From IMG/VR virus record IMGVR_UViG_3300046538_000290, positions 1 through 37,318 of that record: a stretch of DNA of 37,318 nt, one strand, 5' to 3'. Origin of the DNA: a virus. The notes beneath the pieces are model-generated. The model worked only from the letters and a program-made list of their open reading frames with translations, made no database searches and was not told where the DNA came from. Positions within the stretch are counted from its first letter, which is position 1, and each line of letters begins with the position of its first letter. Shown one piece after another: positions 1 through 37,318 of the stretch. A program made the translations under genes and the position numbers.

Positions 1-927
1 TCACAGCTTGGCCTGCAACAACGCCTCAAGCTTCTCCTGATCCCGAGCAAACTGACGAATCCCCTCAGCCAGCTTCTCGGTCGCCATCGCATCCTCGTTG
101 GACAACCAACGGAATTGCGCTTCATTCAGGCTCAGACGCGCTTCACCGGCATGCCCCGGTGCTAATTTGCGCTCCAGCTTGCCAGTATCCGCCGCCAGCT
201 TCTCCAGCAGATCCGGGCTGATGGTCAACCGATCACACCCCGCCAGCTGCTCGATCTGATTCAGATTACGGAAGCTCGCGCCCATCACCACAGTCTTGTA
301 GTCATTGGCCTTGTAGTAGTTGTAGATACGCGTCACCGACTGCACACCCGGATCATCCGCGCCGGTGTAGTCGTTGCCGGTGGCCTTCTTGTACCAGTCG
401 TAGATACGGCCCACGAACGGCGAAATCAGGAAAACCCCAGCGTCAGCACAAGCCGCAGCCTGAGCGAAGGAGAACAGCAACGTCAGGTTGGTCTGAATGC
501 CTTCCTTTTCCAGCTTCTCGGCAGCGCGAATGCCTTCCCAGGTCGAAGCGATCTTGATCAGCACACGGTCACGGCCAACGCCGGCCTTTTCGTACAGGTC
601 GATCAGACGGTGCGCACGCTTCAATACGGCGTCAGTGTCGAACGACAGGCGCGCATCCACCTCGGTGGAAATACGACCCGGTACAACCTTCAGAATCTCT
701 TGCCCTACCGCAACGCCAAAACGGTCGCTGGCCAGGCCCACATCGCCCTTGCAGTCGTGAACGCACGCGTTCAGCAACTCGGCATAACCGGGAATGGCCG
801 CCGCTTTGAGCAGCAGGGAAGGGTTGGTGGTAGCGTCCACGGGTTTAACGCGAGCGATTGCTTCGAAGTCGCCGGTGTCGGCAACCACGGTGGTCATTTG
901 TTTGAGTTGTTCCAGCTTGGAAGTCAT
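1..927 (-). CDS. tal: Transaldolase
   Basis: 308-residue transaldolase of the TalB class, a cytosolic enzyme of the non-oxidative pentose phosphate pathway that moves a dihydroxyacetone unit between sedoheptulose-7-phosphate and glyceraldehyde-3-phosphate. The sequence has the N-terminal VVADTGD motif (Asp17), the DATTNPSL motif near residue 31 and the Schiff-base lysine in RVLIKIAS (Lys125), and is full length for the family. The ATG at 927 is chosen because [10 protein letters not shown] is the usual N-terminus; the 19 upstream in-frame codons do not resemble the family and run through the predicted promoter. The stop codon lies at base 1. It is a host gene outside the prophage. Confidence 0.97.
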
Positions 928-955
928 GGGCGTGCTCTGTCCTATGGGTCTAATG

Positions 956-984
956 ACATTACCCGAGCGCTGACAGCCACTCAA
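956..984 (-). promoter_or_regulatory. Predicted sigma-70 promoter of tal
   Basis: On the minus strand TTGAGT (979-984) and TAATGT (956-961) are separated by exactly 17 bases, and the -10 box ends about 28 bases before the tal ATG. This is inferred from consensus match only. Confidence 0.5.
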
Positions 985-1289
985 GGGCGCATGTACGTCT
1001 CAATGGTCCCGGCGGCAACATCCTGAATGCGGATGTTTGAAAGGCGGGGCGTGGTATCGGTAAATACGATGCTGAAATGGGGGGCAGGTTCAATGGAGGT
1101 GACGGTTAGCGTGCCTGACCGGCTTGGGCCATGTCCTCAATGCTTACCGATTTTGCCTGGCCGGTTTGCGTATTAGACCTTTGAGCGCTCGGGCCGAACA
1201 AGCGACGGCCACGATTTCAAAGCTGCCATTTTCTAACGAGACAAAACGCGGTCACCGACGCGCGAAGCCTACGAACGAGTAATGGGGGA
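985..1289. other. Intergenic region between dusA and tal
   Basis: About 300 bases separate the dusA stop from the tal promoter. No convincing gene or RNA is visible. A weak GGGG/CCCC hairpin overlaps the dusA stop near 1283-1300 but has no T-run, so it is not called a terminator. Confidence 0.4.
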
Positions 1290-2300
1290 TCAACGCCCCT
1301 CCAACAATTCCGCCGCCTGATCCAGCAACGCCAAAGGCTCTTTGGCCTTGTGAATATCCACCGACAACAACTGCCGAAACTTCCTCGCCCCCGGAAATCC
1401 GGTGCCCAACCCCAGCACATGCCGAGTGATGTGGTGCATCGACCCTCCCGCCAGCAGATGCTCGGCGATATAGGGACGCAACTGCGCCAGCGCCTCGGCC
1501 CGGCTGATCACCGGCGCCGTGCTGCCGAACAGTTGCTGATCCACCTCAGCCATCACATAAGGATTGTGATACGCCTCACGGCCCAGCATCACACCGTCGA
1601 ACGTCTGCAAATGCTCGTGACAGGCCTCCAGCGTCTTGATCCCGCCGTTGAGAATAATCTCCAACTCCGGAAAATCCGCCTTCAACCGCGCCGCCACGTC
1701 ATAGCGCAGAGGCGGAATATCGCGGTTCTCCTTCGGCGACAACCCCTCCAGAATCGCAATCCGCGCATGCACCGTAAAACTTGTGCACCCCGCATCCCGA
1801 ACCGTACCGACGAAATCACACAACTGCTCGTAACTGTCCCGCCCATTAATCCCGATCCGATGCTTCACCGTCACCGGAATCGACACCGCATCGCGCATCG
1901 CCTTCACACAATCGGCCACCAACTGCGGATGCCCCATCAGGCATGCGCCGATCATATTGTTCTGCACCCGATCACTCGGGCAGCCGACATTCAGGTTTAC
2001 CTCGTCGTAGCCGTGCTCCTGGGCCATGCGGGCGCAGGCGGCCAGGTCTAGCGGGACACTGCCGCCGAGTTGCAGGGCGAGCGGGTGTTCGGCTTCGTTG
2101 TGACGCAGGAAGCGGTCATGGTCGCCGTTGAGGAGCGCGCCGGTGGTGACCATTTCGGTGTAGAGGAGGGCGTGTTTGGAGAGTAGGCGTAGGAAAAAGC
2201 GGCAGTGGCGGTCTGTCCAATCCATCATGGGTGCAACGCTAAACCGCCGAGACAGCGCAGAGCTTGTGTTCTGTGGGTTAGTGACTGTTTTAGCTAACAT
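1290..2300 (-). CDS. dusA: tRNA-dihydrouridine(20/20a) synthase DusA
   Basis: 336-residue FMN-dependent DusA that reduces uridine 20/20a in the tRNA D-loop. Visible marks are SRRFSVAPMMDWTDRHCR at the N-terminus, the catalytic cysteine in NVGCPSDRVQNN (Cys107), the KHRIGIN motif of the TIM barrel and the FMN-phosphate region LNGGIKT. Length and C-terminus are normal, so the gene should be functional. The prophage is inserted in its 5' end: codons 25-29 form the attachment core, and the first 24 codons with the promoter are phage-side DNA that rebuilds a working start. dusA is a known target of tyrosine integrases. The start MLAKTVTN is the only ATG upstream of MMDW. Confidence 0.95.
   Translation of the reverse strand: MLAKTVTNPQNTSSALSRRFSVAPMMDWTDRHCRFFLRLLSKHALLYTEMVTTGALLNGDHDRFLRHNEAEHPLALQLGGSVPLDLAACARMAQEHGYDEVNLNVGCPSDRVQNNMIGACLMGHPQLVADCVKAMRDAVSIPVTVKHRIGINGRDSYEQLCDFVGTVRDAGCTSFTVHARIAILEGLSPKENRDIPPLRYDVAARLKADFPELEIILNGGIKTLEACHEHLQTFDGVMLGREAYHNPYVMAEVDQQLFGSTAPVISRAEALAQLRPYIAEHLLAGGSMHHITRHVLGLGTGFPGARKFRQLLSVDIHKAKEPLALLDQAAELLEGR
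2215..2228 (-). other. Left attachment core (attL) inside dusA
   Basis: GTCCAATCCATCAT on the plus strand, encoding MMDWT of DusA on the minus strand. A copy with one mismatch (GTCCGATCCATCAT) sits at 36270-36283 in the same orientation. The integrase gene starts 175 bases away. The crossover point is inferred, not shown. Confidence 0.7.
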
Positions 2301-2320
2301 TTTTCTCTGCGCATTCTGGG

Positions 2321-2350
2321 CCGTTTTTGGGCGTTTTCAGGCGTTTTTTA
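2321..2350. repeat. Three T-tract repeats with 10-bp phasing
   Basis: Three successive 10-mers, each with CGTTTT at the same place (2322, 2332, 2342), lie between the dusA start and the arm-type sites. T-tracts in helical phase usually bend DNA, which would suit an integration site or a promoter region. Confidence 0.5.
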
Positions 2351-2357
2351 AAGGCCG

Positions 2358-2395
2358 GTGGTAAAATGTACCACTCACTTTCTCACTTGTACCAC
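2358..2395. repeat. GTACCAC arm-type integrase sites, left end
   Basis: GTACCAC occurs at 2368-2374 and 2389-2395 (21 bp apart, two helical turns), and an inverted partner GTGGTA at 2358-2363 forms a dyad with the first copy. The same heptamer in inverse orientation occurs twice at 36196-36213 near the right core. Placement just inside both ends suggests integrase arm-binding sites; repressor binding at the int promoter is an alternative. Confidence 0.55.
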
Positions 2396-2402
2396 TGGAA
2401 CG

Positions 2403-3527
2403 ATGGCAACCATTAGAGCAAGAAAGAAGGCCGACGGATCGGTCAGTTATACGGTCCAAATCCGCCTTAAAAACAAAGGGGCAATAGTTTACCAAGAGTG
2501 CCAGACCTTCGCCCGGAAACAGGCTGCCCTGGCATGGGCTCGAAAACGCGAAGCGGAGCTGGACGAGCCAGGCGCGATCGAGCGGGCAAATCGCAAAGGC
2601 ACGACGGTCAAGGAGATGATCGACCGTTATTTGATTGAGATGGAGAAGGTCCGGCCTTTGGGTAAGACCAAGCTCGCCACGCTCAAAGCGATCAGCGAAT
2701 CATACTTGGGCAAATTGAATGACCAGGACATCAACAGTCAGCAGTTGGTGGAGTATGCGCTGTGGCGGATGGGCAAGGAGGGCGGGAATGTACAGCCTCA
2801 GACGGCTGGTAATGATCTGGCGCATTTGGGCGCGGTGCTGTCGATCGCTCGGCCTGCTTGGGGCTACGAAGTCGATCCGCACGCAATGACGGATGCCCGG
2901 CGGGTGTTGAAAAAGCTGGGGTACAACATGAAAAGTCGTGAGCGCGACCGACGCCCGACGTTGGATGAACTCGACAAGCTACTCACGCACTTTCAGGGTA
3001 TCCAAGCCCGTCGCCCAACGTCGATCAACATGCTCAAAATGGCCGGGTTTGCGTTGTTCTCAACACGCCGTCAGGAGGAAATTACGCGGATCCTGTGGAC
3101 GGATCTGGATGAAGTGGGCCAGCGGGTATTGGTGCGTGACATGAAAAACCCCGGCCAGAAGATCGGTAACGATGTCTGGTGCCATTTACCGCCGGAAGCC
3201 TGGGCCATTCTCCAAACCATGCCGAAGGTGCTGCCTGAGATATTTCCGTACAGTGCAGAGTCGGTATCCACGTCATGGACCAGGGCTTGTCAGATACTTG
3301 CTATCGAAGATCTGCACTTTCATGACCTTCGCCACGACGGCGTTAGCCGGTTGTTCGAAATGGACTGGGACATTCCTCGGGTAGCGAGTGTATCGGGGCA
3401 TCGCGATTGGAACTCAATGCGACGTTACACCCACCTTCGTGGACGCGGCGACGCCTACGAAAACTGGAAGTGGTTCGAGAAAATCCTACAGGCGCCCGTA
3501 AAATTGGGCGCCAGGACGCTGAAGTGA
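2403..3527 (+). CDS. int: Tyrosine site-specific integrase
   Basis: 374-residue phage integrase of the tyrosine recombinase family. An N-terminal Arm-type DNA-binding domain (ATIRARKKADGS..YTVQIR) and a central core-binding domain precede the catalytic domain. Likely catalytic residues are the arginine pair in FSTRRQEE (222/223), HDLRH (307-311), His333 in GHRDW and the nucleophile Tyr342 in SMRRYTH. The ATG at 2403 is preferred to the TTG-type extension because MATIRARK is the family N-terminus and the extension would run through the repeated GTACCAC motifs. It lies directly beside the dusA attachment core, pointing away from dusA, and should catalyse integration and excision of this prophage. 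It converges with prtN, one base apart. Confidence 0.93.
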   Translation: MATIRARKKADGSVSYTVQIRLKNKGAIVYQECQTFARKQAALAWARKREAELDEPGAIERANRKGTTVKEMIDRYLIEMEKVRPLGKTKLATLKAISESYLGKLNDQDINSQQLVEYALWRMGKEGGNVQPQTAGNDLAHLGAVLSIARPAWGYEVDPHAMTDARRVLKKLGYNMKSRERDRRPTLDELDKLLTHFQGIQARRPTSINMLKMAGFALFSTRRQEEITRILWTDLDEVGQRVLVRDMKNPGQKIGNDVWCHLPPEAWAILQTMPKVLPEIFPYSAESVSTSWTRACQILAIEDLHFHDLRHDGVSRLFEMDWDIPRVASVSGHRDWNSMRRYTHLRGRGDAYENWKWFEKILQAPVKLGARTLK

Positions 3528-3528
3528 A

Positions 3529-3804
3529 TTAGCTACTGCGTGGCGCGCTGTTCAGCTGATTGTTCTCTTTGACGGCTGCGGCGCGCTGAGCATCCAGGTA
3601 TTCGGACAGGTCCGTGATGTGAATACCCTTTGCGCTCTTTTGGCTTGGCTCCATGCGCGTGATAGGAATCTTGATTTGCCCGGCCCCCACCTTTCGCTGG
3701 AACATCTCCGTTGTGAGATGAGTGAAGTAATCCTTACAGACTCGCTCCAAGGGAATGACCACCTGACCGTTGTATTGGGCCATGAGGACAAATAACGTTT
3801 TCAT
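3529..3804 (-). CDS. prtN: PrtN-type pyocin/prophage transcriptional activator
   Basis: 91-residue protein of the PrtN family, the activator of pyocin genes in Pseudomonas aeruginosa. Family features are LMAQYNGQVVIPLERVCKDYF at the N-terminus, a short winged-helix-like body and EPSQKSAKGIHITDLSEYLD near the C-terminus. A strong Shine-Dalgarno (GAAGGAG) lies nine bases before the ATG, inside the preceding gene, and the start overlaps that gene's TGA (ATGA). It is the last gene of the leftward early operon. Many Pseudomonas prophages carry a homologue; whether it activates late phage genes here, or responds to the host PrtR/RecA circuit, is not shown by the sequence. Confidence 0.85.
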   Translation of the reverse strand: MKTLFVLMAQYNGQVVIPLERVCKDYFTHLTTEMFQRKVGAGQIKIPITRMEPSQKSAKGIHITDLSEYLDAQRAAAVKENNQLNSAPRSS

Positions 3805-4100
3805 AGTGTTGCTCCTTCAAGTGAGAAAGTCCGAACAGTTGTTTCGCGCTTAGTCGATGAATGGCCAGCCAACAGCTGAGCTACAACGGCGAATTCGGCC
3901 GCATCAATGTCGCCAAGCTCTTTGGCGAAGCCGGTAAGGCACTCAAGACGGATCCGAGCATCGTCGGTTTTCCGCACCTGGTAATCGAACAACGCAGTGC
4001 CGACAATCCGAATGGCCATCAGATGCCGGGCGGACTGGGCGTCAATGTTGGCCAATGTGTTAGCCTTCGAATCGCTGCTGCTTTGGTGCTGTGCTTGCAT
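3801..4100 (-). CDS. Hypothetical phage protein in early operon
   Basis: 99-residue protein that I do not recognise. It begins MQAQHQSSSDSK, has a polar N-terminus and a mainly helical, Ala/Leu-rich body (ARHLMAIRIVGTALF). The start at 4100 is chosen because GAGGGC lies nine bases upstream and the longer in-frame reading adds a low-complexity Ser/Thr stretch with no coding character. Its stop overlaps the prtN start by four bases, so the two are translationally coupled. No metal-binding, membrane or catalytic motif is visible; a small regulatory or accessory role fits the context. Confidence 0.7.
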   Translation of the reverse strand: MQAQHQSSSDSKANTLANIDAQSARHLMAIRIVGTALFDYQVRKTDDARIRLECLTGFAKELGDIDAAEFAVVAQLLAGHSSTKRETTVRTFSLEGATL

Positions 4101-4166
4101 GGTGTTGCCCTCAGTGGTGGTTGATGTCGGGGAGGGCCAACTCCTCGACATCGCTTCTCTTGTCCG

Positions 4167-4460
4167 TCAGTCCTGGCGAGCCAGGTGGATAACCAGGTCG
4201 GTGTAATCAGGATCTTCCTCAGTGCATGCTTGCCACTCCAGCACGCTCAAAATCTGCTGAGGACTGCACTCGTCTACCAAGATCTCGCGCTGGCCAGCTG
4301 CAGCACGAACTTCCAGAATCTGCAGCAAACCATCCTCGCCATATGCCCCTGCCTGAATGACCGGGTGGCTTTTGCCCATCCATTCCAGTCGATCCTGGAT
4401 TTCCTGCAGCTTGCTCGTTTTGCCGTCGCCGGCATTGCCCATAAAGACTTGGATTTGCAT
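4167..4460 (-). CDS. Tiny P-loop protein
   Basis: 97-residue protein with an almost N-terminal Walker A motif, GNAGDGKTS (residues 8-16), and a Walker B-like ILVDE at 60-64, so it looks like a minimal P-loop NTPase with both nucleotide motifs. GGGAGGC seven bases before the ATG at 4460 supports this start over an upstream ATG. The start falls just past the end of the replication gene upstream, so the two are probably co-transcribed. The function is unknown; beside a primase-helicase, a helper ATPase or helicase-loading role is a guess. There is no sensor or arginine-finger region, so it may need a partner. Confidence 0.75.
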   Translation of the reverse strand: MQIQVFMGNAGDGKTSKLQEIQDRLEWMGKSHPVIQAGAYGEDGLLQILEVRAAAGQREILVDECSPQQILSVLEWQACTEEDPDYTDLVIHLARQD

Positions 4461-4474
4461 TGGTGCAGCCTCCC

Positions 4475-7270
4475 TTACGCTTTGAAAATCCAGCACTTGA
4501 CCGTCGTGGGACGACCAGGCGCCAGTGGTGTTTTGCTGTTCAGTGCAGCCCTTACTGCGCTGTGTACCGCTTTGTTTGCTTCCAGGAATTTGTGCGATCG
4601 CGACTCTTTGAGCAGGTCGCGCAAGGTGGTCACGTCGGCCAACTTCTGTTTGTGTTCAGCGGCGCGCTCGCTGAATTCGTTGAGGTTGATCGCGATGATG
4701 CTTGGGTCGCTGCTGTGGTCGACCATGGGGTCTTCACTAAGCGATTCGAGGTAGTCGTACACCTCCCAAAACTCTGCAACAGCCGGGTGGTCATTGCTGA
4801 TCGAGGCCTGGCGCTCGATCGCCATGCGGACGATCTGACGTTGGGTAGCTGCTACTTGGGGCTCGTCCAGCTTCAGGATCAAACGCAAGGCATCGAGCAG
4901 GGAAAGGAGCTGAGCGTGGTTCTTGCTGATCCGCTCGACACGGATGTATCCGCGCAGGTCATAACCGCAGCTGCTGCAGTTGCCATGCTCGTTGGGATAC
5001 TCGGTGCCGCAAGCGAAACAGTGGCTGTGCAGGCGGCGAAGCTTCGCTTCATGTTCAGGTATGCGCTGGGCGAAAAGCTCGAGGACGGCCGACTCTTTGC
5101 CGACAGCTCTGATCAGGAAGTGGCTGAGCGTTCCCCCGTCCAAGGAGTTCAGTTTGTCCGCTGCTGCGCGGCTTTCCGGGGTGACCGTCGGCCGGATGAA
5201 GTGCAGTTTCACGATCCGCGTCATAATCGCTTCATGGGCGACTACTGCGGCGTTTTGGCTAATGGCGATTGTCCCGCGAAATGGCGGTTCATAAGTTTCA
5301 TTGCCGGCAGTCTTCACGCCTTTGGTGGCCAAGGTGCCGCCGCCGTAAAAGTCTTTCAGCTCGTCCCACTCAAACGTTTTGGCGTGCGATCGATCGTCGC
5401 CGTGACGGTCGGCCTCCAAGAACACCACGGGCATACCCGACACTTGCCCCATCAGTCGCGAGCGCCCGGCTTTCGTGGACTTCATCGGGTCAAAGCCTTC
5501 ATAGCCTTCCCGGCCGAGCAGCTTCCACAAGAGGTTGAGCAGGGTAGTTTTACCGGCACCGGCCTCACCAGTGGCTTCCAGGAAAGGGAACGATTGGTAG
5601 CGGGCGCGGATCTGCTCACAGAACAGCGAACCGAAGAAGAACACCAGCGCTACCAGCCCCTGGGCGCCGAAGCACGTCCACAGCAACTGCAGCCACTTTT
5701 CGTCAAAGTCTTTCCCATCGCGCTGCAGCTTGATGGGCACGCCTTTCTGCAGCGTCTTCAGGCGAAGTTTCCCGAACTCAAAATAATCCTCGCCGTTGAC
5801 CTTGTAGGTGACGCCATCCCTGATAGCTATGTCGCCGTAGACGTAGCAGCCGTATTCCTTGCTGTAGCCCACGTAGTCGATCGTCGATACGGTTTTGATG
5901 CCGAACAGTTGATCCTTCATAAGTTTGTCCAGTTGTTGACCGCTCCCGGTGTACATGGCGCCAGCAGCCATACCGAGCAGTCGCTTTTTGAATTCGCTGG
6001 CAGCTGAAAGCTGGCCGCTGGTGAAGGTGTTCTTCACGCTCTCGGAGTCGTGGGGGAAGTCGACGCGCACGTAGTACCAAGACTCGTCCGTGACCTCGTT
6101 GCGCTGGAAATACAGGGCTTGTGGGTAGCAGTTGGCGATTTCCACGACGCTGCCGGACTGCTGCAGGGCTTTTTCGCGCTGCTGTGATTGATTGAGCAGT
6201 TGGTCGTCGTGGTTCTCGCTGTCCTCGATGTCTTGCATCGCCCGGTTGAATTTCTCCATGTCCAACTTGAACCAGTACAGGCGGTTGCCGAAGCCAAGGT
6301 GGAATTCCCCGCGCTTGTTCCAGTCGTACATCAGCAGCGCCTTCTCTGCGGCGCTCTCGGCCAGCAGCAGCGCACCCTGATGACGTGCTTGCTTGAGGTC
6401 GGCTGCGATCTGGTCGGCTCGCTCACTCTCGTCTTCGATGAAGCCCCAACGCTGATGCAGGTCGTTCCAGTCGGTCTTCCGGCCGTCACGAAGCGGGATC
6501 TGTGCAGCCTCGCAGACGAACCCGAGGGCTCGGGCCTGCTTCGCCCAGCGTTTGGTATAGACGTGGGCACCAGGTTCGTTATCGAGGGCCCAAACCAGCT
6601 TGGGTAGCTTCCCCTCTCGGTTACGAGCGAGTGCCCGCAGCGATTCTTCGGGGAATGCATTAGAGGACATGGCCGATACGGCCACGACGTCGTTATGCAC
6701 CAGGGCGATGGCGTCAAAGATCCCCTCAACAATCCAGATCTCTTTGGCTTCGAGCAGATCCACGCAAGGCGGGCACCACCAGACACCGCGATAGCTGTCC
6801 TTGGATTTGAACCGCGCTTTCATCTTTCCGAAGCGGTGTGGCCGATCGATCAGTCGTTCCCACCAGCCACCTTTCTCCAGGCCGAAGCGAACGGTGGCGC
6901 TGCCGGCGTTGTGTTCGACGGAGTAAAAGCTTTCCTGAGTGAACCAGCCCTGGATCAGCTCGATGCGGAAGCCTCGGGCAAATTCCAGATAGGCGCGGGC
7001 GGTCGCGTTGGGGTTTTGATCGGTTGCCGGTGCACGCTTACTCCAGTCCTCAAACAGCTCGTCGTACAGCTCTTTCACGTGCAGGGTGTGGGCACACTTT
7101 TCAGGCCTGCCACAAATCACCAGCCACGGAGCCGAATACCGCGTGTACAGGGTTTTCTGGCGGCATTTAGGGCAGGTGCCGCCGCGCATGTAGTTGGTGT
7201 TTGCCCGATGCTTGAGCCCGTAGTCGGTTTTCAGGCGCTCGATCACGTCGCTGCGCAATTGTTCTTTCAT
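4475..7270 (-). CDS. Phage primase-helicase (zinc ribbon, Toprim, P-loop)
   Basis: 931-residue replication protein. The N-terminus has a zinc ribbon (CPKC at 33-36, Cys53, Cys59), followed by a Toprim domain with EGIFDA (Glu182) and ALDNEPG (Asp230). A helicase-like ATPase domain follows, with Walker A GEAGAGKT (568-575) and Walker B VVFLEAD (615-621). A second zinc knuckle, CFAC..CSSC (751-768), sits near the C-terminus. This is the architecture of phage proteins that prime and unwind at a phage origin. It is the largest gene of the leftward early operon, four bases downstream of the preceding small gene. The GGTAAT repeats at 35632-35905 could be its origin, but that is inference. A start codon further downstream would lose the zinc ribbon. 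Confidence 0.9.
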   Translation of the reverse strand: MKEQLRSDVIERLKTDYGLKHRANTNYMRGGTCPKCRQKTLYTRYSAPWLVICGRPEKCAHTLHVKELYDELFEDWSKRAPATDQNPNATARAYLEFARGFRIELIQGWFTQESFYSVEHNAGSATVRFGLEKGGWWERLIDRPHRFGKMKARFKSKDSYRGVWWCPPCVDLLEAKEIWIVEGIFDAIALVHNDVVAVSAMSSNAFPEESLRALARNREGKLPKLVWALDNEPGAHVYTKRWAKQARALGFVCEAAQIPLRDGRKTDWNDLHQRWGFIEDESERADQIAADLKQARHQGALLLAESAAEKALLMYDWNKRGEFHLGFGNRLYWFKLDMEKFNRAMQDIEDSENHDDQLLNQSQQREKALQQSGSVVEIANCYPQALYFQRNEVTDESWYYVRVDFPHDSESVKNTFTSGQLSAASEFKKRLLGMAAGAMYTGSGQQLDKLMKDQLFGIKTVSTIDYVGYSKEYGCYVYGDIAIRDGVTYKVNGEDYFEFGKLRLKTLQKGVPIKLQRDGKDFDEKWLQLLWTCFGAQGLVALVFFFGSLFCEQIRARYQSFPFLEATGEAGAGKTTLLNLLWKLLGREGYEGFDPMKSTKAGRSRLMGQVSGMPVVFLEADRHGDDRSHAKTFEWDELKDFYGGGTLATKGVKTAGNETYEPPFRGTIAISQNAAVVAHEAIMTRIVKLHFIRPTVTPESRAAADKLNSLDGGTLSHFLIRAVGKESAVLELFAQRIPEHEAKLRRLHSHCFACGTEYPNEHGNCSSCGYDLRGYIRVERISKNHAQLLSLLDALRLILKLDEPQVAATQRQIVRMAIERQASISNDHPAVAEFWEVYDYLESLSEDPMVDHSSDPSIIAINLNEFSERAAEHKQKLADVTTLRDLLKESRSHKFLEANKAVHSAVRAALNSKTPLAPGRPTTVKCWIFKA

Positions 7271-7273
7271 GGG

Positions 7274-7507
7274 TTACTTCGCTGTTTTGAGGCAGAGGGT
7301 GAGGGCGCCAATCAGGTGTTTCTGAGCGGCCATCACGGGGCAGTTGGCGAGGATTGATCCGTGGCGCAGGCCGTCCGGAATCAGGCGGTACTGGTCTGCG
7401 TACCAGAGTTCATTGAGGTTGAGACGGTACTGCTCGCGTAGGTTGACCAGGAGCGCTTCGGCCTGGTCCGGCGTCAGTTTTGCGTTGATGTTCATGGCGT
7501 TTTCCAT
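7274..7507 (-). CDS. Small hypothetical early phage protein
   Basis: 77-residue protein, MENAMNINAKLTPDQAEALLVNLREQY..., with no motif that I recognise; the body looks helical. The ATG at 7507 has GAGG seven bases upstream; a TTG two codons earlier is possible but less likely. It ends four bases before the primase-helicase gene, so the two are in one operon. Similar small proteins sit upstream of phage primases in Pseudomonas prophages, but their role is not known to me. Confidence 0.7.
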   Translation of the reverse strand: MENAMNINAKLTPDQAEALLVNLREQYRLNLNELWYADQYRLIPDGLRHGSILANCPVMAAQKHLIGALTLCLKTAK

Positions 7508-7580
7508 CGTCAAACCTCAATTTCGGGCGCAGCTCACCCAAACCCACGCGGGTGGGGATCGGGGATTTATTAGTTGGGTG

Positions 7581-7946
7581 TTACGAAGTGGTTACGCGAA
7601 AACGCCCGTTATCCGGTGCGTTGAGGATGCGTTCATAGATCAGGCTGACAGGGACAGCCCAAACCTCACCGGTGGCGGTGTCGGTAATGACGGTGTGCGT
7701 CGGCGTGCTGGTCAGAACATCCAGGCGCTGCCGATCGTTGGCCGCAGACAGATTGCTGTAGGCCAGATGAACCATTCGTTCGGCGGTTGGGGTCAGTACT
7801 TCGAAGTCCGCCACCAGGTGTTGAACTGCACGCTTGAGCAGCTGCTGATCATCGCCGAGGTGTTCGCACTGATGCCGCTCAAGGAACACCAATGCCGCGG
7901 CTTTGAGCATGTCCTGATATTCCTGTACTGCAGGCAGATTGTTCAT
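7581..7946 (-). CDS. Hypothetical early phage protein
   Basis: 121-residue protein (MNNLPAVQEYQDML...). The first two-thirds look helical; the end (THTVITDTATGEVWAVPVSLIYERI) looks like beta strands. No family is recognised. Its start overlaps the stop of the CII/YmfL-like gene by four bases (ATGA), which indicates coupled translation. A hairpin CCCAC/GTGGG in the 73-base gap after it has no T-run, so the operon probably continues. Confidence 0.7.
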   Translation of the reverse strand: MNNLPAVQEYQDMLKAAALVFLERHQCEHLGDDQQLLKRAVQHLVADFEVLTPTAERMVHLAYSNLSAANDRQRLDVLTSTPTHTVITDTATGEVWAVPVSLIYERILNAPDNGRFRVTTS

Positions 7947-8422
7947 TGGCCGTTCACCGATTTAGAGCGGTACAGATCGATGGCTGCCAGCACTTCCGCG
8001 TGCCGTGCTGCCATGTGGAGGTTGTGAGCGTTGAGGATCAGCTCAGCTTCTTCTTTGCTGATCGAGCCGTCTTCAAGAGCCTTGGCTATGGCCTGATCAA
8101 CACAACCGCGTTTCGCTGCTACCTGCACCGACCGGGCGTACATCTCGACGTTGTCCAGCGTCTCAGGGTCGGCCACCGGTACGAACAATCCGCCATACAG
8201 GGATGCTACGTAGTTTGGGAAGTGGTGGGTGCCACAGTCCTGCTCAAGCATGTAGACCTGTGCGTCATTGAGAGGACTGCACCCGGCGTTTTCGTATGCG
8301 TGATTGTCGAACTTTTTGAGCTTCATTCCCAAGCGTGCTGCAGCAGCTTCGCGTCCGCCTGCGTAGCTGCGGATGATCTCGCTCATGACGTCTTTGCGAG
8401 TTTCTAGGATTGGGCTTTTCAT
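7943..8422 (-). CDS. Phage regulatory protein, CII/YmfL family
   Basis: 159-residue regulator resembling the YmfL / phage CII (CP76) family. The motif LETRKDVMSEIIRSYAGGREAAAARLGMKLKKFDNHAYENAGC holds a helix-turn-helix-like segment at about residues 20-45 and is the diagnostic part. The C-terminal third is acidic and helical. The start at 8422 keeps the conserved LETRKDV segment and has an AGGG-type Shine-Dalgarno; the later ATG at 8386 would remove it. It is the second gene of the early operon, behind the Cro-like gene, the usual place for a protein that sets the lysis-lysogeny decision. The DNA target cannot be read from the sequence. Confidence 0.78.
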   Translation of the reverse strand: MKSPILETRKDVMSEIIRSYAGGREAAAARLGMKLKKFDNHAYENAGCSPLNDAQVYMLEQDCGTHHFPNYVASLYGGLFVPVADPETLDNVEMYARSVQVAAKRGCVDQAIAKALEDGSISKEEAELILNAHNLHMAARHAEVLAAIDLYRSKSVNGQ

Positions 8423-8451
8423 CTTCTACTTTTCCCTGTTGGACGCTGCCA

Positions 8452-8652
8452 CTACTGTTCGATTTCGCCGTCTTTGATACCAAGCAGCACGGCGGCTCGA
8501 TGTGCCTCCCCACGGCGACCTTTGATCCGACCGTTCAATAGGTCGCTGACTAAATTTTTGTTCAGTCCGTGTTTGCGACTGAACTCTGCAATGCTGACGC
8601 CTTTTCGATCGAGAGCCGCCCGGGCTTGCTCGTGCGTAACAGTGGCGGGCAT
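8452..8652 (-). CDS. Cro-like helix-turn-helix protein
   Basis: 66-residue DNA-binding protein with a helix-turn-helix in GVSIAEFSRKHGLNKNLVSD (about residues 18-37). It is the first gene of the leftward early operon and is divergent from the XRE repressor gene, the standard place of Cro. AAGGGGA lies seven bases upstream of the ATG. Its product probably binds the same intergenic operators as the repressor. The next gene starts about 30 bases downstream. It is typical in size for a Cro/YdaS-like protein; the exact subfamily is not certain. Confidence 0.8.
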   Translation of the reverse strand: MPATVTHEQARAALDRKGVSIAEFSRKHGLNKNLVSDLLNGRIKGRRGEAHRAAVLLGIKDGEIEQ

Positions 8653-8698
8653 AGTGTTCCCCTTGTTGGTTTATGTTTATTTGCGTTTGTCTGTGGTG

Positions 8699-8727
8699 AT
8701 TCTTGGTCAAAAAAATGATCAAGTCAA
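8699..8727 (-). promoter_or_regulatory. Early lytic promoter with operator dyad
   Basis: On the minus strand TTGACT (8722-8727) and AAGAAT (8699-8704) are 17 bases apart. The spacer is filled by a dyad on the plus strand, TTGGTCA-AAAAAA-TGATCAA (8703-8722, one mismatch between arms). A repressor bound there would cover the early promoter. A related half-repeat, GGTGACTAAAAAAATG, follows at the repressor start. Inferred from sequence only. Confidence 0.5.
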
Positions 8728-8744
8728 TGGTGGTGACTAAAAAA

Positions 8745-9092
8745 ATGCTCATAGCGGATCGAGTGGGTGAACGCCTCAGGGAAGAGCGCGAGCGCTTGGG
8801 GTTAAATCAAACTGATTTTGGTGTGCTTCTTGGGGTCAGTCGGGGCACGCAGAAAAATTACGAATTAGGAGCAAGCTCTCTCGACCTGCGATACGTGACG
8901 GCGCTTGAAGAACGCGGTGTTGATGCGGCATACGTGCTCACCGGCAGGCGATCGACTCCATTGGGTCAACTTTTTAGCGCTTCGGAAGAAGAGTTGATAA
9001 ACCAGTTCAGAATCATCTCCGATGATGATCAAAAAGCGATTCGCCGCTTCCTTGAAGCCATGGCAGACGATGCGGCCCGCCATAGGTCTTAA
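8745..9092 (+). CDS. XRE-family prophage repressor (short, no peptidase domain)
   Basis: 115-residue protein with an N-terminal XRE helix-turn-helix (RVGERLREERERLGLNQTDFGVLLGVSRGTQKNYELG, about residues 5-42) and a short C-terminal helical part. There is no S24 peptidase domain, so RecA-stimulated self-cleavage is not expected, as in P2 C; induction would need another signal or an antirepressor. The ATG at 8745 is chosen because GGTGGTGA lies upstream, whereas the ATGs at 8715 and 8727 have no ribosome-binding site and fall in the operator region. It is divergent from the Cro-like gene and should keep the prophage silent. Confidence 0.85.
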   Translation: MLIADRVGERLREERERLGLNQTDFGVLLGVSRGTQKNYELGASSLDLRYVTALEERGVDAAYVLTGRRSTPLGQLFSASEEELINQFRIISDDDQKAIRRFLEAMADDAARHRS

Positions 9093-9193
9093 CTTGCAAC
9101 AAAGCACATGACTCATTAGTCGCATTTCCGTTTCAAACCTGTTTGCCGCCCCGATAACGTCGATTCAGCAATGCACGTTATGGAGTAGTAAGC

Positions 9194-9379
9194 ATGTTGG
9201 ATCGCAAGAAGAACGATCACACCTCGTTTGATACCACTGAGTTCGACACAACCGAGCTCACCAATATTGAGCGTCGTCTGATCGATCTGTACCGCCGGCT
9301 AAGTCATGTGGAGAAGCAACAAGTCCGCCGTGTGGTCGAGATACTGGCAATCAACCCAAAAGAGCCGGTAAGGAGCTGA
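9194..9379 (+). CDS. Small hypothetical protein beside the repressor
   Basis: 61-residue, strongly charged protein (MLDRKKNDHTSF...) with a repeated FDTTE motif near the N-terminus and a helical C-terminal half (LIDLYRRLSHVEKQQVRRVVEIL). GGAG lies seven bases before the ATG. It follows the repressor by 101 bases on the same strand, so it may be expressed in the lysogen. The helical part resembles the end of some phage repressors, suggesting a repressor-associated role, but no function is known to me. Confidence 0.6.
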   Translation: MLDRKKNDHTSFDTTEFDTTELTNIERRLIDLYRRLSHVEKQQVRRVVEILAINPKEPVRS

Positions 9380-9434
9380 CCCCCCATTTTTGAATGATTC
9401 CGATCGCCGATGCTCCCGTGTTGGCGGTCTGACT

Positions 9435-9692
9435 CTACGCCACGGCCTGCGATCCCAACTGTTCGAACAGCTCCCGCTGTTTAGCCCTGGGCATGTCGCG
9501 CAGACGGTCGAACAGCATCCTTTCAAATGACTGCGCCGACGGGCTCAGCGTGTGTGAAAACGTCAGGTTTGCCACCCATGTGTGCCCGCACTTTGCGTCC
9601 AGGCACTGGCAGTACAGCTTCACAAAATCCATGGTCACTTCTTCCCGCGAAGCGATGCGGCCTTTGTGTCCGCATTTGCATACAACTCTCAT
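9435..9692 (-). CDS. ogr: Ogr/Delta-type zinc-finger late activator
   Basis: 85-residue protein of the Ogr/Delta family, which in P2 and P4 binds upstream of late promoters and recruits RNA polymerase. The zinc-binding part is MRVVCKCGHKG...LYCQCLDAKCGHTW with five cysteines in the first third, followed by a conserved LSPSAQSFERMLFDRLRDMPRAKQRELFEQLG tail. GGGAGGG stands six bases before the ATG at 9692; the longer reading frame upstream does not match the family. It lies alone between the repressor block and the portal gene, leftward. It most likely turns on the head, tail and lysis operons. Confidence 0.85.
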   Translation of the reverse strand: MRVVCKCGHKGRIASREEVTMDFVKLYCQCLDAKCGHTWVANLTFSHTLSPSAQSFERMLFDRLRDMPRAKQRELFEQLGSQAVA

Positions 9693-9720
9693 TGTGTCCC
9701 TCCCCAGGGGCAGCTGATCG

Positions 9721-9747
9721 CCACCATATTGCCACAATATGTAGTGG
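9721..9747. promoter_or_regulatory. Dyad upstream of ogr
   Basis: CATATTG-CCA-CAATATG (9725-9741) is a perfect inverted repeat with outer CCAC/GTGG arms. It lies 29 bases upstream of the ogr ATG and just after the portal stop. There is no T-run, so an operator for ogr expression is more likely than a terminator. Confidence 0.45.
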
Positions 9748-9767
9748 CATTCTCTCTGTTGGGTTCT

Positions 9768-10796
9768 TCATGTAGTGGTATCCACTGCCTCTGGCTCTGC
9801 TCGCCAGCTAAATCGCCTATCCTCTCTGAGCGTGTCATTCAGCTGGTTGAACAGCTGGCAGATCGGCCGGATTTCGTTGCTGGTGTACACCCTATCGATC
9901 TTCTCGATGTCGCCGAAGCCGCCGGTATTTTCCGGGATGATGCCGGCCAGCGCCGGGTTCATTCGCCAGGCGGCGATGACGTCGTTTCGCGTGATGTTTT
10001 TCACCTTCTCCAGTTCGTCCTTGGCCTGGAAGTCACCCACCGGAATGATCTGAATCGCGTTCTCCTTGCCGTTGGGGATGTTGACGAACATCGAGCGGAA
10101 GTTGCCCACACCCTTGCTGGCACTGATCTGTGCGCGCAGCTCGTCCTCGTCTTCTTCGGTCAGGTCGGGGTCGTTGGTGTAGAAAATGTATCCCGCGTGC
10201 GCGCCATTGCTGTAGTAGCGGCGGCGGAACAGGGTCGCGGCTTCGTTGAGCAGCAGCGCCTGCAGGCCGCCCAGGTAGTCCGGTACGCCGTAGATATTCT
10301 GTTCCACGTCGTAGTCCAGGACGTGTTCGATCTCGTTCTCTTCAAACTCCATTTCCTTATTGTCGGGCAGCAGCATCACAAACCCGCCACCCACCTTGAC
10401 CCGCATGTTGATCGCCGGCAGGTGCTGCAGCTCCAGCACCTGGCCAAAAGCATTTCTATGGCGAAGCAGATACGCCTCGCCGAACACCATGTAGTCCAGG
10501 CCGGCTCGTCCCATGGTCTGCGTGCTGCAGCCGAGGGAGGCGATGAACTCACGCAGCAACAGGTTGCGCTTGAACTTCGGAATAGCGCCGTGGTGCGCGT
10601 TGGCGCGCAGCAGCTTGGCCAGGCCAACCCGGGACACCGGCGGCTTGTAGATTTTGCCGTCGTCGCTGGGAAACACCCCCACGTACTCGCCGATGTTGCC
10701 TGACAGCACCTGCTCGGGCTCCCCGAACGTAAAGCTGCGCATGGGCTGCTGCGGTTGTTGAACTGCGGGTGGTTTTTTGTGTTTGCGGTTGGCCAT
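9768..10796 (-). CDS. Q: Portal protein (P2 gpQ / PBSX family)
   Basis: 342-residue phage portal protein, the dodecameric ring at the capsid vertex through which DNA enters. Recognisable segments are MRSFTFGEPEQVLSGN at the N-terminus, FGEAYLLRHRNAFGQVLELQHLPA, VPDYLGGLQALLLNEAATLFRRRYYSNGAHAGYIFY in the middle and NDVIAAWRMNPALAGIIPENTGGFGDIEKIDRVY near the end. Size is normal for P2 Q. It lies leftward immediately downstream of the terminase gene, the conserved Q-P order. No clear Shine-Dalgarno is seen, and its start lies within the reading frame of the upstream terminase gene, suggesting coupling. Confidence 0.93.
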   Translation of the reverse strand: MANRKHKKPPAVQQPQQPMRSFTFGEPEQVLSGNIGEYVGVFPSDDGKIYKPPVSRVGLAKLLRANAHHGAIPKFKRNLLLREFIASLGCSTQTMGRAGLDYMVFGEAYLLRHRNAFGQVLELQHLPAINMRVKVGGGFVMLLPDNKEMEFEENEIEHVLDYDVEQNIYGVPDYLGGLQALLLNEAATLFRRRYYSNGAHAGYIFYTNDPDLTEEDEDELRAQISASKGVGNFRSMFVNIPNGKENAIQIIPVGDFQAKDELEKVKNITRNDVIAAWRMNPALAGIIPENTGGFGDIEKIDRVYTSNEIRPICQLFNQLNDTLREDRRFSWRAEPEAVDTTT

Positions 10797-12591
10797 GGCT
10801 GCTGTGGTTACTCGTGACGTAGCGGCTGCGGCGCCGCTTGTTGGTGTTCAAAGGTTCGTTGGACAGAGCGTGCATCACCGCCCAGGCGATGTCGGCGTGA
10901 CCGGTGGCCTCAGTGCGCGAAGCGCTGTAGGTAATCTGGCCGCTGTTGGTCGATCCGCGCTTAATGGTCAGGAAGGCCTGGGCGATGTCGGTCCAGCCGG
11001 CATCCCACTCGATGCGGCTGCCTTGGATCGTGTCCTGGGCCTTGAGTACCAGGGCGTTTTTCGCTTCAAGGCTGTAGTGAATCGGCGTCGCCTTGGCGTA
11101 GAAGTCGCGCACCAGGTCGAACACGCCGTAGCCCACGCCGGTGACGTCGATGCCGATATGCTGGACGTTGAAGCGCTCGGTCAGCTTCTTGACCTGGGCG
11201 GCTTGGTAGGTGAACGAGTGGCCCCGCCAGCTGTGCTTCTCCAGGATCCGGAACTTCGCCCCAGGTTCGAGCGGCGGGGCGATGACCACGCAGGTGGCGT
11301 CGTCGCGGGTACGGCTCGGGTCATAGCCCAGCCAGACCGGGCTGTTGCCGAACGGGCGCTCCAGATCCGGGTTGTAGTCCTCCCACAACGACAGATCCGA
11401 GTAGCAGCGCTCAAGATCCTTGAGACTGAAAGCGCTTTGGGTGCTGTCGATGAACTTGCAGTAAAACAACTGCTGAAACTTGTCCTCGTCGTACTCCAGC
11501 TGCAGCTGCTCGAGGTCGAACAGATCGCAGCCGCCAGCGATCGCGTCGTCCAGGGTGATCGTCTTGCGCCACTGGCCGTCCGGGCACAACGCACCCTGCG
11601 TATAGGCCGACTCGCTGGGCCAGATGCCGCCGGCCTTCTTGCCGCGCTTGCTGTTGCGGAACTCTTCGCCCGACCAGAACGGGTACGCCTGGTGCGACAC
11701 CGCGCTGGGCGTCGAGAAATAGGTTTTACGCCATTTCTTGTGCGTGCCCATGGCGCTGGCCACGGTGCTCAATTTTTCGAAATCGCGGATCCAGAAATAT
11801 TCGTCCACGTAGACATGCCCGTGATAGCCCTGGGCGGTGCTGCTGTTGGTGCTGAGAAAGCGCAGTTCGGCGCCGTTGCTGAGGGTGATGGGGTTGCCGG
11901 TCAGCTCGATGCCGAACCACTGTTGGGCAAACTGGATGATGTAGCTGCGGAAGATCTCGGACTGCGATCGGCTGGCGGACAGGAACACCTGGTTGTCACC
12001 GCTCAGCACGGCGTCCATGAACGCTTCGCCGGCGAAGTAGTAGGTCAGACCGACCTGCCGGCTTTTGAGGATGTTGCGGACTCGGCGCGTCAGCGGGTTC
12101 TGTTTCGCCTCGAACAGCTCTTTCTGGTAGCCGTACATCTTGGAGATGAACTTATCCAGGAAGTCCACTTCGGTCAGGCCGCTGATGTCGTTCTTGGTCT
12201 TCTTTTCGCGCTTCTTTCCGCCACCATCGCCCCGATCACGGCGCTGGCCTGAGGGGCGCTCCCGGGGCGCGTCCGGACTGTCGGACGACGCTGCCGGCGC
12301 AGGCTTGGCCGACTGCTTAATCAGGCGTTCACGCAGGGTGGTCAGGCGCTCCAGTTCGTCGAGTTCGCCCTTTGATAGCGTGTCGACTTTCTCCAGGATC
12401 AGGGTGATCCGCCGGCTGATGGCGGTCAGCGGTTCCTCGTCCGTCAGCATCTCGTCCCAGCATCCTTGGCGGATCCAGTAGTAGACGATTCGGATATTGG
12501 GCAGCTTCAAATGCGCCTGGATTTCCTTCACCGAACAACGGCGCAGGTAGAGGCGTTTTGCGGCTTCTTTGACTTCGGTTGGGTAGTTCAT
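10549..12591 (-). CDS. P: Terminase large (ATPase) subunit, P2 gpP-like, with overlapping tail
   Basis: 680-residue terminase ATPase/nuclease that cuts and pumps phage DNA into proheads. It has an N-terminal helix-turn-helix (CSVKEIQAHLKLPNIRIVYYWI), an ATPase motor with KSRQVGLTYYFAGEAF and SASRSQSEIF, a Walker B-like GHVYVDEYFWI and a nuclease domain with WLGYDPSRTRDD and HIGIDVTGVGYG. The start at 12591 fits the family N-terminus MNYPTEVKEAAKRLY. Homologues end near 590-600 residues, close to the NEPL motif at about 10850. Here the frame stays open another 83 codons inside the portal gene, giving a low-complexity tail. This is either a lost stop or a small frameshift; the core enzyme looks intact. 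Confidence 0.88.
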   Translation of the reverse strand: MNYPTEVKEAAKRLYLRRCSVKEIQAHLKLPNIRIVYYWIRQGCWDEMLTDEEPLTAISRRITLILEKVDTLSKGELDELERLTTLRERLIKQSAKPAPAASSDSPDAPRERPSGQRRDRGDGGGKKREKKTKNDISGLTEVDFLDKFISKMYGYQKELFEAKQNPLTRRVRNILKSRQVGLTYYFAGEAFMDAVLSGDNQVFLSASRSQSEIFRSYIIQFAQQWFGIELTGNPITLSNGAELRFLSTNSSTAQGYHGHVYVDEYFWIRDFEKLSTVASAMGTHKKWRKTYFSTPSAVSHQAYPFWSGEEFRNSKRGKKAGGIWPSESAYTQGALCPDGQWRKTITLDDAIAGGCDLFDLEQLQLEYDEDKFQQLFYCKFIDSTQSAFSLKDLERCYSDLSLWEDYNPDLERPFGNSPVWLGYDPSRTRDDATCVVIAPPLEPGAKFRILEKHSWRGHSFTYQAAQVKKLTERFNVQHIGIDVTGVGYGVFDLVRDFYAKATPIHYSLEAKNALVLKAQDTIQGSRIEWDAGWTDIAQAFLTIKRGSTNSGQITYSASRTEATGHADIAWAVMHALSNEPLNTNKRRRSRYVTSNHSSHGQPQTQKTTRSSTTAAAHAQLYVRGARAGAVRQHRRVRGGVSQRRRQNLQAAGVPGWPGQAAARQRAPRRYSEVQAQPVAA

Positions 12592-12643
12592 GGGCCGCAG
12601 TCTATGCGGCGAAAACGCTGGAAACGCGGGGTTAACTTCCTTG

Positions 12644-12706
12644 ATCCGCCTATATCGCGGATATAGGAGAAGGGCGCATTTGAACCGTTTGTTTGGGGGC
12701 AAACGG
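12644..12706. promoter_or_regulatory. Divergent late-gene control region with dyads
   Basis: The 162-base gap between terminase (leftward) and scaffold (rightward) holds a perfect dyad CCTATATC-GCG-GATATAGG (12649-12667), an overlapping dyad ATCCGC/GCGGAT (12644-12662) and a second perfect dyad CCGTTTG/CAAACGG (12685-12706). In P2 relatives the late promoters and Ogr sites lie here. No exact match to the P2 consensus TGT-N12-ACA was seen, so the binding protein is open. Confidence 0.5.
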
Positions 12707-12753
12707 CTCCCTATCGTGGCGGCTCATTCAACGATTGAGCGCAGTTATCACTC

Positions 12754-13680
12754 ATGCCCCGTTCCCTTGTCTCCTACTGGAAACGTGTTGCCACCAGCGG
12801 CCCGACCGTCGATGGCCGCGAGATCCTTCCCCAGGAACTGCGCGATATCGCGGAGACGTACAACCCAGCGTTGTACACCGCCGTTATCTGGTGCGAACAC
12901 GAGCGTTGGTTCGGTTCTTTCGGGACTGTATTCGCGGTACGCCTCATTGAGGACGCCGAGGATCTGGAGCCTGGCCAAGTCGCCCTTGAAGCGCAGCTGA
13001 AGCCTAACGACAAGTTGCTGCGCCTGAATGACGCCGGCGAAAAGGTCTTCACCAGCATTGAGATTCGCCCGAATTTCCGTGGCCGTGGCAAAGCCTATAT
13101 GACCGGGATCGCGGTCACTGACGAGCCCGCCAGTGTCGGTACTCAGGAACTCTATTTTTCCAGCCGGACCAGTCGGGACGCTTACTACGCCGCATCTGTC
13201 GAGCTGGGCACCTTCCACGAAAACGAACCCAAGGGCGAGCTGGGCAAGCTCACCGCGCTGCTGACTGGCCTGTTCAAGCGTTTCAGCGCTGAAAACAGCC
13301 CCACCGAAACTACCCCGCAAACCCCAACCGAGAGCAAACCCCCAATGGATGAAGCTACCGCAACGGCTTTAAAAGCCCTGCTGGCGCAGCTGCTGGTCGT
13401 CGCTGCCGGCATTCAGGCCGTGATCGAGCCTGCAGCCGAAGAAGCACCAGAACCCGATCAGGCCCCGATCGATGACGTAAGCGCGGCAGTGGACGAAATC
13501 GTTGCCACTGCAGAAGAAGAGCGCGAGTTCGCACGCAAGGGCGGCGGCTCCAACAAGGCCGTATTGGCTGCACTGTCGAACCTGCAAAAGCAGTTCACCG
13601 CACTGCAGAACACCACCACTGGACGTCAACTGCCGCGCACCACTGGCGCAGCTGACAAAGCCAAAGCGCGGGTGCTCTGA
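12754..13680 (+). CDS. O: Capsid scaffolding protein/protease (P2 gpO)
   Basis: 308-residue scaffold with an N-terminal serine protease and a C-terminal scaffold part. In P2 this protein guides capsid assembly and cleaves the head proteins. Candidate catalytic triad residues are Asp20 (GPTVDGRE), His49 (WCEHERW) and Ser127 (EPASVGT), matching the P2 Asp-His-Ser order. A Pro/Thr-rich linker (about 186-202) leads to an Ala/Glu-rich helical scaffold and the basic end RTTGAADKAKARVL. It starts the rightward late operon, with the major capsid gene one base after its stop. A clear ribosome-binding site is lacking, but the start fits the family. Confidence 0.92.
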   Translation: MPRSLVSYWKRVATSGPTVDGREILPQELRDIAETYNPALYTAVIWCEHERWFGSFGTVFAVRLIEDAEDLEPGQVALEAQLKPNDKLLRLNDAGEKVFTSIEIRPNFRGRGKAYMTGIAVTDEPASVGTQELYFSSRTSRDAYYAASVELGTFHENEPKGELGKLTALLTGLFKRFSAENSPTETTPQTPTESKPPMDEATATALKALLAQLLVVAAGIQAVIEPAAEEAPEPDQAPIDDVSAAVDEIVATAEEEREFARKGGGSNKAVLAALSNLQKQFTALQNTTTGRQLPRTTGAADKAKARVL

Positions 13681-13681
13681 C

Positions 13682-14698
13682 ATGGCCAATCTGAGCGCCT
13701 ACGGCGCGAAAATGTATGCACAGCTGCAGCTCGACATCGCCGAAACCTATGGCGTTGAGTTGGCCAGCAAGCAGTTCAGCGTAGATCCGACGATCGCCCA
13801 GGAACTGAATGACGCGATTACCGCCAAGTCGGATTTCCTGCAGCGCATCAACGTCATTCCGGTGACCGAGATCAAAGGTCAAAAGGTGTTTATCGGTGTT
13901 TCTGGCCCCGTCACCGGCCGCACTAACACCAAGACCACCGACCGCGAAGCCAAAGACGCTTCGGCGCTCGATGACAGCACCTATGAACTGTCCTCGACCG
14001 AATCCGACGTGGGCCTGCCGTACGCGAAAATCGACGCCTGGGCCAAGTTCCCGGACTTCCACCAGCGCTACTCGGCCGCCGTACAGAAACAGATCGCCCT
14101 GGATCGCATCATGGTCGGTTTCCATGGTACGCACGCTGCCGTGCAAACCGATATCGACGCTTTCCCGATGTTGCAGGACGTGAACAAGGGCTGGCTGCAG
14201 CAGGCGCGTGAGCAGATCCCGGCTCAGGTGCTGAAGGAAGGTAAGACCGCCGGCAAGGTAGTGCTGGGAGTGGATGGCGACTACGCCAACCTCGATGCCC
14301 TGGTGCATGACACCAAGCAGATGGTGGACGAACGTCTGCGTGATGGCGGCGACCTGATCGCCATTATCGGTACTGACCTACTGGCGGCCGATAAGGCGAA
14401 GTTGTACGCCAAGCAAGGCGACGTGCCGACTGAAAAAGAGCGCATCGAAGAAGCCCAGGTGATCGCCACCTACGGCGGTCTGCCGAGCTTCAGCGTGCCG
14501 TTCTTCCCGGTCAACGCCGTGGTGGTCACCAGCTGGGGCAACCTGTCGATCTACTTCCAGGATTCGAGCTGGCGCAAGCAAACCGTGGAGAACTCCAAGC
14601 GCTCCCGCGTTGAGGATTACAACAGCCGTAATGAGGGCTACGTGATCGAGCAGCTGGAGAAGTTCGCGATGACCGAGAACGTGGAGCTGGTGAAGTGA
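13682..14698 (+). CDS. N: Major capsid protein (P2 gpN)
   Basis: 338-residue major head protein of the P2 gpN family. Marks are the N-terminal YGAKMYAQLQLDIAETYGV segment, FLQRINVIPVTEIKGQKVFIGVSGPVTGRT, the FPDFHQRYSAAVQKQIALDRIMVGFHGT region and a C-terminal RRNEGYVIEQ-like segment. The N-terminal 30 residues are probably removed by the scaffold protease, as in P2. The start at 13682, one base after the scaffold stop, is chosen since the family begins here; the longer in-frame reading lies inside gpO in another frame. It forms the icosahedral shell. Confidence 0.94.
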   Translation: MANLSAYGAKMYAQLQLDIAETYGVELASKQFSVDPTIAQELNDAITAKSDFLQRINVIPVTEIKGQKVFIGVSGPVTGRTNTKTTDREAKDASALDDSTYELSSTESDVGLPYAKIDAWAKFPDFHQRYSAAVQKQIALDRIMVGFHGTHAAVQTDIDAFPMLQDVNKGWLQQAREQIPAQVLKEGKTAGKVVLGVDGDYANLDALVHDTKQMVDERLRDGGDLIAIIGTDLLAADKAKLYAKQGDVPTEKERIEEAQVIATYGGLPSFSVPFFPVNAVVVTSWGNLSIYFQDSSWRKQTVENSKRSRVEDYNSRNEGYVIEQLEKFAMTENVELVK

Positions 14699-15417
14699 GC
14701 CTGGCCCTTGCGCACAAGCGCCGCATCCAGGCCTTGGGGGGCGCAGCCTTAGCCGCTGCTGCAGCGGCACCGGTGACGTATTCCCCGGCGGAAGCGCTGA
14801 GTAGCCCGGCCAATGCCCGCAAACACCTGCTGCTGATGGAAGCGTCCCTGGATCAGGATCTGGAGCGCCTGAGCGCGCTTAAGAACCTGGCCAGCAAGCA
14901 GTCGCTCAAGCGTGAGGAACTGCTGCCCAAGTACCAGGACTTTATCCAGCGTTACATGGAGTCGGGCCTGGTGATGCCGAACCGCGTCCTGGTGCAGGTG
15001 ATGGTCTGGCTGTTCGACACCGAGCAGTTCGAAGACGGGTTGGAGCTGGCGGACTTTGCGATCGAACAGGGCCAGCAGATGCCGGAGCGCTTTAAGCGCC
15101 GCGATGTGCAGACCTTCGTCGCGGATGCGGTGATCGAGTGGGCTTACGCGGAGTACAACGCCCAGCGCAGTCCGGAGCCGTACCTGTCCGACCTGCTGCC
15201 GCGTGTCGATGATGAATGGGAGCTGACCGAACAGATCCCGTCCAAGTACCACAAGTTGATCGGCATGCGCGCTATGGAGGCCGAACAGTGGGAAACCGCG
15301 CTCAAGCATCTTGAGCGCTCCACTGAGTTGTATTCGAAGGCCGGCAACGAGACCCGCATCCAGAAGTGCCGCAAGGCACTGGCCAAACAAGTGACCGCCA
15401 CCACCGGCGCCGAATAA
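14695..15417 (+). CDS. M: Terminase small (endonuclease) subunit, P2 gpM
   Basis: 240-residue gpM-type terminase subunit that works with gpP in cutting at cos. The start is GTG at 14695, overlapping the capsid stop by four bases. The N-terminus (LALAHKRRIQALGG) is followed by an Ala-rich stretch, a conserved helical region (ARKHLLLMEASLDQDLERLSALKNLASKQSLKREELLPKYQDF) and VMVWLFDTEQFEDGLELADFAIEQGQ. The C-terminus has TPR-like helices (ETALKHLERSTELYSKAG). Length agrees with P2 gpM. It sits between capsid and head-completion genes, as in all P2 relatives. Confidence 0.92.
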   Translation: MSLALAHKRRIQALGGAALAAAAAAPVTYSPAEALSSPANARKHLLLMEASLDQDLERLSALKNLASKQSLKREELLPKYQDFIQRYMESGLVMPNRVLVQVMVWLFDTEQFEDGLELADFAIEQGQQMPERFKRRDVQTFVADAVIEWAYAEYNAQRSPEPYLSDLLPRVDDEWELTEQIPSKYHKLIGMRAMEAEQWETALKHLERSTELYSKAGNETRIQKCRKALAKQVTATTGAE

Positions 15418-15514
15418 CCGACTACCCCCCAGCGGGGAACTGTGGACGTGTGTCTGCCATTTATGGCCAGCCCCACGAAAAACAGTCTCCCCGCCCTAAT
15501 TTGAGCGGCCAGCA

Positions 15515-15976
15515 ATGAGCTTTTCAGGCAAACCCACCACCTTTGTGGAACAGGCGATCGAGAACGACGGCTTTTGGCCGAACCTCTCCGTGTCCGAGTT
15601 CCAGAAGGGTTACCGCCTGCCGGCGGAGTTCCTGGGCGAGCTGCTGACCGACGCACTGACCATCGCGATGGCCGAGGTCAACGCGGACCTGTCCACGCTC
15701 AAAGCCCGCTGGCAAGCCGTCGGCATCACCCACGTCGAGTCTGCGGATTCCACGCTGCTGCCTGAGCGTGCCTTGAAGGCCAAGCTCTACAAACGCGCTG
15801 TGTATTGCCGCGCCAAGGCCAGCGCGCTGCAGCAGTTTCCAACCGTGACCCGCCGCGAAAGTGCAGAGAACACCGGCAAGGAAGCGCCAGAGCGTGAGGA
15901 CACGTTTCTGGCTTTCAGTCAGCAGGCCGTGCGCGCCCTGCAAGGCCGTGGCCGCATCACGGCGGCGCTGCTATGA
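15515..15976 (+). CDS. L: Head completion/stabilisation protein (P2 gpL)
   Basis: 153-residue gpL family protein, which closes and stabilises the DNA-filled head where the tail will join. Conserved marks are NDGFWPNLSVSEFQKGYRLP near the N-terminus, a basic ALKAKLYKRAVYCRAKA helix and the C-terminal SQQAVRALQGRGRITAALL. A 97-base gap after gpM, with a CCCC/GGGG hairpin near 15425-15437, separates it from the terminase gene; a late promoter or processing site there is possible. It overlaps the next gene by four bases. Confidence 0.9.
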   Translation: MSFSGKPTTFVEQAIENDGFWPNLSVSEFQKGYRLPAEFLGELLTDALTIAMAEVNADLSTLKARWQAVGITHVESADSTLLPERALKAKLYKRAVYCRAKASALQQFPTVTRRESAENTGKEAPEREDTFLAFSQQAVRALQGRGRITAALL

Positions 15977-16425
15977 CCAAGCTGCAGAAACTGACCGCTT
16001 ACCTGCTGGAACGCCGCTTGGTCGAGCCTGAGCAGCTCGACAGCTGGACCGAGCAAGTCACCCTCGAATTGGTGTGGAAGCCCGACGTGGACGGCATGCA
16101 CCTGGGCAACATGCGCTATCGCGCCGCGATCGTCCTCGAGCGCTTTGCCGACCATCCGGCACGGCTGATGGCCCTGATCGGCAGCTGGCTGGAAACCCAC
16201 GATCCGGAGCGCGATCGGCACGAATTGCCGGCGGCGCAGTTCGCCGTCGAACCGCTGGACAATGACCTGTTCGACGTGGAAATCACGCTGGAATTCGTCG
16301 AGCCGCAATACCTGGCCGAAGACCCGGCCGGCGAGATCCAGGCCTTTGGCAAGACCTGGGCATTTGTACCGTTTGACCTGTGGGTCGCTGAACGCGGCGA
16401 GGTGGCTACCCATGGCGGGGCGTAG
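15973..16425 (+). CDS. R: Tail completion protein (P2 gpR)
   Basis: 150-residue tail completion protein of the gpR family. It has the N-terminal KLQKLTAYLLERRLVEPEQLDSW segment, MRYRAAIVLERFADHPARLMALIGSWLE and the acidic C-terminal part DLFDVEITLEFVEPQYLAED. In P2, gpR helps to finish the tail end that meets the head. Translation is coupled to gpL (ATGA overlap), and the next gene, gpS, starts 14 bases before its stop. Size and context are normal. Confidence 0.9.
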   Translation: MTKLQKLTAYLLERRLVEPEQLDSWTEQVTLELVWKPDVDGMHLGNMRYRAAIVLERFADHPARLMALIGSWLETHDPERDRHELPAAQFAVEPLDNDLFDVEITLEFVEPQYLAEDPAGEIQAFGKTWAFVPFDLWVAERGEVATHGGA

Positions 16426-17095
16426 CACCTTCGAACTCGATGCACGCGGTTACCTGGGCGTGCGTGAGCAACTGGCACTGCTCAGCCTGCCGCCCCAACT
16501 GCGCCGGCGACTGCTGAACAACGTGAGCAAGCGTGTACGGACCATGAGCCGCAAGCGCGTGCGCGATCAGCAGAACCTGGACGGCTCGCCGTTCGAGGCT
16601 CGCAAGGGTTCGGCCAAGGGCAAAAAGAAGATGGAAGCCGGCCTGGCCAAGCTGATGGTGGTGACCCGCGTCAGCGCCGACGAAGCGGAGCTGGGCTGGA
16701 AAAATGCCCTGACCCGCTGGGTTGCCACGCAGCAACACCACGGCGTCAGCGAGCGCCGCACCGCTGCGCAGATGCGCCGCTGGAACAAAACCCCACCTGG
16801 CCTGGCCGCCACCGACAAGCAAGCCAAGCGCCTGCGCCGGTTGGGCTTTCGTGTGCGCCAGGCGGGCAAAAAGACGCTGACCCGGCCGTCAGTGGCGTGG
16901 ATTCAAGAGCATGTGAACTACGCCAAGGCGGGGTTGCTGATCCGCATCCTGGACGACGAGCGAAGCGAGTCCACTGGCGCGCAGAGCTGGGAAATCACAC
17001 TCCCGAAACGCCAGTTCATCGGCGTCAACACCGACCGCGACACCAGCTTGCTGGTTAACCAGGTGTTGCAACAAATCCTACATTCATCCCGCTAA
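16412..17095 (+). CDS. S: Tail completion/virion morphogenesis protein (P2 gpS)
   Basis: 227-residue protein of the phage virion morphogenesis family (gpS). It is rich in Arg and Lys (NVSKRVRTMSRKRVRDQQNLDGSPFEARKG...), with the motif RDQQNLDGSPFEAR that marks the family, and contains ALTRWVATQQHHGVSERRTAAQMRR. The start at 16412 overlaps the end of gpR; the longer reading frame upstream lies in another frame of gpR. In P2, gpS acts with gpR in tail completion. It is 227 residues rather than about 150, as in the HP1/K139-like relatives. Confidence 0.87.
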   Translation: MAGRSTFELDARGYLGVREQLALLSLPPQLRRRLLNNVSKRVRTMSRKRVRDQQNLDGSPFEARKGSAKGKKKMEAGLAKLMVVTRVSADEAELGWKNALTRWVATQQHHGVSERRTAAQMRRWNKTPPGLAATDKQAKRLRRLGFRVRQAGKKTLTRPSVAWIQEHVNYAKAGLLIRILDDERSESTGAQSWEITLPKRQFIGVNTDRDTSLLVNQVLQQILHSSR

Positions 17096-17106
17096 CGAGG
17101 CACTGC

Positions 17107-18222
17107 ATGGCACTCGGTCAAGTCACCGTCGACAATCTCAATCTGGGCCAGGGTGCCGTAACAGAGATTGAACGCTACTTCCTTTTCATCGGCCCGGCCG
17201 GCAAGAACGTCGGCCAGTTCATCCCGCTGAACATCGACAGCGACCTGGACGCCGCCCTGGGCGTGCTGGCCAGCGACCTGAAAACCCAAATCACCGCTGC
17301 CCGTCTCAACGGCGGCCAGCGCTGGGCGTGCCTAGCTGCGCCGATCGGTGCCGAGGCCAACTGGTCCGAGGCCCTGGAAAAAGCCCAGCAGCAAGGTTTC
17401 TCGGTGGAAGCCGTGGTGATCACCAAGCCGGTGACCACCGCCAGCGAGCTGTCGACCATGCACGACGCGGCGATTGCCCTGAACAACACCTACGGTCGCC
17501 GCGTGTTTGTGATGGCGGCCGCTGTGGGCATCACCGCGCAACAAACCTGGGCGCAATACGTCACTGAGCAGAAGGCGCTGGTGGCCGATCTGGCGGCGCC
17601 GCGTGTCCTGGTCGTGCCGCAGTTGCACGGCAATGACCTGGGCGTGTTGGCCGGTCGCTTGGCGAACGCGGCGGTGAGCATTGCCGACAGCCCAATGCGC
17701 GTGGCCACCGGTGCCGTGCTGGGTCTGGGTCCGGTGCCGGTCGATGCCGACAAAATCCCACTGCCGTCGGCGGTGCGCAGTGAGCTGGATCGGGCGCGCT
17801 TTTCCGTGTCGCAGACCTATCCCGATTACCAGGGCGTGTACTGGGGCGACGGCAACATGCTCGACACCCCGGCGAGTGATTTCCAGGTCGTTGAATACCT
17901 GCGCATCACCGACAAGGCAGCGCGCCTGATTCGTCCGCTGCTGATCCGCCGCGTGGCCGATCGCCGCTTGAACAGCACCCCCAACAGCATGGCGGTCAAC
18001 ACCAACCAACTGATGGCGCCGCTGCGGGCGATGGCCAAGTCCACCACCTTCAACGGCGAGGTGTTCCCCGGCGACATCGAGCCGCCGAAAGACGGTGACC
18101 TGGTGCTGAGCTGGCTGAGCAAAACCAAGGTTGCAGCCTACATCAAGCTCAAACCCCTCAACTGCCCGAAAGACCTGACGGCGAACATCGCCCTGGATCT
18201 TTCCAACGATCAAGCGGAGTAA
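17107..18222 (+). CDS. DUF2586 tail sheath-like protein
   Basis: 371-residue DUF2586 protein, the position-equivalent of the contractile tail sheath in the HP1/K139 branch. Segments such as ITKPVTTASELSTMHDAAIALNNTYGRRVFVMAAAVGI, LVVPQLHGNDLGVLAGRLANAAVSIADSPMRVATG and ARFSVSQTYPDYQGVYWGDGNMLD are typical. It is followed directly by a DUF2597 tail tube gene, the same pair as sheath and tube in P2. The presence of DUF2586 instead of P2 gpFI sets this phage in the HP1-like group. The assignment as sheath is from family and context, not from a catalytic motif. Confidence 0.87.
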   Translation: MALGQVTVDNLNLGQGAVTEIERYFLFIGPAGKNVGQFIPLNIDSDLDAALGVLASDLKTQITAARLNGGQRWACLAAPIGAEANWSEALEKAQQQGFSVEAVVITKPVTTASELSTMHDAAIALNNTYGRRVFVMAAAVGITAQQTWAQYVTEQKALVADLAAPRVLVVPQLHGNDLGVLAGRLANAAVSIADSPMRVATGAVLGLGPVPVDADKIPLPSAVRSELDRARFSVSQTYPDYQGVYWGDGNMLDTPASDFQVVEYLRITDKAARLIRPLLIRRVADRRLNSTPNSMAVNTNQLMAPLRAMAKSTTFNGEVFPGDIEPPKDGDLVLSWLSKTKVAAYIKLKPLNCPKDLTANIALDLSNDQAE

Positions 18223-18228
18223 CGCCCT

Positions 18229-18681
18229 ATGGCAAAGATTGGCGGCAAGAACTTCGACGTGAGCCTGGGCGACCTGTCGCTGCACGTCGAGAACTGCACC
18301 CTGGACATCACCGACAACTCGGCGGTGGCCCAGACCCGGGGCGTGCCGGATGGCTTCGTGGATGGCGATGTGGCGGCGGCCGGAGAGTTCGAGCTGGACA
18401 CCACCAACTTCAACCTGCTGATCGACGCGGCGCGATCGGCAGGCAGCTTCCGCGCCCTGAAACCGTTTGACGCGGTGTTCTTCGCCAAAGCCGGCGAAGA
18501 AGAGGAACTGCGGGTCGAGGCCTTCGGCTGCAAGGTGAAGATTTCCAGCCTGCTGGGGATCGATCCGAAGGGTGGCGAGAAGAGCAAACACAAGGTGCCG
18601 TTCGACGTCACCAGTCCGGACTTTATCCATATCAATGGCGTGCCGTACCTCGACGCTGCCGAGATCGAGGGGCTGCGCTGA
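18229..18681 (+). CDS. DUF2597 tail tube-like protein
   Basis: 150-residue DUF2597 protein (MAKIGGKNFDVSLGDLSLHVENCTLDITDNSAVAQTRGVPDGFVDGDV...). It is beta-rich and acidic, as tail tube proteins are, and follows the sheath-like gene by six bases. In HP1-like phages this gene takes the place of P2 gpFII. The stop codon overlaps the start of the following zinc-finger gene by one base. The family has no known enzymatic activity. Confidence 0.87.
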   Translation: MAKIGGKNFDVSLGDLSLHVENCTLDITDNSAVAQTRGVPDGFVDGDVAAAGEFELDTTNFNLLIDAARSAGSFRALKPFDAVFFAKAGEEEELRVEAFGCKVKISSLLGIDPKGGEKSKHKVPFDVTSPDFIHINGVPYLDAAEIEGLR

Positions 18682-18890
18682 TGGTGGATTGGTTCGACCG
18701 CGCCCAGGAACTGGAGCAACGCCAGCGTGACCAGGCGATCAAGGCCCAGCTGCAGCAGCCAAGGCCGGTCGGGCCAAGCCTGACCCATTGCCAGGACTGC
18801 GACAAAGAGATCCCGCCAGCGCGCCAGGCGCTGGGCGGCATGACCCGGTGCGTCCCGTGCCAGACGGTCCACGAAAAGAGTAATCGTTGA
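18681..18890 (+). CDS. TraR/DksA-type C4 zinc-finger protein
   Basis: 69-residue protein with four cysteines as CQDC (37-40) and CVPC (57-60), plus the EIPPARQALGGMTRC signature of the DksA/TraR zinc finger. It has the N-terminal helix (WFDRAQELEQRQRDQAIKAQL) typical of phage-borne members, which are thought to bind in the RNA polymerase secondary channel. P2-like phages often carry one here, between tail tube and lysis genes. It lacks most of the DksA coiled coil, so its effect on transcription is uncertain. Confidence 0.87.
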   Translation: MVDWFDRAQELEQRQRDQAIKAQLQQPRPVGPSLTHCQDCDKEIPPARQALGGMTRCVPCQTVHEKSNR

Positions 18891-19186
18891 TGACGACTGA
18901 AGCCGTACGCCTCGGATCGCTGGAACAGAAATTTGCCGTTGTCGAACACCGGTTGAGTGAGCTGGAAAGCCGGCACGAAACCGTACCAACGCGCGTCACC
19001 AAGTTGGAGCAGGGTTTCGAACACATGGCGGGTCAGTTGTCGGAACTCAACGCTGGCCAGCAGACGCTGACGGGGGCGGTCAATGACATCGGCGCGAAGG
19101 TGGGCCGCTTACTGACCATCCTGACGCTGGTGGGGGCCGTGCTGCAAATGGCCGTGCCCGCACTCCTGCGGGTGTGGTTCCCATGA
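18890..19186 (+). CDS. Coiled-coil membrane protein, holin/XhlA-like
   Basis: 98-residue protein with a long heptad-like coiled coil (SLEQKFAVVEHRLSELESRHETVPTRVTKLEQGFEHMAGQLSEL, about 9-52) and one C-terminal hydrophobic segment (LLTILTLVGAVLQMAVPALLRVWF, about 74-97). This layout resembles XhlA-type lysis accessories. It is the only membrane candidate just upstream of the lysozyme gene, so it may be the holin or a lysis regulator. The ATG at 18890 overlaps the preceding TGA; a TTG one codon earlier is less likely. The assignment is by architecture and context. Confidence 0.7.
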   Translation: MTTEAVRLGSLEQKFAVVEHRLSELESRHETVPTRVTKLEQGFEHMAGQLSELNAGQQTLTGAVNDIGAKVGRLLTILTLVGAVLQMAVPALLRVWFP

Positions 19187-19716
19187 GCCTGCGCGGCCGG
19201 ATTCAAGCCGGTGCGATCGCGCTGGCCAGCGCTTCGCTGCTGACGTTCCTGGGCACCTGGGAAGGGCAGGGGCAGAACATCGTTTACGCGGACAACTTGG
19301 CCCGTGGGCTGCCAACCGTGTGCAAGGGCATCACCCGGTACACCAGCCCATATCCGGTGGTGGTCGGTGACTACTGGTCGGATGCTCGATGCGCTGAGGT
19401 GGAGCAGCTGGTGATCGGCAAAAGTCAGCTGCAGCTCGCCGACTGCATCACCAACCCGAACGTGCGCCAGAACACCTTCGACGCCCTGACCAGCCACGGG
19501 CACAACGTCGGCGTGCCCAGCACCTGCGCCAGTCGGGCGGTGGGGCTGATCAACGCCGGCCGCATTGCCGAAGGCTGCAAGGCCTTGGCCTGGGCGCCGG
19601 ACGGCAAGACGCCGGTGTGGGCTTTCGTCACCGATGCCCGGGGCCGCAAACAGTTCGTTCAAGGCCTGCACAACCGCCGGCTGGCCGAATCCCGGCTGTG
19701 TGCGGAGGGGCTGTAA
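19183..19716 (+). CDS. Endolysin, GH24 lysozyme with SAR-like N-terminus
   Basis: 177-residue lysozyme of glycoside hydrolase family 24, which cuts peptidoglycan at the end of infection. Likely catalytic residues are Glu27 (TWEGQG), Asp37 (YADN) and Thr45 (LPT), an E-D-T pattern like T4 and P21 lysozymes. Residues 10-26 are a weakly hydrophobic Ala/Ser/Gly/Leu segment, as in signal-arrest-release endolysins that leave the membrane slowly. Six cysteines may form disulphides. The ATG at 19183 overlaps the previous stop by four bases. Confidence 0.88.
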   Translation: MSLRGRIQAGAIALASASLLTFLGTWEGQGQNIVYADNLARGLPTVCKGITRYTSPYPVVVGDYWSDARCAEVEQLVIGKSQLQLADCITNPNVRQNTFDALTSHGHNVGVPSTCASRAVGLINAGRIAEGCKALAWAPDGKTPVWAFVTDARGRKQFVQGLHNRRLAESRLCAEGL

Positions 19717-20168
19717 TGCTGCGCGAAGGCCTGTTTCTTGTAGTGCTGTGCCTGGTCGTCTGGATCGGTTTTGACACTCTCGAAGACCAACGCGACACGG
19801 CGCGGCGCGAGCGCGACAGCGCGCAATTCGAAGTGAACGGTCTGCGTGAAGCGGCTCGCATCAGCGGCGAAATGCTCGCCGAGCGCGACGCGATCGACCT
19901 GCAAAACACCACGGAACTGAACCATGTCCGCACTGAAAACCAAGACCTGCGCCTTGCTGTTGACGCTGGCGCTGAGCGGTTGCGCATCAAAGCCATCTGC
20001 CCAGCAGTGTCCGCCGATTCCGGCGCCGGCCGCCTGGCTGATGCAGGAACCGCCGAACTCGCAGCAGACGCTCGATCGGATTATTTCACCCTCCGGGACC
20101 AACTCGCCCTAAGCCGGCAAATGGTTCTCGGCCTGCAGCAACACATCGTCAGGGTGTGCCAGCGATAA
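19716..20168 (+). CDS. Rz: Inner-membrane spanin Rz
   Basis: 150-residue i-spanin that joins inner and outer membrane during lysis together with Rz1. It has one N-terminal membrane segment (LREGLFLVVLCLVVWIGF, residues 2-19) and a long charged coiled coil (DTARRERDSAQFEVNGLREAARI...). The end LQQHIVRVCQR has the charged C-terminus usual in Rz proteins. The start overlaps the lysozyme stop by one base. A second gene, Rz1, is embedded in another frame. Confidence 0.88.
   Translation: MLREGLFLVVLCLVVWIGFDTLEDQRDTARRERDSAQFEVNGLREAARISGEMLAERDAIDLQNTTELNHVRTENQDLRLAVDAGAERLRIKAICPAVSADSGAGRLADAGTAELAADARSDYFTLRDQLALSRQMVLGLQQHIVRVCQR
19924..20112 (+). CDS. Rz1: Outer-membrane lipoprotein spanin Rz1 (embedded in Rz)
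   Basis: 62-residue o-spanin wholly inside Rz in another frame, the typical nested layout. It has a lipoprotein signal, TCALLLTLALSGC, with Cys20 as the predicted lipidated residue, and a short proline-rich mature part (PPIPAPAAWLMQEPPN), usual for Rz1. It should anchor in the outer membrane and bind the Rz coiled coil to fuse the membranes in the last lysis step. No independent ribosome-binding site is clear. Confidence 0.83.
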   Translation: MSALKTKTCALLLTLALSGCASKPSAQQCPPIPAPAAWLMQEPPNSQQTLDRIISPSGTNSP

Positions 20169-20218
20169 CCAGCGCACCAGGACAACCCTTTTCCCAACCT
20201 CAACAAGAGAGCTACCCC

Positions 20219-20509
20219 ATGAGCCAACAAAACACCGAAATCACCCTGGAAGTCGGCGAGCAGGAATTCACCTTCAACCTGACCCCGGCGGACGTCACCA
20301 AATACTTCAACGCGCTGACCCAAACCAACAAGGTCGCCCCGGGTAACAACCTGTTGATGACCACCGTCAAGCAGGAAGAAAAAACCACCTTGAAACCATT
20401 GCTGGCCAATCCGGTGATGGTGATGCAGCTCGCCGGCGCGCTGCTGGAGGAATACGCACCGAACGTTGAGGTGATCGTAAAAAAGCGCTCGGCCACGCTG
20501 AGCGTCTGA
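20219..20509 (+). CDS. Tail assembly chaperone (E-type, frameshift upstream partner)
   Basis: 96-residue tail assembly chaperone (MSQQNTEITLEVGEQEFTFN...), equivalent in place to P2 E or lambda G, which keeps the tape measure protein soluble during tail assembly. It has the usual beta-rich start and Leu/Met-rich middle (NPVMVMQLAGALLEEYAPNVEVIVKKR). Codons 87-89 form the slippery heptamer A-AAA-AAG; ribosomes that slip back one base continue into the following small ORF and make a longer protein of about 151 residues. The ATG at 20219 is supported by the family N-terminus; AAGAGAG lies upstream. Confidence 0.87.
   Translation: MSQQNTEITLEVGEQEFTFNLTPADVTKYFNALTQTNKVAPGNNLLMTTVKQEEKTTLKPLLANPVMVMQLAGALLEEYAPNVEVIVKKRSATLSV
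20479..20485 (+). other. Programmed -1 ribosomal frameshift site
   Basis: A-AAA-AAG in frame (codons GTA AAA AAG), the same heptamer as in E. coli dnaX. GAGGTG at 20468-20473 is a Shine-Dalgarno-like stimulator upstream, and CGCTC/GAGCG (20486-20490 with 20500-20504) can form a hairpin just after it. After slippage the frame is open from 20485 to 20670. Confidence 0.8.
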
Positions 20510-20532
20510 GCGAAAACGGCTTGGGCCAGCTC

Positions 20533-20673
20533 ATGGCCCTGACGAACCGCTGGCTGCCGGGAGCCGAGTCCACGCCTGAGGCGATGGGCACGGCCAAGTG
20601 GCTGGAGGACGAATACTGGAGACGCATGGAGATGGCCGTGGCTAACGGCATCGCCCTTGCGCTGAACGGGTAA
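20533..20673 (+). CDS. DUF6890-type ORF, 3' part of the chaperone frameshift product (E')
   Basis: 46-residue reading frame (MALTNRWLPGAESTPEAMGTAKW...) resembling DUF6890 in its WLEDEYWRRMEMAVANGIALALNG end. It is in the -1 frame of the tail assembly chaperone and open back to the slippery site at 20479, so the native product is probably a fusion of chaperone residues 1-89 and 62 residues from 20485-20670, like P2 E+E' and lambda gpGT. The ATG at 20533 has no ribosome-binding site, which favours the fusion. The tape measure gene follows after five bases. Confidence 0.75.
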   Translation: MALTNRWLPGAESTPEAMGTAKWLEDEYWRRMEMAVANGIALALNG

Positions 20674-20678
20674 CGACA

Positions 20679-22664
20679 TTGGCAGACCGTAGCGCCAGCC
20701 TGGCTTTCATTCTGAGCTTGCAAGACAAGGTCACCGCGCCCATGGGCAAGGTGAAGATGGGCTTTTCCGAGCTTGCCGATCAGAGCGAAAAGCACATCAA
20801 GACGATCGGCATGGGCTTGGGCGGGCTGACGGCTGGTGTGGTCGGGATCCGCGAATCCATGGAACCGGCACTGGAGGTCAACCGTGCCCTGGGCGACGTC
20901 CGATCGCTGGGCGTGGCCGAGGATGCATTAGCCGCACTCAACAGCAAGTCGCTGGAGTTCGCCGTGAACTATGGCGAGAACGCCAAGGACTTTGTGGCAT
21001 CGGCTTACCTGATCGAGGGCGCTATCAAAGGGCTGGCCGGCAACCAGCTGGCGACCTTTACCAACACCAGCAACCTGTTGGCCAAGGCCACCAAAACCGA
21101 CGCCGAAACCATGGGTGAATACGTCGGCACGCTCTACAACCTGCAGAAGTCCCAAGCCGATGCGATGGGGAAGGGCGAGTGGGTGGAAAAGCTCGGCGGG
21201 CAGACCGCCCTTGCGGTGCAGCTGTTTCGCACCAGCGGCGCGGCCATGAAGGACGCCTTCAAGGAGGCCGGCGCGATCGCGACGACGGCGGGTGTGGACC
21301 TGGCCGAACAGATGGCGGTGATCGGCACCCTGAGCAGCACCATGGAAGGGGGCGATGCCGGCGGACGCTACAAGGCGTTTTTCGAAAACATCGGTGCCGC
21401 GTCGGAAAAGCTCGGCATGAAGTTCACCGACCAGCAGGGCAAGATCCTGCCGATCATGTCCATCCTGGACAAGCTGCAGGGCAAGTTCGGCGACCTGACC
21501 AGCGCCTCGGCCGGGGCCAAGCTGATGGAGGCTTTCGGCGGCGAAGGCGCCCAGGTGATCGGCGCGCTGGCCAAGGACACCGGGCGGCTGCGCAACGGCA
21601 TCGAGCAATTGGGCAAAGTGCGCGGACTGGAGAACGCCGAGCAAATGGCCCGGGCGATGGTCGATCCGTGGCAGCAGTGGGCGTCCCTGGTCGAGGTGAT
21701 GCGTACCGTGTTCGGCCAGGTGCTGATCCCGGTGCTATCGCCGTTTATGAACAAGATGGTGGACATCGGCAAGACCCTGGTGCGCTGGTCGCAGCTGTTC
21801 CCGAACATCACCCGCGTGATCGGCATCACCGCACTGACCATCATGGGCATTGTTGCGGCCATGTCTGCGCTGACCATGGTGGTGGGTATCGCGAGGATGA
21901 CCTGGCTGGGGCTGCTGACTGTCTGGAAAGTCGTCCAGTTGCTGAGCCTGCGTACCGTTGCGGTCTTCATTCTGCAGAAGTTGGCAATCCTGGCTTACGT
22001 CGCCGTGATCTATACGTTGAGCGCCGGCCTGGCACTCATTCGCGGCGCGATGCTGCTGTGGCAGAGCGCGATCTGGCTGGTCAACGTCGCGCTGACGGCC
22101 AACCCTATCGGCTTGATCGTGATGGGCATTGCCGGCCTGATCGCGATCGTGGCCGCCGCCGTCTACTACTGGGACGAATGGACCTCGGCCCTGATGAACA
22201 CGGCCGCGTTCCAGTTCGTCGCCGAGAAATTCCAGAAGCTGGCCGACTGGTTCAACTCCATGGGCGGCTGGTCGGGCATGGCCAAGGCCGCCTGGGACAG
22301 CATCGTCGGCGTCTTCACCAAGGCCATCAACGGCCTGATCGAGATGATCAACAGCATCCCCGGCGTGAACATCGAGGCACGCTTCGGCGGCATGCCCGAG
22401 GTGCCCGGCATCGACGTGGCCACCAACGCCGCCGACACCGCCAACGCCGCGCAGAAAGCCCAGCAGACCATCAACGCGGCCATCCCCAGCCTTTCCCCAA
22501 CGCGCCCGACAGCGGTGCCGTCGGGCGGCCTGTTGACCAGCATCCAGAACAACAGCAGCAGTCAGAGCAAGGGCGTGCATGTGGAGAACATGACCATTCA
22601 AAACAGCAAACCGATGAACCCGCTGGAGATGGAAAACATGGTCGCCATGGCGGTGGGCGGATGA
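20679..22664 (+). CDS. Tail tape measure protein
   Basis: 661-residue tape measure protein that sets tail length and is later released into the host. The start is TTG at 20679 (LADRSASLAFILSLQDKVTAPMGKVKMGF, with GGGTAACG upstream), usual in this group. A TP901-like core (AKDFVASAYLIEGAIKGLAGNQLATFTNTSNLLAKATKTDAETMGEYVGTL) is followed by several hydrophobic segments between about 385 and 490 (ITALTIMGIVAAMSALTMVVGIA, LALIRGAMLLWQ, PIGLIVMGIAGLIAIVAAAVYYW) and a Ser/Asn-rich end. At 661 residues it is rather short, implying a modest tail length. Confidence 0.9.
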   Translation: MADRSASLAFILSLQDKVTAPMGKVKMGFSELADQSEKHIKTIGMGLGGLTAGVVGIRESMEPALEVNRALGDVRSLGVAEDALAALNSKSLEFAVNYGENAKDFVASAYLIEGAIKGLAGNQLATFTNTSNLLAKATKTDAETMGEYVGTLYNLQKSQADAMGKGEWVEKLGGQTALAVQLFRTSGAAMKDAFKEAGAIATTAGVDLAEQMAVIGTLSSTMEGGDAGGRYKAFFENIGAASEKLGMKFTDQQGKILPIMSILDKLQGKFGDLTSASAGAKLMEAFGGEGAQVIGALAKDTGRLRNGIEQLGKVRGLENAEQMARAMVDPWQQWASLVEVMRTVFGQVLIPVLSPFMNKMVDIGKTLVRWSQLFPNITRVIGITALTIMGIVAAMSALTMVVGIARMTWLGLLTVWKVVQLLSLRTVAVFILQKLAILAYVAVIYTLSAGLALIRGAMLLWQSAIWLVNVALTANPIGLIVMGIAGLIAIVAAAVYYWDEWTSALMNTAAFQFVAEKFQKLADWFNSMGGWSGMAKAAWDSIVGVFTKAINGLIEMINSIPGVNIEARFGGMPEVPGIDVATNAADTANAAQKAQQTINAAIPSLSPTRPTAVPSGGLLTSIQNNSSSQSKGVHVENMTIQNSKPMNPLEMENMVAMAVGG

Positions 22665-22978
22665 GCGAGTACGTAGACCTGTTGATCGTCGATAACGACC
22701 TGGCGCTGGACCCTTCGCATCAGCCGCGGCTGATCGATGACCGCGCCTGCATTGCCCAGGACATCGCGCACATGATCCGCGACAGCGGGCTGCTGGTCAC
22801 GTTGGTGGCCGAGCGCGATCGGCTGCGGCAACGCGACTGCATCCAGCAGATGGAGCTGCTGGTGGAGGCTGACGAGCGCCTGGTGCCTGGGACTGCGCGC
22901 ATCACGCAATTGGAACCAGGTCAGTACCTGGTCACCGCCAAAACCCTGAAATTTGGATTGATCGAGGTAAGCCTGTGA
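22661..22978 (+). CDS. DUF2590 phage protein
   Basis: 105-residue DUF2590 protein (MSEYVDLLIVDNDLALDPSHQPRLIDDRACIAQDIAHMIRDSGLL...). It resembles the short baseplate proteins of the gpW/gp25 type (IAQDIAHMIRDSGL and the end TAKTLKFGLIEVSL), and lies between tape measure and baseplate J as gp25/W genes do. Thus a baseplate wedge role is likely. The ATG overlaps the tape measure stop by four bases; the stop overlaps the next GTG start. Confidence 0.83.
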   Translation: MSEYVDLLIVDNDLALDPSHQPRLIDDRACIAQDIAHMIRDSGLLVTLVAERDRLRQRDCIQQMELLVEADERLVPGTARITQLEPGQYLVTAKTLKFGLIEVSL

Positions 22979-24150
22979 GTGAGGTCGATTTTAAACAGGT
23001 GATCGCCGACGCTGGCATCCCGACCACCGAGGCCGGTTTGAAGGTTGCCTGGGAAAAGGAGGTCGAAGCCCAAGGTGCCAAGGTGGCCAACACCAGCAGC
23101 TATTCGCCATTCTGGCGAGTGATGACGGCCCTGGTCACCAAGCCGGTGCTATGGCTGCTGGATTTCCTGTGCCTGACCGTGCTGCCGAACTTCTTTGTGA
23201 AAACGGCGGTGGACGCCTGGCTGGACATGCTGGCTTGGGCGGTCAACGTCGAGCGCAAGGGCGCGACGAAAGCCCGGGGCACGTTGCTGTTTACCCGGGC
23301 GACGCCGGACGGCGTGATGGAGCTGGAAAAAGGGATCGCGGTGCAGTCCGCTGCCATCAACGGCAACGTCTACCAGCTGACCACGACGGCCGCCGCGACC
23401 TTTCAGCAGGGGCAGTTGCAGCTGGAAGTGCCGGTGGAGGCGACCGAAGCCGGCAGCGGCTACAACCTGGCACCGGGTTATTACGCGATCCTGCCAGTTC
23501 CGGTACCGGGCATTGTCCAGGTGGTGAACAGGGACGGCTGGCTGGAATCACCAGGTGCGGATTCGGAGCCGAATGACCAACTGCGCCTGCGTGTGCGCAA
23601 CCAGTTTTCGGCGGTCAACCAGTGGCACACCGACGCGGTGTATCGCGCCATGATTTCCGCCTTCCCCGGCGTGCGGCCGGATGGCGTGTATTTCGAGCAT
23701 GGCGCGCCCCGGGGCCCGGGCAGTGCGAACGCCTACGTGCTGTTTGATGCCGGTGTGCCGGCGGACAGCTACCTGGAGCAAATCAACGCGCATATCCGCG
23801 ACCAGGGCAACCATGGTCACGGCGATGATCTGCTGGCCATGGTCATGCCCGAAGTGCCGGTGGTGCTGCTGTTCAACGTCTGGCCCCGGGCCAATCTGAC
23901 GCCTGCCCAGGTGATCGATCTGCAGCATGAAATCGAGTTGTTCGTGCGCGCCGCGTTCCGTGAAAGCACGCCCCGAGACTATCAACCGACGCTCACTTAC
24001 CCACAGTCGCGCTTCAGCTTCAGCCGATTGACTGAGGAACTGCACGGCCAGTTTCCCGGCATCGAGTCGCTGAGGATCACCCCGATGGTGGACATCGTCA
24101 GCGCGCTGACCATTCCCCGGATCGACCAACTGACGGTGCTGATGAAGTGA
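22975..24150 (+). CDS. J: Baseplate J-like protein (P2 gpJ)
   Basis: 391-residue baseplate wedge protein of the gpJ/gp47 family with GTG start at 22975, four bases inside DUF2590. Family marks are the Ala-rich LDMLAWAVNVERKGATKARGTLLFTR stretch, EATEAGSGYNLAPGYYAILP and RDGWLESPGADSEPNDQLRLRVRNQFSAV. A long hydrophobic helix (VLWLLDFLCLTVLPNFFV) sits near residues 59-76. Length is a little above P2 J (302), as in HP1-type relatives. It forms the baseplate rim with the gpI-like protein encoded next. Confidence 0.9.
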   Translation: MSEVDFKQVIADAGIPTTEAGLKVAWEKEVEAQGAKVANTSSYSPFWRVMTALVTKPVLWLLDFLCLTVLPNFFVKTAVDAWLDMLAWAVNVERKGATKARGTLLFTRATPDGVMELEKGIAVQSAAINGNVYQLTTTAAATFQQGQLQLEVPVEATEAGSGYNLAPGYYAILPVPVPGIVQVVNRDGWLESPGADSEPNDQLRLRVRNQFSAVNQWHTDAVYRAMISAFPGVRPDGVYFEHGAPRGPGSANAYVLFDAGVPADSYLEQINAHIRDQGNHGHGDDLLAMVMPEVPVVLLFNVWPRANLTPAQVIDLQHEIELFVRAAFRESTPRDYQPTLTYPQSRFSFSRLTEELHGQFPGIESLRITPMVDIVSALTIPRIDQLTVLMK

Positions 24151-24671
24151 TCAAACTCAAATTGCCGTTCTGGCTGGAAGGCACCGAACTGTCGAAGCTA
24201 ACCGCCGCCGCCCAGGCCTGGTGGGAAACCGTCACCGGCTGGCTGCGCTGGCCATACCTGCAAATCGATCCGGACACCTGCCACCTGACCATCCTGGAGC
24301 TGTGGGCATGGCAGCGCGACGTCACGCGCTTCAAAGGCGAGCCCGAGGCTTTGTTCCGCCTGCGGGTGAAGTACGCCTTTATCAACTCCGTGGACGCCGG
24401 CAGCACCGCCGGCATGAAGCGCATTTTCGAGCGCCTGGGCGTGGGTTACGTCGAGATCGAGGAACGCCAGCCCGACCGGGATTGGGACGTGATCCTGCTC
24501 AAATTCAGCAATGCCCAACTGTCGCTCAACCCGGAGTTGCTGCGCGTGTTGATCCAGCAATATGGCCGCACCTGCCGGCGCTATGACTTCGTGACCATCA
24601 CCCCCGTGGCGCTGCCAATCGCCTTGATCGACTTTAACGACGACCAGCAAACGCTGGTTGCCAGCCTGTAG
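24147..24671 (+). CDS. I: Baseplate/tail protein, gpI-like
   Basis: 174-residue tail protein in the gpI position, directly after gpJ with GTG start overlapping its stop. It is rich in Trp and Leu (LPFWLEGTELSKLTAAAQAWWETVTGWLRWPYLQIDPDTCHLTILELWAWQRDV) with a conserved FRLRVKYAFINSVDAGSTAGMKRIFERLGV segment. P2 gpI links baseplate and tail fibre. Its C-terminus resembles DUF2313-like tail proteins, but the identification rests mainly on context and the RLRVKYA segment. Confidence 0.83.
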   Translation: MIKLKLPFWLEGTELSKLTAAAQAWWETVTGWLRWPYLQIDPDTCHLTILELWAWQRDVTRFKGEPEALFRLRVKYAFINSVDAGSTAGMKRIFERLGVGYVEIEERQPDRDWDVILLKFSNAQLSLNPELLRVLIQQYGRTCRRYDFVTITPVALPIALIDFNDDQQTLVASL

Positions 24672-24680
24672 GAGCGCACC

Positions 24681-26339
24681 GTGAGCGCCAATATCACCTT
24701 GGCCGGCGAAAGCCTGATTGCCCTCAAGCAAAGCCAGAAAAAGCCGCTGATCATCAGCAAATTCATATTCGCCAACGTGCCCGGGCTCGACCCTGTGGCG
24801 CCACTCGATCGCGCTGCCGGCAAGCCACCGGCGGAACAGATCGTCCACGTCTACAGCATCCCCGCGCAAAACGCCGGCTACGTGAACCCCAACCAGGTGG
24901 TGTACAGCGCCCAGCTGGGCTCGGACATTGGCGACTGGGATTTCAACTGGGTCGGCCTCGAGGACGAAGAAGGCGTGCTGTTCGCCGTGTCGTCCGTGCC
25001 TTTGCAGCAGAAGCGCAGGAACATTCCACCGCTGCAGATCGGCAACAACGTCACCCGCAACTTCCTGGTGGCGTTCGATGGAGCCCTAGCGCTGACCGGC
25101 GTCACCATCGACGCCAGCACCTGGCAGCATGACTTTACCGTGCGCCTGGCCGGCATCGATGAGCGCGCGCGTATGAGCAATCGAACGCTGTATGGTCGGG
25201 CGTGTTTTTTCAGTGGTTCGCTGACCTTTGAAAAAGTTGGTAGCAGCTTTCAGATTCGACCAGGAGGGGCCTACATAGAAGGCATTCGGGTGGCCCTGGC
25301 CGAACCGTTCGTGGTCACCGGTGTTATCCCCGTGGGCAAAGTCTGGTTGGACGTCTGCCTGGAGCGCCAATTCAATGACCGGGTGGCCAGCTGGAAAGTG
25401 GTATACGGCGATCAGGTGGATTACACCGATGCCGCCGGCGTCCCCCATTACTGCGTACCCATTGCCGATTACATCTCGTCGAGCCAGATCGTGGACTTGC
25501 GACCGGCTGAGCCGGCCGCTGGCCCCTTGATTCAGTATTTTGCAGCGCGCAACGGCGACTACGAGAATCTGCGCGCCCGTGCGACGACCAAGGAAGACGT
25601 GGACCTGGGCAATTTGCCCAACGCCAAAAGCGATGACCCGGCGACCAACAGCAGCGAGATCCTGGCCACCACCGCCGCGCTGAACAAACTGCAACAGCAA
25701 GTCGGCGATTCGATGACCGGGATGGTTTCCGCTTTCGCGATGAAAGTAGCGCCCACGGGCTGGTTGACCTGTAACGGCGCGGTGGTGTCCCGCACCAGCT
25801 TCGCCAGCCTCTTTGCCCGCATCGGTACGACGTTCGGCGCCGGCGACGGCGTGAATACCTTCGCCTTGCCTGATTTGCGCGGCCTGGTCCCTCGGGGCTG
25901 GGACGATGGTCGCGGGCTGGACCCGAGCCGTGTGTTCGGCTCGTTCCAAGACATGATGCTGCAGTCCCACGCGCACACGGCTACGGCTGCTGCCGTAGGG
26001 GACCACATTCACTCTGCCTGGACTGATGCCCAGGGCAACCACGTCCACAGTGCTTGGACCGACGCCCAAGGCTCCCACAACCATAGTGCCCCGAGCGCGC
26101 CAGGTATCGGCCAAGGTTCAGGCGGCGCTAACAGTGTTCAACAGTCCGGTGGTGCGCACGAAACGTCATGGGCCGGGAACCACGCGCATAACGTCGGCAT
26201 CGGCGCCGCCGGTAGCCATGGGCACAACGTCGGCATTGGGGCCGCTGGTAACCACACCCACGCCCTGACGGTCGCCGCCGCTGGCGGCACCGAAACCCGT
26301 CCGAAGAACTTGGCCCTTCTTTTCTGCATCAAATATTGA
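24681..26339 (+). CDS. H: Tail fibre protein (DUF3751 N-terminus, collar domain, HxH repeats)
   Basis: 552-residue fibre with GTG start and GGAGCG nine bases upstream. The N-terminal part (ANITLAGESLIALKQSQKKPLIISKFIFANVPGLDP) matches the DUF3751 baseplate-binding domain, and the middle has ENLRARATTKEDVDLGNLPNAKSDDP, a shaft segment. A collar domain (MKVAPTGWLTCNGAVVSRTSFASLFARIGTTFGAGDGVNTFALPDLRGLVPRGWD) leads to a tip of HxH pairs (HIH, HVH, HNH, HAH, HGH, HTH) in tandem units of 12 residues. T4 fibre tips use HxH motifs to bind iron. The tip probably contacts the receptor. It ends RPKNLALLFCIKY, as tail collar proteins do. Confidence 0.9.
   Translation: MSANITLAGESLIALKQSQKKPLIISKFIFANVPGLDPVAPLDRAAGKPPAEQIVHVYSIPAQNAGYVNPNQVVYSAQLGSDIGDWDFNWVGLEDEEGVLFAVSSVPLQQKRRNIPPLQIGNNVTRNFLVAFDGALALTGVTIDASTWQHDFTVRLAGIDERARMSNRTLYGRACFFSGSLTFEKVGSSFQIRPGGAYIEGIRVALAEPFVVTGVIPVGKVWLDVCLERQFNDRVASWKVVYGDQVDYTDAAGVPHYCVPIADYISSSQIVDLRPAEPAAGPLIQYFAARNGDYENLRARATTKEDVDLGNLPNAKSDDPATNSSEILATTAALNKLQQQVGDSMTGMVSAFAMKVAPTGWLTCNGAVVSRTSFASLFARIGTTFGAGDGVNTFALPDLRGLVPRGWDDGRGLDPSRVFGSFQDMMLQSHAHTATAAAVGDHIHSAWTDAQGNHVHSAWTDAQGSHNHSAPSAPGIGQGSGGANSVQQSGGAHETSWAGNHAHNVGIGAAGSHGHNVGIGAAGNHTHALTVAAAGGTETRPKNLALLFCIKY
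26004..26252 (+). repeat. Two sets of 36-bp tandem repeats in the fibre tip
   Basis: Units at 26004-26039 and 26040-26075 (HxHSAWTDAQG) and at 26181-26216 and 26217-26252 (HxHNVGIGAAG), each 36 bp. The copies differ mostly at third codon positions, so the protein repeat is kept while the DNA drifts. They are coding repeats, not a CRISPR array. Confidence 0.8.
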
Positions 26340-26347
26340 GATCGAAC

Positions 26348-27055
26348 ATGACTGACAAACTCGTCTACCAGACGGACCACCTGGGCGTTTACATCGGCGC
26401 GGTGGAGGCCTACGAATCGCCCTTGGAGCCGGGGGTGTACCTGATTCCCGGCGGCTGTGTGGAAACCCCGCCACCGGTGATTCCTGAACACAAAGTCGCC
26501 TGGTGGAATGGCCAGTCCTGGCTGCTGGTGGACTACTTCGGCGGTGTGGTGGTCTACAGCATCGACACCAGCGAGGCGCGAACCCTTGAAGGCTTTGAAC
26601 CGCTTCCGGCCGGTTACACCCTGAAAAAACCGGGACCGAACCAGATCTGGAAGGACGGCGAATGGGTTGACGATATCGACGCCGTGCTGGCCGTACTGCA
26701 TGACAACAAACAGCAGGCGATCGACGCCGCATACAGCCAGTACATCGCCGGCGGCTTCAATTCGGATGCGCTGGGAGAGCTGCACCGCTACAGCAGCGCG
26801 ATCGATGACCAGGTGGATTTAAACGGCCAGGTGCTGCTGGGGCTGGATGACGTCTACCCCTGCTATGACGTTGACCAGGTGAAAGCCTTTCGACGGCATA
26901 CCATCGCCCAGCTACAGAAGGTCAGCCAGGACCTGGTGCGCTTCAAACAGGCCGCCATGCAGCACGCCGACAGTCTCAGGCAGACCCTGGCCAAGGCCCT
27001 GGACGACAAGGACCTGCAGGCCATGAAAGCCATTACTTGGACGCCGCCGGCATGA
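26348..27055 (+). CDS. Tail fibre assembly-type protein (DUF4376-like)
   Basis: 235-residue protein following the tail fibre gene, the place of fibre assembly chaperones. The N-terminal half (YIGAVEAYESPLEPGVYLIPGGCVETPPPVIPEHKVAWWNGQSWLLVDYF) resembles fibre-assembly proteins, and the second half (AVLAVLHDNKQQAIDAAYSQYIAGGFNSDALGELHRYSS) the DUF4376 domain. It probably helps fold or trimerise the fibre. The ATG at 26348 is chosen; a TTG-type start four codons earlier is unlikely. It overlaps the next gene by four bases. Confidence 0.82.
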   Translation: MTDKLVYQTDHLGVYIGAVEAYESPLEPGVYLIPGGCVETPPPVIPEHKVAWWNGQSWLLVDYFGGVVVYSIDTSEARTLEGFEPLPAGYTLKKPGPNQIWKDGEWVDDIDAVLAVLHDNKQQAIDAAYSQYIAGGFNSDALGELHRYSSAIDDQVDLNGQVLLGLDDVYPCYDVDQVKAFRRHTIAQLQKVSQDLVRFKQAAMQHADSLRQTLAKALDDKDLQAMKAITWTPPA

Positions 27056-27975
27056 CCTGGGCACCGGTGACCATGCGCTGGCCAGAACAGGCCACGCAAT
27101 GGATGGGTGGCCTGACGGCCGCCAAGGATCTGGCCGGCGGCGAGCTGGCCAGCACGGCCCAGCGCCTGGCTGGCCTCGAGGGCTTGGCCAGCACCAACCC
27201 GGGGCCGGTCGGTGATGCGGCCAAAGGCGCGATTGCCGCCGGGCGGGCGGCCTTGGCCGAGCAGTTGGGCCAGGCGCCGTCGTGCCTCGTGGTGACGCCG
27301 TTTCAAAGCGGTATCGGCCAAGGAAAGGGCTATCAGCGTTTTCTGTCGGCCCCCAACGTCCTGGAACACCTGGCCAAGAAACTGGAGGACGTCACCGACA
27401 CTGGGCGCCCGGCCGGGCCGCAATACGCACTGTCGATTTTGTTCCTGGGCACGCGCCTGGAACAGCTGGCCAGCAGCCTTTCACGGTTCAACGCCTTGCT
27501 GCCGATTCCCGACCTGGTGCGCACCGAGCGCCGCGCCCAGCACCTGACGAAGCTGGAAACCGAAAAGTGGGAGATCCCCGGCGCCGGTCCATTGCCGCGC
27601 TGGCAAGCGTTGCCCCTGGAGCGCTGCACGGTGGTCAAGGCCGCCAAGCAATCCATGACCGGCCAACTGGCGGTGCTGGAGAGCTACGCGGCCGACAGCT
27701 CGCCGCTGGGTGATCTGGCCGCGTTGGCGACCCGCAAAGCTGCCCAGCAGCAGGGCCGGGATCAGCAGCTGGCTGACCTGAAAGACCTGCTGGCTGGGGG
27801 AAACCCTGAGGTCAGTATGCGGGCTCGCCTGATCGGCCCCGGCAACAGCAGCGAGTTGCGCCGCGAGCTGCTGGCCGGCGATGCCCCGGGGCATGAATGG
27901 GTGCTGTGCGCCGGCCTGATGCTGGTTGGCTCGAAAGAAGGGCTGAGTTTTGTCCAGGAGCTGGTGGGCCTATGA
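27052..27975 (+). CDS. Conserved phage tail-region protein of unknown function
   Basis: 307-residue protein that I do not recognise by motif. It is Ala/Leu/Gly-rich and helical with segments such as LTAAKDLAGGELASTAQRLAGLEGLA and LAKKLEDVTDTGRPAGPQYALSILFLG, and a C-terminal PGHEWVLCAGLMLVGSKEGLSF. The position, between the fibre assembly gene and a baseplate complex gene with four-base overlaps on both sides, suggests a tail or baseplate part. Related proteins occur at the same place in HP1-like Pseudomonas prophages. No enzyme or membrane motif is visible. Confidence 0.75.
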   Translation: MTWAPVTMRWPEQATQWMGGLTAAKDLAGGELASTAQRLAGLEGLASTNPGPVGDAAKGAIAAGRAALAEQLGQAPSCLVVTPFQSGIGQGKGYQRFLSAPNVLEHLAKKLEDVTDTGRPAGPQYALSILFLGTRLEQLASSLSRFNALLPIPDLVRTERRAQHLTKLETEKWEIPGAGPLPRWQALPLERCTVVKAAKQSMTGQLAVLESYAADSSPLGDLAALATRKAAQQQGRDQQLADLKDLLAGGNPEVSMRARLIGPGNSSELRRELLAGDAPGHEWVLCAGLMLVGSKEGLSFVQELVGL

Positions 27976-28520
27976 CGCTGCTACTCGACGGCCACAAGGT
28001 CCAGGGCAAGAACCTCAAGGTCACCGCTAACCTGCGTATCGAAAGCGGCGACATGTCCGGCCAGACCAGCAACACCGACAAGGCCCACAAAGGCTTTAAG
28101 CCCAAGACGCTGACCGTCTCGTTGATGATTCCGTTTGTGGATAAGTCCCAACTGGTCGATCTGATGCGCCTGGCCGAAGCCACTGCCGGCGGCGGCCAGT
28201 TGCATCTGTACCGCATCGTCAACGATTCGGCCGAGGTCTTCGGCGTCCGCCAGGTCGAGTTTTCCGACGGCATCAGCGCCCGCGAGGACGACTCGCTGCG
28301 CTCCTGGCTGGTCCAGTTCACGCTGAGCGAGCGCGAATCGAACCCGGAAAAGGTCGAAGGCCGACGCGCCGGCAATAAGGTCAACGCCCAGGGCGCCCCG
28401 GGTAGCGAGGTCGGAAGCGGGGGTGGGACGGATGCAACCAGCGACAACCCGGCGCTGAGCGGTTTTGAAAAGGTGCTAGGCCGCGTGGACAAGTGGCTGG
28501 GCGGGAGTGAGCCGACATGA
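27972..28520 (+). CDS. Baseplate complex protein (putative)
   Basis: 182-residue protein with a beta-rich core (MTLLLDGHKVQGKNLKVTANLRIESGDMSGQTSNTDKAHKGFKPKTLTVSLMIPF), a VDKSQLVDLMRLAEATAGGGQLHLYRI helix region and a Gly/Ser-rich C-terminal linker. The pattern is like gpX/LysM-type hub proteins that sit upstream of gpD genes. Four-base overlaps with both neighbours couple it to the D-like gene. Role inferred from context: a baseplate hub or tube-junction part. The longer upstream reading frame does not fit. Confidence 0.7.
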   Translation: MTLLLDGHKVQGKNLKVTANLRIESGDMSGQTSNTDKAHKGFKPKTLTVSLMIPFVDKSQLVDLMRLAEATAGGGQLHLYRIVNDSAEVFGVRQVEFSDGISAREDDSLRSWLVQFTLSERESNPEKVEGRRAGNKVNAQGAPGSEVGSGGGTDATSDNPALSGFEKVLGRVDKWLGGSEPT

Positions 28521-29221
28521 AGCTGCATAAGATTCTGGCAATCAATGGCGCGCCGATCGCCCTGGTGAAAGACGACGTTCGGCTGGACGCCACCAGTCCC
28601 GGTCGGGCGACGTTCACCATCCAATCCGCGGTGCCGGTGAAAGGCCTGGTGACGCTGGACATCGGCTACAACGAAGGCCCCCTGCAACGGCACTTCATTG
28701 GCTACGTCGAGCGCTGCACCGCCGCCAACGCCGTCGAGCAGGTGCTGTTCTGTCGCGAGCTGGCCGCCGTCCTGGCCAACCCGCTGCCGCTGAACCTGCG
28801 CCATGTCGATTTGCGCGCCGTGTTGGCTGAGGTCAGTGAACAGACCGGCCTGCGCTTTCGCGTGCCCGATCGGCCCTACGCTAGCGTTAAGGCGCCGTTC
28901 TTTTACAGCCTGGCCGCCGGCTATCAGGCGATGGACAGTCTGGCCCGGGTATTCAGCATTCCCGACTTCACCTGGCAGCAGCAGGGCAACGGGGAAGTAT
29001 TCGTAGGCAGCTGGGCCGACAGTTTTTTCGGCGCCCGTGCGCCGCTTCAGATCCCCACGGAGCTGTTCGACGGCTACCAGGGCAACCAGAGCGCGATGGT
29101 CGCGGCCCTTCCCGGGTTGCGACCAGGTGCAACGATCAACCAAGGCGAGCGAGTCACCAGCGTGGCGCTCGCCAATGACCAGATGGCTATCCGATGGAAG
29201 ACGCAATCCGCCGCAGCGTAG
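28517..29221 (+). CDS. D: Late control protein D-like (baseplate hub)
   Basis: 234-residue protein of the gpD / late control D group, part of the baseplate hub on which the spike sits. Marks are the ALVKDDVRLDATSPGRATFTIQS start, LDIGYNEGPLQRHFIGYVERC and LPLNLRHVDLRAVLAEVSEQTGLRFRVPD, the DUF2126-like hub segment with the ALAGYQAMDSLARVFSIPDFTWQQQGNGEVFVG region. It is shorter than P2 gpD (387 residues) because hub and spike functions are shared with the next gene. It overlaps that gene by 28 bases. Confidence 0.83.
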   Translation: MKLHKILAINGAPIALVKDDVRLDATSPGRATFTIQSAVPVKGLVTLDIGYNEGPLQRHFIGYVERCTAANAVEQVLFCRELAAVLANPLPLNLRHVDLRAVLAEVSEQTGLRFRVPDRPYASVKAPFFYSLAAGYQAMDSLARVFSIPDFTWQQQGNGEVFVGSWADSFFGARAPLQIPTELFDGYQGNQSAMVAALPGLRPGATINQGERVTSVALANDQMAIRWKTQSAAA

Positions 29222-30171
29222 AGCGGCAATTTCCCGAACTCACCGGCGGCTACCACCTGCCGCGCTTTGCCCGGGTTATCGCCGTGGCCGATGCCCCGGC
29301 CGGCGCCGGGATCTGCGACGACTTCCGGCCGCGCTATGCGGTGGACATCGAAGTCCTCGGCCCGGACGGCGAGCCCGATCCGCAGCTGCCCCAGCTTGCC
29401 GGCGTGCCGTTGCCGCTGCCCACCGGTGGCGAGGAAATGGGCATCTACGCCTTTCCGGAGGAGGGCACCCAAGTGGTGGTGTGTTTCGCCTACGGCCTGC
29501 CGAACAAGCCCTACATCCAGACGATCCTGCCTCACGGCCTGAGCATGCCCAAGGTGCCGAAGGGCGATCAGGTGTGGCAGCACAGCGAAGCCGCCCAGCA
29601 GCGCGTCGACGCCGACGGTAACTGGCTGCGTCAGACCGATGGCAAGATCCAGGACAAGGCGATCGAACGTGAAGTGGAGGCCCTGGACAACCGCGAGCAG
29701 TTCCAGAACCACACGCAGACGATTAACGATCATTCGACCGAAACGGTGGGAGGCGTAAAGACAATCGAAGCCCTAGGCGCGCTGAAGCTGCTGTCGGGGG
29801 GATCCGTGAGTTTGGCGGCGGTGGATGATCTGCACCAGGCGACGGGCCGGGATCTGAACCTGGTAGTGGGGCAGAAGCATAACGCTGCAGTAGGTGGTGA
29901 CATGCAGGAGAAGATCCAGGGCGTGCGTAAAAGCGTCGCGGGGATCGGTCAGCGGCTGCAATCCCCCAAGACGTGGTTAGGTTCTGAGAAAGTGAATGTG
30001 TTGCAAGTGTTATGTGACGTGATCGCCCTGCTCGAGCAAATGAATACCCAACTAGTGGCACACACCCACGTACCAGGACCCATGCCGAGCCCAACCGATG
30101 CATCGGCATTCACAGTAGAGGCCGAAAAAGCTGCATTGTTATGGTCAGAATTGAAGGCGATCACGCTTTAG
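29194..30171 (+). CDS. V: Baseplate spike/assembly protein V-like
   Basis: 325-residue protein with an OB-fold-like domain (RVIAVADAPAGAGICDDFRPRYAVDIEVLGPDGEPDPQLPQLAGVPLPLPTGGEEMGIYAFPEEGTQVVVCFAYGLPNKPYIQTILPHGL) typical of the Gp5/V spike, then a repetitive beta-helix part (ETVGGVKTIEALGALKLLSGGSVSLAAVDDLHQATGRDLNLVVGQ) and the end VAHTHVPGPMPSPTDA with an HTH motif. It should form the membrane-piercing tip. It is the last gene of the late operon and converges with the RloB-like gene 14 bases away. Its start within gpD is by frame; no separate ribosome-binding site is seen. Confidence 0.87.
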   Translation: MEDAIRRSVERQFPELTGGYHLPRFARVIAVADAPAGAGICDDFRPRYAVDIEVLGPDGEPDPQLPQLAGVPLPLPTGGEEMGIYAFPEEGTQVVVCFAYGLPNKPYIQTILPHGLSMPKVPKGDQVWQHSEAAQQRVDADGNWLRQTDGKIQDKAIEREVEALDNREQFQNHTQTINDHSTETVGGVKTIEALGALKLLSGGSVSLAAVDDLHQATGRDLNLVVGQKHNAAVGGDMQEKIQGVRKSVAGIGQRLQSPKTWLGSEKVNVLQVLCDVIALLEQMNTQLVAHTHVPGPMPSPTDASAFTVEAEKAALLWSELKAITL

Positions 30172-30185
30172 ATGTTTGTCAAAGT

Positions 30186-30845
30186 CTAAAGCTGTTCAGA
30201 CCATTTTTTGCCGTTTTGTACGATTTTTACTACCAATTCACCGACATTGGTTGATGGGCATCCCAGCGGGCAATTCTCAGCTTCTCTAGCGGAGTTCAAT
30301 GCTCGAGACCTATCAAGGGCTTCGGGAAACATATCCTTAATCATTTCAAAATCAATTATTGCCCTACTCTCATGATCATATTCAGGCATTTCCGTGTTAA
30401 GTCTTTTTTGTATGGCGTGTCGGCCATCTTGATTGCCATAATTCACTAGGTGGAGGAGCGGCCATAGTTCAAAGCAGGGGTTGGAGAATCCAACATCAAT
30501 GCCGCTTCCCAAAGCCTCATTTATAGCGCTCTCTATATTGTGGTGTTCATCACGATCAAAGACAGCCCAAACCCGAAAGCAGTGGTCGAAACTGTTTTTT
30601 GATTTTTTTCGTTTGGCGGTAAGCTCTTCTCTAAGTTGCTTAGCTTTTTGAACTATAGTGGTTGGCGCACCTGCGCCCGGTACAGTAAGGATTTTAACTA
30701 GCCCATTACCATAATAAAGAGCGCAGCTGTCGAAGTAGGCTGGCTCAGTATTGCTACCTTCACATACGATATGAATTTCAACTTTTGGGTCTACAGTGCT
30801 CGTGGACCGTTTAAGAGTCGGCGTAGCCGGCATTCTCCTAGCCAT
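30186..30845 (-). CDS. RloB family protein (AbiLii-like)
   Basis: 219-residue RloB-like protein. The N-terminal IHIVCEGSNTEPAYFDS and the internal RVWAVFDRDEHHN are the family marks; Glu29 with Asp97/Asp99 gives a TOPRIM-like acidic pattern, which suggests nuclease activity. A later conserved part has SNPCFELWPLLHLVNYGNQDGR. It lies two bases downstream of an ATPase of the ABC type, the pair seen in AbiL (AbiLi ATPase with AbiLii RloB). Base composition is visibly more AT-rich than the phage body and the gene runs against the late operon, so it is a moron of separate origin. The function in defence is by homology. Confidence 0.82.
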   Translation of the reverse strand: MARRMPATPTLKRSTSTVDPKVEIHIVCEGSNTEPAYFDSCALYYGNGLVKILTVPGAGAPTTIVQKAKQLREELTAKRKKSKNSFDHCFRVWAVFDRDEHHNIESAINEALGSGIDVGFSNPCFELWPLLHLVNYGNQDGRHAIQKRLNTEMPEYDHESRAIIDFEMIKDMFPEALDRSRALNSAREAENCPLGCPSTNVGELVVKIVQNGKKWSEQL

Positions 30846-30847
30846 GT

Positions 30848-32209
30848 TTACTCCTCGTGATCACCGGAGATCATGCCGATTTTTTTATAATCACTCTCGC
30901 TCATTCCGAACATAGGGACGGCGCCAAATCTACCGTCTATATAACCTTTTTCAAAGTTATCGTTGCTTCGACTTTTTATCGAGCTAAGCGAATATAAACT
31001 TGTGCAGCCAGTTTTGTCCTTCTCGACAAACCATACTTGATCTCTACGTAGCAGTCCTGTTGTTAGCATGCTGGTATCATGAGTGGTAAAAATCAACTGC
31101 GCATGACCGGGGTTTGTATCAGGGCGAGAAAAAAGACTAATAAGCTCTTTCGTTACCAGTGGATGAAGAGCGATGTTTAGTTCGTCTACTATTAACATGC
31201 CACCATTTCTAAGCTTGTCGAAGACGGGCCCCAACAATTGTAGAAGAGCTTTAGTTCCGGAGCTCTCGCTTTCCAGTTTTATTGGATAGTTTTTGCCATC
31301 TTTTCCAGTGTGAAATATTTTGGCTTCAGTTTTTTCTAGGAATTCATCAAACTTTATATCGGTTGAGGCATGCTTTGAAATAAACTGCTCAAACTCTTGA
31401 ATCATGAGCTTCGTTTTTTCAGTAGTCGGCTTTTTGGAAAATTGAATGTCGGCAATGCCAATGTCTGCCGCTCGCATGAAACTAGTGGCCATCTTCCTTT
31501 GTTGTTCATCGATGTTGAAGTAAGCATGCATCTGCTTGCTTAAAAGTGCGCTGTCGTCTATAGAGTCCAGTCTTTTTGAAACTCCAGAGGAAAAGTACTC
31601 GTAAATTAATGATAGGTGAGGGTGAGAGTTTTGCGCCGCTGCGGAAATGAAAAGGCTATTGTCTCGAACAAATTTAGAAATTGCTTTGTTGTCGCCTTTT
31701 AGGTTTTTCCCAAAATAGAAAACCTCTTTCTCGGTCGCATCTCTGTGAAATAGAACGCTACGAGATTGACGCTGTGTACCTATGGGGAAAGAATACAGCC
31801 ATTCGCTATTTATTATCTCTCCGTCCAGAGTGAATCCATAGTGATAACGAGTGCCATCTAATACAAAGTCAGCATCATATCGGGAGGGTGTGTGTCGAGA
31901 TTCATCATCTAAAAGAAATGGTTTATATGGTGTTCCGTGTCTCGTCGACTTCGCATTATGAGAATCTCTAATGGCCGCGACAAAGAACTCTAAGGCTCTT
32001 AGTACCGTAGATTTACCGGCGGCATTTGCGCCGTATACTGCGACTACAGGAACCGCAACTATATTTTTTTTTGTGCTGTCAATCGAGTCAGGGCTTTCGC
32101 CGACCTGAAGGAGTCCTTCTGTGGCGTCTTTGAGCGACGTTGCCATAAGGGACAGCTCTTGGTAATCACGTATGGATAGGTGATTAGCAGTGCCAAATCT
32201 AAGGAGCAT
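30848..32209 (-). CDS. ABC/SMC-type AAA ATPase (AbiLi-like)
   Basis: 453-residue ATPase with Walker A GANAAGKST (60-68), a signature-like SSGTK (316-320), Walker B LIVDE (339-343) and the H-loop TTHD (375-378), the set of ABC-type AAA_15/21 ATPases found in anti-phage systems. The N-terminus MLLRFGTANHLSIRDYQELS is usual for the group. It is the first gene of a two-gene unit with RloB; GAGG stands seven bases before the ATG. In such systems the ATPase senses infection and unleashes its toxic partner. Likely an AbiL-type system, with PARIS or other OLD-like pairs as alternatives, but the RloB partner argues for AbiL. AT-rich like its partner. Confidence 0.85.
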   Translation of the reverse strand: MLLRFGTANHLSIRDYQELSLMATSLKDATEGLLQVGESPDSIDSTKKNIVAVPVVAVYGANAAGKSTVLRALEFFVAAIRDSHNAKSTRHGTPYKPFLLDDESRHTPSRYDADFVLDGTRYHYGFTLDGEIINSEWLYSFPIGTQRQSRSVLFHRDATEKEVFYFGKNLKGDNKAISKFVRDNSLFISAAAQNSHPHLSLIYEYFSSGVSKRLDSIDDSALLSKQMHAYFNIDEQQRKMATSFMRAADIGIADIQFSKKPTTEKTKLMIQEFEQFISKHASTDIKFDEFLEKTEAKIFHTGKDGKNYPIKLESESSGTKALLQLLGPVFDKLRNGGMLIVDELNIALHPLVTKELISLFSRPDTNPGHAQLIFTTHDTSMLTTGLLRRDQVWFVEKDKTGCTSLYSLSSIKSRSNDNFEKGYIDGRFGAVPMFGMSESDYKKIGMISGDHEE

Positions 32210-32513
32210 CTTGATACCTCTAAAACGCTTTTTAGGCGTATTTTTGCAAATTCTTAGCTTAGGAGACTACCTAGCGTCGATGCAGGGTGCAACAAGAGAT
32301 TCGTTTGCCCAGACGACGAGTAGGAGCTAGCTGGACTGATCAATCCTATACTCCGCGCTGACGGATTCAGTATGTGCGTAGGGACGAACCCAAGGCTGCC
32401 CCTGCTGCCCACGTTGTCTCTTACCTAGATTCATATGTAGGCCTGCGTGAGCGCTGGGGGATCTACCAAAGCAAAGGTTCTAGACGGGAGATAGATGCTC
32501 ATCACTCCTTGAG
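32210..32513. other. Promoter region of the ATPase-RloB pair and gap to HEPN gene
   Basis: About 300 bases without a gene. Near the ATPase start an inverted repeat CTAAAACGCTTTTTAG (32220-32235) lies in an AT-rich stretch, which may be an operator or attenuator for the pair. The rest shows no ORF or structure that I can support. Confidence 0.4.
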
Positions 32514-33122
32514 CTATTTTCCTATCAGCTGACGCATGGTGCGTTGCGATAGGGAGTCGATCTCCCGGAGCGCATGAGACGTCTGCTCCGAGACAGTCAT
32601 AAGCATGATCATGGTGAACACGGACAGGAAAAGCGCTAGTTTAGGATTCTGATCAAGCGTGTCAGCCAGTACATCCTGTTTCATCCCTCGCTCCTGCCAA
32701 GCGATTGCTTTCTTCCAAGCCCTGCGCTGTTCCTTGTCCAACCCCTCGAAATATTTCTTTAGATCAAAGTCAATATTTTCGAGTCTGTGGACGAGATTGT
32801 TGCGTAGTTCCGAGAACTTTCGCAGGAATGAAAATTGACTGCTGGTGATCAGGTTCAATTCGACAGCGACTCGCCCTTTTCCAGTCTGATTATCAGAAAG
32901 GGGTAGACGCTCGATTACTGAACGGAGCACACCTTGATTGGTGTGCGCCAGGATCACCTCGGTAACCGTGGCCTCTATGGCGGCATGGAGCTTGATCACC
33001 ATCGCCCAATCAGTGTCGTGCAGGAAGTCCAGAAGCTTGTCAGACGCCTCGAACAACGCCTTATTCAATCCTTGCCGCATTTCTTCTGTGAGGCTCTCAG
33101 CCTCGTCGCGATATAGGTACAT
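32514..33122 (-). CDS. HEPN-like protein with C-terminal hydrophobic segment
   Basis: 202-residue protein that matches no named gene that I know. The centre has FLRKFSELRNNLVHRLENIDFDL; RNNLVH (107-112) fits the Rx4-6H motif of HEPN RNases, and the surrounding helices are as in other HEPN proteins (ELRNxxVHxxxNV). A short hydrophobic stretch lies at about 162-177 (LALFLSVFTMIMLMTV), possibly a membrane anchor. HEPN domains act in abortive infection, toxin-antitoxin and CRISPR systems. It stands alone between the AbiL-like pair and a DUF3800 gene, with no cognate antitoxin visible. Start at 33122; AGAGG is upstream at a poor distance. Confidence 0.7.
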   Translation of the reverse strand: MYLYRDEAESLTEEMRQGLNKALFEASDKLLDFLHDTDWAMVIKLHAAIEATVTEVILAHTNQGVLRSVIERLPLSDNQTGKGRVAVELNLITSSQFSFLRKFSELRNNLVHRLENIDFDLKKYFEGLDKEQRRAWKKAIAWQERGMKQDVLADTLDQNPKLALFLSVFTMIMLMTVSEQTSHALREIDSLSQRTMRQLIGK

Positions 33123-33683
33123 GAAATTCCTCTTAAGTTATATGCATGCAACCAGACAGGAGCTGCTGCGTCTAGGCTCCTGCTTGTAAGAAAAAACCAG
33201 CTGAAAAAAAAATGGCTAAAAAAGCACTTATCCCCCTCCCGCCGACGGGCTTTATGTCACTTTTTTGTGCAAAGGCGGGTGGGGGTGCAAATCATGGCCA
33301 CGCTCAAGCCCACTGCGGGGCTGTGAGACATTTTGCAATTACACGGAGTGCAAGGTTTTGCAAAGAAGTGCAGAGGCTTTGCGTAGCGCCCAAAGCAAGC
33401 CAGGTCGGTGGCCGATCTCTAGAGACCCCAGTTTGCAAGGAGACGTCGTTTGAAAATAAGCGTCTTTTCAAGTTTTTGATTTCTCAATAGCTCGCACCAG
33501 GGGAGCTTTGGATGTGTTTCAGAAAGGATACCAACTTGCCTCAAAGCCCCGGCGCTGTGGGCTTTCAGGTCGTTTAGCGCATTTCACAGGTGACCAGCGG
33601 TGATATGGCTACTTCTGAGTTACGAGAGGCAGGACTCCGCGCCTACAAAACCTGGGGCGACTCAAGGCTCAGATGGTAATAAA
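33123..33683. other. 560-base gap with TGCA repeats, upstream of the HEPN gene
   Basis: No convincing gene. TGCA motifs recur (33334, 33349, 33359, 33369), the last three exactly 10 bases apart, with more TGCAAA at 33267 and 33284. A short ORF of 24 codons (33605-33679, MATSELREAGLRAYKTWGD...) may be a gene fragment. A hairpin CCCGCCGACGGG near 33238-33250 is weak. Confidence 0.4.
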
Positions 33684-34811
33684 TCACACGTTAAAAAGTG
33701 CTGATGAATCTAGCCCGTCGATATTTTCTTCGTCTAATTTTAGGTCTAACATTTGCGCAACTAGCTCAGCCATATCATCTTTAAAGTTGCGCTCGCCTTC
33801 GTGGTTTAAAATTCGCCCGATAGCCCCGGCAATCACGTCTGACAATTGAACTAATTGACTATTTTTTGATGATGCAGTTTGCAGTGACCTTAATTGTAGG
33901 GTGTCATCAAACTGCCCTTTATAGTTAATACTTATACGCTCGCGAAGATCGGCTATCACGAAGGAATCTAGAGACTGTTCTTCATCGACGGTGACGTCCA
34001 TTTCCCGTGGTAAATCCATTCGCCCACTTTTTACTTCATGAGTAGCGCCCCGAATCAGCATATGCTCATGAAGCTTTAAAATAGTTTCTTCAATTGATCG
34101 GTTTGTTTTTGCCCGCTCTACTGCAATAACCTTAAACCCTAAATACTCCCTATTTTCAAGAATGACTGCGAGATACCCTTTCAATGTTTCATAATCGCTT
34201 TTTCCGAATTTGGAAAAATGAACTTCCCGATTCTTCCATACGGACTGCGCTTGCCATTCGCTGATAGCTTTGCTAATGGTAAATACCGCTCTACCGCTCA
34301 GGACCCACACTGAGGCGACGATTACAAAGCGATGAGTTTTGCCCGTTTCATCGGAGAAGATATGAACGGTCTTACGCGGAGCACTATCTTCAAGGACAGC
34401 TCCCTCCATTTTCTCTTCATTTTTTCTGCGACTTTTTTTGATTTCTGAGTCAGCCAAAAACAAGCCGTATTCATTTTGAATCTTCGCCCTGGCCCGAACG
34501 ATATAATGCAACCTCTCTAACCTAAATAAGTCTTTGGGTAGTATTCCTGCATCATTGTAAATCTCGCGCTGAAATATTTCCCAATATTTCAGGGATAAAG
34601 AGATGTCGCTATTGCGTGTGTGCGGGTAAAGATTTAAAACGGATGCCACTCTTGGTTTCAGTGTTGAAAAATCTGCTGCCGCTAGAGATGATAGTAATTC
34701 TTTTTTTTCTTTATCTATCTTTTCATCTTTGGTTAATTGTTTTTTTATAGTTTTTTGTGAGTTCTCTTCTGGTGGAAGAGGTACTGAGTCTTCGATCGTG
34801 TAAACGCCCAT
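33684..34811 (-). CDS. DUF3800 domain protein
   Basis: 375-residue protein with a Lys/Glu-rich N-terminal part (about 20-45, then helices) and a C-terminal DUF3800 domain that starts at HIFSDETGKTHRFVIVASVWVLSG (149-172). Asp154/Glu155 and the late acidic motif LVQLSDVIAGAIGR (Asp325) resemble an RNase H-like acidic set in DUF3800. Such proteins occur in phages and defence-rich islands, with unknown substrate. It is AT-rich and leftward, like the AbiL-like pair. The N-terminal 145 residues have no recognised domain and may be the target-specific part. A GGAG site (AAGGAGTG) lies eight bases before the ATG. Confidence 0.75.
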   Translation of the reverse strand: MGVYTIEDSVPLPPEENSQKTIKKQLTKDEKIDKEKKELLSSLAAADFSTLKPRVASVLNLYPHTRNSDISLSLKYWEIFQREIYNDAGILPKDLFRLERLHYIVRARAKIQNEYGLFLADSEIKKSRRKNEEKMEGAVLEDSAPRKTVHIFSDETGKTHRFVIVASVWVLSGRAVFTISKAISEWQAQSVWKNREVHFSKFGKSDYETLKGYLAVILENREYLGFKVIAVERAKTNRSIEETILKLHEHMLIRGATHEVKSGRMDLPREMDVTVDEEQSLDSFVIADLRERISINYKGQFDDTLQLRSLQTASSKNSQLVQLSDVIAGAIGRILNHEGERNFKDDMAELVAQMLDLKLDEENIDGLDSSALFNV

Positions 34812-34868
34812 GTGACACTCCTTGTTAATGCCCTACTGCAATCGGCCGTCGCTGCCTGTCGCCACCGG

Positions 34869-35093
34869 TCAGCCCCGCACTTCGGTCTGCACCGCTTGCT
34901 GAAAACCGCCGCTCGGGATCTGGCTTGCGGGCTGGGCGGGTTTGCCCAAGATGTAGCACGTCACCAACCCGGTAGTCGGTTGGTCATTATTGACCGCCAC
35001 CACAGCCAGCAATGTCCAACCCTTTCCCAGCAGTTGATTGGCGTCCCGCATGCCATAAGCCTCTTGAACTACGCCGACGTCGTGCATTTGCAT
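34869..35093 (-). CDS. Small phage protein of unknown function
   Basis: 74-residue protein (MQMHDVGVVQEAYGMRDANQLLGKGWTLLAVVAVNNDQ...). The GKGWTLLAV core, followed by a beta strand ending in CYILGKPAQ, is a pattern that I know from short Pseudomonas phage proteins of unknown role. A very strong ribosome-binding site (AAGGGGGG) precedes the ATG at 35093. It is followed 57 bases on by the DUF3800 gene on the same strand. GC-richer than that gene, so it belongs to the phage body rather than the cargo. Confidence 0.65.
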   Translation of the reverse strand: MQMHDVGVVQEAYGMRDANQLLGKGWTLLAVVAVNNDQPTTGLVTCYILGKPAQPASQIPSGGFQQAVQTEVRG

Positions 35094-35275
35094 GGTCTTG
35101 CCCCCCTTGATTGTTTTTTACAGGATAGACGGCAGGGGGCGCGGCGCCGACTGACTCCGGCATAAAGGGGGGCCAATTTCTAAATTGGCAAATACTCTCT
35201 AATAAAATCAATGATTTGCGTTTAAAAAATTTAGCGTAACTTTAACTACCAAACTATCTAGGCCCTGATGCGACG

Positions 35276-35298
35276 GGCTGTTAATGGCGTTAACAGCC
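35276..35298. promoter_or_regulatory. Perfect 9-bp dyad between two small phage genes
   Basis: GGCTGTTAA-TGGCG-TTAACAGCC. No T-run follows on either strand, so an operator is more likely than a terminator. It lies 183 bases upstream of the 35093 start and 40 bases after the next gene's stop. Confidence 0.45.
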
Positions 35299-35337
35299 TG
35301 TGAGAGGGCCAAGTAACGTCAGCGACAGGGTCACCAG

Positions 35338-35553
35338 CTAGTCCTGTTCCATCGTTCTCAGTCGCGCTAAGCCCTGCTTAATAAAGCCAGCGTTCTCGCC
35401 AATTCGATCCAAGGCAGTCCGAGCGTTGTCACCAGCGACAGCGAAGCCTTGCTGTTCTGCCACGAGTGTCAGTTCCATGATCGCTGCTTCCAGGGCGTGC
35501 TGGTTTTCGTAGATTCTTTCAAGAACCACAGAGAGGGAATATTCGCGGGCCAT
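35338..35553 (-). CDS. Small conserved phage protein
   Basis: 71-residue helical protein (MAREYSLSVVLERIYENQHALEAAIMELTLVAEQQGF...), a type found near the ends of Pseudomonas prophages. The end, IGENAGFIKQGLARLRTMEQD, is conserved in my memory of the group. No catalytic or DNA-binding motif is seen; it may form a coiled coil dimer. It is the rightmost prophage gene, transcribed leftward, directly beside the GGTAAT repeat cluster, so its promoter must lie in or near that cluster. Confidence 0.65.
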   Translation of the reverse strand: MAREYSLSVVLERIYENQHALEAAIMELTLVAEQQGFAVAGDNARTALDRIGENAGFIKQGLARLRTMEQD

Positions 35554-35631
35554 GGCTTCGACTCCATTCGGAAAACTGGAAGCATAGCAGCACTGTTGGA
35601 AGGGACAATTTCAGGTCGAGGGTGGGGAAAG

Positions 35632-35905
35632 GGTAATTTTGGTAAGGTGATGCGGAGAAGGGGCTGTAACCCTTATAAGCCGTGGCTTTGACGTATTACC
35701 TCGAAGGGTAATATTTGGTAAGGATGGAGGTAATTTTTTCCCAAGTGCCTGATTTTAAAGGGTTTCGTAAGGGGCTGGAATTACTAAGGTCAAAGGTAAT
35801 TTTCTAACCTATTCCTTACCCTATTATTACCTTTACAGAATCAACTCAACTATTTGATTTTATTGAGTTTTCTATCCGGTAAAAAAGAAAATTACCAAAA
35901 TTACC
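35632..35905. repeat. Iteron-like cluster of GGTAAT / GGTAAGG repeats
   Basis: Eight copies of GGTAAT or its complement ATTACC (35632, 35695, 35707, 35729, 35795, 35826, 35891, 35900) and three of GGTAAGG/CCTTACC (35641, 35717, 35814) within 275 bases, in both orientations, some as the composite GGGTAATNTTTGGTAAGG. An AT-rich stretch lies at 35826-35895. Candidate phage replication origin or a multi-site operator; see findings. Confidence 0.6.
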
Positions 35906-36029
35906 TTTTTCCCAGGGGTCAACCTGAAATCCGGAAATTGCAGAGGGAAAGGTGCCAGACCGGCGCTCCCACACAAATCCTGTAACTCTTACCTGCTTCG
36001 CCTTGATACCGCTAGAGGCCTTGAAATAG

Positions 36030-36076
36030 TGGTGCGGGTGGAGGGGATTGAACCCTCGTTATCAGCTTGGGAAGCT
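36030..36076 (-). pseudogene. 3' fragment of tRNA-Gly(CCC)
   Basis: On the minus strand the sequence has the last 47 bases of a tRNA: anticodon loop TTCCCAA, a five-base variable loop, a perfect T-arm (GAGGG-TTCAATC-CCCTC), acceptor strand CACCCGC, A and CCA. Upstream, only three of five anticodon-stem pairs form and no D-arm is found, so no complete tRNA is present. tRNA 3' ends are common attachment sites, so this is probably a leftover att half of another element. Confidence 0.7.
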
Positions 36077-36195
36077 TCCGATGAAACCTGAAAGCCCGGC
36101 AGCGATAGTGCCCGTGATGGGAGCTGAAAACGGATGCTTAAATTTTGCTAGAGCGGCTGGCAGGAGAGGGGGCGCAGGGATGGGAGTACATGTTG

Positions 36196-36213
36196 GTGGT
36201 ACATAGGTGGTAC
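36196..36213. repeat. GTGGTAC arm-type integrase sites, right end
   Basis: GTGGTAC at 36196-36202 and 36207-36213, 11 bases apart and in inverse orientation to the left-end GTACCAC copies, 57 bases inside the right core. Confidence 0.5.
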
Positions 36214-36269
36214 GAGGGGGGAGGAGTAGGCTTTTGGGTCTTTATTTACAGGGGGCTAAGAGAAGGTGC

Positions 36270-36283
36270 GTCCGATCCATCAT
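36270..36283 (-). other. Right attachment core (attR)
   Basis: GTCCGATCCATCAT, 13 of 14 identical to the core within dusA at 2215-2228 and in the same orientation. The DNA to the right does not encode the DusA N-terminus, which a simple insertion would leave there, so the junction is supported but not fully explained. Confidence 0.55.
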
Positions 36284-36400
36284 CAGATAGTGACAATGTC
36301 ATTCTGTTTATGGCATCACGGCCAATGTCGGAGATTTCCCGCAACCCGCGTCGCCATCGCCCACCTTGCACTCCTCCAACCACCCAGATAACCTTCTCCC
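36284..36400. other. Host DNA beyond the right core, no gene identified
   Basis: An open frame runs on the plus strand through this part and ends in ISDKGVEALHKI at a stop at 36448-36450, just before a terminator. It may be the 3' end of a gene cut off at the insertion; I cannot name it. Confidence 0.3.
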
Positions 36401-36489
36401 GTCGCTGCAAAATCAGCGACAAGGGTGTGGAAGCCCTTCACAAGATCTAGGCGCACAAGCGCCACCTAAATTTCAGCGGGCGCTTTTTT
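36401..36489 (+). terminator. Hairpin array ending in a rho-independent terminator
   Basis: GTCGCTG/CAGCGAC (36401-36420), AAGGG/CCCTT (36421-36438) and AGCGCC/GGCGCT (36458-36484) followed by six T's. GGCGC/GCGCC (36450-36463) competes with the terminator stem. It ends upstream transcription before the C4-type RNA; the array could also be the 3' part of a small RNA. Confidence 0.6.
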
Positions 36490-36509
36490 CTCGTCTGCTG
36501 TTAAATTAT

Positions 36510-36585
36510 GGCGGCTGTGCGCGGGGCACTTTCGGGTGCGCCGGGTTCCTAGATCCCCGGTCTTCCACACCTGCGTACAGCTGCC
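36510..36585 (+). ncRNA. C4-type antisense RNA
   Basis: A 13-bp outer stem (36510-36522 with 36573-36585, two G-U pairs) closes a junction with hairpins GCAC/GTGC and CCGGG/CCCGG. Two single-stranded segments match downstream targets: GTTCCTAGA (36545-36553) is complementary to TCTAGGAAC at 36628-36636, which contains the ribosome-binding site of the next gene, and CTTCCACA (36562-36569) is complementary to TGTGGAAG at 36594-36601. This two-site antisense design is that of the phage P1 C4 RNA family. Confidence 0.78.
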
Positions 36586-36642
36586 ACCCATCATGTGGAA
36601 GTGATGCTGGCAGTTCCTTAATTTAATTCTAGGAACAAAGCA

Positions 36643-37014
36643 ATGAAGAAAATCACTCCAAATCCCCCCGAAACCTCAACCGTTTCCGACCCTCTCGATG
36701 AGCTCTCCAAAGCCACTCAACGCACTGTCAGCAAACGCCTTCGTAACCCAAACCACGCCGACCCGATCAGCCACGTTTTCACCATCCTCCCCAACGTCGA
36801 TACAGAATCCCTGTTAAGCCACGCCTGCGAAACCCTCGCGTCCCTAAACGTCCTAACCACCGACCTGGCCTGCGAACTCGAAGGTTCACACCGCAGTCTC
36901 GCGCTATCGATTCAGCAATTAGCAGTAGTCGGTGAGTTATTGGTAAACCGAGCCCTGGATAATCTTGACCCGCCCGACGGTGAGTCCGAGATTCCATCCG
37001 CCAGCCAAGCCTAA
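36643..37014 (+). CDS. DUF6124 family protein
   Basis: 123-residue protein of DUF6124, a family almost restricted to Pseudomonas and often in several copies per genome. Typical parts are KKITPNPPETSTVSDPLDELSKA at the start, FTILPNVDTESLLSHACETLASLNVLTTDLACELEGSHRSLALSIQQLAVVGELLVNRALD at the end, a helical pair. AGGAAC, six bases before the ATG, is the target of the C4-type RNA and can also pair in cis with GTTCCT at 36613-36618, so translation is probably off until the leader is opened. Function unknown. It is a host gene. Confidence 0.88.
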   Translation: MKKITPNPPETSTVSDPLDELSKATQRTVSKRLRNPNHADPISHVFTILPNVDTESLLSHACETLASLNVLTTDLACELEGSHRSLALSIQQLAVVGELLVNRALDNLDPPDGESEIPSASQA

Positions 37015-37051
37015 GCGGCCACGCTCGTTTACCTAGTGGAGGTTCAAAACC

Positions 37052-37318
37052 ATGGCTCGATATATGCCAATCACCGGAATCGATTGCACAATTCCGTCGC
37101 TGTTGATTGACACCGAAGCACCCGTCGACGTGTTGCACGACACGGCCGCATACCGTATCCGCACCGTGACGCAACTGCTGGAAACCCTTTCTCTGGGCGA
37201 AGGCATCAGTCGTGATGCGTTGCTGTTGCAGGACTTCGCGCGGGTGTTGGCGATTCTGCTACGTGATGGGTGCGATTTGATGGATGTAGTGGGGCGACGG
37301 CTGCAGGCGCAGGTCTAG
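37052..37318 (+). CDS. Hypothetical protein downstream of DUF6124
   Basis: 88-residue protein (MARYMPITGIDCTIPSLLIDTEAPVDVLHDTAAYRIRTVTQLLETL...) with a helical C-terminal half (SRDALLLQDFARVLAILLRDGCDLMDVVGRRL). It has GGAGG ten bases upstream of the ATG and lies 37 bases after the DUF6124 stop, so the two are probably one operon under the C4-type RNA. The layout resembles the small DUF3077-type partners that accompany DUF6124 genes, but I cannot assign it. The TAG stop is the last base of the window. Confidence 0.7.
   Translation: MARYMPITGIDCTIPSLLIDTEAPVDVLHDTAAYRIRTVTQLLETLSLGEGISRDALLLQDFARVLAILLRDGCDLMDVVGRRLQAQV

Follow-up and report, generated by a model that had tools for sequence, protein, structure and literature searches.

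The question raised by this locus is whether a single phage gene, which an earlier note had read as coding for an RNase of the HEPN kind, encodes such an enzyme, and whether that enzyme would serve in abortive infection. The window, by which we mean the whole stretch of DNA analysed, is a virus record of 37,318 bases in IMG/VR (IMGVR_UViG_3300046538_000290), and judged by its relatives and its tail genes the phage is most likely a prophage of Pseudomonas. The open reading frame begins with ATG, spans 202 codons and lies exactly where the earlier note had placed it. The gene and its parts are as follows.

32514..33122, minus strand: gene for the HEPN-family protein, ATG start, 202 aa (open reading frame, dN/dS, AlphaFold2 model with pLDDT 94, HEPN structural matches)
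33128..33133, minus strand: putative ribosome-binding site AGAGGA, likely from its sequence and its usual spacing before the start of the HEPN gene
32991..33011, minus strand: codons of the signature D38-W39-x-x-x-I43-K44 at the start of helix 2, invariant, in part because the collecting patterns built this in
32973..32975, minus strand: codon of E50, the conserved acidic residue in helix 38–61 (Glu in 48 of 49 sequences, Asp in one; HEPN description in PMC3710099)
32787..32804, minus strand: codons of the Rx4H motif R107-N-N-L-V-H112 at the end of helix 94–111 (R107, N108 and H112 invariant in 49 of 49)
32589..32639, minus strand: codons 162–178, a hydrophobic stretch within bundle helix 160–200 (hydropathy compared across 45 members)

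The reading frame is a genuine gene, as judged by the likely ribosome-binding site, by relatives in about 45 loci and by purifying selection, since comparison with the nearest relative, L002, whose protein is 82% identical, gave a dN of 0.111 against a dS of 1.182 (ratio 0.094). Two close relatives, with 82% and 62% identity, were found in a scan of viral contigs, plasmid relatives occur in Pseudomonas aeruginosa (44%) and Pseudoalteromonas (25%), and 43 loci came from 84,980 genomes searched with the first alignment. Loci of the family are found in Pseudomonadota, Bacteroidota, Nitrospirota, Verrucomicrobiota, cyanobacteria and others. The family is nevertheless rare. At the thresholds used it was absent from all 298 sampled Pseudomonas genomes and from all 298 sampled genomes of the phylum, in each case besides the centre genome itself, and no homologue was present among 50,697 cultured-phage records. 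No Pfam, NCBIfam, PHROGs or PADLOC model matches the window protein at threshold, and current annotation misses the family because no model in these collections covers it. The family is new, uncatalogued and unnamed, whereas the HEPN kind itself is already known.

Arg 107, Asn 108 and His 112 are invariant in all 49 relatives compared, and in all 46 sequences of alignment A2, so that the two residues on which the RNase reading of the earlier note depended, Arg 107 and His 112, are kept throughout. The patterns with which relatives were collected covered D38 to K44 and the helix with E50 and left out the RN..H motif; for this reason the invariance of the motif is independent of the collection, whereas that of D38, W39, I43, K44 and E50 is partly built in. 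Lys 82 varies in one sequence.

The AlphaFold2 model of the window protein, built with 46 relatives, has a pLDDT of 94 and consists of ten helices. Within it the RNNLVH motif proposed earlier is found as R107-NNLV-H112, in an all-helical context as had been claimed, and is followed by ENIDF at residues 115–119, in agreement with the NI(D/S)F pattern. When the model was compared with the PDB by VIA-align, the best matches were MtlR (3brj, Z 11.0), YggD (3c8g, 10.6), MtlR-HPr (10.3) and HepS (9oij, 10.1 over 151 residues with 17% identity), followed by HepT (7bxo, 7.5), a HEPN protein (7.0) and Csm6 (6.5), and then by unrelated helical proteins. Helical bundles are unambiguous on Z alone only at about 13, and all of these HEPN matches fall below that value. 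Because a Z near 11 is not decisive on its own for a helical bundle, a second family member was modelled, a relative from an Acidovorax prophage that is 22% identical (pLDDT 95.6). Its first 14 matches were all HEPN structures, with Z from 11.5 to 8.3 (MtlR 11.5, YggD 11.4, HepS 8.9 over 144–146 residues), and the next, unrelated one reached 5.8. The fold assigned by the earlier note is borne out in that HEPN structures are the best matches of both models.

The sequence comparisons point the same way at lower strength. A profile search of PDB sequences matched HepT/HEPN toxins only, with E from 0.006 to 0.39 and R-N..H aligned, and the same search with single proteins gave no relevant match. 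Among the sub-threshold Pfam matches of family members HEPN families lead. HHalign against a small HepT alignment placed the HEPN motif in register (probability 5.5%, E 0.007, reversed control 0.2), and against a small MtlR alignment it gave a probability of 2.6% (E 0.018, reversed control 0.55), each too weak to count alone. Catalytic HEPN domains carry Rx4-6H at the end of helix 3 and an acidic residue in helix 2 (PMC3710099). The predicted window protein has these features, with Rx4H at the end of helix 3 (helix 94–111), a polar residue (N108) after the Arg, and an acid in helix 2, E50, within helix 38–61. By prediction, it is established that the window protein has the HEPN fold and an intact RNase site.

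One claim did not survive. A hydrophobic run, ALFLSVFTMIMLMTV, does begin at residue 163, close to where the earlier note had seen it (about residue 162), and was taken there for a possible membrane anchor. The Kyte-Doolittle mean of the aligned segment is 1.41 in the window protein, with a family median of 1.13 and values of at least 1.6 in only 3 of 45 members, and a charged residue or histidine lies within the segment in all 45. Hydropathy across the relatives and these polar residues speak against an anchor. The run is part of helix 160–200 in the model, where it more plausibly forms the side of a bundle helix that is turned to the core.

Given the structural ranking, a catalytically silent regulator of the MtlR type must be weighed, in which the HEPN fold would bind RNA or a partner protein and act on the expression of phage or host genes but not cleave RNA. 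For both models MtlR and YggD head the structural ranking (Z 11.0 and 10.6; 11.5 and 11.4), and 3 of 46 family members match the MtlR Pfam model PF05068 weakly (best E 0.075, gathering threshold 25.2 bits), the window protein giving no match. MtlR, however, keeps the active site in about 60% of cases (PMC3710099), against 49 of 49 for R, N and H in the present family, and the Vibrionaceae copies of MtlR that were compared read R-D-x-L-N, with no His at that position. MtlR genes also lie in mannitol operons, whereas the present family has no fixed neighbour; no mannitol genes were found among its recurrent neighbours, and the gene in the window lies in a phage cargo slot. We consider a silent regulator improbable.

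The surroundings of the gene were compared between the window and related phages. The bordering features and the other cargo of the slot are given below.

29194..30171, plus strand: phage baseplate gene V-like, the other border of the slot, convergent with the cargo genes (Pfam Phage_base_V; beside cargo in L002, L003, L060, L061 and L062)
30186..30845, minus strand: AbiLii / RloB-like gene, in the slot (Pfam RloB, 5.7e-35; PADLOC AbiLii, 3.8e-25)
30848..32209, minus strand: AbiLi AAA ATPase gene, in the slot (PADLOC AbiLi, 2.1e-88)
33204..33388, no strand assigned: conserved non-coding element forming the hotspot border on the upstream side of the HEPN gene, also present in sister phages without that gene

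The HEPN gene lies between the baseplate V-like reading frame and the conserved element, and runs against the direction of the late tail genes. The same gene occupies the slot in L002, together with a GmrSD/Schlafen-like protein and without AbiL there, and in L003, where no gene separates it from the tail gene. In the sister phages the slot is filled by an Mrr-type endonuclease and a second protein (L060), by a DUF4145 HEPN protein resembling PD-T7-4 and a second protein (L061), or by an Apea-like HEPN protein (L062). At least three HEPN families share one slot, because these sister phages carry there the family described here, DUF4145-HEPN and Apea-HEPN. The hotspot as a whole (30171–33388 in the window), between the baseplate V-like gene and the element of about 185 bases, is seen to hold AbiL, GmrSD, Mrr, DUF4145-HEPN and Apea-HEPN. 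L062 also carries a GmrSD with DUF5655 (9045–11156) beyond the conserved element, and this second defence gene suggests a second cargo slot there.

As claimed earlier, the HEPN gene is flanked by putative defence genes: AbiLi and AbiLii called by PADLOC on one side, and on the other a DUF3800 gene, which lies 560 bp away and beyond the conserved phage element. The DUF3800 protein (33684–34811, 375 aa) sits in a low-GC insertion and has a weak match to the candidate defence family PDC-M04A (E 1e-10). Elsewhere, a homologue in an Acidovorax prophage directly follows the tail baseplate-hub gene gpD, another shares one contig (L054) with portal and prohead protease genes, and on a P. aeruginosa plasmid the neighbour is a RiboL-PSP HEPN protein. 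Upstream of the homologue on P. aeruginosa plasmids there is also a 1446-aa protein with no Pfam match (L004, 1391–5731). Around chromosomal homologues the neighbours are mixed: many are ordinary metabolic genes, and the few that match defence models (HerA, PDC families) are for the most part singletons. For this reason no tie to defence islands holds across the family.

An upstream non-coding RNA is known for AbiF, and the block upstream of the HEPN gene, which is conserved between the window and L002 above the level of the gene itself, was considered in the same light. It gave no Rfam match, its RNA fold is no better than that of shuffles (z −1.1), and four sister phages have the block but not the HEPN gene. 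An RNA specific to the HEPN gene is ruled out by these results, and because the element is present in phages lacking the gene it is taken as the border of the hotspot. It contains repeated TTGCA/TGCAA words and is common to at least five related phages. A similar stretch lies at the very end of the record of Pseudomonas phage UFJF_PfPro (bases 1–140), and for this reason an attachment or end site may lie close to the element. Two further features lie towards the right end of the window. A C4 antisense RNA (36388–36591, 80.6 bits), overlapped by an isrK-like match, has an a1/b1 target stretch just upstream, and the two together indicate, at the level of sequence, an immunity switch of the P1/P7 C4 type in this phage. 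A DUF6124 protein is encoded at 36643–37014 (E 1.4e-27), probably by a host or lysogenic-conversion gene.

The earlier statement that the gene lacks an antitoxin holds for the family: because no gene recurs next to it in 50 loci, there is no conserved antitoxin or other recurrent partner. The gene could still encode a toxin of the addiction type whose antitoxin, a small, RNA or antisense one, has escaped notice. HepT, a toxin of such a system, is among the structural matches, antisense reading frames exist over the HEPN gene, and the prophage protein Tha is checked by the overlapping antisense protein Ith (PMC11087260). No antisense frame over the gene is free of stops in the window or in L002, however, which rules out an inhibitor like Ith, and the better-conserved antisense frame is 74% identical between the two, less than the 82% of the HEPN protein. 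The upstream element also speaks against an RNA antitoxin, as it occurs without the gene and the fold of the upstream RNA stands at z −1.1. With no recurrent neighbour in the 50 loci as well, a toxin-antitoxin pair seems unlikely.

A role in the biology of the phage itself, such as maintenance of lysogeny or control of late genes or host RNA, would agree with carriage in prophages beside structural genes and with the mixed neighbours outside phages. Set against this, sister phages fill the same slot with recognised defence genes, and the HEPN gene is accessory because most related phages lack it, and we give such a role a small probability. Least probable is that the protein belongs as a third part to the AbiL system beside it. 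Its gene does lie 304 bp upstream of AbiLi and on the strand of AbiLi, but this reading is contradicted by L002, with HEPN and GmrSD-like genes and no AbiL there, and by L003, with nothing between HEPN and the tail gene, and AbiL does not recur beside the family in the 50 loci.

We therefore favour, with a probability of roughly 0.7 and partly by analogy, a stand-alone, prophage-encoded HEPN endoribonuclease that would act as a phage-triggered abortive-infection effector like HepS or Tha, because of the two AlphaFold2 models, the conservation of R107, N108 and H112 (49 of 49) and of E50 (48 of 49), the lack of a recurrent neighbour and the defence slot. Of what the earlier note had put together, the HEPN fold, the conserved Rx4H, the lack of a conserved antitoxin and the defence setting remain, and the membrane anchor does not. 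Lysogenic cells would produce the protein from a promoter of its own gene, which runs opposite to the late tail operon, and it would be inactive at rest. It would be triggered by some part of an infecting phage; by analogy with HepS and Tha, a tail or baseplate protein is plausible. Once switched on, a dimer would cleave cellular RNA (tRNA or rRNA) by means of R107 and H112, independently of metal, and growth would halt before the rival phage is made. Dimerisation, RNase activity, resting inactivity, trigger, growth arrest and defence, and with them abortive infection itself, are what we infer for this protein.

More tentatively, and on balance doubtfully, sensor and killer might be one protein, in which the invariant start of the helix at D38-W39/K44 and the helices packed on the HEPN core keep R107 and H112 closed, to be released by binding of a conserved tail or baseplate protein from a contractile-tailed competitor. 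The family would in that case belong to a broad tail-sensing class that reaches beyond HepS and Tha, from Pseudomonas to Bacteroidota, Nitrospirota and cyanobacteria. If tail sensing is true, a general rule would follow that prophage HEPN proteins guard against the virion proteins of competitors, and a single gene with two point mutants would be enough to test it directly in a Gram-negative laboratory host. The locus is of interest mainly because it offers an uncomplicated case in which to test whether prophage HEPN proteins give immunity in Gram-negative bacteria. It adds a predicted family of intact, stand-alone HEPN nucleases to the prophage-borne ones, and it singles out one Pseudomonas phage slot whose occupants alternate between restriction genes, Abi genes and HEPN proteins of at least three unrelated families.

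Among known systems, MtlR/YggD (PF05068) is the best match in fold (Z 10–11.5) and differs in that its catalytic His is frequently absent and in its mannitol operon context, which is absent from the present family. HepT of the MntA-HepT type VII toxin-antitoxin systems shares the HEPN fold and an LRN..VH motif (profile match to 5yep, E 0.006), but the HepT models stay below cut-off in the window protein (PF01934, 14.2 against 23.5 bits; NF047751, 15.2 against 60 bits), and no nucleotidyltransferase antitoxin of the MntA type adjoins the gene in the window or recurs in the 50 loci. AbiV, Apea, DUF4145 and RiboL-PSP proteins are likewise of the HEPN superfamily and travel as defence cargo of phages or plasmids, Apea and DUF4145 in the same slot of sister phages, but they are separate families, and the structural match to AbiV is weak (Z 4.6). 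As to AbiL, PADLOC calls AbiLi and AbiLii for the neighbours only and nothing for the HEPN protein.

Tha of Staphylococcus aureus prophages is switched on by tail proteins and degrades RNA (PMC11087260). Like the window protein it is a prophage-encoded HEPN effector from a single gene, with RNSIMH in place of RNNLVH, but at 301 aa Tha is longer by an N-terminal region and is held in check by an antisense inhibitor, and the window protein has 202 aa, no such region and no stop-free antisense frame over its gene. Against the family profile 25–29 residues around the Tha motif align, with the HEPN motifs in register, an alignment that is not significant. The window protein is assigned to none of MtlR, HepT, Tha and AbiL, because for each of them it lacks a defining feature that was tested.

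HepS of the Salmonella prophage Gifsy-1 (9oij, 9oik) is, according to the title of PDB entry 9oik, bound to the lambda J tail tip. Its chain was not among the matches of the family profile search of PDB sequences, and the record of Gifsy-1 from LT2 has no HEPN gene annotated. A predicted HEPN gene, STM14_3211, lies in the Gifsy-1 of strain 14028s, and its deletion had no effect on an RNA-repair reporter (PMC9879122); this gene is perhaps HepS. Gifsy-1 is lambdoid, whereas the baseplate of the window phage is of the contractile-tail type, but both proteins are prophage-encoded HEPN proteins of about 200 aa, and they share a fold (Z 10.1).
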